A stretch of DNA of 64,000 bases, taken from NCBI GenBank assembly GCA_927797885.1, contig OV696605.1, positions 719,157-783,156 of the forward strand. The letters run 5' to 3'. This document shows positions 1 through 64,000 of the stretch, piece after piece. The notes beneath the pieces are model-generated. The model had not been told where the DNA came from. It did no database searches and saw only the letters and a program-made list of their open reading frames with translations. The DNA is from Gloeomargaritales cyanobacterium VI4D9. GTDB lineage: Bacteria; Cyanobacteriota; Cyanobacteriia; Gloeomargaritales; Gloeomargaritaceae. Made by a program: the position numbers and the translations under genes. Positions within the stretch are counted from its first letter, which is position 1. The number at the start of each line of letters is the position of its first letter.

Positions 1-216
1 GGCGGCCAAGGCTTTGGCACGAATGGCTTCCAATTCCTGTTGCCGACGGGTTTCGGTTTCCGGGAGTTCTGCCGTCGCCAGGCTCACCCCCTGCCCCACA
101 TCCACCGCCAGGGTAATCACCTCCTGCACCCCCCATTCCTGGCGTAAGTACGGGATACATACAGTCGTATCCACCCCACCCGAATAGGCCAACACCACCT
201 TTTCTGCCCGTCCCAT
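1..216 (-). CDS. argG: Argininosuccinate synthase, N-terminal part (runs off the left edge)
   Basis: The first 72 codons are present; the rest lies outside the window. The protein starts [19 protein letters not shown], the N-type ATP pyrophosphatase P-loop (SGGxDT) of argininosuccinate synthase, followed by a VDVGQG segment also typical of the family. The enzyme joins citrulline and aspartate with ATP in arginine synthesis. The ATG at 216 sits directly before the P-loop strand, as in other ArgG proteins. The upstream side is cut off from the next gene by an IS copy starting 117 bp away, so the promoter must lie in about 116 bp or read out of the IS. Confidence 0.9.
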
Positions 217-332
217 CTGCTACCCCAAAAGCTGTCCTGAGAGTACCACGATACGATATTTTGCAATCCCAAACCAACATTAAGCCTCATCGGCTGTCTC
301 CCCCGGCTTGCAGGACATGGATTTGCTGGACT

Positions 333-1440
333 CACAAGTGTTGAATCCTGCAATAAAACTTTACATATTTAGGCGTGGGACGACCCGATTGAGCCAATGG
401 ACAAAATTCCACTCCTGCCGTATTAAGATTTGTATATATCGGAACTTATCTGCCAATTTACTTCCGTACATCCGTGGAACTTTTAACAGTTGCAATATCA
501 AGTAAACTATTAAAATTACATAAATTTGAATGGTAATTCCATTCAAATTTTTACTCATCATTTTATCGAGCTTTAAGTTCATCTTTAGAAATTTCCATAG
601 TACCTCTATCGCCCAGCGTTGTCTATAGGCTTCCCCTATCTCTTCATTACTCATTACATCCTCAGGAATATTGGTAGCTAAATAATAGTCTACTTTCTGT
701 TGAACATTGCCAAAACAAACTACTCTCGCCTTACCTCGTTCTGTGGTGATATGATAGTTTTCATCCCATTTCCAATTCGACTTAATACGGATAATAAAAA
801 GGGCATCATTTTCGATAAATTGTTCAAATACTTTGTGACTGCAAAACCCTCTATCCCCGACTGCGACTCCATTTTCCGGTAGCATTTTCACAATATCTTC
901 ACCAAAATTAATCTCATGTGCCTGTCCAGGACTAACAATTAAATGACCAGTAGATTTCGTATCTTGATTCAAAGTGGTTATTAACTTTACTTGGCGATAG
1001 CCTTGGAGCCAAAATAACTTACTCATCAGCGGTATTACGGTAGCATCAAAAGGACATAAAACCAACCTCTTTTCAGGATGAGCTTCCTCAATATAATGCA
1101 ATAATTTATGATAAAGATGCATAAAAATTTGTGGGTCTCTTGTCTTGTTCGCCTTAGAAAACGTGGATAAGTCAACCTTAATGCCCGCATGATTTAATTG
1201 GTAAAATAAGTCCCGTAAACTGTTGATTCCTTTGTCTAAAATGCCAGCAAACCAGATTGAACAAAATAAGCGAGAATTTAGAACTGGATAATCATTAGTT
1301 GGCAGGTCTTTGAGTAAAAATTTGACAATCCCGGGAAAAGAATTGAATTTCATAGTTGTTTCATGTTTTGGTTTATATGAATTAGAATACCATATTTTGA
1401 CCCCTCTTTTTCTGCCTTTACCTACCTTTCAACACTTCTG
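333..1440 (-). mobile_element. IS4-family insertion sequence, copy 1
   Basis: A complete 1108-bp element. The ends are imperfect inverted repeats, CACAAGTGTTGAA on one side and CAGAAGTGTTGAA (read inward) on the other. It is flanked by a perfect 9-bp target duplication TGCTGGACT at 324-332 and 1441-1449. It carries one transposase gene. Its right duplication touches a MITE-like repeat that begins at 1449. Confidence 0.95.
361..1353 (-). CDS. IS4-family transposase (copy 1)
   Basis: A 330-residue DDE transposase. The first Asp is D103 (PFDATVIPL), the second D167 (AVGDRGF), and the Glu E250 sits in a full YREK signature (Y243, R246, E250, K257 with spacing 2-3-6), which is diagnostic of the IS4 family. 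The protein is identical to those at 12143, 14610, 37842 and 57594. A 60-residue reading frame on the opposite strand of each copy is a shadow. Confidence 0.96.
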   Translation of the reverse strand: MKFNSFPGIVKFLLKDLPTNDYPVLNSRLFCSIWFAGILDKGINSLRDLFYQLNHAGIKVDLSTFSKANKTRDPQIFMHLYHKLLHYIEEAHPEKRLVLCPFDATVIPLMSKLFWLQGYRQVKLITTLNQDTKSTGHLIVSPGQAHEINFGEDIVKMLPENGVAVGDRGFCSHKVFEQFIENDALFIIRIKSNWKWDENYHITTERGKARVVCFGNVQQKVDYYLATNIPEDVMSNEEIGEAYRQRWAIEVLWKFLKMNLKLDKMMSKNLNGITIQIYVILIVYLILQLLKVPRMYGSKLADKFRYIQILIRQEWNFVHWLNRVVPRLNM

Positions 1441-1448
1441 TGCTGGAC

Positions 1449-1570
1449 TATAGCAATCCTAAATGAGAATAGAACGGGGGTCGCAGGGGCACCGCCCCCG
1501 TCCTTGGTTCTGGAAAATTTTTGTATGCCTACGGCACGCAAGTTAATGTAAATTAACTAGGATTGCTATA
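1449..1570. repeat. MITE-like repeat, family A
   Basis: About 122 bp bounded by the inverted termini TATAGCAATCCT and AGGATTGCTATA. The core contains a GC-rich palindromic stretch (CAGGGGCACCGCCCC) followed by CTTGGTTCTGG. Related copies are at 13535-13635, 36940-37126 and 54943-55045, with a partial copy at 23611-23671. It encodes nothing. The size and termini fit a non-autonomous element. Confidence 0.75.
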
Positions 1571-1585
1571 TTTATCAATTATTAT

Positions 1586-1781
1586 CAATTCAAGGATACA
1601 AAAAGCCTCGATGGGGAAATCTCCAGGTAGGTCTCGCCATTGACAGCGATTTTTGAGCTGATACATAATCGCATTCACGATGGCAACTCTCGAAGCCACA
1701 TGCGTTCTGGTCTTAACTCTTTGGTAGATATTGCTCTAAAATAGCAAATTGTGATGCACTCAAATTGGTTGTGTATGTCAT
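1586..1781 (-). pseudogene. IS5-family transposase remnant (N-terminal part)
   Basis: From an ATG at 1781 the minus strand reads MTYTTNLSASQFAILEQYLP. After a frame break it continues AIVNAIMYQLKNRCQWRDLP and GDFPI. This is the N-terminal domain (DUF4096-like) of IS5-group transposases, where NAIxYxLxxGCxWRxLPxDFP is characteristic. It stops near 1586 with no catalytic domain. The rest of the gene-free stretch 1782-2037 shows no recognisable gene. Confidence 0.6.
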
Positions 1782-2037
1782 TACTCTGCCTGTAACTTCT
1801 TTCTCCTCGTAGCAAACAGGTTCTATAAGTAAACATTATATTGTAGCGTCAGAATTTGTATAAAAACTTCGTTGTGATCCATGCCAATTGTGTTTAACCT
1901 ATGAGACATGGCTTGTTCTAAACCAGTGCGATTTAGCTTCCTGATGCTGCTTTTGGTCAAGGGCTGTTCGCTCATTCCTGCAAAGGTGCTTAACCTGCTC
2001 TGGCAGTAGTTCCGCACCGGGAATTGGTTGCTTGCTA

Positions 2038-2622
2038 ATGTTTACATCTACGATTGCTATTGCCAACTTTTTGAATCCTATGAACCCAACGAAATCACTC
2101 CCAAATCGCCTGAACGACCCAGCTTCTTCCCAACTGGCTTGGTATAGCTGGCTCAACAGCAGCCACATGATTCGGTTATTGGAAACCATCCAAGATTTTA
2201 TTGTGATTTGCCTGTGTGTTGGGCTGTTTAGTTTCATGCTTCTCAAACTCTGGGAAATGGTTCTATCCTTACTCCCCCCCCTGCAGTTTCAATTGGTAAC
2301 CTCTGATATTTTATTCCTGTTAATTTTGGTTGAGTTATTTCGCCTACTTATTATCTACCTGCAAGAGCATCGAGTTTCCATTGGGGTAGCGGTAGAAGTA
2401 TCCATTGTTTCAATTTTAAGGGAAATTATCGTGCGGGGGGTTTTAGAAATTCCTTGGGTTCAAGGGCTAGTAACTTGTGTATTTTTGCTTGTTTTAGGAG
2501 TGTTACTGGTCATTCGAGTGTGGATACCCCCAACGTTTGATGGCATTGACCCAGAGCAATTTATTTCTGAATGGCATCGCTCTCGCCTCAATAAAAGATT
2601 AGATAAGAAAAGTACTCCTTGA
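2038..2622 (+). CDS. PsiE-like (phosphate-starvation-inducible E family) membrane protein
   Basis: About 194 residues with four hydrophobic segments (near residues 55-75, 83-105, 120-135, 140-160). The stretch DILFLLILVELFRLLIIYLQ followed by EHRV and a REIIVRG motif resembles the PsiE/DUF4161-like family of small inner-membrane proteins. No molecular function is established for the family beyond phosphate-starvation induction in E. coli. The start is uncertain: an ATG at 2038 follows a weak GGGAA, and a second in-frame ATG lies at 2080. The gene is convergent with the next one. Confidence 0.6.
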   Translation: MFTSTIAIANFLNPMNPTKSLPNRLNDPASSQLAWYSWLNSSHMIRLLETIQDFIVICLCVGLFSFMLLKLWEMVLSLLPPLQFQLVTSDILFLLILVELFRLLIIYLQEHRVSIGVAVEVSIVSILREIIVRGVLEIPWVQGLVTCVFLLVLGVLLVIRVWIPPTFDGIDPEQFISEWHRSRLNKRLDKKSTP

Positions 2623-2714
2623 CCATCCCGTGATGGGTAGCGCAAATCCTCGGCATCTCTACCTTATAGCGATAAGTTGGTCGGTTGATGCAAATCAATA
2701 AAGCTACCCGTCAG

Positions 2715-3581
2715 CTACTTCACTTCCGAATGCACAAATTGCTTGAGTATCTGGACATAGGGATCAGATTCCCAAAACCTCTGCGCTTCCTCTGAGTTAC
2801 CGGTGTATTTAAGAGGATATAACATCCTTTTTAAGTTAATATCATTTCGAGAAATTTGGCTAAGTAGGTAAATTTCGTAAGTAAAACCCCCATAATCATC
2901 ACTGCCTGAATAGTCCGCAAACACGAGAGAAATGCCATTCCAGGGGTGGGTCTGTAGCCGGGCGTTCCCCAATAATGTCTCGCCACTAGAAATGAGTTCC
3001 CGCTTTTTCTTGTTAAAAATCAAACGACCTCGATAGGGTTGCCGCACCATCCATACCAGAAAACCAGGTATTGCCAGGGATAGTAATAGTCCACTTGCGA
3101 TAGTATCCCATAAACCGTCGTTAAAATGATATTTGGTTTGCGCTGAATTCAAAAAGGTTTCAAATTCATTTTTGACCTGCTGGACATATCCACGGGAATT
3201 TTTCTGGATAATCGTTACTTTTTTGTCAGGGCTAACCATCACCGCCGCATAAACTGAGTACTGTATCCATAGGTCATCATCACGGGAAACGCGTCTAGAC
3301 TGAGTAGATGTTTCAAACACGACTTGACTAACGTTATCCACAGTTTCCACATAACGCAATAAACCCCAAAAATAAGTATTCGTAACTTGACAGTTAGCAA
3401 GTTTTTCAGCAGTTTTAGTACATTGAACAATTTTTTGATGAGCCGTAGATGTACCAAACCAGAATACCAACCATATCACTATAAGGGATGATTGGAACAA
3501 ACGTGTTACTAAAGCAGTATAAAAATTACCCGATTTAGTTTCCAAAACCAATCGCTCGTTGTCATGGTAAATCACTTTCAT
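2715..3581 (-). CDS. Hypothetical membrane protein with two transmembrane segments
   Basis: 288 residues, not recognised. A short N-terminal cytoplasmic strand (MKVIYHDNERLVLET) is followed by a hydrophobic helix near residues 25-45. A polar domain of about 110 residues then faces the other side, a second helix lies near 165-185 (GLLLSLAIPGFLVWMV), and a C-terminal polar domain follows. Two cysteines (CTKTAEKLANC) just after the first helix could form a disulfide in the external domain. It lies 41 bp downstream of argZ on the same strand, so it may be co-transcribed. Confidence 0.65.
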   Translation of the reverse strand: MKVIYHDNERLVLETKSGNFYTALVTRLFQSSLIVIWLVFWFGTSTAHQKIVQCTKTAEKLANCQVTNTYFWGLLRYVETVDNVSQVVFETSTQSRRVSRDDDLWIQYSVYAAVMVSPDKKVTIIQKNSRGYVQQVKNEFETFLNSAQTKYHFNDGLWDTIASGLLLSLAIPGFLVWMVRQPYRGRLIFNKKKRELISSGETLLGNARLQTHPWNGISLVFADYSGSDDYGGFTYEIYLLSQISRNDINLKRMLYPLKYTGNSEEAQRFWESDPYVQILKQFVHSEVK

Positions 3582-3622
3582 TGCTAGAGATGTGAAGACG
3601 TGACCCCCATTTTAACCTACCC

Positions 3623-5707
3623 TTATGCCGTAGTTAGACTGTAGGGTTGCCCCAACTGATGCAATTGCCGCACCAACAAACTCAAAAATAATCCCACATC
3701 CGTCACAACACCAACGGACTCCAGGGAACCCCGGTCTGCCAATTTGGTCACTACCGCCGGGTTAATATCTACGCAGATCAATTTCACCCCCGCTGGCGTC
3801 ATATTCCCCACCCCAATCGAATGCAACATGGTAGAAAGCATCAAAATCATTTCCGCCCCTTTGATTAATTGGCTATATTCAGCTTGGGCTTGGATCAAAT
3901 CCATGCGAGTTTCCGGCAAAGGACCATCATCCCGGATCGAACCCGCCAAGGAAAACGGCACCCCCTGGCGAATACATTCATAAAAAATCCCTGACGTAAT
4001 TACCCCCGCTTTCACCGCCGCCTCAATGCTCCCGTAACGGCGAATCAAATTAATCGTTTTCAAATGGTGCCGATGACCGCCCTTCACCGCCCGTCCCCTG
4101 GACAAATCCACCCCCAGGGAAGTGCCATAGAGACTTTGCTCCAGGTCATGCACGGCAATCGCATTCCCCCCCAACAACGCCTGCACATAACCTTCCCGGA
4201 TCAGGGTCGCCAAATGGGGTCCACCCCCCGTATGAATCGTCACCGGCCCCGCCACCACCACGGTTTTCCCGCCCCGCTCCCGGATACGGCGCAGTTCCCA
4301 GGCGATTTCTTCCACCACCAATTCCACCCGCCGCTCGCTCGATACCCCGGATTCCATGAAGCCAAATTCCTGACCCCGTTCCTGACTTTGTTTATGCAAC
4401 GTATGAATCCCATCCACGCCGCACACCACTTGGTCGCCCACCTGTAAATCCCGAATCAACCGGCACGTGGCACTGTCCTCCGTCACCACGATCACCCCGT
4501 CCATGCGTTGGTTTTGCACCCTCAGCCATTGGTTTTGGTGGTAAATTTCCGTCGGATAAATGGTCGTCACATAAAAATCCTCCGGCGCCACCCCCGCTTG
4601 GGTCACCGCTTCCAAACGTACCGGGGTTTCCGGCGCATCGGACAACCGGGCACCCAGGTCAATCAAATTATTCAAAATGCTGTCCAGCAGGGCTTCCGTC
4701 GGCGCCGATACCCACAGGTGAATTACAGAAGGGTCAGGGCGATGGGCACCCAAATTAAACTGCTCAATCTGAAAACTGCCCCCCCCATCCGCAATCCGAT
4801 CTAAGGCTTCCGTGAGCAAATTGCTGTCCACCAAATGCCCTTGCAGGGACACCAGCCGCTTGGCAACCCCGGCCACCGAGGGCGTTCCCGACACCGGCTC
4901 ATCCAGGCGCAGGGTCAAACATTTCGCCGCCCCCCCCGCCTTGAGGAACTCACTCAAATCGGTGGTAATCACCGCAAAATCCAAGGTTTGCAAACGCTGT
5001 TGCAGTTCCGCACTCATATAATTGGTGATAATCACCCGGTTGATTTCCACCGCATTACAGGCGAATTGAATGGCATCCGCTTCCCCCACCGGAATCCGTT
5101 TCTCCGGCGGAATTCTTAATTCAATTAAATGATTAGAATAGGTATCAAACGCCGGGGGATAATAAAGCAAATAGCCATCACTCAAGGGGCAAAAACAAGT
5201 ATCCAGATGATAAAAACGCTTATCAATTAAATGTAACGATAATACCTCTAGGGATAACCACTTAGCCAAATAGGGATGGGCTTCCAACATGGAACGAAAC
5301 CCATAGCCAGCCCACAGCCACCCTTGTCCCCGGTCCAAGAGGGCATCCCCTGCCCCTTCAAACGCAATCCCCTTGGGCAATTCCCACACCTGATACCCCT
5401 GGGCGGTGAACCAATCCCGGAAATAGGGCTGTTCCCCCTGCCGCTGCGGGTGATAGAATTGACTCAACACCACTGTCTGATTCACAATCAAACCCGCATT
5501 GGCAGTAAACACCATATCCGGCCAACCGGGAGCGGGGGTGACACACTCGATTTGGACATATTGGCTAAGAATTTCGTATAATTTTTGCCACTGATCCTGC
5601 GCCCGTTGTTGGGAAGAACGCTGGACATTCCCTTCCATCCAGGGGTTGATCACATAGTTCACCTGGTAATGATCCGGCGGGCACATCAGATAGCGCAGAC
5701 GATTCAT
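3623..5707 (-). CDS. argZ: Arginine dihydrolase / ornithine cyclodeaminase-like bifunctional protein
   Basis: 694 residues matching cyanobacterial ArgZ/AgrE. The N-terminal half is a guanidine-modifying (arginine deiminase-fold) domain that converts arginine to ornithine, ammonia and CO2. The catalytic positions are visible: N21 (YVINPWM), E117 (FEGAGD), H167 (YHLDTC) and C263 (GGAAKC). These line up with the reported Synechocystis catalytic set shifted by one residue. The C-terminal half (from about 285) is the LOR/SDH domain with a nucleotide-binding region, linked in AgrE to proline formation from ornithine. The protein is used in arginine and cyanophycin nitrogen turnover. argG lies nearby, but intervening genes and an IS separate the two. 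Confidence 0.92.
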   Translation of the reverse strand: MNRLRYLMCPPDHYQVNYVINPWMEGNVQRSSQQRAQDQWQKLYEILSQYVQIECVTPAPGWPDMVFTANAGLIVNQTVVLSQFYHPQRQGEQPYFRDWFTAQGYQVWELPKGIAFEGAGDALLDRGQGWLWAGYGFRSMLEAHPYLAKWLSLEVLSLHLIDKRFYHLDTCFCPLSDGYLLYYPPAFDTYSNHLIELRIPPEKRIPVGEADAIQFACNAVEINRVIITNYMSAELQQRLQTLDFAVITTDLSEFLKAGGAAKCLTLRLDEPVSGTPSVAGVAKRLVSLQGHLVDSNLLTEALDRIADGGGSFQIEQFNLGAHRPDPSVIHLWVSAPTEALLDSILNNLIDLGARLSDAPETPVRLEAVTQAGVAPEDFYVTTIYPTEIYHQNQWLRVQNQRMDGVIVVTEDSATCRLIRDLQVGDQVVCGVDGIHTLHKQSQERGQEFGFMESGVSSERRVELVVEEIAWELRRIRERGGKTVVVAGPVTIHTGGGPHLATLIREGYVQALLGGNAIAVHDLEQSLYGTSLGVDLSRGRAVKGGHRHHLKTINLIRRYGSIEAAVKAGVITSGIFYECIRQGVPFSLAGSIRDDGPLPETRMDLIQAQAEYSQLIKGAEMILMLSTMLHSIGVGNMTPAGVKLICVDINPAVVTKLADRGSLESVGVVTDVGLFLSLLVRQLHQLGQPYSLTTA

Positions 5708-5763
5708 AGATAACAGGGTTAAGTACGTTTTTCATTCTATATGGTTTCGCTCCCAGCACTAAT

Positions 5764-5783
5764 GGCTATGCCACGCTACGCTA
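5764..5783. repeat. Small dispersed GC-rich repeat
   Basis: GGCTATGCCACGCTACGCTA, a short quasi-palindromic repeat. Close relatives occur at 11295-11316 and 56450-56470, where comparison shows they were inserted into other sequences. Here it lies in the spacer between argZ and mrdA. Confidence 0.55.
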
Positions 5784-5874
5784 ACGAGCCAATCATCCGT
5801 GCAAGATTTACGGGTAAACCCTTTGACTTGATCAAAACTATGATGATTCAATGAAATGCGCTATAATTCGCCGC

Positions 5875-5958
5875 TACTGAGGATGGCTCCCCAGATTATT
5901 GATAATTGTCTAATGAGGAAATGGGGCTTCCTAACCCCCTGTGTAAGTACAAAAAAAC
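5875..5958. repeat. Dispersed repeat, family C (copy 1), in the argZ-mrdA spacer
   Basis: The block with TATTGATAATTG, AATGGGGCTTC and TGTAAGTACAAAAA recurs in inverted orientation at 58842-58925, where it forms the interior of a TTAA-flanked element. The rest of the 413-bp divergent spacer 5708-6120 holds a half-terminus of repeat family A at about 6060-6073 (TAGGATTGCTATA) and no gene. Confidence 0.5.
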
Positions 5959-6120
5959 CATGTCCCGATGGGCACCCCTAAAAATAGACCGCCGCAGTCC
6001 TCGGGCTTGGTTTTCCTGCGTATCTGTGCGTCAAATGGCTTCGCCACCGGCACTATCGGGTAGGATTGCTATATTAATGGGATTATTGCAATCATCATGT
6101 AGATGCCTTCCTGAACAACG

Positions 6121-7920
6121 ATGGTACTTTGGCAACAAACGGCGCGTTTGCGGGAGTCCCCCTGGGCAGAACCGGGCATTGGCCGGGGACGGCAGGCGGT
6201 GGTGCTGATGGTCGGCATCAGCCTGGTGTTGTTTGGGGGGATTGGGAGCCGCTTGGCCTATTTGCAACTGGTGAAAGGGCAAGAACACCAGCAGATGGCG
6301 GATAACAACCGCATTCGTTTGATTCCCAAACCACCGGATCGGGGGCGGATTTTTGACCGGCAGGGACGGTTGTTGGCCGGGAGTCGCCTGTCCTATTCCG
6401 TATTTCTCTGGCCGATTGCCCAACGCCCCCAGGAGTGGCAAAAAACCCTCACTACCCTGGCGCAACTGCTGGACATCCCGGAAAAAGAAATGAAAAACCG
6501 CTTGGAAAAGGCGGGGTACTATTCCCCCTACCTGTTGCGGTTGGCACGGGGGATCGGTCCGGCGCACATCACCGCCCTGATGGAGCATAGTGACCACTTG
6601 CCGGGAGTGATTATCAATGCAGAACCCATCCGCTACTACGCCCACGGGGAGTTGTTTGCCCATGTCCTGGGCTATACGGGGGAAATCAGCGAGCAGGAAC
6701 TGCAAGCCCGGCAAGGGGAAAATTATCGGCTGGGGGATGTGATCGGCCAAATGGGGGTGGAAGCGGCTCTGGAATCCCGCCTGCGGGGGGAATGGGGGGG
6801 GCAACAGGTGGAAGTAGATGCCCGGGGGCAGGTTTTACGCATCTTGGGCAAAAAGCCTTCGGTGGCGGGGCAGGATGTCACCCTGACCTTGGATTTGGAT
6901 TTGCAAAAGGCGGCGGCCAAAGCCCTGGGCAACCGGCGGGGGGCGGTGGTGGCCCTTGATCCCAGAGATGGGGCGGTGCGGGCGATGGTCAGCTATCCGG
7001 GGTTTGACCCGAATATCTTTTCCGGGCGGGTGACCCCCCAACAGTGGCAGGAGTTGCAACGGCGCAATTTTCCCTTCGTGAATCGGGCATTGCAGGCCTA
7101 TCCCCCGGCCAGTACCTTTAAGATTGTGACCACCACGGCGGCTTTGGAATCCGGTCGCTTTCGCCCCAATACGGTGTTGGCCACCTTTCCCTTTTTGACC
7201 GTGGGGGGGATTCAGTTTTGGGACTGGAACCGGGCGGGGTTTGGGCCTTTGGATTTTGTCGGGGCGATGGCCTGGAGTAGCGATACCTTTTTTTATCAGA
7301 TTGCCCTGGGGGTCAAAGAGCAACCGATTGCGGAGTGGTCTCGGCGCTATGGGTTTGGGGAAAAAACCGGGATTGAATTGGCGGCAGAAGAGGCCAAGGG
7401 GCTGGTGCCGGATGAGGACTGGAAGCTGAAAACCCTCAAGGAACCCTGGTACGCCGGGGATACGGTGAATATGTCTATCGGGCAGGGGTTTATGCAGACC
7501 TCGCCGTTGCAGGTGGCGGTGATGTTTGCGGTGGTGGCCAACGGGGGGTATCGGGTGCGTCCCCATCTGTACCAAGCCCCAGGGGATAGCCCCAGCCAGT
7601 GGCGCACGCCCATCGGCCTCAAACCCACCACCCTTGATATTCTCCAGCGGGGACTGCGGCAGGTGGTCACCGGGGGCACGGGCAGTAAGTTAAATGTTAG
7701 CCATCTCCCCCCGATTGCGGGCAAAAGCGGGACGGCGGAGGACCCCCCCCGGCAGAGCCATACCTGGTTTGGCGCCTATGCCCCGGCGGATAACCCGGAA
7801 TTGGTGGTGGTGGCCTTCGGGGAAAACTCCGGGGGCGGCGGGGGGAGTTTGGCTGGACCCATGACCCTGCAGGTGCTGGAAGCCTATTTTGCCCAAAAGC
7901 GCAAGCAGGGTCGCCGATGA
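6121..7920 (+). CDS. mrdA: Peptidoglycan D,D-transpeptidase, penicillin-binding protein 2
   Basis: 599 residues in class B PBP architecture. A short cytoplasmic tail is followed by one membrane helix (about 26-48), the dimerisation domain (about 60-230) and the transpeptidase domain. The active-site motifs are Ser331 in AxSTFK, S386-S-D388 in the SxN position, and K535-S-G-T. The enzyme crosslinks peptidoglycan during cell elongation, usually with RodA. The ATG at 6121 lacks an obvious Shine-Dalgarno sequence. The stop codon overlaps the next gene by four bases (ATGA), so translation of the two is probably coupled. Confidence 0.93.
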   Translation: MVLWQQTARLRESPWAEPGIGRGRQAVVLMVGISLVLFGGIGSRLAYLQLVKGQEHQQMADNNRIRLIPKPPDRGRIFDRQGRLLAGSRLSYSVFLWPIAQRPQEWQKTLTTLAQLLDIPEKEMKNRLEKAGYYSPYLLRLARGIGPAHITALMEHSDHLPGVIINAEPIRYYAHGELFAHVLGYTGEISEQELQARQGENYRLGDVIGQMGVEAALESRLRGEWGGQQVEVDARGQVLRILGKKPSVAGQDVTLTLDLDLQKAAAKALGNRRGAVVALDPRDGAVRAMVSYPGFDPNIFSGRVTPQQWQELQRRNFPFVNRALQAYPPASTFKIVTTTAALESGRFRPNTVLATFPFLTVGGIQFWDWNRAGFGPLDFVGAMAWSSDTFFYQIALGVKEQPIAEWSRRYGFGEKTGIELAAEEAKGLVPDEDWKLKTLKEPWYAGDTVNMSIGQGFMQTSPLQVAVMFAVVANGGYRVRPHLYQAPGDSPSQWRTPIGLKPTTLDILQRGLRQVVTGGTGSKLNVSHLPPIAGKSGTAEDPPRQSHTWFGAYAPADNPELVVVAFGENSGGGGGSLAGPMTLQVLEAYFAQKRKQGRR

Positions 7921-9518
7921 CGGAAACCAGGGAGCCGCACCCGCAACCGGTGATTTTACTCAGCAGTCGGGAACCGATCCTGCGCCTGGGGCTATCCCGT
8001 TGGCTGGAGCAACAAAACCTGGCGCAGGTGGTGACCAGCGACCAACCGGGGGATTTGCAAAATCTGTTGAGCGAACGGTTGCAACAGACCCAACCCCTGG
8101 TGAATTTGCTGGTGGTGGATTTGGAACCGGTGGACATCCCCCTGTGCCAATCCCTGCGCCGCCGTTACCCCCACCTGCCCATCCTCGCCCTCGGCCCCCC
8201 GGTGAGCCGGGATCAACTGTTGCAATTTCAACAACTGGGGCTGGCGGCCTACGTGGAACGCACCACCCCGGCGCGCACCCTCTGGCAATGGATGCAGGCC
8301 ATTTTGGGGGGCTATTCCCCCTGGTTGCAACCGGAAACCCTCACCCCCCGCTGGCGTTCCGAGTTCTATACCCAGGGTTTGGCACAGATTGAAGCGGCGC
8401 TGGCGCAATGCCAACAATGGGCGCAACGTCCCCGTCCCTGGTTGGAAACCCAGATCACCCGGGGGCGCATCCGGGAATTGCACGCCGCTCGCCGTTTGAT
8501 CACCTGGCTGTGGCGACCGGGAGCTGTGTTGGCACCTCCCCCCGCCGTGGTGACCCCCCCCCCCGCCCTCCCCAGTGGGGAACGATTGAGCCGGGTGCGG
8601 CAAAAATTCAACCAACCCCTGACCAACAGCAGCAATCTATTGTTGGAAACCGACCTGCTCCGGTTTGAGAAACAACGGGAACTGTGGAATACCATTCTCA
8701 ACCGCTGGGAAGCCCTGCTGGCGGAATTGCTGGAAGCCCGCCTTACCCCCGAAGAACTGACCCCCCGTTGCCCGGAGTTGGTGGAACGGCTGTGGCAGGA
8801 AGCCCTGACGGATTTTGTCGGACGTTATTACACCATTGACGGCCAGGATGTGCTTGACATCCTCTTAGCACAACGGGACACGGTGCGAGCGGTCATTTTG
8901 GCTAAAATTCCCCTGGTCAACGACCTGTTTAGCTTTTATGTATTTCAAACGCCCCTGGGCATTGATGGGGTCTTGTATGCGGCGAACAGTCAAATCGCCA
9001 GGGACCACGCCGCCACCCTCCTGGAAAATTTGGTGCTGCAGGTCGCCAACGGGGTGGTACAACCCCTGCTCAACTGTTTTCCCCACCATGAATCGGTGAA
9101 GCAACGGTTTTATCGGCGCAACCTGCTCTCCACCCGGGAAACCGAACGGCTCCGCAACCAACTTTCCCAACGCTATCGCTGGCAACGCTACTGGGACGAA
9201 CCCCGGGCGATTTTTGAGAGCCGTTATCAACTGCTACGGATTCAAGACCAGACGATTGTCCAGTACCCGGTGTATGCGGGGCGCACGGCGGAATTGGCGC
9301 AACTCCGGGGCATTCCCTGGTTGGTCACCCTCTGGTTGGAGTTTCAAGACGCGGTGGCACCCGTACTGCGGGCGGTGGCAAACTACATTGGTCGTACCAG
9401 CGCCTACCTCCTCACCCGGATCATTGGGCGGGGCTTGGGCTTGATTGGGCGGGGGATTTTGCAGGGGATTGGCAGTACATTACAAAACAATCGCTCCCAG
9501 GAATCCTCCCAGTTGTAA
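7917..9518 (+). CDS. DUF3685 protein with N-terminal degenerate receiver-like domain
   Basis: 533 residues. Residues about 9-130 look like a NarL-type receiver domain: an ILLSSREPILRLGL start, a hydrophobic strand ending in VVD at the phospho-acceptor position, and a DQLLQFQQLGLAAYVERTT tail. The usual acidic pair is replaced by S-R-E, and the conserved Lys near the end reads V-E-R, so phosphorylation is doubtful. The C-terminal two thirds resemble DUF3685, found mainly in cyanobacteria, with LSQRYRWQRYWDEPRAIFES and a glycine-rich hydrophobic end. Function unknown. The four-base overlap with mrdA suggests a cell-envelope link. Confidence 0.75.
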   Translation: MTETREPHPQPVILLSSREPILRLGLSRWLEQQNLAQVVTSDQPGDLQNLLSERLQQTQPLVNLLVVDLEPVDIPLCQSLRRRYPHLPILALGPPVSRDQLLQFQQLGLAAYVERTTPARTLWQWMQAILGGYSPWLQPETLTPRWRSEFYTQGLAQIEAALAQCQQWAQRPRPWLETQITRGRIRELHAARRLITWLWRPGAVLAPPPAVVTPPPALPSGERLSRVRQKFNQPLTNSSNLLLETDLLRFEKQRELWNTILNRWEALLAELLEARLTPEELTPRCPELVERLWQEALTDFVGRYYTIDGQDVLDILLAQRDTVRAVILAKIPLVNDLFSFYVFQTPLGIDGVLYAANSQIARDHAATLLENLVLQVANGVVQPLLNCFPHHESVKQRFYRRNLLSTRETERLRNQLSQRYRWQRYWDEPRAIFESRYQLLRIQDQTIVQYPVYAGRTAELAQLRGIPWLVTLWLEFQDAVAPVLRAVANYIGRTSAYLLTRIIGRGLGLIGRGILQGIGSTLQNNRSQESSQL

Positions 9519-9569
9519 GCCGTCCCATCCGTAATAATTAAATTATCAAAATAAAATTAAAATCCGGGT

Positions 9570-9640
9570 CGCAAGGTCATAAGAACCAAAGACGGGGGCG
9601 GTGCCCCTGCGACCGCTAACTTTGAATTGATAGAGGTGCC
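9570..9640. repeat. Repeat family B fragment
   Basis: Contains GACGGGGGCGGTGCCCCTGC, then CTAACTTTGAATTGATAGAG and GTGCCC. The same terminus (TAGAGGTGCCC) ends copies at 11090-11168, 37127-37136, 55455-55565 and 58706-58947. Confidence 0.5.
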
Positions 9641-9748
9641 CAAAATTTTTCCTCACAATGCGGGCGATCTAGCGATATAGCAAGACCAGGTTATGATATT
9701 TTGAGTATCCCGGCATTCCTATTGCCCACATTGTTAGGATTTTTCCCT

Positions 9749-10819
9749 ATGAACATCAAGCCTGAATTTCTGGAAAATACCCTTTGGGTTGGACTTTGGA
9801 TAGGGGTCATCTGGGTAGGATTTTGGCCACCAGTAGCCCAAGCCTGTACCCGCATTTTATGGAACAACAACCAATTTGCTGTCGTGGTGGGGCGAACTAT
9901 GGACTGGCCGGAATCCACAGAACCGATTTTGACGGTCTTTCCCCGGGGCATGAAACGCAACGGTGGGCTTTTGGGGGACACGCTCGTTGTATCTGAAAAC
10001 CCGGCGCAATGGACATCCAAATATGGCAGTTTGGTGACAACAGTCTATGGTGTAGGCACGGCGGATGGCTTGAATGAGCAGGGCTTGGGAATGCATATGC
10101 TCTATCTGCACGCTACGGATTTTGGGGCACGGGATGTCAGTAAACCAGGAGTCCAAGCGGGGCTGTGGGGACAGTATTTACTGGATCATGCCGCCACAGT
10201 TGCGGAAGCGATTGCTTTGATGGATGAAATTCAGCCGGTCATGGTCGAATTTGCTGGCATGAAAGCAACCGTTCATTTAGCCATTGAGGATGCTCAGGGG
10301 GATTCAGCGATTTTGGAATATGTGAATGGCGAGTTAACCATCCATCACAGTGCTGAATATCGGATAATGACCAACGACCCCCCCTATGAGGAACAGTTAG
10401 CCTTTCTCAAAAATTGGGATTTTACCAATGCCACCCGCCAAACCCCTCTCCCTGGCAATGTCGATCCAAAAGATCGTTTTGTCCGAGCCACCTATTACCA
10501 AATGATGTTGCCAGAACCCAAAACCGAACGGGAAGCGATTGCCGGTATCCTGGCGATTGCCCGCAATGTTTCAGTTCCGTTTGGAGCGCCGAATCATATC
10601 CCTGGCTCACTGTACAATACGGAATACCGCACCGCTATGAACCTCACCCATCGGCGTTACTTTTTTGAGTTAAGCAATAGCCCGAATGTGGTCTGGATTG
10701 ATCTGGAGCAACTCAATGTGAACCCTGGCGCACCAGTGTTAACCCTTGATCCAGATGATATAGAACTATCGGGCAACGTCACCACCAAATTTCAACCCGT
10801 GGATAAAGCACCCTTCTAA
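9749..10819 (+). CDS. Secreted linear amide C-N hydrolase, choloylglycine hydrolase family
   Basis: About 356 residues. The N terminus (MNIKPEFLENTLWVGLWIGV...VAQAC) is a signal peptide. The Cys directly after the AQA cleavage motif is the expected N-terminal nucleophile of this Ntn-hydrolase family (bile salt hydrolase / penicillin V acylase). Other family features are Arg then GRTMDW (Asp in the active site), NEQGLGMHMLYL, and MTNDPPYEEQL. Substrates in cyanobacteria are unknown; N-acyl homoserine lactones or other amides are possible. An upstream in-frame TTG at 9701 would add 16 residues before the signal peptide. The ATG at 9749 is preferred because AGGA precedes it by nine bases. Confidence 0.85.
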   Translation: MNIKPEFLENTLWVGLWIGVIWVGFWPPVAQACTRILWNNNQFAVVVGRTMDWPESTEPILTVFPRGMKRNGGLLGDTLVVSENPAQWTSKYGSLVTTVYGVGTADGLNEQGLGMHMLYLHATDFGARDVSKPGVQAGLWGQYLLDHAATVAEAIALMDEIQPVMVEFAGMKATVHLAIEDAQGDSAILEYVNGELTIHHSAEYRIMTNDPPYEEQLAFLKNWDFTNATRQTPLPGNVDPKDRFVRATYYQMMLPEPKTEREAIAGILAIARNVSVPFGAPNHIPGSLYNTEYRTAMNLTHRRYFFELSNSPNVVWIDLEQLNVNPGAPVLTLDPDDIELSGNVTTKFQPVDKAPF

Positions 10820-10820
10820 A

Positions 10821-10937
10821 TACAGTCTTTTGAGTGGTTATGGGATACAATTGAACCCCACTTGCTGTAGGTCAATCATGCTAAGCCTTTAGGATAATCG
10901 AGGCTTTTTGTATCCTTTAATTGATAAATAGACTGTA
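10821..10937. repeat. MITE-like repeat with IS630-type termini (TACAGTCT)
   Basis: About 117 bp starting TACAGTCTTTTGAG...TTATGGGATAC and ending AGACTGTA. The left terminus matches the ends of the IS630-type element at 55583-56611 (TACAGTCTTTT and TTATGGGxTAC). It is non-coding and probably a deletion derivative of that element. The inner part shares a stretch with the IS5 remnant region near 1590. Confidence 0.6.
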
Positions 10938-11089
10938 AATGCTCCTAGGTCTGATCTTTACAGCTGATTTCGTCACTGGGGTTACTCTATTACAATTCAA
11001 TGAAATGCACTAAAATACGCAGTGGCTTGTTTCCAGATTCAACACTTGTGCATTGTCAGGTACTACAGGGCATACTGTTTATTTGAACC

Positions 11090-11168
11090 AGTGAAAAATC
11101 TCATCCTTGGAATGCCCATATTACCGAGAATCAAGGGACCCCTAACTTTGAATTTATAGAGGTGCCCT
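11090..11168. repeat. Repeat family B copy
   Basis: Reads AAAAATCTCATCCTTGGAAT..., then CTAACTTTGAATTTATAGAG and GTGCCCTTA. The left half matches 23570-23610 and the right terminus is the common family B end. The remainder of the gene-free stretch 10938-11089 shows nothing recognisable. Confidence 0.5.
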
Positions 11169-11188
11169 TACAGTCTATTTATAAGAGA

Positions 11189-11228
11189 TATAGTCAAGCA
11201 GGGTAAGGTCGTCCTATTTTAGAATAGA
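11189..11228. repeat. Solo terminus of the second IS630-type element
   Basis: TATAGTCAAGCAGGGTAAGG and the following TCCTATTTTAGAATAG match, inverted, the right terminus of the element at 56610-57537. Only this end is present; the following MITE begins immediately after it. Confidence 0.6.
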
Positions 11229-11354
11229 TATAGCTAAACACGCAAAGGTTGACATAGATATAGGTCGCAGGGCGTAGCCATGCACTGGTTCTCCATAGCT
11301 TGCGTGGCGCAGCCATGAATTTTTGAGGCGACAACCTAACCGTACTTAGCTATA
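11229..11354. mobile_element. MITE with TATAGCTAA termini (family N, copy 1)
   Basis: 126 bp from TATAGCTAAACACGCAAAGG to CCGTACTTAGCTATA. A second copy at 23734-23838 is 105 bp. The difference is a 21-22 bp small dispersed repeat inserted at 11295. The termini resemble the left end of the IS630-type element at 56610 (TATAGCTAAGCAGGCAAAGG), which is a likely source of transposase. Confidence 0.75.
11295..11316. repeat. Small dispersed repeat inserted in a MITE
   Basis: ATAGCTTGCGTGGCGCAGCC followed by AT, absent from the otherwise matching MITE at 23734-23838, where GGTTCTCC runs straight into AGAATTTTTGAGG. Confidence 0.65.
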
Positions 11355-11409
11355 CCTGCAATAAATAGCACTGATAGCCACAATAATCGTCTCATGCACA
11401 TTTCTTGCA

Positions 11410-11495
11410 ACATAACGGTTGAACTCACCCGCTGTCAGTAACTTTGGATAATGTGAAAAGTCTAGCATACGAGCGGGTGCAGTGATTTGTTAGCC
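11410..11495 (-). other. attC-like recombination site 1 (integron cassette site)
   Basis: 86 bp. Read on the minus strand it starts with R'' GGCTAAC and ends with R' GTTATGT. Between them the arms ACTGCACCCGCT and AGCGGGTGAGT pair with one extrahelical G, the asymmetry that defines attC hairpins. It lies just 3' of hicA on the hicBA coding strand, where a cassette's attC belongs. Confidence 0.75.
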
Positions 11496-11530
11496 CTCCG
11501 AGATCGCCCTTAATGCCTCAAAATTCAAAA

Positions 11531-11740
11531 TTAGAGTAAATCCTTTTCAGATAGCTGGGCTATTTTCATCAAAGCTTTCAGTGTTCCAACTTTCAGATCT
11601 TGATTGCGGTGAACAGGAATTGACAGAATTTTTCCTGTTTCAGGGTGTTCGTATATGTGATGGCTACCAGTAATTCTTTGCAAAACCCAACCTTTTTGCT
11701 CCACAATCTTGCACAAGCGCTTGCCAGAAATAGATTTCAT
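11531..11740 (-). CDS. hicA: HicA-type mRNA interferase toxin
   Basis: 69 residues, starting at the ATG at 11740 (MKSISGKRLCKIVEQKGW); a longer reading frame upstream overlaps hicB and is not needed. It has the double-stranded RNA-binding-like fold of HicA, with the catalytic histidine in GSHHIYEHP and the C-terminal LKVGTLKALMKIA segment. HicA cleaves mRNA when not bound by HicB. The gene starts 7 bp after the hicB stop, in the hicB-hicA order. The pair sits between two attC-like sites. Confidence 0.9.
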   Translation of the reverse strand: MKSISGKRLCKIVEQKGWVLQRITGSHHIYEHPETGKILSIPVHRNQDLKVGTLKALMKIAQLSEKDLL

Positions 11741-11747
11741 ATAGATT

Positions 11748-11951
11748 TCATACAGCAATTTCGACAACTTGATCTGCCGACTCAATTGCATTACGACTGT
11801 TGGCAACATCGAGCCAACCTTCAATCGCATCTTTTAGGTTAGCCATCACCTCCTCCATTGTGTCTCCTTCGGTGATACAACCGGGAAGCGCAGGAACCTC
11901 TGCCCAATAGCCACCTTCCTCTGCTGGATGAATGATTGCTTTAATTTTCAT
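11748..11951 (-). CDS. hicB: HicB-type antitoxin (short, UPF0150-like)
   Basis: 67 residues: MKIKAIIHPAEEGGYWAEVP followed by ALPGCITEGDTMEEVMANLK. This is the partially degraded RNase H-like fold of HicB antitoxins, with the typical GYWAEVPALPGCxTxGDT core. There is no C-terminal DNA-binding domain, so repression would depend on another part of the complex. It neutralises HicA, encoded immediately downstream. Upstream (11952-12062) is a short spacer, then attC-like site 2. Confidence 0.9.
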   Translation of the reverse strand: MKIKAIIHPAEEGGYWAEVPALPGCITEGDTMEEVMANLKDAIEGWLDVANSRNAIESADQVVEIAV

Positions 11952-12114
11952 ACACCTCTTGATCTAATTATTGAAAATATACTAACAATCATATCTGGCC
12001 ACTCTCAAGTGTGGCTACTTAAATCAGTATTGATTGTAATTACCAGGAGTACCCTAACCATGATATAACAGCTAAACTCATCTGCTACCAGTAGCTTTGG
12101 GTAATGCTTAAAAT

Positions 12115-13222
12115 CACAAGTGTTGAATCCTGCAATAAAACTTTACATATTTAGGCGTGGGACGACCCGATTGAGCCAATGGACAAAATTCCACTCCTGC
12201 CGTATTAAGATTTGTATATATCGGAACTTATCTGCCAATTTACTTCCGTACATCCGTGGAACTTTTAACAGTTGCAATATCAAGTAAACTATTAAAATTA
12301 CATAAATTTGAATGGTAATTCCATTCAAATTTTTACTCATCATTTTATCGAGCTTTAAGTTCATCTTTAGAAATTTCCATAGTACCTCTATCGCCCAGCG
12401 TTGTCTATAGGCTTCCCCTATCTCTTCATTACTCATTACATCCTCAGGAATATTGGTAGCTAAATAATAGTCTACTTTCTGTTGAACATTGCCAAAACAA
12501 ACTACTCTCGCCTTACCTCGTTCTGTGGTGATATGATAGTTTTCATCCCATTTCCAATTCGACTTAATACGGATAATAAAAAGGGCATCATTTTCGATAA
12601 ATTGTTCAAATACTTTGTGACTGCAAAACCCTCTATCCCCGACTGCGACTCCATTTTCCGGTAGCATTTTCACAATATCTTCACCAAAATTAATCTCATG
12701 TGCCTGTCCAGGACTAACAATTAAATGACCAGTAGATTTCGTATCTTGATTCAAAGTGGTTATTAACTTTACTTGGCGATAGCCTTGGAGCCAAAATAAC
12801 TTACTCATCAGCGGTATTACGGTAGCATCAAAAGGACATAAAACCAACCTCTTTTCAGGATGAGCTTCCTCAATATAATGCAATAATTTATGATAAAGAT
12901 GCATAAAAATTTGTGGGTCTCTTGTCTTGTTCGCCTTAGAAAACGTGGATAAGTCAACCTTAATGCCCGCATGATTTAATTGGTAAAATAAGTCCCGTAA
13001 ACTGTTGATTCCTTTGTCTAAAATGCCAGCAAACCAGATTGAACAAAATAAGCGAGAATTTAGAACTGGATAATCATTAGTTGGCAGGTCTTTGAGTAAA
13101 AATTTGACAATCCCGGGAAAAGAATTGAATTTCATAGTTGTTTCATGTTTTGGTTTATATGAATTAGAATACCATATTTTGACCCCTCTTTTTCTGCCTT
13201 TACCTACCTTTCAACACTTCTG
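12115..13222 (-). mobile_element. IS4-family insertion sequence, copy 2
   Basis: 1108 bp with the same termini as copy 1. Target duplication GCTTAAAAT at 12106-12114 and 13223-13231. The target is the central loop of attC-like site 2. Confidence 0.95.
12143..13135 (-). CDS. IS4-family transposase (copy 2)
   Basis: 330 residues, identical to copy 1 (D103, D167, E250, YREK). Confidence 0.96.
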   Translation of the reverse strand: MKFNSFPGIVKFLLKDLPTNDYPVLNSRLFCSIWFAGILDKGINSLRDLFYQLNHAGIKVDLSTFSKANKTRDPQIFMHLYHKLLHYIEEAHPEKRLVLCPFDATVIPLMSKLFWLQGYRQVKLITTLNQDTKSTGHLIVSPGQAHEINFGEDIVKMLPENGVAVGDRGFCSHKVFEQFIENDALFIIRIKSNWKWDENYHITTERGKARVVCFGNVQQKVDYYLATNIPEDVMSNEEIGEAYRQRWAIEVLWKFLKMNLKLDKMMSKNLNGITIQIYVILIVYLILQLLKVPRMYGSKLADKFRYIQILIRQEWNFVHWLNRVVPRLNM

Positions 13223-13357
13223 GCTTAAAATATAGCATCAGGTCGGGTGCAGTGATTTGTTATGTTGTGTAAATTCCTTGGTGATCGCCTCCCCTATCCA
13301 CCGACTCCAGCGCCCCTTCACAAACAACCTTGACTGGGCACGACTTGGGCGCTGGCA

Positions 13358-13423
13358 ACATAACGACCCGCGCTTCACCTGCACCGCGGAGCGAAGCGGT
13401 TCGGCTGGAAGCGCTTGTTAGGC
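13358..13423 (-). other. attC-like recombination site 3
   Basis: 66 bp. On the minus strand it runs from R'' GCCTAAC to R' GTTATGT. The arms GCGCTTCCAGCCGAACCGC and GCGGTGCAGGTGAAGCGC pair with an unpaired base, closed by a short loop. The form is close to classical 60-bp attC sites. Between sites 2 and 3 (13266-13357) there is only about 90 bp, with an open frame ending EAITKEFTQHN that may be the tail of a lost cassette gene. Confidence 0.75.
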
Positions 13424-13426
13424 GCA

Positions 13427-13534
13427 TCATTTTAACATGCCTCTGTAGAATGCTTCCCAGGCTTCTCTTTCACGATTTGCCAAGGATTGTCTTTCTGCGG
13501 CGATATTTTGCCTCGTTTCATCAAGTTTCCTGAC
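13427..13534 (-). pseudogene. C-terminal fragment of a coiled-coil protein
   Basis: On the minus strand an open frame reads KLDETRQNIAAERQSLANRE and then REAWEAFYRGMLK-stop, with strong helical and charged character. It has no start and is cut by the MITE at 13535. It ends four bases before attC-like site 3, so it could be the tail of a cassette gene. Family not recognised. Confidence 0.4.
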
Positions 13535-13635
13535 TATAGCAATCCTATTTGATTAACGAACACAAATTTCCCAGAACCAGGGGCGGGGACGGTGCCCCTG
13601 CGACCCCTGTTCCATTCTCATTTAGGATTGCTATA
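13535..13635. repeat. MITE-like repeat, family A (inverted copy)
   Basis: 101 bp from TATAGCAATCCTATTTG to CATTTAGGATTGCTATA, with the common GGGACGGTGCCCCTGCGACC core. It lies between the coiled-coil fragment and the NADAR gene end. Confidence 0.75.
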
Positions 13636-14522
13636 GAATTATCAAGGACTAATTGATTAGAAACAGTTGGGATTCCGCAACATACCTAACAGGCCTGGAA
13701 AGTTTCTTAATCTTACCTAGTTGCACTGCTCTCTTCAGCCAGTCCCGCATCTGGGATAAGTTAGTTTTGAATAGCTGGGCTAGTTCTTTTTCATTGCGTG
13801 GTACTTCCTGTAAGCTTTCGACTAAGTGTGGCAGAATAAACTGTAAACTGTCATACTTATCGAATTCGTGAGATTTAACAATTAAATTTTTCTGATTATG
13901 ATTATCAGGATGAGTAGTGGATGTGGGTGCATTAACTGTGGTTAAAGCTGAATTAGCCGAATTCACTTGCAAATGGAGAAGTGTCACTTCTTGCTGTGCT
14001 AGTTTGTGCCCGTCAACCGAACAGTATTCACCATGCTTGGAAACTGGATTGATTGGTTGCCCATATAATAAAAAATCTCCAATATCAGGTGGATATACAA
14101 TAGTTTGCGAAGTGATTTCCTCTTTTTTTATCTGTTCTCGCAGTTCCATCAATAAATGCCCCAAAGCATTGATACCAATCAAAGTATCATCATCTCGGGG
14201 TTTAGCGCCCCAGAAATCATCTTTATGGGAGTCCTCAACAATTGGTCGTTCGTCCGTTGCTAATAACAGAGCACTAAACTTATCCCAATTTTGAATGAGC
14301 TTTACTTGCAAACACCAACGCATAACTTCTATTCGGACTTTATCCCAATCGGGGCGAGACTGATCACGGTAGGGCTTGGTTTTCATCTTTGCTGTCATCG
14401 GGCTGCGTTCAGCAATAATCTGCTGTTGAATGTTAGGTAAATGGGGAAAACGACAGGCTTGGTATAGAGCTTCAGAAGTGAGAATTTCTCCACCATTGAC
14501 ATTGAGGGGATAGCCGCTAGCC

Positions 14523-15630
14523 CAGAAGTGTTGAAAGGTAGGTAAAGGCAGAAAAAGAGGGGTCAAAATATGGTATTCTAATTCATATAAACCAAAACAT
14601 GAAACAACTATGAAATTCAATTCTTTTCCCGGGATTGTCAAATTTTTACTCAAAGACCTGCCAACTAATGATTATCCAGTTCTAAATTCTCGCTTATTTT
14701 GTTCAATCTGGTTTGCTGGCATTTTAGACAAAGGAATCAACAGTTTACGGGACTTATTTTACCAATTAAATCATGCGGGCATTAAGGTTGACTTATCCAC
14801 GTTTTCTAAGGCGAACAAGACAAGAGACCCACAAATTTTTATGCATCTTTATCATAAATTATTGCATTATATTGAGGAAGCTCATCCTGAAAAGAGGTTG
14901 GTTTTATGTCCTTTTGATGCTACCGTAATACCGCTGATGAGTAAGTTATTTTGGCTCCAAGGCTATCGCCAAGTAAAGTTAATAACCACTTTGAATCAAG
15001 ATACGAAATCTACTGGTCATTTAATTGTTAGTCCTGGACAGGCACATGAGATTAATTTTGGTGAAGATATTGTGAAAATGCTACCGGAAAATGGAGTCGC
15101 AGTCGGGGATAGAGGGTTTTGCAGTCACAAAGTATTTGAACAATTTATCGAAAATGATGCCCTTTTTATTATCCGTATTAAGTCGAATTGGAAATGGGAT
15201 GAAAACTATCATATCACCACAGAACGAGGTAAGGCGAGAGTAGTTTGTTTTGGCAATGTTCAACAGAAAGTAGACTATTATTTAGCTACCAATATTCCTG
15301 AGGATGTAATGAGTAATGAAGAGATAGGGGAAGCCTATAGACAACGCTGGGCGATAGAGGTACTATGGAAATTTCTAAAGATGAACTTAAAGCTCGATAA
15401 AATGATGAGTAAAAATTTGAATGGAATTACCATTCAAATTTATGTAATTTTAATAGTTTACTTGATATTGCAACTGTTAAAAGTTCCACGGATGTACGGA
15501 AGTAAATTGGCAGATAAGTTCCGATATATACAAATCTTAATACGGCAGGAGTGGAATTTTGTCCATTGGCTCAATCGGGTCGTCCCACGCCTAAATATGT
15601 AAAGTTTTATTGCAGGATTCAACACTTGTG
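14523..15630 (+). mobile_element. IS4-family insertion sequence, copy 3
   Basis: 1108 bp, in the opposite orientation to the other four. Target duplication CCGCTAGCC at 14514-14522 and 15631-15639, inside the NADAR gene. Confidence 0.96.
14610..15602 (+). CDS. IS4-family transposase (copy 3)
   Basis: 330 residues, identical to the other copies, with all DDE and YREK residues present. Confidence 0.96.
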   Translation: MKFNSFPGIVKFLLKDLPTNDYPVLNSRLFCSIWFAGILDKGINSLRDLFYQLNHAGIKVDLSTFSKANKTRDPQIFMHLYHKLLHYIEEAHPEKRLVLCPFDATVIPLMSKLFWLQGYRQVKLITTLNQDTKSTGHLIVSPGQAHEINFGEDIVKMLPENGVAVGDRGFCSHKVFEQFIENDALFIIRIKSNWKWDENYHITTERGKARVVCFGNVQQKVDYYLATNIPEDVMSNEEIGEAYRQRWAIEVLWKFLKMNLKLDKMMSKNLNGITIQIYVILIVYLILQLLKVPRMYGSKLADKFRYIQILIRQEWNFVHWLNRVVPRLNM

Positions 15631-15742
15631 CCGCTAGCCATATTAGACAAGCCCCCAAATTGTTCTTTGGTCTTGCGAAAGGTAATAACTTCTTGCCTCT
15701 TATAGACTCCGATCTGATACCTTTCCATCACTGTTGTCATTT

Positions 15743-16812
15743 CTAGAAGTGCTCCCATGTCGAAGTATTAACTAACCGAGGGAAAAGAGGATACCAAGCA
15801 TTCAGGGGATAACCTTTTCTGGGATCACCCCACCACAGCGCTAAGGGACAGTTATTGGCTATATTACGATAAGTTACCAAAAATGCACCAAAACCTAGCG
15901 AGTCAAAATAATCATAACCCAAAGGTTTCATACTTGGATGAGGATTTCTCGGCAATGAAACAATATATGCGCCAACTTTTAGGAAAGCATATTCAAGCAA
16001 ATTACGGTTAGTGGGTGAGGAAAAATTTTCTCTTGTATGGGTCTATCAGTAGGGCGAAATAAATCTGGCAAGACCCGATGAGACTCTTGACGACGTCTGG
16101 TTATTTCTTGAACATATTGATCAATCAATTCATCTCCAGAGGTGGGTAATGCCCAGAAGCAATCAAATTGTGATGCTTCCCAGCAGGAGTTATGAAACTT
16201 GTAAAGATACCAGGGTTCAATTGCAATGTCATATTTATATTTTTCGGCTTCTCGTTGAATTTGTCTATATGCGTGTCTCCATCCTTCACTATGAATGGCA
16301 AAAAATACTAAGTACAAGGTTGTACCTCTCACGGCATGAGGCATCCAATCATTAATATCACGCCATACCGTATTACCAGAATAAAGACAGTCGTCAAGGT
16401 AAATGTAGGCAGTAGGGGATTTGCCACAATCCGCCAGCCTTAATCCATAGTTAGATTGCAGAATTAGCTCACAAAGATTTAACAAGTCATTCTGACTATT
16501 TCCCTTCCTTTGAATGCGCAAAAACTGAGTATTTTTTATCTTTGGAATGGGATTATCCCCAAATAATTCGGAAGAAGTTAAACCCCTTGTAAGAATTTCT
16601 CGGGCAAGGTTAAGGGAGATGTAGTAAGAACTTAAGATATGCTTCATTTCCCTAAGAATTTCTTCTTGCGCTTTATCATCAAAGCCAAAGTTACTGAATT
16701 GCTTTATCCATCTATCGACATGGTTTACATCAATTGCCTCAATTTCACCTTGTCTGTAATCTGCAATTATTGTTACAATAGACTCAAACAAGGACTGACG
16801 CTGACTATTCAT
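15743..16812 (-). pseudogene. Phosphoribosyltransferase-like protein, frameshifted
   Basis: The frame from the ATG at 16812 (AGGAG upstream) runs to a stop at 15979. A second frame carries the C terminus from about 16001 to 15743: LLEYAFLKVGAYIVSLPRNP, then SLGFGAFLVTYRNIANNCPL and WYPLFPRLVN. The shift lies near 16001-16010 and looks like loss of one base. The core AYIYLDDCLYSGNTVWRDI resembles the PRPP loop (hydrophobic strand, DD, then S/TGxT) of phosphoribosyltransferase-fold proteins. From memory, PRTase-like proteins of this kind pair with NADAR proteins in prokaryotic conflict systems. It starts 26 bp behind the trpC stop. A sequencing error cannot be excluded. Confidence 0.65.
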
Positions 16813-16838
16813 GGTTACAGCTCTCCTCAATAAAAAAA

Positions 16839-17729
16839 TCAATAAACATAATTGCGCAACGCCCGCACCGCCTGTTCAATATCCGGTTGTTTCATCAACG
16901 ATTCTCCCACCAAAATTCCCTGCACCCCCGCTTGTTTCATCCGTAATACATCCGCTGGTGTATGAATCCCCGATTCACTGACTAAGGTAATGCCCCGTTG
17001 TTGTATCTCAGGTAATTTTTGCGCCAATAGATTTTCTGTGGTGCTTAAGTCTGTTATGAAATTCTCCAAATTGCGGTTATTAATTCCGATCAGATTCACG
17101 CCCGGCACGCTTAGTACCCGATCCAATTCTGTTAACGTATGCACTTCCACCAAAGCCACCATCCCCAAGGCGTGAATGATGCGAATAAAATAGCTTAAAT
17201 CTTGGTCGGTGAGAATGGCGGCAATCAGCAAAATGGCATCGGCTCCCTGGCAACGGGCGAGATAAATTTGGTAGGGATAAATGATAAATTCTTTACACAA
17301 AAGGGGCAGGTCAACCGCTTGGCGAATCTGGCTTAAATAATCCCAACTCCCCTGAAAAAATTGCTCATCCGTAAGTACAGAAATACAGCGTGCCCCCGCC
17401 CGTTCGTAGCTCTGGGCAATTGCCACCGGGTCAAAATCTGCCCGAATTACCCCTTTGCTGGGGGATGCCTTTTTCACTTCTGCAATGAGACCCGGATGGG
17501 GTGGGGATTGCAAAGCCGCCAAAAAATTCCTGGGCGGGGGCGCATTCAGTACCTTTTTTTGCAATTCCGACAAAGGTAATGTTTGCCGTAACCGCTCTAC
17601 TTCTGCCTCTTTTACCCAAACAATTTCCTCTAAAATGTGCCGGGCTTGGGCTTCGGGCAATTCCATTTGGTAGCCCAGGCGGCTGAGGGATTGAGCCAAA
17701 TGGGGACGGGTACGCCGAATCGAAACCAT
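16839..17729 (-). CDS. trpC: Indole-3-glycerol phosphate synthase
   Basis: 296 residues, a (beta/alpha)8 barrel converting carboxyphenylaminodeoxyribulose phosphate to indole-glycerol phosphate in tryptophan synthesis. The motifs are [13 protein letters not shown] (catalytic Lys), [25 protein letters not shown] and VSESGI. The N-terminal extension of about 40 residues is usual in cyanobacteria. It begins 7 bp after the lpdA stop, so the two are probably one transcript. The PRTase-like gene follows it closely. Confidence 0.96.
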
Positions 17730-17736
17730 AACACAC

Positions 17737-19170
17737 TTACGAACGGGTCAGGGTTAAACTCGCCCGCTTGAATGCCTCATCCAACACCTCAGTTAGGGTG
17801 GGATGGGTGTGGACAATTTCCGCCAGGGTCTGCACCGGGGTCTGGGTCGCCATTGCTGCCGCCGCCTCCTGGATCAAATCCGCCGCATGGGTGCCAATAA
17901 TATGTACCCCCAACAATTCCCCCGTATCCGGGCGGTAAATCACCTTCGCCAGACCCTCCGCTTCCCCCTCCGCAATCGCCTTGGAATTGCCCTTGAAATA
18001 ACTGCGGACTGCGGCGACGGGAAACTGCTCCGTTTGCCCCAACTCCTGCGCCTGGGGTTCCGTCAAGCCCACAAAACTAATTTCCGGGTGGGTAAAAGCC
18101 GCCGCTGGGATCGCCCGGTAATTCACGGTTTTGCTCTGCCCCAGCATATTTTCCACCGCCACCCGCCCCTGAGCCGCCGCCGCATGAGCCAGCATCATTG
18201 TGCCAATCGCATCCCCAATCGCCCACACCGTCGGCACAGGTTCCCCATCCTTAAGTACATTAAACTGAGGCGTGACCGGGATAAACCCCCGCCGATCCCG
18301 CTGAATGCCCAGGGATTCCAACCCCAAATTCTCCGTAGCCGGAAGCCGCCCCGTCGCCACCAACACCGCATCCACTTCTAAAACTTCTTTTAATTCCTTG
18401 GTTTGAGTGTCCGCCAATTCCACCACCACTGGCTTCCCCGGCGTGATTTTCTGCGCCAACATTCCCACATAGGTTTCCACATCCCGCTCCGCCAACAACA
18501 CCCGTTGCGCCAACCGGGCAATATCCGGGTCAAAGGTGGGCATCAGGCGATCCAGGGCTTCAATCATCGTCACCTCGCACCCCAGCGCCGTATAAATGTC
18601 GGCAAATTCCAAGCCAATGTAACCGCTGCCCACAATGGCAATCCAAGGGGGCAACCAGGACAATTTCAGGGCATCATCGCTGGTAAACACCGTTTGCCCG
18701 TCAATTTCAATCCCCGGCGGCACCCAAGGATAGGAACCGGTGGCAATCAGGACATGGCGCGCCGTCACCAGGGTTTCTTTTCCGCCCTGCGTCACACTCA
18801 CCTTTTGCGGATCGACCAATTTACCCCAGCCGGGAATGATCGTCACGCCTAGCCGTTCCAGCGAGCGGGTCAAATCCCCCCGAATTTTGGTCACAATCCC
18901 TTCCGCATGAGCCGCCACCCCCGCCCGATCCACCTGAATCTCTGCCACGTTGATCCCCAGGGCTTTTAGGGTTTCCTTGTCCTGCAATTGGCGCAAACGC
19001 CCCGCCGCCGCCAACAACGCCTTGGAGGGAATACAACCCCGATTGACACAGGTGCCCCCCATCTCCGCCACTTCCACAATCGCCGTTTTCATCCCCAAGG
19101 CGACCGCATGGAGTGCCGCCCCATGACCGCCCACACCTGCGCCGATAATCAGCAAATCGTAGTCAAACAA
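17737..19170 (-). CDS. lpdA: Dihydrolipoamide dehydrogenase (E3)
   Basis: 477 residues. FAD-binding GxGxxG is at residues 10-15 (GAGVGG), with the redox disulfide C41-x4-C46 in [13 protein letters not shown]. The NAD-binding motif is [11 protein letters not shown], and the C-terminal HTHPTLTEV supplies the His-Glu pair. It reoxidises lipoamide in pyruvate dehydrogenase and glycine cleavage. The start is a TTG at 19170 preceded by GAGG eight bases upstream; no in-frame ATG lies just upstream. Confidence 0.95.
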
Positions 19171-19352
19171 ATCTCCGTCCTCAACGTTGGGGATTGTTTT
19201 AGTTTAGCCAACGAACGTTATTTTAAGACATGAGCATACCTGCCCCAGCCAAAATTTTGCTAAAACCCGTCCCGCAACCCCAAGCCCTTGAGCTAGGGTA
19301 AAAGAAGTGCATCCAACCCCAAGCCGGGCGTTCCCATCCGAGGGCTGAAACG

Positions 19353-19481
19353 ATGACGAAAAACCGCTCCCTGCCTCCTCGTTTCCGCCGTTCCCTTTGG
19401 TGGGGGATATTAACCTTGGCGTGGGTGTTGGCGGGGGTTGCCAGTTGGCGTGCCATTTCCACCAGTAGCTTAGGACGATGA
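19353..19481 (+). CDS. Small single-pass membrane protein upstream of sdhC
   Basis: A 42-codon frame: MTKNRSLPPRFRRSLWWGIL, then TLAWVLAGVASWRAI. It has a basic N terminus and one hydrophobic helix. Its TGA overlaps the sdhC start (ATGA), the same coupling seen between sdhC and sdhA. That arrangement argues that it is translated, but no known family was recognised and it could be chance. Confidence 0.45.
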   Translation: MTKNRSLPPRFRRSLWWGILTLAWVLAGVASWRAISTSSLGR

Positions 19482-20128
19482 ATATAGCTATTCTGAGCAG
19501 TAGCGTTGTGCAAAAAGCACTGATTGCCCTGTCGGGTTTATTTTTATTTGCTTTTCTGTTGTTTCATCTAGCAGGTAATTTATTACTTTTTGATACCCCA
19601 GGTCGTTACAATCAACTTGCTCAGGAATTGGAAGCGTGGGGTTGGTTATTTCATGGTTTAGAATTAACCTTACTCGTGGCGTTTATTACTCATGTTTGGT
19701 TAACCATTGCCATCCGCAGACAGCAAAAAAAATTCCTTCCTAAACACACCCATGTACGACACAAAAACGCTTGGGCAGGTAATTGGGCAGTGAACGTCAC
19801 ATCCCGATTGATGACTATCAGTGGTTCCTTGATTCTTGGGTTTTTAATCATTCATTTGCAACAGTTCCGGTTCCATCCAGGGGAACGCAATTTAGAAGCT
19901 CTAGTTGCCCAATTATTTCACAACCCTGCTTGGGTGGCAGTGTATGAATTGGCGTTGTTGCCCATAGGTTTACACGTGGCACATGGCTTTGGCAGTAGTC
20001 TGCAATCCTTAGGATTTGGGCATGAGCAAATCACCCCCTGGTTGCCCCGTTTGAGTCAGATTTTGAGCGTCATTTTGATACTTGGTTACGCCCTCATTCC
20101 CCTGGCAATTTACTGGCAAATCCGATGA
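19478..20128 (+). CDS. sdhC: Succinate dehydrogenase / fumarate reductase cytochrome b558 subunit
   Basis: 216 residues with five membrane helices, matching the b558 family (B. subtilis SdhC type). Candidate haem-ligand histidines lie in the helices: FHLAGN, FHGLELT, THVWL, IHLQQF and HVAHGFGS. It anchors the flavoprotein and iron-sulfur subunits and passes electrons to quinone in the thylakoid or plasma membrane. The stop overlaps sdhA by four bases (ATGA). Confidence 0.9.
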
Positions 20129-22020
20129 ACCCGACTCCGATCCCCAACAGTTCCCTAGAACACAAATGGGATGAATTCAAAAACCATTGCCGTTTGGTCA
20201 GTCCCGCCAATCGGGGTAAATACACCGTACTGGTGATTGGCACGGGTTTGGCTGGGGCATCGGCGGCGGCGACCCTGGGGGAACTGGGGTATAAAGTACT
20301 GGTGTTTTGCTTACAAGATACACCCCGGCGTGCCCATAGCATTGCGGCTCAAGGGGGGATCAATGCGGCTAAAAATTACCAGAATGACGGGGATAGTGTC
20401 TGGCGGTTGTTTTACGACACGATCAAGGGGGGGGATTTTCGGGCGCGGGAGGCGAATGTCTATCGTTTGGCGCAGGTCAGCACCCAGATTATTGACCATT
20501 GCGTGGCGCAGGGGGTGCCCTTTGCCCGGGAGTACGGGGGTTTGCTGGCGAATCGTTCGTTTGGGGGGGCACAGGTGTCCCGCACGTTTTACGCCCGGGG
20601 GCAGACGGGACAGCAATTATTATTAGGAGCTTATGGGGCATTGATGCGCCAGGTGCAACGGGGGACGGTGCAATTATTTCCCCAACGGGAGTTTTACGAT
20701 TTAGTAATTGTAGATGGGCGGGCGCAGGGCATCATTGTTCGCCATTTAATTACCGGGGAATTAGAACGCTATGGGGGTCAGGCGGTTATTTTAGCCAGCG
20801 GTGGTTATGGGAACATTTACTATTTATCTACGAACGCTAAAAGTGCCAATGCTTCAGCGGTCTGGCGTTGTCACAAACGGGGGGCACTGCTCGCTAATCC
20901 TAGTTTTGTGCAGATTCATCCCACCTGTATTCCGGTGTCGGGAACCGGGCAGTCCAAATTAACCTTGATGAGTGAAAGTTTACGCAATGATGGTCGCATT
21001 TGGGTCTCAAAAATCCCTGGTGATACCCGTGCCCCTAAAGACATTCCCCCTGAAGATCGGGATTATTTTTTAGAACGTCTCTATCCCAGCTTTGGCAATT
21101 TAGTACCTAGAGATATTGCGTCCCGGGCAGTGAAAAAGGTCTGCGACGAAGGCTATGGAGTAGGGCGGTCGGTATATTTAGATTTCCAGGAACGTTTGGC
21201 GCATAATCGCCCCGAAATCGAGCGCAAATATGGCAATTTATTCACCATGTACCAGCGGATTACCGGGGAAAATCCCTACGAAACGCCCATGCGAATTTAT
21301 CCAGCCGTGCATTATGTGATGGGGGGGCTGTGGGTGGATTATGGTTTGATGAGTACGATCCCCGGTTTATTTGTCCTCGGAGAAGCCAATTTTTCTGACC
21401 ACGGTGCCAATCGTTTGGGTGCGAGTGCATTGATGCAGGGTTTGGCAGATGGGTACTTTATTATTCCCTATACCTTGGGTAATTATTTGGCGGGGATCAA
21501 ACCCCAGGAAATTGATATTTTCCGGGAGGAATTTCAGCAGGCAAACCAACAAGCCCATGACCGGATTAACGCCCTCTTGAGCGTTGGTGGTTCCCGCACC
21601 CCCAGGGAGTTTCATCGCCAGTTAGGTGCCATTCTGTGGGATCAGGTGGGCATGAGCCGCTCGGAACCCGGGTTAAAAGACGCATTACAAAAGATTAACA
21701 ATTTACAGCAAGCGTTTTGGCGGGATGTGCGGGTGACGGGTTCGGCTCAGGGGTTGAATCAAGCCCTCGAGTATGCGGGACGGGTGGCGGATTACCTGGA
21801 ATTAGCCTCGGTGTTGACGTTGGATGCCCTAGCACGGCGGGAGTCCTGCGGTGCCCATTTCCGGGAGGAGTACCAAACCCCCGAGGGGGAGCCACTGCGG
21901 GATGATGAGCAGTTTGCCCATGTGGCGCTGTGGCAATGGCGAGCGGGAGAGGCACCAGTACGGAGCGAGGAACCCCTAAATTACCAAACCGTGCAACCTT
22001 CGGTGCGGAATTACCGTTAA
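20125..22020 (+). CDS. sdhA: Succinate dehydrogenase / fumarate reductase flavoprotein subunit
   Basis: 631 residues. The FAD-binding Rossmann motif is [20 protein letters not shown] near residues 36-55. [14 protein letters not shown] carries the His that usually binds FAD covalently. HPTCIP is near the substrate site, and the C-terminal [15 protein letters not shown] is typical of SdhA. It oxidises succinate to fumarate. Only the cytochrome subunit is adjacent; the iron-sulfur subunit sdhB is not in this cluster, which is common in cyanobacteria. Confidence 0.94.
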
Positions 22021-22068
22021 AGTGCCCATTTCCTGTTAAGATACCTGTGCTGTGTTGATGATACCACG

Positions 22069-23163
22069 ATGACCAATCGGAGTTACAAAATTGCCGTTTT
22101 GCCGGGGGATGGGATTGGGTCAGAAATTATGGCTGTGACCCTGGATGTTTTAGAAAAGTTAGGGCAAAAATATGGGATTGATTTTCGTTTTTCCGAGGCT
22201 TTAATTGGGGGAATTGCCATTGACCAAACCGGTCAACCGTTGCCCCCGGAAACTTTAGAATTGTGTCGCCAAAGTGATGGGGTTTTATTAGGTGCTGTGG
22301 GTGGTCCTAAATGGGATGATTTACCCAGTCATCTGCGCCCTGAGCAGGCATTATTAGGACTGCGTTCCGGGTTAGCGTTATTTGCCAATTTACGCCCCGC
22401 CAAGGTGTTTCCCGAATTGATCCAGGCTTCTTCGCTAAAACCCGAAGTGATTCATGGTGTGGATTTACTCGTCGTGCGGGAGTTGACCGGAGGCATTTAT
22501 TTTGGGCAACCCAAGGGCATTTTTACCACCGAAACTGGGGAACTGCGGGGGGTGAATACGATGGCCTATCGGGCGAGTGAAATTGACCGGATTGCCCGGG
22601 TGGCGTTCGAGGCGGCCCAAAAACGCCGGAAAAAGTTATGTTCTGTGGACAAGGCGAATGTGCTGGAGGTGTCCCAACTCTGGCGGCAACGGTTGAATGC
22701 CCTAGCCCCGGAGTACCCGGACGTGACTTTAACCCATTTGTATGTGGATAATGCCGCCATGCAGTTGATTCGCTGGCCGCAACAATTTGACGTGATCGTG
22801 ACGGGCAATCTGTTCGGCGATATTCTCTCCGATGAGGCGGCCATGTTGACCGGCAGTATCGGGATGTTGCCCTCGGCGAGTTTGGGGGCGGGGGGGCCGG
22901 GGGTGTTTGAACCCGTGCATGGCTCCGCGCCGGATATTGCCGGGCAGGACGTGGCAAACCCCTTGGCGCAAATTCTCAGTGCCGCCCTGTTACTGCGCTA
23001 CGGTTTGGGGGAAGCCCAGGCGGCCTCAGCCCTGGAAATGGCGGTCGCTCAGGTATTACGCCAGGGCTACCGCACCGGGGATATTTACACGGAGGGGACG
23101 CAACGGGTGGGCTGTCGGGGGATGGGGGCACAGGTAGCGGCGGCTTTAGCATCATTACCTTAA
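22069..23163 (+). CDS. leuB: 3-isopropylmalate dehydrogenase
   Basis: 364 residues, in leucine biosynthesis, NAD-dependent oxidative decarboxylation of 3-isopropylmalate. The start [11 protein letters not shown], the substrate-binding region around [10 protein letters not shown], the metal-binding [20 protein letters not shown], and the NAD-binding [15 protein letters not shown] are all present. The length is normal. It is 48 bp after sdhA on the same strand. Confidence 0.96.
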
Positions 23164-23255
23164 CGTTTACGGAAATTTAACGGATTCTTAGCCCGGAATT
23201 TGTCCCGCAGGCTAAACTGGAACTATTCCCTGCCCCAAGTTGTCCCATGCCCCCT

Positions 23256-23474
23256 ATGCCGGAACATACTGCCCCGCCCGTTTTATTGGAACCGGAAGCA
23301 TTACGAGCGGCTCGCAATGTTTACCGAGATTATCACCAGGGGGGGAAACGCTTGGGCAAACCGTTGTTGGGAGTGGCGGTCAACTCGGACACCTATCATA
23401 CGACGTTGATTTTTTCCGCAAAGCCCGTCCTTTTACCCCGAGAATTTTTTGTACCTCGACAATTACTGAGCTAG
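23256..23474 (+). CDS. Small hypothetical protein
   Basis: 72 codons from the ATG at 23256 (MPEHTAPPVLLEPEALRAAR), with a second possible start at 23247. No family recognised. The residue composition and codon use look coding, with VAVNSDTYHTTLIFSAKPVL resembling a beta hairpin, but no ribosome site is clear. It may be the start of a longer gene that was cut off. The stretch behind it (23475-24092) is repeats. Confidence 0.35.
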   Translation: MPEHTAPPVLLEPEALRAARNVYRDYHQGGKRLGKPLLGVAVNSDTYHTTLIFSAKPVLLPREFFVPRQLLS

Positions 23475-23545
23475 CCTATTCTCGGTAATGGATTAGCCAT
23501 GTTTTAATAGTTCCAATGCCTAAAGCCAAAAGAGAGCACTGACAA

Positions 23546-23733
23546 AAGGGGAACCTCTATTTATTTGAACCAACTAAAAATCTCATCGTGGGAGTACCCA
23601 TATTACCCAGAACCAAGGGCGAGGGGTGCCCCCCTGCGACCCCTGTTCCATTCTCATTTAGGATTGCTATATTTATTCAAAACATGAGAACGAAACACAA
23701 GAACAGCAGATTATTGCTCAGTATTTTTTGTAC
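23546..23733. repeat. Composite of repeat families B and A, left part
   Basis: Starts with a family B end (GGGGAACCTCTATTTATT), passes into a family A half ending ATTTAGGATTGCTATA at 23671, and continues AAAACATGAGAACGAAACAC. That last stretch is an inverted copy of 36960-37020. It is interrupted at 23734 by a nested MITE and resumes at 23839-23863. Confidence 0.6.
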
Positions 23734-23838
23734 TATAGCTAAACACGCAAAGGTTGACATAGATACGGGTCGCAGGGCGTAGCCACGCACTGGTTCTCCA
23801 GAATTTTTGAGGCGACAACCCAACCGTACTTAGCTATA
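23734..23838. mobile_element. MITE with TATAGCTAA termini (family N, copy 2), nested
   Basis: 105 bp from TATAGCTAAACACGCAAAGG to CCGTACTTAGCTATA, inserted into a repeat whose uninterrupted form is at 36940-36970. There the site reads (inverted) TTGTACTAAGATTACTAGG; here TTGTAC and AGATTACTAGG flank the element. The TA of the target is duplicated. The rest of the gene-free stretch to 24092 shows nothing recognisable. Confidence 0.8.
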
Positions 23839-24092
23839 AGATTACTAGGTTTTATAGATGTTCATAGATATATAGTCATTCCGTTTTAGAATACAACACT
23901 TTTTAGGTATTTGTAATCGCTCTATTCCCTTCTAGGACAGGGGTTGCAGGTAACGGCGAATGTCGCAAACTTGTTTGATTACTATATTTTATACAGTTTA
24001 CGCCATAGAACCAGGAGAGCCAGAAAATTACGGGTTGGAAGTCATCCCTACGCTTTAGTTCTGCAGGATTTCTTCTTGTTAATTGGGTAATG

Positions 24093-24602
24093 TTATCGTA
24101 CTGGCACTGCCTCAGTCGTTAGTGTGTAGGTTTGACCATTTAATTCATACGTTAAAGAACCAACGACTGTACGATGTTGTCCATAGCTTTGGTGAGAAAA
24201 CATACGATACTGTTGAGGGGAAATTTCTAAAGGCTTTAGCGTTAAGATACTTTCGGGCAATGAGTGAAATACTTTTCCATTTTGGCTAGAGTGGACAGTT
24301 ACAGATTTGATTTTCAATTCAATTCGGTCAAGGGTAGTATTTTCAAAAGTAACATTGAGCCAAGCATAACTAATAGGACGATTGGGATCAGGAGGTACAC
24401 CTACAGGTGGAAGATTGGGGTCTTCTTCCCAAGCGTAAAGAGTCAGTGGTTCACGGATAACAACAGTGGGCATGGCAACTCCTTGGAGGTGAAGAGAGGA
24501 AGGTTCAGAGGTAAGAGAGGGGGGTTGTTGATGGATCAGATAACTGGCGATGACTACACAAGGAATCATCCAGCAAGTCAACATCCAGCGATGCCTCAAC
24601 AT
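24093..24602 (-). CDS. Secreted hypothetical protein behind the calpain-like gene
   Basis: 169 residues, family not recognised. The N terminus (MLRHRWMLTCWMIPCVVIAS) is a signal peptide or anchor. The remainder is rich in beta strands (YAWLNVTFENTTLDRIELKI, then VGSLTYELNGQTYTLTTEAV) and looks like a single immunoglobulin-like sandwich. The start follows GGTAGGGGGGT. It begins 20 bp after the stop of the large protease gene on the same strand, so the two are probably co-transcribed. A partner or inhibitor of that protease is possible but is only a guess from position and fold. Confidence 0.6.
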   Translation of the reverse strand: MLRHRWMLTCWMIPCVVIASYLIHQQPPSLTSEPSSLHLQGVAMPTVVIREPLTLYAWEEDPNLPPVGVPPDPNRPISYAWLNVTFENTTLDRIELKIKSVTVHSSQNGKVFHSLPESILTLKPLEISPQQYRMFSHQSYGQHRTVVGSLTYELNGQTYTLTTEAVPVR

Positions 24603-24622
24603 ACCCCCCCTACCAATGTAGT

Positions 24623-27600
24623 TTAGGCTACACTAACCATGTTGAAGTTGAACTTGAAATCTGCATAACTGATGTTTCTCATCCCATTAATATCTCCATG
24701 TCCCAGTTCCCCCGGCAGAGGAGTTGATCCCCACGGGTTGTATAGGGTCAAGGTGTTGGTTACAGCATTGACTCCCAAGATCACGTATTCATGTGATGGG
24801 ACAATTCCTTGTGTAGTGGGCACCCAGTTATCGTTAGGGTTAGGGTCAGGTATCGTCCCAGCGGTAACCGCCTTTCCACTTGCCAGCCATGTGCTGATCT
24901 GGCTTATAGAGGGGAAGATACCGCTCCTGGGATCATCAGTATTGTCGTATTCTGCATATATGTCAGAGAAATACTGACCATTTGTGCCAGTAATGGAAGG
25001 TAATGCTCTATACCCCCACCCACCAACAATATTCTCATAGGTGTTCGTTGAAGCTCCACCTATTTCAGGTTGTTGAATCCGTCCCGACTGTGCAATTTGG
25101 GCATAGGCTTTTTCAGCCAGAGCAACCCATATGCCAAGAGTACCATTATCATGTGCCGCATAGCGTTGGTTAGTGTGATATCGACCGTTTTTCCAAAAAC
25201 TGACATTAAATGGCAAGAAGCGGTCAACGGTCACATAGTCAACATCACCGACTTGGCCATTCCTTTGAGCATATAGCCGCACAGTGAATGTCCAGTCACC
25301 ATTGTCTATGAACATATTGCGAATGGTATTGGGTTGTTGATGGGCAACTGACCCTAATGCTGCCAGGAAGTAGCAGTCACCGAGAGTGCCTTGATCAATG
25401 TCAGCATAGCTAATCTGATTGTCCGTGCCGAACAAACTACCTTGAGCCAATCGGAGTTGCATGGTTGCACCGGCGTGGGCAGTGGGTCGGTCTTGCCCCA
25501 AGAACCACTTGCCAATCAAGCGTTCCATGTGGGTGTCACTAGCACCTTCAGCTAGGTCGCCCAATGGTACGTCTTCAACAAAGTTTAAGGTGTTGGGGTC
25601 TGTTGCGCTCGGTTGCCAAATATTGAATCTTTTATTGGCTTGGTCACCGATAACCACCTTTCTCGACAATACCCGCACGTAGTCCGGCATATTGAAATGA
25701 GTGGCATTTTCAACGATGGTACGTAAATCGTTGAATTCGGTAGCATCAATGACACCCCCATCTTGAACATCGCGGAAGATGGAGATCATGTCATTACGAC
25801 AGAGAATTCCATCCAGGGCAAGCTCACGGGTGGTTGTGATTAGTCTCTCATCTCGCAAGTTTTGGCTGAACCAGTCCCCCGGAAATACATCATTATCCAG
25901 GATGGTCACTGTGGCAGTGTTACTGGTGCCAATTTGGTAGGTAGAACTGCCCAGAAGGGTGAGAATAACTGTCTCAGAGGGTTCAACCAGGGTGTCATCA
26001 ATGGGATTAACAAGAATGTCAACCGTACTTGCGCCTGCGGCAAAGGTGACCGTTCCCGTCAAGTTGTTAAAGTCACTGCCATTGGTTGCCGTCCCACCGA
26101 TGGAGTAGTTCACCGTCAGCGCATTGGTGGTACTCCCCGTGCGGGTCAAGGTAAAGCGACCAGGGTTGGGGGTCTGCCCAAGGTTGGTCTCAGCCGCTTC
26201 AGCATCCGTAGCCTGGATGGTTACCGTCGGCAGGTCATTATCCAAGATGGTCACCGTCGCCCTGTTGCTCGTCCCAACCAGGTAATTCGAGTTATTGACA
26301 AGGGTGAGGATGACGGTTTCCGGGTCTTCAAACTCGCTGTCATTGATGGGATTAATGTCAATGAACGCTGTGCTAGCACCTGCGGCAAAGGTGACTGTTC
26401 CCATTCGGTTGGTGAAGTTTACGCTGGTGGACGTACCCCCGATGGTGTAGTCTGCGTTGCTACCTGTACCCCCAATAGCCGTCCCCCCGATGGAGTAATT
26501 CACCGTCAGGGCATGGGTGGTACTCCCCGTGCGGGTCAAGGTAAAGCGACCAGGGTTGGGGGTCTGCCCAAGGTTGGTCTCAGCCGCTTCAGCATCCGTC
26601 GCCTGGATGGTTACAACCGGAAGAATTGGCGTGGCCGAAGCATTCAGGTTGTAGTGGGTAGACCCACTCCCTTGGCGCACCTCGATAAAGTAGGTACCCG
26701 CATTCAACTCACGGGTAATACTTTCTGAAGCAGTTCCGGTTCTCCAATCCCAAGCCAGCCAACGCCCGTTAGCATCGAGTAAACCCAACTGGGCATCCGC
26801 ACTCAAGCCCGTCAGGGACAAATTGACCACACTCGCCTGATTGAGGGTGAACCGATAGTAGTCGAGGGTATCTCTGCTCCCCACCCAGTCCGTGAAAGTG
26901 GTGGGGGTAGTACCAAGCGTGATATTCCGAGCTGTCCCGAAGGTATTCCCAGCCAAATCCGTTGGCAGTGCGGTAGCCGAGGCGGTGAGGTTGTAATGGG
27001 TAGACCCACTCCCTTGCCGCACCTCGATAAAGTAAGTACCCGCATTCAACTCCTGAGTAATGCTTTCCGAGGCAGTTCCGGTTCTCCAATCCCAAGCCAG
27101 CCAACGCCCATTAGCATCGAGTAAACCCAACTGGGCATCCGCACTCAAGCCCGTCAGGGACAAATTGACCACACTCGCCTGATTGAGGGTGAACCGATAG
27201 TAGTCGAGGGTATCTCTGCTCCCCACCCAGTCCGTGAAAGTGGTGGGGGTAGTACCAAGCGTGATATTCCGAGCTGTCCCGAAGGTATTCCCAGCCAAAT
27301 CCGTTGGCAGTGCGGTAGCCGAGGCGGTGAGGTTGTAATGGGTAGACCCACTCCCTTGCCGCACCTCGATAAAGTAAGTACCCGCATTCAACTCCTGAGT
27401 AATGCTTTCCGAGGCAGTTCCGGTTCTCCAATCCCAAGCCAGCCAACGCCCATTAGCATCGAGTAAACCCAACTGGGCATCCGCACTCAAGCCCGTCAGG
27501 GACAAATTGACCACACTCGCCTGATTGAGGGTGAACCGATAGTAGTCGAGGGTATCTCTGCTCCCCACCCAGTCCGTGAAAGTGGTGGGGGTAGTACCAA

Positions 27601-28558
27601 GCGTGATATTCCGAGCTGTCCCGAAGGTATTCCCAGCCAAATCCGTTGGCAGTGCGGTAGCCGAGGCGGTGAGGTTGTAATGGGTAGACCCACTCCCTTG
27701 CCGCACCTCGATAAAGTAAGTACCCGCATTCAACTCCTGAGTAATGCTTTCCGAGGCAGTTCCGGTTCTCCAATCCCAAGCCAGCCAACGCCCGTTAGCA
27801 TCGAGTAAACCCAACTGGGCATCCGCACTCAAGCCCGTCAGGGACAAATTGACAGTGCTGGTCTGAGTCAAGGTGAACCGATAGTAATCTAGGGTATCCG
27901 TGCTACCCACCCAGTCCGTGAAAGTCGTGGGGGTCGAACCTAAAGTGATATTCCGGGCTGTCGCAAAGGTGTTTCCAGCAAAATCACTCGAAAGTTCCAC
28001 AGACTTAGCTTGCCCGTTCAGCCAAAGAAGCCCTTGGTCTTGCTCTTGACTAATCCGAGATAAATCTGCTTCGTTGGGATTTACCCCAAAGGCTAAATGA
28101 CGAGCCAGTTCGCCCTCATCCCCAGGGGTATCGTCCCCCACTAAACTATCCAACCAGTGGAAGGTCTCCTCAATCAAAACCCCGGTCGCCCCAAACATAC
28201 AATCATCTGCCCCATTCGCCAGGAGCGCATCAGACAAATAAATCGTTTGGTTAGTTTGACTGTAGGCACCAAAAGCCCCTCCCAGCACCGCCGCATCTAA
28301 AATTTGGAGCTTGGGAAAGATAGAAAAATCACCAACTGCCCACTGGGAACGAATCGCCTGGATTTCCGCGGTATTGGCTTTTTCCCCGAATACCCGAGTA
28401 AACAAATCATCACTGCTGGCAATGGCTTGCAAGCGGGTTTGCACAGGACTCAACAAATCACCATTCAGTGCCCCAGGAGCCGCATTGAAGCTATTGTTAG
28501 TAATAGTATTTGTGTTCGGCTCTAAGGGCAAAACTGTATTTTGAGAGGTGGACAGCAT
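24623..28558 (-). CDS. Calpain-like (C2) cysteine protease with PPC and Calx-beta repeats
   Basis: 1311 residues from the ATG at 28558 (AGGAG ten bases upstream); a longer frame adds 42 unlikely residues. An N-terminal region contains EETFHWLDS and GDEGELA, a segment seen before repeat domains in large cyanobacterial proteins. Four PPC domains (about 185-640, each with DYYRFTL and GTYFIEVRQGSG) come next. Two Calx-beta repeats (about 650-895, VTIQATDAEAAETNLGQTPN and VTILDND ends) follow, then a C-terminal calpain domain. The catalytic triad is visible: Cys1062 (QGTLGDCYFLAAL), His1256 (PSHEYVILG) and Asn1274 (NPWGST). No Sec signal is seen. The acidic calcium-binding repeats and the divergent type I exporter suggest secretion by that route. 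Confidence 0.85.
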   Translation of the reverse strand: MLSTSQNTVLPLEPNTNTITNNSFNAAPGALNGDLLSPVQTRLQAIASSDDLFTRVFGEKANTAEIQAIRSQWAVGDFSIFPKLQILDAAVLGGAFGAYSQTNQTIYLSDALLANGADDCMFGATGVLIEETFHWLDSLVGDDTPGDEGELARHLAFGVNPNEADLSRISQEQDQGLLWLNGQAKSVELSSDFAGNTFATARNITLGSTPTTFTDWVGSTDTLDYYRFTLTQTSTVNLSLTGLSADAQLGLLDANGRWLAWDWRTGTASESITQELNAGTYFIEVRQGSGSTHYNLTASATALPTDLAGNTFGTARNITLGTTPTTFTDWVGSRDTLDYYRFTLNQASVVNLSLTGLSADAQLGLLDANGRWLAWDWRTGTASESITQELNAGTYFIEVRQGSGSTHYNLTASATALPTDLAGNTFGTARNITLGTTPTTFTDWVGSRDTLDYYRFTLNQASVVNLSLTGLSADAQLGLLDANGRWLAWDWRTGTASESITQELNAGTYFIEVRQGSGSTHYNLTASATALPTDLAGNTFGTARNITLGTTPTTFTDWVGSRDTLDYYRFTLNQASVVNLSLTGLSADAQLGLLDANGRWLAWDWRTGTASESITRELNAGTYFIEVRQGSGSTHYNLNASATPILPVVTIQATDAEAAETNLGQTPNPGRFTLTRTGSTTHALTVNYSIGGTAIGGTGSNADYTIGGTSTSVNFTNRMGTVTFAAGASTAFIDINPINDSEFEDPETVILTLVNNSNYLVGTSNRATVTILDNDLPTVTIQATDAEAAETNLGQTPNPGRFTLTRTGSTTNALTVNYSIGGTATNGSDFNNLTGTVTFAAGASTVDILVNPIDDTLVEPSETVILTLLGSSTYQIGTSNTATVTILDNDVFPGDWFSQNLRDERLITTTRELALDGILCRNDMISIFRDVQDGGVIDATEFNDLRTIVENATHFNMPDYVRVLSRKVVIGDQANKRFNIWQPSATDPNTLNFVEDVPLGDLAEGASDTHMERLIGKWFLGQDRPTAHAGATMQLRLAQGSLFGTDNQISYADIDQGTLGDCYFLAALGSVAHQQPNTIRNMFIDNGDWTFTVRLYAQRNGQVGDVDYVTVDRFLPFNVSFWKNGRYHTNQRYAAHDNGTLGIWVALAEKAYAQIAQSGRIQQPEIGGASTNTYENIVGGWGYRALPSITGTNGQYFSDIYAEYDNTDDPRSGIFPSISQISTWLASGKAVTAGTIPDPNPNDNWVPTTQGIVPSHEYVILGVNAVTNTLTLYNPWGSTPLPGELGHGDINGMRNISYADFKFNFNMVSVA
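26769..27794. repeat. Three tandem 342-bp units within the calpain-like gene
   Basis: Units start near 26769, 27111 and 27453 and are almost identical in DNA. Even the antisense frames translate identically. Each encodes one PPC domain of 114 residues. A fourth, diverged unit follows toward 27990. The near identity implies recent duplication or gene conversion. Confidence 0.9.
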
Positions 28559-28774
28559 AACCGATTTACTCCTTTCGTGGACTGTGTTTTTTCGCAGGTA
28601 AAACCCTACTAAACCTAATCTAAAGCCATCTATTTGGGGGATAAGTGATCCACCCGAGCGATAACAGGTGATGAGGATCACCAAGGATAAGTTTTAGGGT
28701 TGAATTAGTGGGATTGCTATTGCTCTTGCCTGACCTCTAGAAGCGCAATAAAATAGGAGAATTAGTCATCAAGG

Positions 28775-29518
28775 ATGGATGTGGTCACAGAAACGGCGGT
28801 TTTGCAGGTCGGGGAACGGGTTTTTACAGCGGCAGAGTTGATTCAGACGCTGGCAGAACATCAATTGTTCATCCCCCTCATTCAGGGAATTGTGACGGAG
28901 CAAGCCTTGCGAGAAATACCCTGCACACCGGAGGAAGAGGCGCAATGGCTACAGGAATTTTGGCAACAACAGCAGGCACTCACCCCCCAACAGCAACAGG
29001 CGTGGTTGACCCGTCATGGCCTGACCCCGGAACAGGTGGTACGGGTGGCGAGCCGTCCTCATCGGTTAGAGCGGTTCAAGCAGGCCACTTGGGGAGATGA
29101 GGTAGAAAGTTATTTTCTGAAGCGTAAAAGCCATCTCGACCGAATTGTATATTCCCTCCTGCGTACCCGGGAATTTGGCATGGCTCAAGAACTCTACTTT
29201 CGCATCAGCGAAGGGGAACAGCCTTTTGCGGAAGTAGCCAAGCAATTTTCCCAAGGAACAGAAGCCAATACGGGCGGGCTGATTGGACCGGTGCCCCTAG
29301 GCAAGTTGCATCCGAGCCTGAGCCGTCTGCTCTCGGTCAGCCAACCGGGGCAGGTTTGGCCACCAGTGCAGTTGGGGAACTGGTGGGTGGTGGTGCGGTT
29401 GGAACAACTTTTGCCAGCGCAATTGGATGACGCTACCCGGCAACACCTATTGGATGAACTCTTCCAAAATTGGTTGGATACCCAAGTTAGTCAGGTTTGT
29501 TCAGGACAAGTGCTATGA
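28775..29518 (+). CDS. Parvulin-type peptidyl-prolyl isomerase of the secretion operon
   Basis: 247 residues without a signal peptide. The N-terminal 110 residues are a SurA/PrsA-like helical chaperone domain (Gln-rich WLQEFWQQQQALTPQQQQAW). Residues about 135-225 form a PpiC rotamase domain: FRISEGEQPFAEVAKQFSQG, then ANTGGLIGPVPLGKL. Similar genes sit in front of HlyB-type exporters in cyanobacteria, where they probably help fold or hold the substrate. The stop overlaps the exporter start (ATGA). The start lies 216 bp from the divergent protease gene. Confidence 0.8.
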   Translation: MDVVTETAVLQVGERVFTAAELIQTLAEHQLFIPLIQGIVTEQALREIPCTPEEEAQWLQEFWQQQQALTPQQQQAWLTRHGLTPEQVVRVASRPHRLERFKQATWGDEVESYFLKRKSHLDRIVYSLLRTREFGMAQELYFRISEGEQPFAEVAKQFSQGTEANTGGLIGPVPLGKLHPSLSRLLSVSQPGQVWPPVQLGNWWVVVRLEQLLPAQLDDATRQHLLDELFQNWLDTQVSQVCSGQVL

Positions 29519-32430
29519 CATCATTCCCAGATTTTTTGCACAGCCACCCCCTGCTCCAAACCTTGCCAGCTTCCGTGCAGGAACAGGTAATCGGGCAGGT
29601 GCAGGGCTGGAAGTACCGCATGGGGCAACCCCTGACGGTGGCGAACCAAATACCAGACCATGTGATTATTTTGTACCAAGGGGTAGTGCGTTCTTTATTT
29701 TTAGACCCCCGCAGTCAGAAGTTAGTAACCTTGGAGCGGTTGGCACCCGGGGCGGTGGTGGGGTGGTTGGGGGTACTGCGCCAACAGGCCTGTGAGACGG
29801 TGATGGCCGCTGAGGAAACGATTGGGTTAACCATCCCTGCGGGTGTGTTTCGGGAACTGTGGCAGACCCAACCGGCTTTTCGAGATTACTTCAGCCAAGC
29901 GCCGACGACGGTGGAACGGGCAGAATTAATTCGTGGGGCGTTGGCAGAACGGGCAGAGCAGACGGTGAAAATACCGTTACGGGAGTGGGTGCGCCAGTTG
30001 GACGTGAAACTCATTACCTTGCCGCCGGGGCCGCTGGTGTTGCCAGAGATTCCTGAATGCCGGTGGTGGGTGAGTTTGGGGCAGGTGGGGGAGTATGGCT
30101 CGCAATCGTGGGTGGATGAACCAACAGCACCGTTGCGGGTGGAATGCCCCAGTCGGTTGTTGGGGGTGGTGGGAGAAATCATACCGGCGTTGCCAACCGA
30201 GAACATTGTGGTTCCCCCAACATCAGGTTCCTTGCCGGAGTTGCCCTATGCGCCGGGGTTGGCGGGTCAAGCGGGGGTCAGTTCCACCCGTGCTGATTAC
30301 CCCTATGTGCGGGGGGAAGGGGAAATGGGCGGGGCTTTGGCCTGCTTGCAGATGGTCGCCAAGTGGTTCCAAATGCCGTTTCGGCGGGAACTGTTGCGGC
30401 GGGTGTTGGAGAGTCGCCAACAGCCAATGGGCGGTATCACGCAGCAGTTAATGGGGGCGGTGGTGCAGTTGATGGGCATGGATACCCAGCTTTTGCAGGT
30501 GCCGAGCGCCCTGGTAACTCGGGTGGAAGCACCGGCTTTGATGCAATGGCAGGGGCAATGGGTGGTGCTGTTTGCCATTTCACCCCAGGAATTGGTGCTA
30601 GGAGTGCCAGAACAGGGGATTCTGCGGCGGCGACCGTCCGAGTGGGTGACTACGGTGGGGGATGAAGTGACCCTGTTGACCCTAAAAAAGACGGCGCACA
30701 CGCCCCAAGCCCGATTTGGCCTCAGTTGGTTTTGGCCGTCCATTTGGCGGTACCGGCGGGTGTTACTGGAAGTGTTGGTGGCTTCGTTTTTTGTGCAGTT
30801 GTTTAGCCTAGCCAACCCGTTGATGATTCAAATCATTATTGACAAAGTGCTGGTACAAAATAGCATCAGTACCTTGAATGTTTTGGGAATTTTGCTGATT
30901 GGTGTGGCGGTCGCAGAAGCAGTTTTAAGTGCCCTCCGTACCTATTTATTTGTAGATACTACGAATCGAATGGATATGGCTTTGGGCACGGAGGTGATTG
31001 ACCATTTGTTGCGGTTGCCTTTGCGCTATTACGAACGCCGCCCGGTGGGGGAACTGGCCACTCGCATTAATGAATTGGAGCAGATTCGGCAATTTTTAAC
31101 GGGTACAGCGTTAACGGTGGTGCTGGATGCGGTGTTTTCCGTTGTGTATATCGTGGTCATGGTGATTTACAGTTGGTTGCTGACTTTAATTGCCCTGGCG
31201 ACCGTACCTTTGTTTGCCCTGTTGACGGTTTTGGCGGCACCGATTATCCGGCGACAATTACGGACAAAGGCGGAACGCAATGCGGAAACCCAAGCCCATA
31301 TTGTAGAAGTATTATCGGGGATTCAAACCGTCAAAGCCCAGAATTTAGAATTAAATTCCCGCTGGCAATGGCAGAGCCGCTATGCCCGCTATGTGAGTGC
31401 GGGTTTTCAAACAGTCGTGACCTCGACGACCGCTGGTGCTATGAGTCAATTTTTGAACCAATTATCGGGGTTATTATTGCTGTGGGTGGGGGCATTTTTG
31501 GTACTCAAAGGGGAATTGACCCTGGGGCAATTAATTGCCTTTCGGATTATTGCCAGTTACACCACCAGCCCCCTGTTGCGGTTGGTGCAGTTGTGGCAAA
31601 ACTTTCAGGAAACGGCACTCTCGTTGGAACGGTTAGCCGACATTGTGGATACGCCGCAGGAGGTGGATGAAACAGACCGCCAGAATATTCCTATGCCGCC
31701 GATTGTGGGGGCAATTCGATTTGAGGAAGTGAATTTCCGGTTTAACCCCAACAGTCCCCTGCAATTGGTGAATGTGTCGGTGGAGATTGCGCCGGGGACG
31801 TTTGTGGGCATTGTGGGGCAAAGTGGGGCAGGTAAAAGCACCTTAACTAAACTGATTGCCCGGTTGTATGCGCCGGAATCGGGGCGCATTTTTATTGATA
31901 ACTACGACATTGCCAAAGTAGATTTATATTCCCTGCGGCAACAGATTGGCATGGTGTTGCAAGAGCCGCTGTTGTTTGATGGAACGGTGCAGGACAATAT
32001 TGCCCAAGCCAACCCGGATATGCCGGTGGAAGCGATTATTGAGGCGGCCAAGATTGCCTGTGCCCACGACTTTATCATGGGTTTGCCCCAGGGGTACAAT
32101 ACCCGGGTGGGGGAGCGAGGTAGTGCCCTATCGGGGGGGCAACGGCAACGGGTGGCACTGGCGCGGGTGTTGGTGCAACAGCCCCGGTTGTTGATTTTGG
32201 ATGAGGCGACGAGTGCCTTGGATTACGACACGGAATATCAGGTGTGTCAAAATTTAGCCAAGGCCTTGCAGGGACGCACCGTGTTGTTTGTTACCCACCG
32301 CTTGGCCACCATTCGCCATGCCGACCGGATACTGGTGATGGAGCAGGGTAAAATCGTGGAGGATGGCACCCACGAGGAGTTGTGCGAATTGAAAGGTCGT
32401 TACTATACCCTTTATCAGAAGCAGAAATGA
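29515..32430 (+). CDS. HlyB-type peptidase-like/ABC exporter with N-terminal cyclic nucleotide-binding domain
   Basis: 971 residues, starting at the ATG that overlaps the previous stop. Residues about 5-120 form a CRP-like cyclic nucleotide-binding fold. Residues about 255-390 form a C39-like domain in which the catalytic Cys is missing (GEMGGALACL in place of DCGxxCL), so it should bind rather than cut substrate. The six-helix export domain spans about 400-690. The ATPase has Walker A GQSGAGKST (about 766), the signature LSGGQRQR (about 872) and Walker B LLILDEATSALD. The layout matches the HlyB-like exporter of Synechocystis (sll1180 type) that serves large surface proteins. Confidence 0.9.
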   Translation: MTSFPDFLHSHPLLQTLPASVQEQVIGQVQGWKYRMGQPLTVANQIPDHVIILYQGVVRSLFLDPRSQKLVTLERLAPGAVVGWLGVLRQQACETVMAAEETIGLTIPAGVFRELWQTQPAFRDYFSQAPTTVERAELIRGALAERAEQTVKIPLREWVRQLDVKLITLPPGPLVLPEIPECRWWVSLGQVGEYGSQSWVDEPTAPLRVECPSRLLGVVGEIIPALPTENIVVPPTSGSLPELPYAPGLAGQAGVSSTRADYPYVRGEGEMGGALACLQMVAKWFQMPFRRELLRRVLESRQQPMGGITQQLMGAVVQLMGMDTQLLQVPSALVTRVEAPALMQWQGQWVVLFAISPQELVLGVPEQGILRRRPSEWVTTVGDEVTLLTLKKTAHTPQARFGLSWFWPSIWRYRRVLLEVLVASFFVQLFSLANPLMIQIIIDKVLVQNSISTLNVLGILLIGVAVAEAVLSALRTYLFVDTTNRMDMALGTEVIDHLLRLPLRYYERRPVGELATRINELEQIRQFLTGTALTVVLDAVFSVVYIVVMVIYSWLLTLIALATVPLFALLTVLAAPIIRRQLRTKAERNAETQAHIVEVLSGIQTVKAQNLELNSRWQWQSRYARYVSAGFQTVVTSTTAGAMSQFLNQLSGLLLLWVGAFLVLKGELTLGQLIAFRIIASYTTSPLLRLVQLWQNFQETALSLERLADIVDTPQEVDETDRQNIPMPPIVGAIRFEEVNFRFNPNSPLQLVNVSVEIAPGTFVGIVGQSGAGKSTLTKLIARLYAPESGRIFIDNYDIAKVDLYSLRQQIGMVLQEPLLFDGTVQDNIAQANPDMPVEAIIEAAKIACAHDFIMGLPQGYNTRVGERGSALSGGQRQRVALARVLVQQPRLLILDEATSALDYDTEYQVCQNLAKALQGRTVLFVTHRLATIRHADRILVMEQGKIVEDGTHEELCELKGRYYTLYQKQK

Positions 32431-33722
32431 AGAAATCAATGCCAGGGGGTACGGCGTTTGACCAGCCGGTGGTGTTGCGCCAACCGGGCATCTGGTCGCA
32501 TGTGATTGTGTGGTCGCTGGTGGGCAGTGCGACGGGGGTGGTGCTGTGGGCGGCGTTTGCCCCCTTGGAACAGGCGGTGCAGGCGCAGGGAGTGTTGGAA
32601 CCTGCGGGGGAGGTCAAGGAGGTGCGGGCACCCTTGAGCGGGGTGGTGCGGGCGGTGTATGTGCGGGAAGGGCAACCCGTGACGCAGGGGCAACTGCTGT
32701 TTACTTTAGACCCACGGGCGAACGAGGCGGAATTGGCGGCCAGTCGGCGAGTGCGGGACAATCTGACTGCGGAAAATCGGATATACCGGGCGTTGCTGAC
32801 AGGGGTAGGGCAGTTGACGGCCTTAACGCCGGAGCAACAAGCAACGTTGCAAGAGAGTCAGCGGGAATTGTTAAGCCGGTTGCAGGCGGCGCAAGCACGC
32901 ATCCGGCAATTACAGGAGCAGTTACGACAAAATAACATTCTGCTGGCGAGCAAACAAGCAGTGTTGGCAAGCAATAAGGTGTTGCTGGAAGATTTGAAAA
33001 CCTTAGTGGAAGAAGGGGGATTAGCACGCATCCAGTACATCCAGTTACAGCAAACCGTACTGGAACAGGAGGGGGAAGTCCAGCGGTTGCGGAGCGAACA
33101 ACCCCGGATTGCCAGCAGTATCCAGCAGGCACAAGCGGAGATGAACAATACCCTAGCAGTCACCCGGCGGGATTTGTTATTGAAAATCAGTGACAATGAG
33201 CGGCGGATTGCGGAATTAACCCGACAATTAGAGCAGGCACAGGTCGCTCAACAATATCAGGAAGTACGATCCCCCGCCAGCGGAGTTGTGTTTGAGTTGC
33301 AACCGCATACACCGGGATTTGTGGCGAATGTAAATGATGTGCGTCCCTTGTTGAAAATAGTGCCGACAAATAACTTGATAGGAGAAGTGTACATCACAAA
33401 TAAAGATATTGGTTTTGTGGCACCGGGGATGGAAGTGGATGTGCGGATTGATTCCTTTCCCTTTAGTGAATTTGGGGATGTGAAGGGGAAATTGGTGCAG
33501 ATTGGGGCAGATGCTTTACCGCCGGATAACACCTACAATTTTTTCCGGTTTCCGGCACGGATTGAACTCGCCTCCCAAACCATGCGGGTGAACCAGCGGG
33601 TAGTGCCTTTGCAATCTGGGATGAGCATCACAGCCAATATCCGCACCCGGAACCGCACGGTGTTGAGCATTTTCACCGATTTATTTACCCGCCAAACCGA
33701 GGGGTTGCGCTATGTGCGTTAG
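32427..33722 (+). CDS. HlyD-family periplasmic adaptor of a type I secretion system
   Basis: 431 residues. One N-terminal membrane helix (about 25-48) is followed by a biotinyl-lipoyl-like half motif (APLSGVVRAVYVREGQPVTQ), a long coiled coil (about 110-280, Gln/Glu/Arg-rich), the second lipoyl half (EVRSPASGVVFELQ) and a beta-barrel region ending near the C terminus. It bridges the ABC exporter and an outer-membrane TolC protein, which is not encoded here. The start overlaps the exporter stop (ATGA), completing the operon. An in-frame upstream start at 32382 would overlap the exporter more and is not favoured. Confidence 0.9.
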   Translation: MKKSMPGGTAFDQPVVLRQPGIWSHVIVWSLVGSATGVVLWAAFAPLEQAVQAQGVLEPAGEVKEVRAPLSGVVRAVYVREGQPVTQGQLLFTLDPRANEAELAASRRVRDNLTAENRIYRALLTGVGQLTALTPEQQATLQESQRELLSRLQAAQARIRQLQEQLRQNNILLASKQAVLASNKVLLEDLKTLVEEGGLARIQYIQLQQTVLEQEGEVQRLRSEQPRIASSIQQAQAEMNNTLAVTRRDLLLKISDNERRIAELTRQLEQAQVAQQYQEVRSPASGVVFELQPHTPGFVANVNDVRPLLKIVPTNNLIGEVYITNKDIGFVAPGMEVDVRIDSFPFSEFGDVKGKLVQIGADALPPDNTYNFFRFPARIELASQTMRVNQRVVPLQSGMSITANIRTRNRTVLSIFTDLFTRQTEGLRYVR

Positions 33723-33807
33723 GTGGGCAAACTGCGGTAATGCCGCTCACTTTTTGTCTGGGAACCTAGGTATAGAATAAGGGCAAGTCACCAAGGAACA
33801 GCGAACG

Positions 33808-36800
33808 ATGAAGGGCAGGCAGATTGTCGGGTGGGCGTTGGCGGCGAGTGTCCTGGTTGGGGTGCCGGTGGAGGGTGTTATGTATCCGTCCCTGCCTGTG
33901 CTAGCTCAGCGCAATCAGGGGGCTAATTTTGAGGCGTTGCTTAAGCGAGCAGTGGAACTCACTCAGCAGGGGAGATATGCCGAAGCGGAGCCGCTGTATG
34001 AACGGGTGTTAACAATCCTGAATCAAGAACTGCCCAAATTAAGTCCACAGCAACAACAGGCAATTCGCAGTCAAGTACAAACCCTTGTTGCCTTAGCAGG
34101 TATAAATAGGGGACTACTCTATACCTCACAAGGGCGAGATGCGGAAGCTAGACAAATTTTGGCAGAGAGTACTGGACTGTTAGAACAGGCTTTGGGGCGA
34201 AACCATCCCGATGTTCTGAAAATACGGCAGGCAATTGCCACCTACGCCCAACAACAAAAACAAACGCCTTCAAACAGCCCGCCAGTTTCCAGCCAGCGCA
34301 CCACCGTACCGTCATCTGCATTGCAAGAGGCAGAGCGGTTGAACGAGTTAGGAATTGAGCAATCTCAAAAAGGGCAATATGCGCAAGCACAACAGTCATT
34401 TGAGCGCAGTTTGGCGATAAGGGAACAAGCCCTGGGCAAAAACCACCCGGATGTGGCTCAATCCCTCCACAACTTGGCGTGGTTGTATCAAGTCCAAGGA
34501 CAATACCAGAAAGCGGAGCCGTTGTACCAGCGCAGTTTGGCGATCAAAGAACAAGCCCTGGGCAAAAACCACCCGGATGTGGCTCAATCCCTCAACAACT
34601 TGGCGGGGTTGTATCAAGCCCAAGGGCAATACCAGAAAGCAGAGCCGTTGTACCAGCGCAGTTTGGCGATAAGGGAACAAGCCCTGGGCAAAAACCACCC
34701 GGATGTGGCATCCTCCCTCAACAACTTGGCGGTGTTGTATCAAGTCCAAGGGCAATACCAGAAAGCGGAGCCGTTGGTCCAGCGCAGTTTGGCAATAAGC
34801 GAACAAGCCCTGGGCAAAAACCACCCGGATGTGGCTCAATCCCTCAACAACTTGGCGTTGTTGTATCAAGCCCAAGGGCAATACCAGAAAGCAGAGCCGT
34901 TGTACCAGCGCAGTTTGGCGATTTGGGAACAAGCCCTGGGCAACAACCACCCCAATGTCGCCGCGTCCCTCAACAACTTGGCGAATTTGTATCGAGTCCA
35001 AGGACAATACCAGAAAGCGGAGCCGTTGTACCAGCGCAGTTTGGCGATCAAAGAACAAGCCCTGGGCAAAAACCACCCGGATGTGGCATGCTCCCTCCAC
35101 AACTTGGCGGTGTTGTATAAAGACCAAGGGCAATACCAGAAAGCGGAGCCGTTGGTCCAGCGCAGTTTGGCGATCAGGGAACAAGCCCTGGGCAACAACC
35201 ACCCGGATGTCGCCACCTCCCTCAACAACTTGGCGGTGTTGTATTGGAAGCAAAACCAAACTGAACCCGCCTTGACCCGTTTCATCCGGGCTTTGGACAT
35301 GGAAGAAACCAACCTAGCACAAAACCTGGTCATCGGCTCGGAAGAGGATAAACGTGCCTACCTTAAGACCTTTTCTGGCACTACGAATGCAACTATCTCC
35401 TTTCATTTACAATATGCACCCACCAATCCCCAAGCGGCTCGTCTGGCACTGACCACCATCTTGCGCCGCAAGGGACGGATACTCGACACCCTCAGCCAAA
35501 ACCTGAATCGCTTGCGCCAACAACTCAGCCCCGCCGATCAAGAACGGCTTACCCGCCTGTCTGCGCTCCGTACTCAAGTTGCTCAAATCGCCTTCAACCC
35601 CAACCCCACCGACCAACAACGCCAGCAATTGCAACTCTTAAACACCCAAGCAGAACAAATTGAAACCGAACTCAACCGCAGCAGTGCCGCCTTTGCCCAA
35701 ACCACCCAGCCCGTCACCCTAGAAGCTGTCCAGAAAGCCATCCCCGCCAACGCCGCTTTGGTCGAGTTTATCCAGTACCAACCCTTCAATCCCAAAGCAC
35801 CGCTAAGTCAACGTTGGGGTTCCCCCCGCTATGCGGTTTATGTCCTCACCTCTACGGGTGAACCCCGGTTTGCGGATTTGGGCAGTGCCAGTGAGATAGA
35901 TGCCCTGGTAGCCCAGTACCGCAGTGCCACCCTCGACCCCAGGCGACCCATCAGCGAAGCTCAAGCCGCCGCCCGTACCTTGGATGCCAAAATCATGGCT
36001 CCCGTGCGGCAATTGGTGGGTAACAATGTTAACCATCTGCTCATCGCCCCCGACGGTCAACTTAATCTAGTTTCCTTCGCCGCTTTAGTGGATGAAAAAA
36101 ACCAATACCTCATCGAAAACTATCAGATTACCTACCTCACCTCCGGGCGAGATTTACTGCGTTTGCAGAATACACCTTCCAAAGCCAATCCCCCCTTGAT
36201 TGTTGCTAACCCCACCTTTGACAAACCTGGCAGTAATCCGGTGCAAATCGCCAGTGCTGACCGGGGCAATCTACGTTCGATAGATTTAGCTACCTTAAAA
36301 TTTACGCCCTTACCCGCCACAGCTATTGAAGGTGAAACCATTGCCAAGTTACTTCCTAATAGCCGGTTATTCACCCAAGCCCAGGCGACGGAAACGGTGG
36401 TAAAAAGCAGTAGCAACCCCCGGATATTGCACCTGGCGACCCACGGCTTTTTCCTCAAACCTGCCCCTAACAGTCAAGCCCAAGATGGCAGTCGGAATCT
36501 GCCAAGTGAAAATCCCTTACTGCGCTCCGGGTTAGCCTTTTCCGGGTTCAATATGCGGCAGGGGGGCGGGGATGATGGGGTATTGACCGCCTTGGAAATC
36601 ACCGGTATGGACTTACGGGGCACCCAGTTAGCGGTACTCTCCGCCTGTGAGACGGGGTTAGGAGATGTGCAGAGCGGGGAAGGGGTGTACGGATTGCGGC
36701 GGGCGTTTACATTAGCAGGAGCGCAGTCCCAGGTGATGAGCCTGTGGCGGGTGGATGACAATGCCACCAAAGATTTGATGGTGAATTACTACCAACGGCT

Positions 36801-36933
36801 TGCTAAGGGGGAAGGACGAGGGGAAGCCCTGCGGCAAGCCCAGTTAGCGATGCTGAGAAGCCAGAATTATGCCCATCCCAAATACTGGTCAGGGATAATT
36901 CCCGCCGGGGATTGGCGGGGGATGAGTCCTTAG
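33808..36933 (+). CDS. TPR-repeat CHAT-domain (caspase-like) protein
   Basis: 1041 residues. A signal peptide (about 1-34, ending PVLAQ) is followed by helical TPR-like segments, then seven near-identical 42-residue TPR_10/TPR_12 units (about 201-493). A linker comes next, then a CHAT domain (about 700-1040). The caspase-type dyad is present: His879 in HLATHGFF and Cys947 in LSACETGLG. The AAGAQSQVMSLW-type end is typical. CHAT proteins are caspase/separase-like proteases, several of which act in prokaryotic immunity; signal-peptide TPR-CHAT proteins in cyanobacteria are mostly uncharacterised. It lies 85 bp behind hlyD with its own AAGGA ribosome site. Confidence 0.9.
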   Translation: MKGRQIVGWALAASVLVGVPVEGVMYPSLPVLAQRNQGANFEALLKRAVELTQQGRYAEAEPLYERVLTILNQELPKLSPQQQQAIRSQVQTLVALAGINRGLLYTSQGRDAEARQILAESTGLLEQALGRNHPDVLKIRQAIATYAQQQKQTPSNSPPVSSQRTTVPSSALQEAERLNELGIEQSQKGQYAQAQQSFERSLAIREQALGKNHPDVAQSLHNLAWLYQVQGQYQKAEPLYQRSLAIKEQALGKNHPDVAQSLNNLAGLYQAQGQYQKAEPLYQRSLAIREQALGKNHPDVASSLNNLAVLYQVQGQYQKAEPLVQRSLAISEQALGKNHPDVAQSLNNLALLYQAQGQYQKAEPLYQRSLAIWEQALGNNHPNVAASLNNLANLYRVQGQYQKAEPLYQRSLAIKEQALGKNHPDVACSLHNLAVLYKDQGQYQKAEPLVQRSLAIREQALGNNHPDVATSLNNLAVLYWKQNQTEPALTRFIRALDMEETNLAQNLVIGSEEDKRAYLKTFSGTTNATISFHLQYAPTNPQAARLALTTILRRKGRILDTLSQNLNRLRQQLSPADQERLTRLSALRTQVAQIAFNPNPTDQQRQQLQLLNTQAEQIETELNRSSAAFAQTTQPVTLEAVQKAIPANAALVEFIQYQPFNPKAPLSQRWGSPRYAVYVLTSTGEPRFADLGSASEIDALVAQYRSATLDPRRPISEAQAAARTLDAKIMAPVRQLVGNNVNHLLIAPDGQLNLVSFAALVDEKNQYLIENYQITYLTSGRDLLRLQNTPSKANPPLIVANPTFDKPGSNPVQIASADRGNLRSIDLATLKFTPLPATAIEGETIAKLLPNSRLFTQAQATETVVKSSSNPRILHLATHGFFLKPAPNSQAQDGSRNLPSENPLLRSGLAFSGFNMRQGGGDDGVLTALEITGMDLRGTQLAVLSACETGLGDVQSGEGVYGLRRAFTLAGAQSQVMSLWRVDDNATKDLMVNYYQRLAKGEGRGEALRQAQLAMLRSQNYAHPKYWSGIIPAGDWRGMSP
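34407..35288. repeat. Seven tandem 126-bp TPR-coding units
   Basis: Each unit encodes SLAIxEQALGxNHPDVAxSL followed by NNLAxLYxxQGQYQKAEPLxQR. The units differ at only a few positions, and the last one is diverged. This is a coding repeat, not a CRISPR array. Confidence 0.92.
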
Positions 36934-36939
36934 TCAAAT

Positions 36940-37126
36940 ATCTATAAAACCTAGTAATCTTAGTACAAAAAATACTGAGCAATAATCTGCTGTTCTTGTG
37001 TTTCGTTCTCATGTTTTGAATAAATATAGCAATCCTAAATGAGAATGGAACAGGGGGTCGCAGGGGCACCGCCCCCGTCCTTGGTTCTGAGGAATTTATG
37101 TTTGTTAATCAAATAGGATTGCTATA
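36940..37126. repeat. MITE-like repeat family A with an extended flank
   Basis: 37025-37126 is a full family A element (TATAGCAATCCTAAATGAG to AAATAGGATTGCTATA). The 85 bp to its left also recurs, inverted, at 23672-23863. This is the uninterrupted version of the repeat that carries a nested MITE at 23734. A family B end (GAGGTGCCCTTA) follows at 37127. Confidence 0.75.
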
Positions 37127-37135
37127 GAGGTGCCC

Positions 37136-37288
37136 TTAATTTGACTTAGAGATTCCACACCCGACAAAATTGTATTGATTGCAAGAGGGATAAATCGGGC
37201 GATATTTTTCGTAGTCTTCGCCCCGTTCGGCAAAGTAATTTAGGTGATCGGTAATGGAATCTGAAGCTGTGGAGAAATCAAAACTCAA
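37136..37288 (-). pseudogene. Short gene remnant, perhaps the start of a methyltransferase
   Basis: A 50-codon minus-strand frame contains SITDHLNYFAERGEDYEKYR followed by PIYPS. This resembles the FxxRAxxYxKYRPxYP start of some class I methyltransferases. It then ends SNQ-like residues and a stop inside the family B repeat end. Only a TTG start is available. It is probably a fragment cut by the repeat. The rest of 37289-37438 shows nothing. Confidence 0.3.
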
Positions 37289-37438
37289 TTACCCACTTCG
37301 TTGTAAATCGCATTAAATCGCATTTCTTAGTTTAACTTAGAACTAAAAACCAACCTGTACCCCAGTGACCACTGTTTATCATTCAATAGAGGTGTTTGAT
37401 CCAGAGTCAATCTGCTATGATATGAATCCGTAAAGTAA

Positions 37439-37512
37439 GGGCTTGTAGCTCAGTGGATCAGAGCACTTGACTACGGATCAAGGTGTCGGGGGTTCGAATC
37501 CCTCCAAGCCCG
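37439..37512 (+). tRNA. tRNA-Arg (anticodon ACG)
   Basis: A 74-nt cloverleaf. Acceptor stem GGGCTTG pairs with CAAGCCC. The D arm contains AGCTCAGTGGA. Anticodon stem CTTGA/TCAAG surrounds loop CTACGGA, giving anticodon ACG. The T arm has GGTTCGAATC. The 3' CCA is not encoded. Confidence 0.95.
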
Positions 37513-37609
37513 TCGCCATTTTTAGCCCCTTTCCCCCGCTACAACCCGCATCCCACCGTTTCCCCATTAGTACACATAGTCTTAGTTGATAGCAGTTTAG
37601 GTGGTGTTA

Positions 37610-37813
37610 GGGTATATTGTGAGTGGCAAAACTGGCTAAAAACTGGATCAGGGAAATGGAGCTGGTGCAGGCGGGTGGCAAGGGCAAGGTGGCGATTTGT
37701 ACTGGTTGCGGTGGAGCTACCAGGGCAAGCGGTACAGCCTAGCAGTGGGGCATTCCGCAGATAAAACCCACCAGGGCGGTGGCGGCCAACATTGGAACGG
37801 ACATGGCGGCGGG
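37610..37813 (+). pseudogene. Tyrosine recombinase (integrase) N-terminal remnant
   Basis: One frame reads DLYWLRWSYQGKRYSLAVGH. A shifted frame then continues IKPTRAVAANIGTDMAAG. This resembles the arm-type DNA-binding start of cyanobacterial phage-type integrases (LRWxYxGKRYxLxLGLxDTxxNRxVAxxIAxxI). The frame shift and IS copy 4 at 37814 destroy it; after the IS about 18 more codons stay open. It lies 98 bp from tRNA-Arg, a usual integration target. Confidence 0.5.
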
Positions 37814-38921
37814 CACAAGTGTTGAATCCTGCAATAAAACTTTACATATTTAGGCGTGGGACGACCCGATTGAGCCAATGGACAAAATTCCACTCCTGCC
37901 GTATTAAGATTTGTATATATCGGAACTTATCTGCCAATTTACTTCCGTACATCCGTGGAACTTTTAACAGTTGCAATATCAAGTAAACTATTAAAATTAC
38001 ATAAATTTGAATGGTAATTCCATTCAAATTTTTACTCATCATTTTATCGAGCTTTAAGTTCATCTTTAGAAATTTCCATAGTACCTCTATCGCCCAGCGT
38101 TGTCTATAGGCTTCCCCTATCTCTTCATTACTCATTACATCCTCAGGAATATTGGTAGCTAAATAATAGTCTACTTTCTGTTGAACATTGCCAAAACAAA
38201 CTACTCTCGCCTTACCTCGTTCTGTGGTGATATGATAGTTTTCATCCCATTTCCAATTCGACTTAATACGGATAATAAAAAGGGCATCATTTTCGATAAA
38301 TTGTTCAAATACTTTGTGACTGCAAAACCCTCTATCCCCGACTGCGACTCCATTTTCCGGTAGCATTTTCACAATATCTTCACCAAAATTAATCTCATGT
38401 GCCTGTCCAGGACTAACAATTAAATGACCAGTAGATTTCGTATCTTGATTCAAAGTGGTTATTAACTTTACTTGGCGATAGCCTTGGAGCCAAAATAACT
38501 TACTCATCAGCGGTATTACGGTAGCATCAAAAGGACATAAAACCAACCTCTTTTCAGGATGAGCTTCCTCAATATAATGCAATAATTTATGATAAAGATG
38601 CATAAAAATTTGTGGGTCTCTTGTCTTGTTCGCCTTAGAAAACGTGGATAAGTCAACCTTAATGCCCGCATGATTTAATTGGTAAAATAAGTCCCGTAAA
38701 CTGTTGATTCCTTTGTCTAAAATGCCAGCAAACCAGATTGAACAAAATAAGCGAGAATTTAGAACTGGATAATCATTAGTTGGCAGGTCTTTGAGTAAAA
38801 ATTTGACAATCCCGGGAAAAGAATTGAATTTCATAGTTGTTTCATGTTTTGGTTTATATGAATTAGAATACCATATTTTGACCCCTCTTTTTCTGCCTTT
38901 ACCTACCTTTCAACACTTCTG
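37814..38921 (-). mobile_element. IS4-family insertion sequence, copy 4
   Basis: 1108 bp. Target duplication GGCGGCGGG at 37805-37813 and 38922-38930, within the integrase remnant. The stretch 38931-39105 that follows holds no gene. Confidence 0.95.
37842..38834 (-). CDS. IS4-family transposase (copy 4)
   Basis: 330 residues, identical to the other copies. Confidence 0.96.
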   Translation of the reverse strand: MKFNSFPGIVKFLLKDLPTNDYPVLNSRLFCSIWFAGILDKGINSLRDLFYQLNHAGIKVDLSTFSKANKTRDPQIFMHLYHKLLHYIEEAHPEKRLVLCPFDATVIPLMSKLFWLQGYRQVKLITTLNQDTKSTGHLIVSPGQAHEINFGEDIVKMLPENGVAVGDRGFCSHKVFEQFIENDALFIIRIKSNWKWDENYHITTERGKARVVCFGNVQQKVDYYLATNIPEDVMSNEEIGEAYRQRWAIEVLWKFLKMNLKLDKMMSKNLNGITIQIYVILIVYLILQLLKVPRMYGSKLADKFRYIQILIRQEWNFVHWLNRVVPRLNM

Positions 38922-39105
38922 GGCGGCGGGTATCTCTGACGGAGAGTTTCAAATAAGTAATGCGGTTCTCCTGAGTATTTGGTGATAAGCAGGGTCTATG
39001 CTTAAGCCTGACAAGGGTTTCAGCCCCCCTAACGAGAAAAAAGCGTATTGTTCTATACAATTCCAACCACAAATCTAGGAGAGCCTAAAATTTTCACTTA
39101 ACAAT

Positions 39106-40653
39106 TCAGGTGAGAATGCTAGATAACTCGGCTTGCCATGCCACCGCATCCAGGGTCGTATCTACCGTTGTTACCAAAGGTAATTCGGCTGGGGTAAAAG
39201 GCTCCCATTGTTGCAATTGTTGTGCTAATAAATCTGCCGTCGCATCGGCAATATCCCCGGTACGCAAATGCAATCGTTCTCGCAATACTTCGATGGGAGC
39301 TTGCACATGAATGATTCGCACAAAGACAGTTAAATTTTTCACGTTTTGTAATACCGCTTGCCGCAAATGTACCCGGTCATATTTGCCATCCAAAACCACC
39401 GATTGCCCCTCAGATAAGAGCGCCAAAGCCAAGCGCAATAATTCACTGTAGGTACGCTCGGTCATGGCGGGGGTATAAACTTCTGCACCGCCTTTTTCGT
39501 ATAGAGGAACCCCTGCTAAATGCTTCCGCACCGCATCCGAACGGATATGAATTGCCCCATAGGTTTGGCTGAGATACCGGGCAACCGTAGATTTTCCCGC
39601 CCCCGACAAACCCGCCATCACCCACAACCGGGGCGTTAACCACTGACTATAATGCCAGGCGAATTGGTAATAGCGAATCCCTGTGATTTTTGCGGATTCC
39701 CGTAAGGACGCCGGTGCCCCCGCATCACTTGCTAAAAAGGAATTCACCTTTGCCCGGATATACGCCCGGATACTGCAATAAAACGGGAGTAATCTCGCCG
39801 CTAAATAGTCCCCGGTTAATTCTAAATAGCGATTCAAAAAAGCATAGGCTAAATCCTTACGCCCCCGAAACTCCAAATCCATGACCAAAAAGGCGACATC
39901 ATACGCCGTATCGGTCAGGCGAAATTCCTCATTAAATTCAATACAATCAAACACACAGGCTCGTCCCTCAAAAAAACAGATATTCCCCAGATGTAAATCC
40001 CCGTGACATTCCCGGATTTTTCCCAAATTTTGCCGCTCGATAAACCAATCCCGATGTTGGGTTAAATAATTATCCGTAAATTCCCGAATTTCTTGAAATT
40101 CTCTGGTTAATCCCCAGTCTTTCGTATAGGATTCCGTCGCCTCATAATTGCTATCCACCACCCGCTTGATCATCTCTAAAGAACCAAAACTGGTAATATA
40201 TTCGTTGGTAGGAGATTGTTGGTGAAATTGGGCGATTTGGGTGCCTAAATTTTCTAAATCCTGCACCGTCAATTTCCCTTGCTCAAAACAGGTCAACCAC
40301 AAATCCTGTTCGTTGAATTGCCGCATCTTAACCGCATATTCCACGATTTCCCCATCATTGCCCAACCCGTATTCCCCCTGGTTATTAACAGCAATGGGCA
40401 CGACTTCTAAATATAATTCCGGGGCTAACCGTTGATTCAGCCGCAATTCCTCAAAACAAAAGGTGCGGCGTTTTTCCAGGGTAGAAAAATCTAAAAACCC
40501 AAAATTCGCCGGTTTTTTCACCTTGTAGGCATAATCCCCGGTCAAAATCACCCAGGAAATATGGGTTTGCTTGAGGCTGATTGCCCGCACCGGATGGGGA
40601 TAAAATGCCGCCTCCAGCATCTGCTGGATCAAAGGGGGAAGCGTCTCAGCCAT
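39106..40653 (-). CDS. Fused aminoglycoside-phosphotransferase-like / AAA (zeta-like) kinase protein
   Basis: 515 residues from the ATG at 40653; the longer frame adds 15 odd residues inside usp. The N-terminal part (about 1-320) has an APH-like kinase fold with CHGDLHLGNICF (catalytic HxDxxxxN) and VFDCIEFN. The C-terminal part (about 335-515) is an AAA_33-type P-loop domain with GLSGAGKSTVARYL and a downstream VVLDGKYDR motif. Such fusions are widespread in bacteria but their substrate is not known. The start overlaps the usp stop by 8 bp, linking it to the stress-protein gene. Confidence 0.85.
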   Translation of the reverse strand: MAETLPPLIQQMLEAAFYPHPVRAISLKQTHISWVILTGDYAYKVKKPANFGFLDFSTLEKRRTFCFEELRLNQRLAPELYLEVVPIAVNNQGEYGLGNDGEIVEYAVKMRQFNEQDLWLTCFEQGKLTVQDLENLGTQIAQFHQQSPTNEYITSFGSLEMIKRVVDSNYEATESYTKDWGLTREFQEIREFTDNYLTQHRDWFIERQNLGKIRECHGDLHLGNICFFEGRACVFDCIEFNEEFRLTDTAYDVAFLVMDLEFRGRKDLAYAFLNRYLELTGDYLAARLLPFYCSIRAYIRAKVNSFLASDAGAPASLRESAKITGIRYYQFAWHYSQWLTPRLWVMAGLSGAGKSTVARYLSQTYGAIHIRSDAVRKHLAGVPLYEKGGAEVYTPAMTERTYSELLRLALALLSEGQSVVLDGKYDRVHLRQAVLQNVKNLTVFVRIIHVQAPIEVLRERLHLRTGDIADATADLLAQQLQQWEPFTPAELPLVTTVDTTLDAVAWQAELSSILT

Positions 40654-41044
40654 GCACCACCAACACCGCACAGGGCGCATCCGCCACCACCTGGGCACTC
40701 ACCGACTGCCGCAAAATCCGCTCCACCCCCGTCAACCCCCGACTGCCAATCAGGATTAATTCTGCCCCCGTCGCCGCCGCCCAAGCCACAATCTCCGCCG
40801 CCGGGTCACCCGTGAGTATTTTGATACTACAGTCGCAGGGTACGATTTGCTGACAAACCGCCAAACAGGGGGTCAAATCTGGTTCCGGGTGGGGCACATC
40901 TGCCGGGCTATCGGCGGGAATGGGTGGACGTACATACACCAACTGTACCTGGGTGTCATGGCTCACCCGTAGCCACCGCAAAGCTTGCAGTACCCCTTGG
41001 GCGGTACCCGTACCATCCACAGCTACTAAAATCGTTTTCAACAT
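40646..41044 (-). CDS. Universal stress protein, UspA family
   Basis: 132 residues. It starts MLKTILVAVDGTGTAQGVLQ. The C-terminal ATP-binding motif LILIGSRGLTGVERILRQSV ends in GxxGxxRxxxxSV form. The ATP-type signature suggests a nucleotide-binding Usp. The ATG shares one base with the hisD TGA (TGATG), so hisD, usp and the APH/AAA gene form one translationally coupled string. Confidence 0.9.
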   Translation of the reverse strand: MLKTILVAVDGTGTAQGVLQALRWLRVSHDTQVQLVYVRPPIPADSPADVPHPEPDLTPCLAVCQQIVPCDCSIKILTGDPAAEIVAWAAATGAELILIGSRGLTGVERILRQSVSAQVVADAPCAVLVVHG

Positions 41045-42336
41045 CAGGGTTTTAAGCGTAGGCGCACCGATGCCGCATGGGAATGTAAGCCTTCGGTTTC
41101 CGCTAAGACTACCACAGCTTCCCCCAATTGGTGCAAGGCGGCCAAGGAAGCGGAGACAATGCTGGTGGATTTCAGAAAGGTTTCTACCCCCAGGGCAGAA
41201 CTGTAGCGAGCCGCCCCGCCGGTCGGGAGGGTGTGGTTGGGCCCTGCCAGGTAATCCCCCAGGGCTTCCGGGGTGTGATGTCCCAGGAAAATCGCCCCCG
41301 CATGGCGAATCTGGGGGAGCAGTTCCCAGGGTTCCGCCACCGCCAACTCCAGATGCTCCGGGGCAAAGTCATTCGCCAGTTCCGCCGCCTGCGCCAGGGA
41401 TTCCACCACCACCACCAGTCCGTAATGGGCAATGGATTTTTCCGTCAACAGCTTGCGGGGATGGTCTTCCAATTGTACCGCCACCTGCTGGACAACCGCC
41501 TGGGCCAGGGTGCTATCGGTGGTGAGCAAAATGGCCGCCGCCAAAGGGTCATGCTCCGCCTGGGCTAGCAAATCCGCCGCCACCTGGGGCGCCTGCGCCG
41601 TTTCATCCGCAATGATCAACACCTCCGAGGGACCTGCCAAAGCATCAATTCCCACCCGCCCATAGACCTGTTTTTTCGCCAAAGTTACATACACATTTCC
41701 CGGCCCGGTGATCACATCCACCCGGGGGATCGTCTGCGTCCCAAAGGCCAACGCCCCAATCGCCTGCGCCCCGCCGATGCGGTAAATTTCCTGCACCCCA
41801 CATTCCTGGGCCGCTACCAATACCGCTGGATGCACCGCCCCGTCCATCCCCGGCGGCGTGACCATCACCACCCGTTCCACCCCCGCCACCTTCGCCGGAA
41901 TGCAGTTCATCAACACCGTGCTGGGATAGGCCGCCCGCCCCCCCGGCACATACACCCCCGCCCGCTCCACCGCCGTATAACGCTTGCCCAAGACCATCCC
42001 ATCCGGGGCAAACTGCACCCAGGTCTGGGGTACCCGTTGCTGGTGAAATTCCGTAATGCGTTTGTGCGCCAAGCGAATCGCCGCCAGCAATTCCGGGGAC
42101 ACCTGCTGGTAGGCCGCATCCAACTGGGAACCGGAGACCAAAAAATCCGCCGGGGTGAACTCCTGCTGGTCAAACTGGCGGGTATAGTCCACCAAAGCCT
42201 GATCCCCCCGTTGCTGTACCTGGGCGAGAATCTCCCGCACCTGTTCAGCCTGCGCCTGGGTATCCGTCAACCGCTGGCTAATTCGCCCCAACTCGGCTTT
42301 GGCCTCTGTCCCTTGGGTGACAACACGTAGCATCAT
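41044..42336 (-). CDS. hisD: Histidinol dehydrogenase
   Basis: 430 residues, catalysing the last two steps of histidine synthesis (histidinol to histidine, NAD- and zinc-dependent). Family blocks are visible: YVPGGRAAYPSTVLMN, VTPPGMDG, GPGNVYVTLAKKQVYG, DALAGPSEVLIIADE, and DFAPEHLEL with the catalytic Glu-His, then HTLPTGGAAR. The first two codons are both ATG. It is divergent from rpsT. Confidence 0.96.
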   Translation of the reverse strand: MMLRVVTQGTEAKAELGRISQRLTDTQAQAEQVREILAQVQQRGDQALVDYTRQFDQQEFTPADFLVSGSQLDAAYQQVSPELLAAIRLAHKRITEFHQQRVPQTWVQFAPDGMVLGKRYTAVERAGVYVPGGRAAYPSTVLMNCIPAKVAGVERVVMVTPPGMDGAVHPAVLVAAQECGVQEIYRIGGAQAIGALAFGTQTIPRVDVITGPGNVYVTLAKKQVYGRVGIDALAGPSEVLIIADETAQAPQVAADLLAQAEHDPLAAAILLTTDSTLAQAVVQQVAVQLEDHPRKLLTEKSIAHYGLVVVVESLAQAAELANDFAPEHLELAVAEPWELLPQIRHAGAIFLGHHTPEALGDYLAGPNHTLPTGGAARYSSALGVETFLKSTSIVSASLAALHQLGEAVVVLAETEGLHSHAASVRLRLKP

Positions 42337-42475
42337 CGGGTTGACCCCCGCTGTTGAGTCTCTTCCCTGTTGTAGCTTAATCTGACCGCCATTCAGGGCA
42401 CTTGGTTAAGTCCTGTTAAGAATTTCCCCCGCTCCCGCCGGGAGTGTTGACGAACTGATTTTGGATGCTCTATAG

Positions 42476-42512
42476 TTATAAAGCACTTGCGCTGTTCGGA
42501 CAAGTGCTATAA
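42476..42512. promoter_or_regulatory. Inverted repeat upstream of rpsT
   Basis: TTATAAAGCACTTG, an 11-base loop, then CAAGTGCTATAA. The arms pair over 12 bases with one bulge. It lies about 40 bp before the rpsT GTG start and could be an operator or a leader hairpin for ribosomal-protein control. A second short GC hairpin (CTCCCGCCGGGAG) is at 42432-42444. Confidence 0.5.
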
Positions 42513-42549
42513 CTTTACCGCTGTCCGGGTTGTTGCTGGGGTAACTTGT

Positions 42550-42843
42550 GTGGCTAACATCAAATCTGCCATTAAACGGGTCAAAATTGCCGAGCGTAAT
42601 CGGTTACGCAACAAAGCTTATAAGTCCACGGTTAAAACCTTAATCAAGAAATGTTTGTTGGCTGTCCAGGCTGGGGAAGCCGCCCAGGGGGAAGCCGCCC
42701 TGCGGCTCGCCTACAGCAAAATTGACAAGGCGGTGAAGCGGGGAGTCCTGCATCCCAACAATGGTGCCCGCAAAAAATCCCGCCTCGCCCGCAAATTGAA
42801 GCAGTTGGAAGCCCCAGCCCAGACCGTTGCCCCTTCGGCTTAG
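42550..42843 (+). CDS. rpsT: 30S ribosomal protein S20
   Basis: 97 residues from the GTG at 42550 ([20 protein letters not shown]), with GGGG seven bases upstream; a longer ATG frame from 42487 would add 21 residues foreign to S20. It is strongly basic and binds 16S rRNA. It is followed 5 bp later by tatD, then rpoB, an order seen in other cyanobacteria. Confidence 0.95.
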
Positions 42844-42848
42844 TTGCC

Positions 42849-43640
42849 ATGCCCCCCTTGGTGGATACCCATGTGCATATCAACTTTCGGGACTTCGCTG
42901 GTGAGGAGGGGGAGCTACGGCGGCGTTGGCAAAAGGCAGGGGTGGTGGGGCTGGTGCATTCCTGCGTGACCCCGGTGGAATTTCCGGAGATTCAAGCTTT
43001 GGTGCGGGCAATGCCGGAATTGAGTTGTGCGGTGGGGTTGCATCCTTTGGAGGCGCATCAATGGGGGCGGGAGGCATGGCAAGCCATCGAGGCGGGGATC
43101 GCCCGAGGAGAGCGGGTGGTGGCGGTCGGGGAAACCGGGTTGGATTATTACAAAGCCACCAATCGCACCGAGCAGGAACGGGCGTTTTGGGAGCAATTAC
43201 TGCTGGCGCAGGCGCACGATCTGGCGGTGATCATTCACTGTCGGGAGGCGGCTCTGCCCATGCGGGAGTTATTAGAAAAATTCCGGGCGCAACGGGGCGT
43301 GGTACGGGGGGTGATGCATTGTTGGGGCGGTACACCGGAGGAAATGCAATGGTTTTTGGACTTGGGGTTTTACATCAGTTTCAGCGGCATTATCACGTTC
43401 AAAAATGCCCGGCAACTCCACGCCTGTGCCCCCTTAGTGCCAGCGGAGCGGTTGTTGGTGGAAACGGATTGCCCCTTTTTAGCCCCCGTCCCCCATCGGG
43501 GTGAACGGAATGAACCTGCCTATGTTTTAGAAGTGGCAGAAAAGGTAGCGACCCTGCGGGGGGAATCTTTAGCGAAGGTGGCGCATCAGACCACCGAAAA
43601 TGCCCGGAGTTTGTTTCAGTTGCCGGTTGTGGTTGCTTAA
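42849..43640 (+). CDS. tatD: TatD-family metal-dependent DNase
   Basis: 263 residues, a TIM barrel with the family's metal ligands: H8 and H10 in DTHVHINF, Glu in VGETGLDYY, His in IIHCREA, His in VMHCWGG, and Asp in VETDCPFLAP. TatD-type enzymes act as 3'-5' exonucleases in DNA repair or quality control. It lies 5 bp after rpsT and 21 bp before rpoB, so it is probably co-transcribed with both. Confidence 0.93.
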   Translation: MPPLVDTHVHINFRDFAGEEGELRRRWQKAGVVGLVHSCVTPVEFPEIQALVRAMPELSCAVGLHPLEAHQWGREAWQAIEAGIARGERVVAVGETGLDYYKATNRTEQERAFWEQLLLAQAHDLAVIIHCREAALPMRELLEKFRAQRGVVRGVMHCWGGTPEEMQWFLDLGFYISFSGIITFKNARQLHACAPLVPAERLLVETDCPFLAPVPHRGERNEPAYVLEVAEKVATLRGESLAKVAHQTTENARSLFQLPVVVA

Positions 43641-43661
43641 TGTTGTTCAGGGGATGGTGCC

Positions 43662-46600
43662 ATGAGTCAGTACGATACCTCGTTTTTGTTGCCGGATTTG
43701 ATTGAAATTCAACGCTCCAGCTTCCGTTGGTTTTTGGAAGAGGGATTGATTGAAGAGTTGAAAAATTTCTCCCCGATTACGGACTACACGGGCAAAATTG
43801 AACTGCATTTTTTGGGGGAACAATATAAACTCAAGCGCCCCAAATATGATGTGGAAGAAGCGAAGCGGCGGGATGCGTCCTATGCGGTGCAGGTGTATGT
43901 CCCGGCGCAATTGATGAACAAAGAAACCGGGGAGATTATTACCCAGGAGGTGTTTATCGGCGACCTGCCTTTGATGACCGACCGGGGCACCTTTATTATC
44001 AACGGGGCGGAGCGGGTGATTGTGAACCAAATTGTCCGCAGTCCGGGGATTTACTACAAGGAAGATAAGGACAAAAACAACCGCCGTACCTACAGTGCCA
44101 GTTTGATTCCCAGCCGGGGGGCGTGGCTGAAATTTGAGACGGACAAAAATGATTTAATTTGGGTGCGGATTGACAAAACCCGTAAGCTCTCCCTGTTGGT
44201 ACTGTTGAAGGCGATGGGGTTATCGGATAACGAAATTTTTGACAGTTTGCGCCACCCGGATTACCTGCACAAAACGGCGGAAAAAGAGGGGAATCCCACC
44301 GAAGAGGAAGCCCTGTTGGAACTGTACCGGAAATTGCGCCCAGGGGAGCCACCGACGGTGACCGGGGGGGAACAACTCCTGTATTCCCGGTTTTTTGACC
44401 CGAAGCGTTACGACCTGGGCAAGGTAGGGCGGCACAAGCTGAATAAAAAATTGGAACTGGCGGTGCCGGAGGAAATTCGGGTGTTGACCCGGGATGACAT
44501 CCTCAAGGCGGTGAATTATTTGATTAATTTGGAGCATGGCACCGGGGAGGTGGACGACATTGACCACCTGGGCAACCGCAGGGTGCGCTCGGTGGGGGAA
44601 TTGTTGCAGAATCAGGTGCGGGTAGGGTTGAACCGCCTGGAACGGATTATCAAAGACCGGATGACCAGTGCGGAGGCGGAGCGGCTGACCCCGGTGAATC
44701 TGGTGAATCCCAAGCCGTTGGTGGCGGCGATCAAGGAGTTTTTTGGCTCCAGCCAGTTGTCCCAGTTCATGGACCAGACCAATCCCCTGGCGGAGTTGAC
44801 CCACAAGCGCCGGATCAGTGCCCTGGGTCCGGGGGGGTTGAGCCGGGAGCGGGCGGGGTTTGCGGTGCGGGACATTCACCCGTCCCACTACGGGCGCATC
44901 TGTCCGATTGAGACCCCGGAAGGGCCGAATGCGGGGTTGATTGGCTCCCTGGCGACCTACGCCCGGGTGAACCAGTACGGCTTTATTGAAACCCCCTTTT
45001 ACCGGGTGGAGCATGGGCGGATTCGCCGGGATTTGCCGCCGGTGTACATGACGGCAGACCAGGAGGACGAACGGCGGGTGGCACCGGGGGACATTCGGGC
45101 GGATGAGCAGGGGAATATCCTGGAACCACTGGTGACGGTGCGGTACAACCGGGCGGTGACCCAGTGCGAGCGGCACGAGGTGGAATTTGTGGCGGTGTCC
45201 CCGGTGCAGGTGGTGTCGGTGGCGACCTCCATGATTCCCTTTTTGGAGCATGACGATGCCAACCGGGCGTTGATGGGTTCCAATATGCAGCGGCAGGCAG
45301 TGCCATTGTTGCGCCCCGAGCGTCCGTTGGTGGGGACGGGGTTGGAAGCCCAGGCGGCGCGGGATTCGGGGATGGTGGCGGTGAGCCGCACGGATGGGGA
45401 AGTGACCTATGTGGATGCCAGCCGGATTGTGGTCCGCAGTACCCAGGGGATGGAAATCACCTACCCACTCCAGAAGTACCAGCGTTCCAACCAGGACACC
45501 TGTATCAACCAACGCCCCCTGGTGCATGTGGGGGATGAGGTGAAGCGGGGGCAGGTTTTGGCGGATGGTTCTGCCACCGAGGGGGGGGAATTAGCCCTAG
45601 GACGCAACGTACTCGTCGCCTATATGCCCTGGGAGGGGTACAACTACGAGGATGCGATCCTCATCTCCGAGCGGTTGGTGTCCGAGGATATTTACACCAC
45701 CATCCACGTGGAGAAGTACGAGATTGAAGCCCGGCAGACCAAACTCGGTCCGGAGGAAATCACCCGGGAAATTCCCAACGTGGGGGAGGATGCCCTGTCC
45801 CAGTTAGACGAAAACGGCATCATCCGGGTGGGCGCCTGGGTGGAAGCCGGGGATATTCTGGTGGGCAAAGTCACCCCCAAGGGGGAATCGGACCAGCCCC
45901 CGGAGGAAAAGCTCCTGCGGGCGATTTTTGGGGAAAAAGCCCGGGACGTGCGGGACAATTCCCTGCGGGTGCCCAACGGGGAAAAGGGGCGGGTGGTGGA
46001 CGTGCGGGTCTTCAACAAGGACTACAAGGACGAACTGCCCCCCGGGGTGAACATGGTGGTGCGGGTCTATGTGGCCCAGAAACGCAAGATTCAGGTGGGG
46101 GACAAAATGGCCGGTCGCCACGGCAACAAGGGAATCATTTCCCGGATTTTAGCCCGCCAGGATATGCCCTATTTACCCGATGGCACGCCCATTGATATTG
46201 TTTTGAACCCCCTGGGGGTGCCGTCTCGGATGAACGTGGGGCAGGTGTTTGAATGCCTGTTGGGGCTGGCCGGGTTGCACCTGGGCAAACGGTTTAAGCT
46301 GATTCCCTTTGATGAGATGTACGGCCCGGAAGCCTCGAAAAAACTGGTACATGGCAAGTTGCAGGAGGCGGCTCGCAAAACCGGCAAATCCTGGTTATTC
46401 AACCCGGAGCATCCCGGCAAGGTGATTTTGACCGATGGGCGCACCGGTGAACCCTTTGACCACCCTGTGACCGTGGGCTGTGCCTATATGTTGAAACTGG
46501 TGCATTTGGTGGATGACAAAATCCACGCCCGCTCCACCGGCCCCTACTCCCTGGTCACCCAGCAACCCCTGGGGGGGAAAGCCCAGCAGGGGGGGCAACG

Positions 46601-46952
46601 GTTTGGGGAAATGGAGGTGTGGGCTCTGGAAGCCTTTGGGGTGGCGCACATTTTGCAGGAACTGCTCACGGTCAAATCCGACGACACCCGGGGGCGCAAC
46701 GAAGCCCTGAATGCCATCGTCAAAGGGCGGCCCATCCCCGAACCCGGCACCCCAGAGTCCTTCAAGGTGTTGATGCGGGAATTGCAATCTTTGTGTATTG
46801 ACATCGCTGCCTACAAAAATAAGGAAGACGAGGTCACGGGAGAAACCACCGTGGTGGAAGTGGACTTGATGACCGACCCCGCCGGGGCCCGGCGCGTGCC
46901 CCCCCGACCCACCGCCTACGAATCCCTAGGGCGGGATGACGATGAGGACTAG
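43662..46952 (+). CDS. rpoB: RNA polymerase beta subunit
   Basis: 1096 residues, the short cyanobacterial/chloroplast form. Landmarks are [11 protein letters not shown] at the N terminus, the rifampicin-pocket region [40 protein letters not shown]-like sequence (here [19 protein letters not shown]), NAGLIGSL, and the C-terminal [12 protein letters not shown] and [17 protein letters not shown]. It forms the catalytic core with RpoC1 and RpoC2. GGGG precedes the ATG. Confidence 0.98.
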
Positions 46953-47006
46953 GCGTAGGTGAGGAGTGACACGATTTAATGCCAATGTACTGCATGGAGG
47001 GAGACC

Positions 47007-48971
47007 ATGACCCGGACTGATTCAGGTAGTTTTGATTTTGTCAAAATCCGTATTGCCTCCCCGGAGCGCATCCGTCAGTGGGGGGAACGCACCCTTCCCA
47101 ACGGGCAGGTGGTGGGGGAAGTCACCAAGCCGGAAACCATCAACTACCGCACCCTCAAGCCGGAGATGGACGGGCTATTTTGCGAGCGGATTTTCGGGCC
47201 GGTCAAGGATTGGGAATGCCACTGCGGCAAGTACAAACGGGTGCGCTATCGGGGGATTGTCTGCGAACGGTGTGGGGTGGAGGTGACCGAATCCCGGGTG
47301 CGTCGCCACCGCATGGGCTATATCAAATTAGCCGCCCCCGTCACCCACGTCTGGTATCTGAAGGGGATTCCCAGTTACATTGCCATTTTGTTGGATATGC
47401 CCCTGCGGGATGTGGAACAGGTGGTGTATTTCAACGCCTACGTGGTCTTAAACCCCGGCAACGCCGAAAACCTCAGCTACAAGCAACTCCTCACCGAAGA
47501 CCAGCGCATGGAAATCGAGGACGAACTGTACCGGGAGGATACCCACCTGAGCGGGGTGGAAATTGGCTTTGGGGCTGAGGCGATTAAACGGCTGTTGCAG
47601 GATTTGGATCGGGAACAGGACGGTCGCCGGGGTTTGGAAATCGAAGCGGAAAACCTGCGCCAGGAGATTGCCACCGCCAAGGGGCAACGGAAACCCAAGC
47701 TGATCAAACGCCTGCGGGTGATTGACAGTTTCATCGCTACGGGGGCGAAACCGGAGTGGATGGTCTTGGACGTGATCCCGGTGATTCCGCCGGAATTGCG
47801 CCCGATGGTGCAGTTGGACGGGGGGCGGTTTGCCACCTCGGATTTGAATGACCTGTACCGGCGGGTGATCAACCGCAACAATCGCCTGGCCCGTTTGCAG
47901 GAAATCCTGGCCCCGGAAATTATCGTCCGCAACGAAAAACGGATGCTCCAGGAGGCGGTGGATGCCCTGATTGACAATGGCCGCCGGGGGCGCACCGTCG
48001 CCGGACCCAACAACCGCCCTTTGAAATCCCTCTCGGACATCATCGAGGGCAAACAGGGTCGGTTCCGGCAGAACTTGCTTGGGAAACGGGTGGACTACTC
48101 CGGGCGTTCCGTGATCGTGGTGGGGCCGAAGCTGAAACTCTACCAGTGCGGTTTGCCCCGGGAGATGGCGATTGAACTGTTCCAGCCCTTTGTGATCCAC
48201 CGGCTGATCCACTTGGGAATTGTCAATAATATCAAGGCCGCCAAGAAAAAAATCCAACGGGAGGACCCGGACGTGTGGGACATCCTCCAGGAGGTGATCC
48301 AAGGGCATCCGATTCTGCTCAACCGCGCCCCCACCCTGCACCGCTTAGGGATTCAAGCCTTTGAGCCAATTTTGGTGGAGGGGCGGGCGATCCAACTCCA
48401 TCCCCTGGTGTGCCCCGCCTTTAACGCTGACTTTGACGGGGACCAGATGGCGGTACACGTGCCCCTGTCCTTGGAAGCCCAGGCGGAAGCCCGGATTCTC
48501 ATGCTGGCTGCCGGGAATTTGCTCTCCCCGGCCACCGGTCAGCCGATCATTGCCCCGAGTCAGGACATGGTGCTGGGGGCCTACTATCTCACCGCCGAAA
48601 ATCCCGCCCCCCAAAAGGGGCAAGGCCGGCACTTTGCCAACATGAACGATGTGATTTTGGCCTATGAGCAAAAACAGGTGGATTTGCACGCCTGGATTTG
48701 GTTGCGCTACGACGGGGAGGTGGAAGTGGAACCCGCTGACCGCAAAAAAGGCATTGGGGAAGAAACCCTCCTGCGGACCGAAACCCAGACCCGCAGTGAT
48801 GGCCTGACCGAGACCCTAGAGGTGTACGGGCAAAAACGCCGGGGCGACCGCATCCAGGAAACCCGGAAAATTCGCAGTACCAGTCAGGGCTATCGAGTGC
48901 AGTACATTTGCACGACCCCTGGCCGGGTGATTTTCAACAAAACCATTCAGGATGCCCTTGTTACTGGTTAA
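47007..48971 (+). CDS. rpoC1: RNA polymerase gamma subunit (beta' N-terminal part)
   Basis: 654 residues. The zinc site is C71, C73, C86 and C89 ([20 protein letters not shown]). The catalytic magnesium site is NADFDGDQM, with Asp 475, 477 and 479. The splitting of beta' into RpoC1 and RpoC2 is a cyanobacterial and plastid hallmark. The ATG follows a strong GGAGGGAG, 54 bp behind rpoB. Confidence 0.98.
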
Positions 48972-49016
48972 CTGAATCTGTAAATTCCCTATCCCTTTAC
49001 CGTCGGAGGTCTGACC

Positions 49017-52000
49017 ATGAACCAACCCGCCCCCCGCCCCCTGTTTCGCAACAAGGTGATCGGCAAAGGCCAATTGAAGGAGTTAATCGGCTGGGCATTT
49101 AGCCGCTATGGCACCGCCCGGACGGCTCAGATGGCCGACTTTATCAAGAGCATGGGGTTCCGGTACGCCACCCAAGCCGGGGTGTCCATCAGCATTGACG
49201 ACCTGCGGGTGCCCCCCAGCAAGCCGGAGTTGCTCCAACAGGCGGAGGAGGCCATCCAAGCCACCAAGGAGCGGTACGACCGGGGGGAAATTACCAAGGT
49301 GGAACAGTTCCAAAAGGTGATTGACACCTGGAATGCCACCAGCGAAACCCTCAAGGATGACATGATGCGGAATTTTGAGGAGACCGACCCCCTCAATCCC
49401 GTGTATATGATGGCCACGTCCGGGGCCCGGGGGAATGTTTCCCAGGTGCGCCAACTGGTGGGGATGCGGGGGTTGATGGCTGACCCAAACGGGGAAATCA
49501 TCGAGCAACCGATCAAGGCCAATTTCCGGGAGGGGTTGACCGTTACGGATTACATTATTTCTTCCTACGGGGCCCGCAAAGGGTTGGTGGACACGGCGTT
49601 GCGGACGGCGGACTCGGGCTATCTGACCCGCCGGTTGGTGGATGTGGCCCAGGATATGATCATCCGGGAGACGGATTGCGGCACCCAAAGAGGGGTGATG
49701 CTGCGTACCCTCCAGGTAGGGGAACGGCAAATTCCCCTGCGGGAACGGTTGGTGGGGCGGGTGGCCGCCCGGGATGTCCTGCATCCCGACACCCAGGCAG
49801 TGCTGGTGACCCGCAACCAGTGCATTGACCACGAGTTGGCGAAAGCGATAGTGAAGGCCGGGGTGACGGAGGTGATGGTGCGTTCCCCCTTAACCTGCGA
49901 AGCCAGCCATTCCATTTGCCAAAACTGCTACGGCTGGAGTTTGGCCCACGGCCAGTTGGTGGATTTGGGGGAAGCGGTGGGGATCATCGCCGCCCAGTCC
50001 ATTGGCGAACCTGGCACCCAGTTGACCATGCGCACCTTTCACACCGGCGGGGTGTTTACCGGGGATGTGGCGGAACTGACCCGGGCTCCCTTTGCGGGCG
50101 TGGTAGAACTGGGGCATGAGGCTCCCACCCGAGCCCACCGCACCCGGCACGGGGAGGATGCGCTGGTGGCGGAAGGGGACATGGTGTTGCGGCTGGTGGG
50201 GGAGACGGAAACCCGGGAATTTACCCTGGCCAAGGGGAGTATTGTGTTAGTCCAACCGGGAACCCAGGTACGCCCGGGGCAGGTCTTGGCGGAAAAACCC
50301 ACCACGGGTCATACCCGCCGCACCACGGAAAAAGCCACCCGGGACGTGTCCACGGATATTCCCGGCGAGGTGTACTGTGCGGATTTGCAGGTGGAGGAAA
50401 AGCTCGACCGCAGTGCAGGCAGTGACGGGCAGGCGGCGACAATTCGCAGTACCCAACGGGCGGGGCTGATCTGGGTGCTGGCGGGGGAAGTGTACAATTT
50501 GCCCCCGGGGGCGGAGCCGGTGGTGCAGACCGGCCAGGAAATCCAGCCGGAAACCATCCTGTCCCAGACGGATTTGGTCAGTGAACATGGGGGCTTGGTG
50601 CGCCTCAGCCACGGGGAAAACCACCGGGGCAGTCGGGAGATTAAAATCATCACTTCCTCAGTACTTTTGGATCAGGCCAGGGTGATCAAGGAAACCCTAC
50701 ACGGGAGCGAACATTATGTCTTGGAAACCCGCACCGGTCAGCGGTTTGCCCTCAAGGTCAGCCCCGGCAGTAAAGTCACCCACGGGACGGTGGTGGCGGA
50801 ATTGCAAGATAGCCAATACCGCACCCAAACCGGGGGGATTGTCCGCTACGGCGCCGGGCTGGAAACCATCCGCAAGGGGCGGGGGAGCAAACAGGGCTAC
50901 GAGGTGACCCACGGGGGTATCCTGCTGTGGATTCCCGAGGAAACCCACGAGGTGAACAAGGATATTTCCCTCCTGCAGGTGACCGCCGGGGAATCGGTGG
51001 AAGCCGGGACGGAGATTGTCAAGGACATTTTCTGTCAAACCAGCGGGGTGGTGGAGGTGGTGGAGAAAAATGACATCCTGCGGGAGGTGGTGATCAAGCC
51101 GGGGCAGGTGTTTTTGGTGGACGACCCGAACCTGGCGATGGAGCGGCATGAAACCCTGGCGCAGCCGGGGGAAACCGTCCTGCCCGGGGTGACGGCAACC
51201 GACCTGAGCTTGGTGGAATACGTGGAAACCCCTGCGGGGGCGGCCCTCTTGTTGCGCCCGGTGGTGGAATATACCATTGCCACGGAACCGGCGGTACCCA
51301 GCCAGGAAGCCATGCACGAATCCGGGGCGGGGATTCGCCTGCGGGCGGTACAACGGTTGAGCTACAAGGATGGGGAGCGGGTGAAATCCAAAGACGGGGT
51401 GGAATTGCTCCGTACCCAACTGGTGCTGGAAATCGGCGAGGATGCCCCCCAATTGGCCGCCGATATTGAATTTATCCCGGACGCTCAGGACCCTGCCATC
51501 AGCCGCCTACAGTTGGTGATCCTGGAATCTTTGGTGGTGCGGGCGGACGAGGAAGCCGACCAAATCCAAGGCCGTACCCATACCCAAATTTTGGTGCAGG
51601 ACGGCCAGACCATTCTGCCCGGTTCCCCCGTGGCACGCACGGTGATGCTCAGCCGCACCGGCGGGTTTGTCGGGCGGATCGTCCAGGAGGGGGGCACGAC
51701 CCGCAAATTGGTGGTGGTCACCTCGGAGGACCAGTTCCAGGTACCCTTGGACGGGGCAAAAGCGCAGGCACGGCCTGGGCAAATGTTGCGGGCGGGGGAT
51801 GAATTGGCTCCTGGGGTGACGACCCCCGAATCCGGGCAGGTGGTGCAGGTGAGCCAAGACCACGTTACCCTGCGGCTGGCCCGCCCCTACCTGGCCTCAG
51901 CCGGTTCGACCCTGCACGTCGCCCACGGGGATTTGGTGCAACGGAACGAGCGGCTCGTGACCCTAGTGTTTGAGCGGGTGAAAAACAGCGACATTATCCA

Positions 52001-52865
52001 GGGTCTGCCCCGGATTGAGGAACTCTTAGAAGCCCGCAAGCCCAAGGATTCCTGCCATCTGGCTCGCCGTCCCGGTCAGGTACAGGTGACCCGCCGCCCG
52101 GATGACACCTATCAGATCAAGATCATCGCCAGCGATGGCACGGTGGTGAATGACATCACGACCGACCCGGGGCAAAACCTGGTGGTCACGGACGGGGAAA
52201 TGGTGCAGGCGGGCGACCCTCTCACGGATGGCCCGGTCAACCCCCACGAACTGCTGGAATTATTCTTTGAACTGTACAAGGAAACCGAGTCCCCCTACGA
52301 AGCCTGCCGCCGCAGTTTGGAAAAGGTGCAAACCCACCTGGTCAACGAGGTGCAGGGGGTGTACCGCAACCAGGGGATCGAAATTTCCGACAAGCACATC
52401 GAGGTGGTGGTGCGGCAAATGACCGCCAAGGTGCTGATCGAAGACGGGGGCGACACCATGCGGCTCCCTGGGGAAATGATGACCCTGCGGGAAATCGAAA
52501 GCCTGAACAACACGGTGCCGGGTGCCCCAGCGCAGTACAGCCCCAAGTTGATGGGGATCACCAAGGCGGCGCTGAACACGGATAGTTTCATTTCGGCGGC
52601 CAGCTTCCAGGAAACCACCAAGGTTCTCACCGAAGCGGCCATCGAAGGGCGGGTGGACTACCTGCGGGGGTTGAAAGAAAACGTGATCATCGGGCGCTTG
52701 ATTCCAGCGGGGACGGGCTTTTTTGCCGAAAGCTCCAGCGGCTATCGTCATCGCACGGTGGTGGACGTGCCGGAGAGCCAAGAGGAAGTCCTGGTATTGG
52801 ACGAGGACATGGTGGACGACTCCACCGACCCCCGCCAAGTCCTGTTGGAAGCTGAAGACGAATAA
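49017..52865 (+). CDS. rpoC2: RNA polymerase beta' subunit, C-terminal part
   Basis: 1282 residues. The bridge-helix/trigger-loop region is [20 protein letters not shown] and later [20 protein letters not shown]. Zinc-binding cysteines lie in DCGTQRG and [14 protein letters not shown]. The trigger loop is interrupted by a long insertion of repeated sandwich-barrel hybrid motifs (about 360-970), typical of cyanobacteria, before the C-terminal [25 protein letters not shown] precedes the ATG. Confidence 0.98.
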
Positions 52866-52873
52866 CCCCCCGG

Positions 52874-53857
52874 ATGGCACAGGCGTTGGTGACCGGGGCA
52901 ACCGGGTTTGTGGGGGCGAATCTGGTGCGGCTCCTGCTCCAACAGGGGCATCGGGTGCGGGTGCTGGTGCGGCCCCAGAGTTCCCAGCGCAATCTGGCGG
53001 GGTTAGCCGTGGAGTGCGTAACCGGCGACCTGTTCAGCCCGGAATTGCCCCAGTACCTCCAGGGGTGTGACGTGCTGTTTCACGTGGCCGCCCACTATTC
53101 CCTCTGGCAAAAAGATAAAGATCACCTTTATCAGGTCAATGTCCTGGGCACCCGGCAGGCACTGCAAGCCGCCCAATTGGCAGGCGTACCCCGCACCGTT
53201 TACACCAGTTCGGTGGCGGCCATTGGGGTAGGGGCACCCGGACAGGCGGTGGACGAAACCCACCAAAGCCCGGTGGAGACGCTCATCGGCCATTACAAAA
53301 AGTCCAAATACTGGGGGGAACAGGAGGCGCGGCGGGCGGCGCAATCCGGTCAAGAGGTGGTGATTGTCAACCCCACCACCCCGATTGGGGCTTGGGATGG
53401 GAAACCGACCCCCACCGGGGCAATTATCCTGCGGTTTTTGCGGGGACAAATGCCAGCTTATGTGAATACGGGTTTGAACTTTATCCCGGTGCAGGATGTG
53501 GCTTGGGGGCATCTTTTGGCGTGGCAAAAGGGTCAATCCGGGCAACGTTATATTCTGGGGCACACCAATTTATCCTTGCAGGCATTTTTGCAAAAACTGG
53601 CGCACATGACGGGGTTACCCGCTCCCCGCTGGCAGATTCCGGTGCCAATTCCCCTGGCGGTGGCCTGGGTAGATGAAATTCTGTTGGGTACCTTGGGGAA
53701 AAAACCCAGCCTCGCTTTAGACGGGGTACGCATGGCGCAACAAACCATGTATTACAATGCCCAGCGGGCGGTACGGGAATTGGGGTTGCCGCAGACAGAT
53801 TTAGACCAGGCGATCCGGGAAGCCGTCGCTTGGTTTCGCCAGGAGGGGATGGTCTGA
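52874..53857 (+). CDS. hpnA: NAD-dependent epimerase, HpnA-like (hopanoid-associated)
   Basis: 327 residues, an extended short-chain dehydrogenase. The Rossmann GxxGxxG is at 8-14 (GATGFVG), and the catalytic Tyr141-x3-Lys145 is in GHYKKSKYW. It matches the hopanoid-associated sugar epimerase group, although no other hopanoid gene is present and the substrate is not known. It starts 8 bp after rpoC2 and its TGA shares a base with the murG ATG. Confidence 0.8.
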   Translation: MAQALVTGATGFVGANLVRLLLQQGHRVRVLVRPQSSQRNLAGLAVECVTGDLFSPELPQYLQGCDVLFHVAAHYSLWQKDKDHLYQVNVLGTRQALQAAQLAGVPRTVYTSSVAAIGVGAPGQAVDETHQSPVETLIGHYKKSKYWGEQEARRAAQSGQEVVIVNPTTPIGAWDGKPTPTGAIILRFLRGQMPAYVNTGLNFIPVQDVAWGHLLAWQKGQSGQRYILGHTNLSLQAFLQKLAHMTGLPAPRWQIPVPIPLAVAWVDEILLGTLGKKPSLALDGVRMAQQTMYYNAQRAVRELGLPQTDLDQAIREAVAWFRQEGMV

Positions 53858-54960
53858 TGCCCAAATTGTTGATCGCCGCCAGTGGCACCGGTGGGCATCT
53901 CTTTCCCGCTTTAGCCGTCGCCCAGGCGTTACCTACCTGGCAGATCGAATGGTTGGGGGTGCCGGAGCGGTTGGAACAGCAACTGGTGCCGTCTGTCTAT
54001 CCTCTGCATCGGGTGCAGTTGTCCGGGTTGCCGGGGGGGCTGAATCGGCGCACCCTCAAGGTCTTGGCGGAATTGTGGACAGCCACCTGGCAGGTACGGC
54101 GGTTATTGCAATCCGGGGGTTTTGACCTGGTGTTTACCACCGGGGGGTACATTGCCGCTCCGGCGATTTTGGCCGCCCGTTCCCTGGGCAGACCCGTGGT
54201 TTTGCATGAATCGAATGCCCTCCCCGGCAAAGTCACCCGCTGGCTGGGGCGGCGGTGTACAGTGGTAGCCCTGGGATTTTCAGAAGCGCAGACCCATCTG
54301 CCCAAGCCCAAAACCCTTGTCGTCGGCACCCCAGTCCGTCCCGATTTCCTGGAAATTACTGCTCTTAAAGAAAATGTAGCAGTCATCCCCCGTGATGCGT
54401 TTGTCATACTCATTACCGGGGGGAGCCAGGGGGCAGTCAGTTTGAACCAACTGGTGCGTCCCTGTGTCCCGGACTGGGTGGCACGGGGCTGGTGGGTGGT
54501 GCATCAAACCGGCGACCAGGACCCGGACTACAGCAGGTACCAACATCCGCAATACATCGAACGGGCGTTTTTCCCAGATATGGCCGCCTGGATGGCCCGG
54601 GCGCAGGTGGTGGTGGCACGGGCGGGCGCAGGCACCTTAAGCGAATTAGCCCTGTTGGGGAAACCGGCGATTTTGATCCCCTACCCCTGGGCGGCGGACA
54701 ATCATCAACAGTACAATGCCGATATATTTGCCAAACAAGGAGCCGCAGTGGTTAAACGCCAATCAGCGTTAACTCCCACTGAATTAGATACCTTGGTCAC
54801 GGAACTGGCTAGCGACACACAACGGCTAACTGAGATAGGCAAAGCAATGGCGGCCTTGGCCGTACCGGACAGTGCCCAACGAATGGCCGAGGTGTTAATT
54901 TCACTACACGCTAAGCCCCAAAAAGACTTTAATCTAAGTAGCTATAGCAATCCTAAATAA
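53857..54960 (+). CDS. murG: UDP-GlcNAc:lipid I N-acetylglucosaminyltransferase
   Basis: 367 residues from the ATG at 53857 (MPKLLIAASGTGGHLFPALA). It adds GlcNAc to lipid I to make lipid II at the inner face of the membrane. Motifs are SGTGGHxFP (lipid side), TTGGYIAAP, HESNALPGKVTRWL, ITGGSQGA, and ARAGAGTLSELALLGKPAILIPYPWAADNHQ-type UDP-GlcNAc binding, split here for brevity. The last five codons (SYSNPK end) and the stop lie inside a family A repeat, so the natural C terminus has been replaced by repeat sequence. Confidence 0.95.
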   Translation: MPKLLIAASGTGGHLFPALAVAQALPTWQIEWLGVPERLEQQLVPSVYPLHRVQLSGLPGGLNRRTLKVLAELWTATWQVRRLLQSGGFDLVFTTGGYIAAPAILAARSLGRPVVLHESNALPGKVTRWLGRRCTVVALGFSEAQTHLPKPKTLVVGTPVRPDFLEITALKENVAVIPRDAFVILITGGSQGAVSLNQLVRPCVPDWVARGWWVVHQTGDQDPDYSRYQHPQYIERAFFPDMAAWMARAQVVVARAGAGTLSELALLGKPAILIPYPWAADNHQQYNADIFAKQGAAVVKRQSALTPTELDTLVTELASDTQRLTEIGKAMAALAVPDSAQRMAEVLISLHAKPQKDFNLSSYSNPK

Positions 54961-55045
54961 AAATGGAATAGGGGTTGCAGGGGCACCGCCCCCGCCCTTG
55001 GTTCTGGATAATATGGGTTGGCTCAGATAAATAGAGATGCCCGTT
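54943..55045. repeat. Family A/B repeat overlapping the murG stop
   Basis: Begins TATAGCAATCCTAAATAA, has the GCAGGGGCACCGCCCCCGCC core, then runs into a family B end (ATAAATAGAGATGCCC). It supplies the murG stop codon. Confidence 0.7.
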
Positions 55046-55082
55046 AGAAAAATTGAAGCCACTTTTGGAGTATCCTCAGATC

Positions 55083-55454
55083 ATGGAACGTATTTTATTC
55101 ACACCGGTTACCAAGGAACGATTTGGTTCCCCCCCCCAAACCCTGGAAATTCCCCTGACCCGGTTGGATACGGCGACGGCGGAAACCTTTAAGCAGCAGT
55201 GCTTGGACTTGGTGGCGGGTCAAGCGCAGATGGTGGGGATCAACCTGAGTACGGTGGATTTCATGGACAGCAAGGGCTTGGGGGCACTGGTGAGTTGCAG
55301 TAAACAGATTCAAGCCCTGGGCGGTAAAACCTTTTTGGTGGCTCCCCAACCGCAGATTTTGGTACTTCTGGAAACTGTGGCAATCCACCGTTTTATTCCC
55401 ATCTACACTAAGCGGGAGCATTTTGAGCAGGGTTTGGAGCCGGATGCGTTTTAG
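55083..55454 (+). CDS. STAS-domain protein (anti-sigma factor antagonist type)
   Basis: 123 residues from the ATG at 55083; an in-frame TTG at 55053 is less likely. It is a single STAS domain with the conserved loop VDFMDSKGLGALVSCSKQIQ, where Asp-Ser is the usual phosphorylation region of SpoIIAA/RsbV proteins. The second Ser of the classical DSSG is Lys here. In cyanobacteria such proteins work with PP2C phosphatases and switch kinases, none of which is nearby. Confidence 0.85.
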   Translation: MERILFTPVTKERFGSPPQTLEIPLTRLDTATAETFKQQCLDLVAGQAQMVGINLSTVDFMDSKGLGALVSCSKQIQALGGKTFLVAPQPQILVLLETVAIHRFIPIYTKREHFEQGLEPDAF

Positions 55455-55565
55455 GGCATCTCTAAAAATAGTTCGCAGGGGCACCGCCCCCGTCTATGGT
55501 TCTCCGTAATATCGGCATTTGAGTGAAATAATCTTCCAGTGGCGGCAATAAATAGAGGTGTCCTT
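55455..55565. repeat. Repeat family B copy
   Basis: About 110 bp between the inverted ends AGGGCATCTCTA and TAGAGGTGTCCTTT, with the core CGCAGGGGCACCGCCCCCGT. It starts directly at the stop codon of the STAS gene. Confidence 0.6.
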
Positions 55566-55582
55566 TAATTAGTTCAGTTAGT

Positions 55583-56611
55583 TACAGTCTTTTCCTTTAT
55601 TATGGGGTACAGTAGCAACATTTGGTAAACCAATTTGCAAAAGAAGAAGGATTAATCAATAACAAAGATGCTTGGATAATTGACTGTATATCCTTTACTG
55701 GTGAATCATGAAACTGTCGAATAAAATTCTTTAGAACTGACCACATCATTTCCATTGGATTAAATTCTGGTGAATACACAGGGAGATACAATAGACGAGC
55801 ACCGGTCTGGCTAATCATCTGTTGTACTTCTATGGCTTTATGACTATTCAAGTTGTCCATAATTACCACCTTCTTCTCATTTAATTTTGGGCATAATTCT
55901 GTTTTCACAAATTCTAAAAAATCCTGTTTCTTCATGGAGCCTTTGATGATTTTATGACAAACAACGCCCTCCACAGATATAGCACCGATTAACGTGTATT
56001 TCTGACCCTTGTTTTTCTGGCGATAACTATAAACTTTTTTCCCTTGTAAACTCCATGCAACTTTCCTCTCCATGCCCTCCCAGGTTGCTGTTTCATCTAC
56101 GGCAACTATATCTTCGGCTGGAACGCTTCCAATCTTATGCCAGTATCCTAAGCGTTCTGCACAACTTCACTCTTGGCTTTTTCACTGCGGAATGTCTTTT
56201 TTTTTAGAGTGATTTTATGCTTTTTCAAGAAAGAATACAATGTGCTAATACTCACTTCCTAGCCTTTCTCCGATTATCTCAACATATTGCCACAAACACT
56301 TATCTGGATACTCTTCAACAATGGCTAAAATCTCAACTTGATTTTGTTCTAAAATTCCAACTCGTTTTGTCCCTACTTTTTTAGGTGTTAAGTCTTGAGT
56401 CTGTTTATACTGTTGTACCAGGCGATGTACTGTCCTTTTAGTTACCAATGGCTTCGCCACGCTTCGCTATAAACCGCTTAGCTACTTCCCGGATTGTTCT
56501 CCCGCTTGGTATGCAACTACAATTCTTTGCCGTAAATCTAAGGAATGTGTAGGCATCTCTTTGTCCTCTCATTTCTATGGTTTGTATCCCATAATAGCAT
56601 AAAAGACTGTA
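55583..56611 (-). pseudogene. IS630-family element 1, inactivated
   Basis: 1029 bp with termini TACAGTCTTTT...TTATGGGGTAC and GTATCCCATAATAG...AAAAGACTGTA. Minus-strand fragments: an N-terminal helix-turn-helix start (MPTHSLDLRQRIVVAYQAGE) near 56554, a second part at 56245-56460 (VTKRTVHRLVQQYKQT) and the DDE_3 domain at 55600-56130. The DDE part has Asp in VAVDETATWEG, IMDNLNSHKA and YSPEFNPMEMMW. At least two frame breaks and an inserted small repeat at 56450 separate them. Confidence 0.85.
56450..56470. repeat. Small dispersed repeat inserted in an IS630 transposase gene
   Basis: GGCTTCGCCACGCTTCGCTA followed by T. It interrupts the frame between REVAKRF and VTKRTVHR. Removing about 22 bp restores the expected protein order. 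Confidence 0.65.
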
Positions 56612-57537
56612 TAGCTAAGCAGGCAAAGGTTGGCATATAGAGCAGATGACTGAATCTATAAGGTCATGAAGATTTTGGGTTGTAGATGTCATGGTTTTTC
56701 TAACTCTTTGCTTGATGCCATTGATGCTCGGGAGAGTATTTCGGTAGATATATCAATTCGCACCCAGCGGCTTCCACAACCTTCCTAACCAGTTGGCAAC
56801 GATGAAAACTTGCATTATCTAAAACGATTTTCTTCCCTGCTCCAATTGTTGGCAACAACATCTCTGTTAACCAGGTAATCAATACTTGCAAATTACAACT
56901 ACCAATCCCAGTAAATGGTGCAACCATTTTCCCTAAATGATAACCACTCATCATGCTTATTCTCTCTCTCTTTTTGCCAGGTCATTGACCATATATTCTT
57001 TGTCCTTTTAGCCCCCAACCATATTCATAAATATCTCGATTATCCATCCCAGACTGGTCAATATAGACTAAATCTTCATTCTTTTCCTCTTGCAGCATCT
57101 TGATAAATTGCTGTCGCTCTTCTTCGTTTTGTTCTTCATAAGAGTATGTCTTTTTTTTTACGGGTAAAGTTGATTTTTTTAAGGGCTTGACCAACGGTTG
57201 TATGACTTACACCGAGGATGACTCCCATTTCTTTTTGCGTCAACCCTGGATTTGCTTCTACAAATTGGCGAAATCCCTCCCAATCAGTGATCTTAGCACT
57301 ATGACCCTTTTGATAGTTCTGTTTCGGGCGATAATCACCAGTTTGTGACCACATTTTTAACCATCTTTGTACGGTTCTGATGCTAATACCAAATCACTCA
57401 CTAACCTCAACTAGTTTTGCCCCATTTAAGACTGCTTCGACTGCTTTTTGACGCAAATCGTAACTGTATGGTCTTGCCATCGCTTTTCTCCTAAACATCT
57501 ATTCTATAATAGGATGACCTTACCCTGCTTGACTATA
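56610..57537 (-). pseudogene. IS630-family element 2, inactivated
   Basis: 928 bp, abutting element 1 and sharing a TA. Termini are TATAGCTAAGCAGGCAAAGG and (inverted) TATAGTCAAGCAGGGTAAGG. Minus-strand fragments: MARPYSYDLRQKAVEAVLNG with a stop soon after, the HTH part at 57136-57354 (TQKEMGVILGVSHTTVGQAL), ENLVYIDQSGMD-like sequence (here EDLVYIDQSGMDNRDIYEYG) at 56982-57194, and VLDNASFHR with LIYLPKYSPEH at 56700-56954. The C-terminal end after YSPEH is missing. Confidence 0.85.
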
Positions 57538-57565
57538 ATTTACAGCGATTTTACATGATTGTAAG

Positions 57566-58673
57566 CACAAGTGTTGAATCCTGCAATAAAACTTTACATA
57601 TTTAGGCGTGGGACGACCCGATTGAGCCAATGGACAAAATTCCACTCCTGCCGTATTAAGATTTGTATATATCGGAACTTATCTGCCAATTTACTTCCGT
57701 ACATCCGTGGAACTTTTAACAGTTGCAATATCAAGTAAACTATTAAAATTACATAAATTTGAATGGTAATTCCATTCAAATTTTTACTCATCATTTTATC
57801 GAGCTTTAAGTTCATCTTTAGAAATTTCCATAGTACCTCTATCGCCCAGCGTTGTCTATAGGCTTCCCCTATCTCTTCATTACTCATTACATCCTCAGGA
57901 ATATTGGTAGCTAAATAATAGTCTACTTTCTGTTGAACATTGCCAAAACAAACTACTCTCGCCTTACCTCGTTCTGTGGTGATATGATAGTTTTCATCCC
58001 ATTTCCAATTCGACTTAATACGGATAATAAAAAGGGCATCATTTTCGATAAATTGTTCAAATACTTTGTGACTGCAAAACCCTCTATCCCCGACTGCGAC
58101 TCCATTTTCCGGTAGCATTTTCACAATATCTTCACCAAAATTAATCTCATGTGCCTGTCCAGGACTAACAATTAAATGACCAGTAGATTTCGTATCTTGA
58201 TTCAAAGTGGTTATTAACTTTACTTGGCGATAGCCTTGGAGCCAAAATAACTTACTCATCAGCGGTATTACGGTAGCATCAAAAGGACATAAAACCAACC
58301 TCTTTTCAGGATGAGCTTCCTCAATATAATGCAATAATTTATGATAAAGATGCATAAAAATTTGTGGGTCTCTTGTCTTGTTCGCCTTAGAAAACGTGGA
58401 TAAGTCAACCTTAATGCCCGCATGATTTAATTGGTAAAATAAGTCCCGTAAACTGTTGATTCCTTTGTCTAAAATGCCAGCAAACCAGATTGAACAAAAT
58501 AAGCGAGAATTTAGAACTGGATAATCATTAGTTGGCAGGTCTTTGAGTAAAAATTTGACAATCCCGGGAAAAGAATTGAATTTCATAGTTGTTTCATGTT
58601 TTGGTTTATATGAATTAGAATACCATATTTTGACCCCTCTTTTTCTGCCTTTACCTACCTTTCAACACTTCTG
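57566..58673 (-). mobile_element. IS4-family insertion sequence, copy 5
   Basis: 1108 bp. Target duplication GATTGTAAG at 57557-57565 and 58674-58682, just outside the second IS630 relic. Confidence 0.95.
57594..58586 (-). CDS. IS4-family transposase (copy 5)
   Basis: 330 residues, identical to the other copies. Confidence 0.96.
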   Translation of the reverse strand: MKFNSFPGIVKFLLKDLPTNDYPVLNSRLFCSIWFAGILDKGINSLRDLFYQLNHAGIKVDLSTFSKANKTRDPQIFMHLYHKLLHYIEEAHPEKRLVLCPFDATVIPLMSKLFWLQGYRQVKLITTLNQDTKSTGHLIVSPGQAHEINFGEDIVKMLPENGVAVGDRGFCSHKVFEQFIENDALFIIRIKSNWKWDENYHITTERGKARVVCFGNVQQKVDYYLATNIPEDVMSNEEIGEAYRQRWAIEVLWKFLKMNLKLDKMMSKNLNGITIQIYVILIVYLILQLLKVPRMYGSKLADKFRYIQILIRQEWNFVHWLNRVVPRLNM

Positions 58674-58705
58674 GATTGTAAGATAAAAAAATTGCTGAAA
58701 ACCCA

Positions 58706-58758
58706 GTATTGACCACTAACTTTGAATTGATAGAGGTACCCTTAAAAGACTGTAACTA
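58706..58758. repeat. Repeat family B end and a TACAGTC-type end
   Basis: CTAACTTTGAATTGATAGAG then GTACCCTTAAAAGACTGTA. It joins a family B terminus to an IS630 element 1 terminus. Nothing coding is visible in 58759-58818. Confidence 0.5.
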
Positions 58759-58818
58759 AATTGCTGAGAATTAAGTACGGGGGTGCCCCCGGCAACTCGT
58801 ATTCTAAATTCAGTTGAA

Positions 58819-58947
58819 TTAAGGGAACCTCTATTTATTGATTTTTGTACTTACATGACAGGCTCAGAAGCCCCATTCTTTCGTTGGCAATTATCAATAA
58901 CCCAGGGGTCATTCTCAATAGTCATGAATTAATAGAGGTGCCCTTAA
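58819..58947. mobile_element. Family B MITE-like element bounded by TTAA
   Basis: 129 bp from TTAAGGGAACCTCTATTTAT to AATTAATAGAGGTGCCCTTAA. The termini are inverted repeats and both outer ends are TTAA, fitting a TTAA target. Its interior (58842-58925) is the family C block, also found inverted at 5875-5958. The spacer 58948-59143 before the permease gene has no gene. Confidence 0.65.
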
Positions 58948-59143
58948 GATTGCTTACGATTGCGATAGTCTAGTTAGTGCGGAATTTTGACCTTAACGGT
59001 GTCCTGTCTTTAGCCCGGTTTTGTGAAATTCAAGACGGCACCCTGCTACCCCCCTCGCGTCAACCTGGTTAAAACTTGTCAAAAGCGGTAGGGGTCGCCT
59101 ATCTTACGGATAGATTTTGTGTCGTTTTTGTTACAAAATTCCC

Positions 59144-60490
59144 ATGTCACGACCCGATAGTCCGACCAAGCCAGCCCCGGTGGCGGCGTCAGGAACTCCC
59201 CTTCCGCCCCGTTTGACCGTGCGGGATGGGATTGCCCTGATCGTGGGGATTGTGGTGGGGGTGGGGATTTTTGAAACGCCGGTGTTGGTGGCGATGAATC
59301 TCCAGACGGTGCCCCAGGTGGTGCTGGCGTGGTTGTTGGGGGGGCTACTGTCCTTGGTCGGGGGGCTGTGTTTTGCCGAGTTGGGGGCGGCTTATCCCCA
59401 TGCGGGCGGGGTGTACCATTACCTGGATCGCACCTTTGGTTCCCGGCTGGCATTTTTGTTTGGTTGGGCGCGCATGACGATTATTCAATCGGGATCAATT
59501 GTCCTGCTGGCGTTTGTGTTTGGGGATTATTGCACTCAGTTGTTGCCCTTGGGGGAATTTAGCCCGTCTTGGTATGCGGCGGCGGCGGTACTGCTTTTGA
59601 CTGGCTGTAATATCCTCGGTTTGACCCCTAGCACTTGGGTACAGGCGGGGCTGAGCAGTGCCAAGGTTTTGGGACTGCTGTTGGTGGTGTTGGCGGGGTG
59701 GCGGGGGGCAGGTCCGGGGGGGCTGACCGTTCCCGAATCAACCAACTCGATCAACCTCGGCTTGGCAATGGTGTTTGTTTTATTTACCTACGGTGGCTGG
59801 AATGAGGCGGCTTATATTTCGGCGGAATTGCGCCAAGTCCAACGCACCCTACCCCGCACTTTGTTGTGGGGCATTGGGTTGATTACCGGCTTGTACCTGC
59901 TGGTGAACTGGGCGTATTTGCGGGGGTTGGGGTTGGCGGGGGTGGCAAGCTCCAAGGCGGTGGCGGCGGACCTGTTGCGGCAGACTTTGGGAGATGGGGG
60001 GGCGGCGGTCACCAGTGGGATCATTGCCATCTCTGCCCTGGGGGCGATCCAGGGAACGGTGATCACGGGTGCCCGCAGTAACTACGCCCTGGGACAGGAT
60101 TTTAGCTTTCTGCGGGGGTTGGGGGGCTGGAACCAACGTTACGGTTCTCCCGTCGGCGCGTTGGTCGGTCAGGGGGTGATTTGCTTCGCCCTGGTGGGAC
60201 TGGCAACCCTCACCCGTAAGGGGTTTGCCACGATGGTGGACTACACAGCACCCGTGTTTTGGTTCTTTATGCTCTTGGCGGGGGTGGCTTTGATGGTCTT
60301 ACGCTGGCGGGAACCGGAGCGGCTACGCCCGTTTCGGGTGCCCCTGTACCCCCTCACGCCCCTGGTGTTTTGCGCCACCTGTGGGTATTTGCTCTACGCC
60401 AGTTTAGCCTACACGGGGGTGGGGGCTTTGGTGGGGGTGGGGGTGTTGGCGGTGGGTTTGCCCCTGAGTTTCCTGCCAAAATCCGCTTAA
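59144..60490 (+). CDS. APC-family amino acid permease
   Basis: 448 residues from the ATG at 59144; an upstream TTG at 59117 is possible. About twelve membrane helices are visible. The first (GIALIVGIVVGVGIFETPVL) has the G-I-G-type substrate loop of the APC superfamily, and EFGAAYPHAGGVYHYLDRTF-like sequence (here AELGAAYPHAGGVYHYLDRT) follows helix 2. It likely imports or exchanges an amino acid in the plasma membrane. The specificity cannot be read from the sequence. Confidence 0.88.
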   Translation: MSRPDSPTKPAPVAASGTPLPPRLTVRDGIALIVGIVVGVGIFETPVLVAMNLQTVPQVVLAWLLGGLLSLVGGLCFAELGAAYPHAGGVYHYLDRTFGSRLAFLFGWARMTIIQSGSIVLLAFVFGDYCTQLLPLGEFSPSWYAAAAVLLLTGCNILGLTPSTWVQAGLSSAKVLGLLLVVLAGWRGAGPGGLTVPESTNSINLGLAMVFVLFTYGGWNEAAYISAELRQVQRTLPRTLLWGIGLITGLYLLVNWAYLRGLGLAGVASSKAVAADLLRQTLGDGGAAVTSGIIAISALGAIQGTVITGARSNYALGQDFSFLRGLGGWNQRYGSPVGALVGQGVICFALVGLATLTRKGFATMVDYTAPVFWFFMLLAGVALMVLRWREPERLRPFRVPLYPLTPLVFCATCGYLLYASLAYTGVGALVGVGVLAVGLPLSFLPKSA

Positions 60491-60544
60491 ATTCCTACAC
60501 TGGTTGTGATTGGTGGTGATATGTTGCTTATGGGAGATTGTGTC

Positions 60545-61168
60545 ATGAAGCTACGGAAGCCTTTGACGTTGTTGACAGGTGTAAGCCTGGGTCTCGCCGT
60601 CCTCAGCCCCTGGGTCTCGCCCCCAAGCGCAAATGCCCTGCCCGTCCTGCCCACGTTTGGGGAAACCGTCGCCAAGGATGTGCCCTATGTGCCCACCCCC
60701 CAGGAAGTGGTGGAGGCGATGCTGAAAATCGCCAATGTCAATAGCCAGGATGTCCTGCTGGATTTGGGCAGTGGGGATGGGCGGATTGTGATCACCGCCG
60801 CCAAGGATTACAAAGTCCAAAAAGCCGTGGGGGTTGAAATTGACCCCGCCTTAGTCGCCGAAAGCCGCCGTAATATTGAAAACGCTGGGGTGGCAGACCG
60901 GGCGGAAATTATCCAACAAAATCTCTTTAACACGGATTTGAGTAAATACACCGTCATCACTATGTATCTTCTGCCCAGTGTGAACCTGCGCCTGCGCCAT
61001 AAACTGTTGCGCCTGAAACCGGGTACCCGCATCGTCTCCCATGCCTTTGATATGGGGGACTGGAAACCCAATGAGGTGCGGCAGGTGGATGGGCGGTCGG
61101 TGTATCTGTGGATTGTGCCGGAACCGGATAAGGTGAATCCCGAATTTCTCAAGGAAGTGAAGGAATAG
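60545..61168 (+). CDS. Exported class I SAM-dependent methyltransferase
   Basis: 207 residues from the ATG at 60545. An N-terminal signal-like segment (MKLRKPLTLLTGVSLGLAVL, ending PPSANALP) precedes a Rossmann methyltransferase. The SAM motifs are VLLDLGSGDGRIVITAA (motif I), VGVEIDPALV (acidic ribose ligand) and TMYLLPSVN. YVPTPQEVVEAML before motif I occurs in a family of small methyltransferases. A signal peptide on a SAM enzyme is unusual, since SAM is cytosolic; the segment may be a membrane anchor instead. It starts 54 bp after the permease. Confidence 0.8.
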   Translation: MKLRKPLTLLTGVSLGLAVLSPWVSPPSANALPVLPTFGETVAKDVPYVPTPQEVVEAMLKIANVNSQDVLLDLGSGDGRIVITAAKDYKVQKAVGVEIDPALVAESRRNIENAGVADRAEIIQQNLFNTDLSKYTVITMYLLPSVNLRLRHKLLRLKPGTRIVSHAFDMGDWKPNEVRQVDGRSVYLWIVPEPDKVNPEFLKEVKE

Positions 61169-61377
61169 CCCAGGGGACATTCAGCCCACCTGGCATGGCA
61201 ATTTCAGATGATTTATGTGAATGACAAAGGCACTTAGAATCAGGGCGGAGCAATAAGCGAAAAGCCTTGAATCTCTAAGTATAAAATTTGCACTCACGAT
61301 TCAGGTGAGATTGCCCTATCTCTTGGCACCCTTTTCCCGTAATGCTATAGTCATAGCAACGTGAGCGTGTCTTGACC

Positions 61378-62580
61378 ATGCGGTTACCTCGTTTTTGGGT
61401 GCAGACGCTCCTGGGTATGGGGGTAGGGGTTCTCCTCGCCTTGGGAGCCAATTGGTTGTATGCCGCCGTATTTCAGCCCCCCATGCCGGTCGTATCCCCA
61501 AATCTCAGCCCCGCCGCTGTGGAAACCCGCCCCCCGGAATTACCCCCAGAAACTAAAGAATTAATTGCCCAGGCGGGGAATATCGTCAACCCACCCCGGG
61601 GGGATGTGCGGTTGATGGTGATCAGTGACTTGAATGATGCCTACGGTGCCACCACCTACGCCCCGGAGGTGACCAAGGCGATCAAACTCATGCCCTTTTG
61701 GCGACCGGATATGGTGGTCTGTAGTGGGGACATGGTGGCGGGGCAATATCCGGCGTTGACCGAGGCGCAAATGCGGGCGATGTGGGAAGCCTTTGATAAA
61801 AACGTGGCGGCTCCCCTGCGCCAAGCCAAAATGCCCTATGGGTTTACCCTGGGGAACCACGACGCTTCCAGTGCCTTGAGTGTGACCAAGAAATTTTTAT
61901 TTCAAAAAGAGCGGGATATGGCGGCGGCATATTGGCGTGACCCCCGCCACGATCCGGGGGTGAAGTTTGTGGATAAATTTGAATTTCCCTTCTATTTCAC
62001 CTTTGAATTTAAGGATATTTTCTTTTTGGTTTGGGACGGTTCTTCCCATCACATTCCGGCGGAGAAATTAGCCTGGGTGGAAAAGGCTTTAGCGAGTCCC
62101 CGGGCGCAACAGGCAAAGATGCGCATTTTACTGGGACATTTGCCCTTGTATGCGGTGGCGATTGGGCGCAATGACCCCGGCGAAGTGATGGAAAATGCGG
62201 ATAAATTGCGCCTGATGCTGGAGAAATACAAGGTACATACCTACATCAGCGGGCACCACCATGCCTACTACCCGGCGCACAAGGGGAAATTGCAACTGTT
62301 GCACATGGGGATTTTGGGGGCGGGACCCCGACCTTTGATTGCGGGCAACACCCCCCCCTGGAAAACCCTGACGATTCTGGATATTCGTTTCAACAGCCCG
62401 GAATTGACCACCTACACCACCTACGATATGCGGACGATGCAGGTGATTGACCAAAAGGTATTACCTCGATTCCTTGCCGGACACAATGGCATGGTGCTCC
62501 GCCGGGATGTGGATCAACTCACCGCCAGCGAGCAACAGACCTGCGAGGAACAGATCGGTGCCGCCTTGTGTACCGCCTAA
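61378..62580 (+). CDS. Membrane-anchored calcineurin-type metallophosphoesterase
   Basis: 400 residues from the ATG at 61378. One N-terminal membrane helix (about 7-30) is followed by a Pro-rich linker and the phosphoesterase domain. Metal-binding motifs are D84 in VISDLND (His replaced by Asn), D118 in SGDMV, N160-H161-D162 in LGNHD, GHLP, and SGHHHAYY. The catalytic domain probably faces the periplasm or lumen. The TAA overlaps the end of the convergent dnaJ-type gene by three bases. Confidence 0.87.
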   Translation: MRLPRFWVQTLLGMGVGVLLALGANWLYAAVFQPPMPVVSPNLSPAAVETRPPELPPETKELIAQAGNIVNPPRGDVRLMVISDLNDAYGATTYAPEVTKAIKLMPFWRPDMVVCSGDMVAGQYPALTEAQMRAMWEAFDKNVAAPLRQAKMPYGFTLGNHDASSALSVTKKFLFQKERDMAAAYWRDPRHDPGVKFVDKFEFPFYFTFEFKDIFFLVWDGSSHHIPAEKLAWVEKALASPRAQQAKMRILLGHLPLYAVAIGRNDPGEVMENADKLRLMLEKYKVHTYISGHHHAYYPAHKGKLQLLHMGILGAGPRPLIAGNTPPWKTLTILDIRFNSPELTTYTTYDMRTMQVIDQKVLPRFLAGHNGMVLRRDVDQLTASEQQTCEEQIGAALCTA

Positions 62581-63488
62581 AGGGTGATCCCCTTGAGGTG
62601 GGTGCGGGGGTTGAAGGTGCGGAGGTTGGCGAGTTTGGTGTAGAGTTCCCGTTCGCTGGCACTCAGGTCTTTCGGAGCCACAATCTGAATTTTCAGCAAG
62701 AGATCACCCCGTCCCCCCGTGGCTTGGGGCCACCCTTTCCCCCGCAGGCGCAACACCTGCCCGGAACGCATCCCCGCCGGAACGGTAACGGTGACCGAGC
62801 CATCCGGGGTGGGCACTTCGATCGGCGCGCCCAACACCGCTTCATCCGGGGTAATCGGCACTTCGGCGGTTAAATTTGCCCCATCCAACTGGAAAAACCG
62901 ATGGGGTGGCAGTTCGGCGATCAGGAATAAATCTTCCCGCTGGCCGGTGTAGGGCTGAAAGGGACCTTGCCCCCGCACCCGAATTTTTGTCCCTGGGCGT
63001 ACCCCCGCCGGAATCCGCACCTCAAAGGACTCACTGCCGATCTGTACCCGCTTTTGCGTGCCCCGAAACGCCTCGCTCCAGGTGAGGGTAATGGGGGCTT
63101 CCTTCGGGATATTGGTGGCGTAACGACCCGTGCGCCCAGAACCTTCCCCCATGCGCCCTAGTAATTCGTTGATAAATTCTTCAAAACTGGTGTAGCGCCC
63201 AAAGTCGAAGTCAAAATCCACCTGGGGTTCGGCGCTCGGGGGACGTTCCCCCACCTGTTGCCAATAACGCCCATATTGGTCATACTTGCGCCGTTTGTCC
63301 GGGTCAGAAAGCACCTCGTAGGCTTCGTTGATTTCCTTGAACCGGGCTTCCGCCGTGGGATTCCCAGGATTCACATCCGGGTGGTACTGCCGCGCCAACC
63401 GCCGATACACCCGCTTGAGTTCCTCCGGGCTGACATCCCGACTCACCCCCAGTACCCCGTAATAGTCTTTGTAGTTGGTACCCGTCAT
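62577..63488 (-). CDS. DnaJ-type (CbpA-like) Hsp40 co-chaperone
   Basis: 303 residues from the ATG at 63488. The J domain (about 6-72) has the HPD motif at H36-P37-D38, and KDYYGVLGV and FKEINEAYEVLSDPDKRRKY flank it. A short linker (about 75-125) lacks the zinc finger, so this is a class B/CbpA protein. Two C-terminal substrate-binding barrels follow (RIPAGVRPGTKIRVRGQG and VPAGMRSGQVLRLRGKGW). It stimulates DnaK. Confidence 0.93.
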   Translation of the reverse strand: MTGTNYKDYYGVLGVSRDVSPEELKRVYRRLARQYHPDVNPGNPTAEARFKEINEAYEVLSDPDKRRKYDQYGRYWQQVGERPPSAEPQVDFDFDFGRYTSFEEFINELLGRMGEGSGRTGRYATNIPKEAPITLTWSEAFRGTQKRVQIGSESFEVRIPAGVRPGTKIRVRGQGPFQPYTGQREDLFLIAELPPHRFFQLDGANLTAEVPITPDEAVLGAPIEVPTPDGSVTVTVPAGMRSGQVLRLRGKGWPQATGGRGDLLLKIQIVAPKDLSASERELYTKLANLRTFNPRTHLKGITL

Positions 63489-63671
63489 AATCCCTAAGTT
63501 ACAGAATTCCTCACAAAAATAAACCATACCTATTTTGATCCTAGGCTACTCGCCCCAGCTCCGACCAGTCCGACCGCTCCCCACCCCTCCCCAGTCCATC
63601 CCCGTTGGGTTATTATTAAGAATAATGAACACCTTTTTAAGGTTCTCTACGCCCTAGGCAGGAGTTGTGTG

Positions 63672-64000
63672 ATGAAATTGTCTTGGAGAGTCGTACTGCT
63701 GTGGTTATTACCGGTAGCCATCATCGGGTTTTTCTTTTGGCAGGGAATGATGGGGCCGGTCTGGCGGGAAAGCGGCTTGAATGCGGCCACGGCGCGCATG
63801 ACCTACGGGCGTTTTCTGGAGTATTTGGACGGGGGGCAAGTGCAACGGCTGGACCTTTATGAGGGGGGACGCACGGCGGTGGTGGAAATTACCGACCCGG
63901 AGTTGAGCAATCGGTTCCAGCGGATTCGGGTGGATTTGCCGACGGCGGGGCCCGACCTGATCAGCCGGTTGCGGGCGGCTCATGTGGATTTTGACATTCA
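63672..64000 (+). CDS. ftsH: FtsH-family membrane protease, N-terminal part (runs off the right edge)
   Basis: The first 109 codons are present. A first membrane helix (LSWRVVLLWLLPVAIIGFFF) is followed by the FtsH external domain (ARMTYGRFLEYLDGGQVQRL, then DLYEGGRTAVVEI). This is the typical start of cyanobacterial FtsH proteases, which degrade damaged photosystem II subunits. The AAA and zinc-protease domains lie outside the window. AGGAG precedes the ATG. Confidence 0.9.
   Translation, partial: MKLSWRVVLLWLLPVAIIGFFFWQGMMGPVWRESGLNAATARMTYGRFLEYLDGGQVQRLDLYEGGRTAVVEITDPELSNRFQRIRVDLPTAGPDLISRLRAAHVDFDI

Follow-up and report, generated by a model that had tools for sequence, protein, structure and literature searches.

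MITEs are usually read as the decayed offspring of one IS, and a MITE family is accordingly expected to stop once its transposase is lost. An example of a prokaryotic type II MITE is Nezha of cyanobacteria, a group of organisms that also carries small dispersed repeats (SDR). The definition in PMC10969869 describes prokaryotic type II MITEs as short and non-coding, with terminal inverted repeats and a target duplication. Among the IS630-type elements, ISY100 (947 bp, 24-bp imperfect ends, 282 aa) is described as inserting almost only at TA and duplicating the TA, with its transposase being sufficient (PMC2170065). In corals, the ends of all CMITEs retain one piggyBac motif, CCYT (PMC2872659). 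These coral elements are the nearest precedent found for MITEs that share an interior (PMC2872659), and a literature search on titles and abstract openings, with most subscription journals outside its coverage, revealed no prokaryotic chimeric, hybrid or mosaic MITEs or shared internal regions among the papers listed.

The element described here, element A, resembles the prokaryotic type II MITEs of that definition in being short and non-coding and in having terminal inverted repeats and a target duplication (PMC10969869). Unlike ISY100, it contains no gene, and it has only its ends in common with an IS of its own genome, IS D. The likeness to Nezha is one of description only.

A nested insertion in the end of an IS

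The window, meaning the whole stretch of 64,000 nucleotides that was analysed, lies within the single-contig genome (3,162,419 bp) of Gloeomargaritales cyanobacterium VI4D9 and has a GC content of 51.4%. The features around the insertion and its empty counterpart are as follows.

23548-23671, minus strand: hybrid MITE in which the shared core separates a C-type end from an IS B-like end (GGGGAACCTCTA, a variant of GGGCACCTCTA)
23670-23735, plus strand: left piece of the host repeat, from the transposase-downstream IS B end
23734-23735, plus strand: left TA copy (a single TA in the empty paralogue)
23736-23836, plus strand: element A, a 101-bp MITE (TAGCTAA...TTAGCTA), defined from the sequence and from copies in its own genome
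23837-23838, plus strand: right TA copy (a single TA in the empty paralogue)
23839-23859, plus strand: host repeat, right piece, truncated after TATAGAT
36940-37026, minus strand: empty paralogue of the host repeat, with its single TA at 36961-36962
37025-37126, minus strand: C-type MITE with TAGCAATCC ends, at the TA near the IS B terminus (the coordinates cover both TA copies)

Positions 23734-23838 read TA-TAGCTAA...TTAGCTA-TA. When the flanks of the insertion are joined (70 bp, TA and 24 bp) and aligned base by base with 37032-36937 on the minus strand, 95 of 96 positions are identical and the match is contiguous through a single TA, giving a net insertion of 103 bp. The bases that flank the insert agree between both loci, and the nested insertion at 23736 is thereby confirmed. 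The original prediction of a MITE-like element inserted at TA, with that TA duplicated, is borne out by the two TA copies at the insert and the one in the paralogue. Its size of 105 bp holds for the span with both TA copies, whereas the element proper is 101 bp long. The positions 23672-23863 and 36940-37024, proposed to be interrupted and uninterrupted versions of one repeat, do belong to the same repeat, although on the right side they are letter-identical only as far as 23859. The "empty site preserved elsewhere" is a copy of the repeat without A and with a single TA, but a paralogous one rather than the same locus before insertion.

Relatives of the same genus were also searched at this locus. 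In the closest such genome examined, whose neighbouring gene is 94% identical, the 3.6 kb beyond that gene contain neither A nor a further host repeat, the only match being one 71-bp piece resembling half of a C-type MITE. An orthologous empty site was looked for in three same-genus genomes, in which the intergenic DNA gave no match.

The host repeat itself, taken at first for a second MITE, is instead a portion of IS B, from its end downstream of the transposase. This IS is 1236-1243 bp in length, encodes a 343-aa transposase matching DDE_Tnp_1 and DUF772, and is flanked by a 4-bp target duplication in all five full copies in the DNA examined; it is a candidate member of the IS5 family. Uninterrupted copies of the host repeat were found in 21 distinct sequence contexts in the DNA examined. 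Another IS B copy has a second A insertion, oppositely oriented, at this same TA (L015/L066), and the joined flanks of this insertion match an empty copy at 142 of 142 positions. An insertion hotspot at this shared TA is not claimed, as the first 110 bp of the IS B end contain 11 TAs. Beyond the C-type MITE at 37025-37126, the IS B end resumes as TAGAGGTGCCC at 37125-37135. The loci 23548-23671 and 37025-37126 carry different elements, which would explain why the matching between the host-repeat loci ends leftward.

The element A family

Searching the own genome with element A yielded at least 53 matches at E<=1, at least 20 of which extend over 95 or more of the 107 query bases; both counts are lower bounds, 40 of 62 first-look candidates having been scored. 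A related form, A2, accounts for 12 further matches over bases 1-62 only, 10 of which were obtained as loci. Ends were set for 29 copies, comprising 19 of A and 10 of the 12 A2 matches; locus L022, whose right end is lost beside C-type sequence, was left out. TA flanks both sides of all 29 copies, and the ends and the TA target as first proposed hold.

For 12 of the 29 copies there is a paralogue spanning the joined flanks, that is, a match reaching at least about 20 bases to either side of the join within the DNA examined, as opposed to the whole genome. Nine of these show one contiguous TA (L006, L007, L009, L015, L016, L018, L021, L027 and L034, the empty paralogues of L027 being located in G002), and the other three (L020, L025 and L028) read TG, CA or GA in its place. 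The L006 copy of A lies within DNA that is about 92% identical to a 330-aa transposase-like gene of the window, identical frames of which recur at 12143-13135, 37842-38834 and 57594-58586. Among 49 pooled TA sites (29 from the own genome and 20 from G001), C is the commonest base before TA (21/49) and G after it (22/49), with T at -3 in 24 and A at +3 in 27, a symmetrical leaning in these plain counts.

A recurrence of the family had been placed at 11229, and a copy is indeed found there, in a longer form with a 22-bp extra segment.

11229-11354, plus strand: element A in its 126-bp form; the 22-bp cassette occupies 11296-11317

The cassette pattern, allowing up to three substitutions, occurs once in the window, within this MITE. 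An optional segment of about 22 bp occupies an equivalent position in A (105 or 126 bp), A2 and F elements (window 11296-11317; L025, L029), and by description it can be likened to the small dispersed repeats (compare PMC2884548).

In combination, element A is 101 bp long, non-coding, bounded by terminal inverted repeats and present in many copies, and it has a target-site duplication together with an empty site, all of which are marks of a type II MITE. It has no match in the plasmids or phages searched, and genome contigs searched with A and with the D transposase yielded no usable match, the own and very near genomes possibly lying outside that set. Between window positions 22000 and 38000, Rfam at gathering cut-offs identified a single tRNA and nothing else. 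Compared with shuffled sequences, RNA folding of A is mildly more stable (z of -1.2 and -2.3 for the two strands; -2.5 for the 126-bp form), and that of the window C element at 37024-37126 is strongly so (z of -4.1 and -5.4); no role as RNA is proposed.

IS D as the probable driver

A pattern search with TAGCTAANNACGC, permitting one mismatch, also recovered TAGCTAAGCAGGC ends, which belong to the IS630-type IS D. Five near full-length copies of 926-947 bp are present, one of them within the window.

56610-57537, minus strand: decayed copy of the IS630-type IS D, the probable driver, with ends TATAGTCAAGCAGG / TATAGCTAAGCAGG

The ends read TATAG...CTATA in the four copies, of the five, whose ends were read. 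The copy at 3131275-3132221 is intact: its frame is open over 300 aa, and its transposase matches DDE_3 (4.1e-33) and HTH_Tnp_IS630 (4.6e-13). By description, IS D can be likened to ISY100 and the IS630/Tc1-mariner group in its TA at the edges, its length, its imperfect ends and, in the intact copy, its 300-aa DDE_3 transposase (compare the ISY100 account in PMC2170065). The frames of the copies L086, L088 and L089 differ: one is an open 300-aa frame, and those of L086 and L088 shift frame just past KKK, where a run of A occurs in the window copy (near 57151-57160). These differences may reflect either decay or frameshifting.

Between the left end of A and the transposase-downstream end of IS D, 26 of 30 positions agree, a score that 0 of 5000 shuffles reached (first five bases excluded). 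The right end of A agrees at 19 of 30 positions both with the upstream end (25/5000 shuffles as good) and with the downstream end (5/5000). When A is aligned with the whole of IS D, the left 28 bp align (E 5e-7) and the interior yields 7-bp matches only; the likeness of A to the autonomous IS D is limited to the ends, a further mark of a type II MITE. The one other IS630-type end pair compared with A, in which one of the two ends was set a base off, gave no match, and among the IS ends compared those of IS D appear closest to A.

Element A is therefore best explained, with high confidence, as a type II MITE that the transposase of IS D (IS630/Tc1-mariner-type) mobilises in trans and inserts at TA. 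This explanation builds on the ends, the TA pair, the empty paralogues, the intact IS D transposase gene and the end-limited likeness to IS D, each of which is observed directly. The mechanism is assumed from the behaviour of ISY100 as given in PMC2170065. The IS D transposase would recognise the imperfect terminal repeats of A, which would then move into a TA dinucleotide, presumably by cut-and-paste, and the TA would be duplicated. At 23736, A landed in the truncated end of an unrelated IS B, beside an older MITE insertion in the same IS end.

Distribution in relatives and competing explanations

The family search covered eight genomes, the own one included. Matches to A at E<=0.001 are found in six of the eight, and full-length copies only in G000, G001 and G002. 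In G001, where 105 pattern matches to A-type ends were counted, 17 of 20 copies of A relatives (L205-L224, 106 bp) are identical, the 20 having been picked from a near-equal-scoring group among 43 matches; this identity suggests a recent burst of that subgroup. The best match to the D transposase in G001 is 36% identical, and only three DDE_3 matches were found in the part of that genome examined; some DNA beside one D-like end lies outside that part, and D is not claimed to be absent. D relatives are found without full-length A in G003, G004 and G007, and G005 has neither a D relative nor a full-length A.

This uneven distribution of D and A weakens a strict pairing of the two. Alternatively, A may have been moved by another transposase, such as that of a different IS630-type IS now lost or unsampled, with D sharing only the ancestry of its ends. 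The near-identical A copies in a genome with no close D match found, and the D relatives in three genomes without full-length A, are consistent with such a driver, as is the weak match of the right end of A to D. That weak match also counts against D as the driver, together with the three of 12 spanning paralogues that lack TA. Another transposase is nevertheless considered unlikely, given that the ends of D are the closest among the IS ends compared (a single other IS630-type pair, with one end a base off), that one copy of IS D has an intact gene, and that G001 was examined only in part.

Movement by the IS D transposase, the preferred explanation, also has to be set against two accounts of the locus in which A did not insert as proposed. 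If A were ancestral in the host repeat, the copy at 36940 would be a product of precise excision, and this closest paralogue is indeed one without A. However, the uninterrupted copies in 21 contexts indicate that the empty form is the ancestral state of the host repeat, and the opposite orientations at one TA require two insertions, making excision very improbable. The presence of the A interior in other repeat families would fit a repeat of the REP or SDR kind, palindromic and passive, that recombination rather than transposition had spread; against the constant ends, the TA pair in every copy with ends set, the exact empty paralogues and the ends held in common with an IS, this account is scarcely credible.

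Interiors shared across unrelated ends

The nested insertion is itself ordinary IS630-type MITE biology. What goes beyond ordinary nesting is the sharing of an interior across unrelated ends, to which two further elements of the window contribute.

54943-55042, plus strand: second C/F hybrid MITE
55454-55563, plus strand: F-type MITE with the same core, IS B-type ends and the 4-bp target duplication TTTA

The core, TCGCAGGGGCACCGCCCCC, has 337 occurrences at up to two mismatches, compared with none for the reversed control. Seven window cores were identified by similarity search, of which three have two C ends, one has two F ends, two are C/F hybrids (23602 and 54971), and one (9582) has a single F-type end. 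With L274, the C/F hybrids total three, and in these the switch from C-type to F-type sequence occurs at the core. Of 69 exact cores retrieved from among the matches listed, 51 have C ends on both sides, two have F ends on both sides, one combines a C with an F end, and in 15 at least one side has no recognised end. When the matching was loosened in the own-genome DNA examined, in which earlier searches had favoured C, 118 cores were obtained (78 C/C, four F/F, two C/F and 33 with an unrecognised end), the single core scored as C/A probably being a C end loosely read.

Seven F elements with IS B-type ends were found in the DNA examined, one of them in G001. On account of these ends and of the matching 4-bp flanks in five of the seven, the F elements as a group are products of a different transposition system from that of A. 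Elements of the TAGCAATCC-ended C family are very numerous, with 66 distinct intact copies in the DNA examined, and carry other optional segments of about 20 bp. No driver of the C family was found among 12 DDE_3 loci scanned, of which four have C ends without evidence that these bound an IS; the C ends have a slight likeness to another IS630-type end (at best, 66/5000 shuffles as good).

Interiors alone were compared, each comparison against 1000 shuffles. None of the shuffles was as good for the G001 form of A with C (score 47) or with F (score 35), for C with F (score 52), or for the window A with the G001 form (score 43). The window A itself is weakly similar to C (4/1000 shuffles as good) and compares with F at 28/1000, and the values for A2 are 77/1000 with C and 757/1000 with F. 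The 126-bp form of A matches the F element L029, one of the two F elements of the seven without a matching 4-bp flank, through core and cassette (52 identical of 64 aligned columns, 0/1000). The link between the interiors of A, C and F rests on the G001 form of A, along with this match of the 126-bp form to L029. Judging from these sequence comparisons, the A interior, consisting of the core and the 22-bp cassette, occurs also within MITEs with IS5-type ends, and the TAGCAATCC-ended family has the core too.

Decay of a single IS does not account for one interior being joined to unrelated ends that come with different target duplications. It appears that interiors and ends have recombined with each other, with recombination within the core as the likely source of the shared interior; alternatively, the interior may have been captured independently or have been under selection. 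Compared with the coral CMITEs, the interior here is common to IS630-type ends (TA) and IS B-type ends (4-bp duplication), and is found in a prokaryote. The ends read TATAGCTAA, TATAGCAATCC or GGGCACCTCTA rather than CCYT, piggyBac-type ends being absent. The elements work like the coral CMITEs without being members of the CMITE group (PMC2872659).

Significance of a proposed separability of interiors and ends

We propose, as a hypothesis given about an even chance of being correct, that MITE interiors and ends are separable modules in this genus. One interior, made up of the core and optional cassettes, would be combined with the ends of at least two unrelated systems (IS630-type with TA, and IS B/IS5-type with 4 bp) and with a third, abundant end type through recombination inside the core, the hybrids with mismatched ends being intermediates. 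The interior could thereby outlive the loss of any one transposase. If interiors can change ends in this way, a non-autonomous element can switch drivers, and end switching would be directly testable in genomes of the genus that have intact IS copies together with near-identical MITE copies and hybrids.
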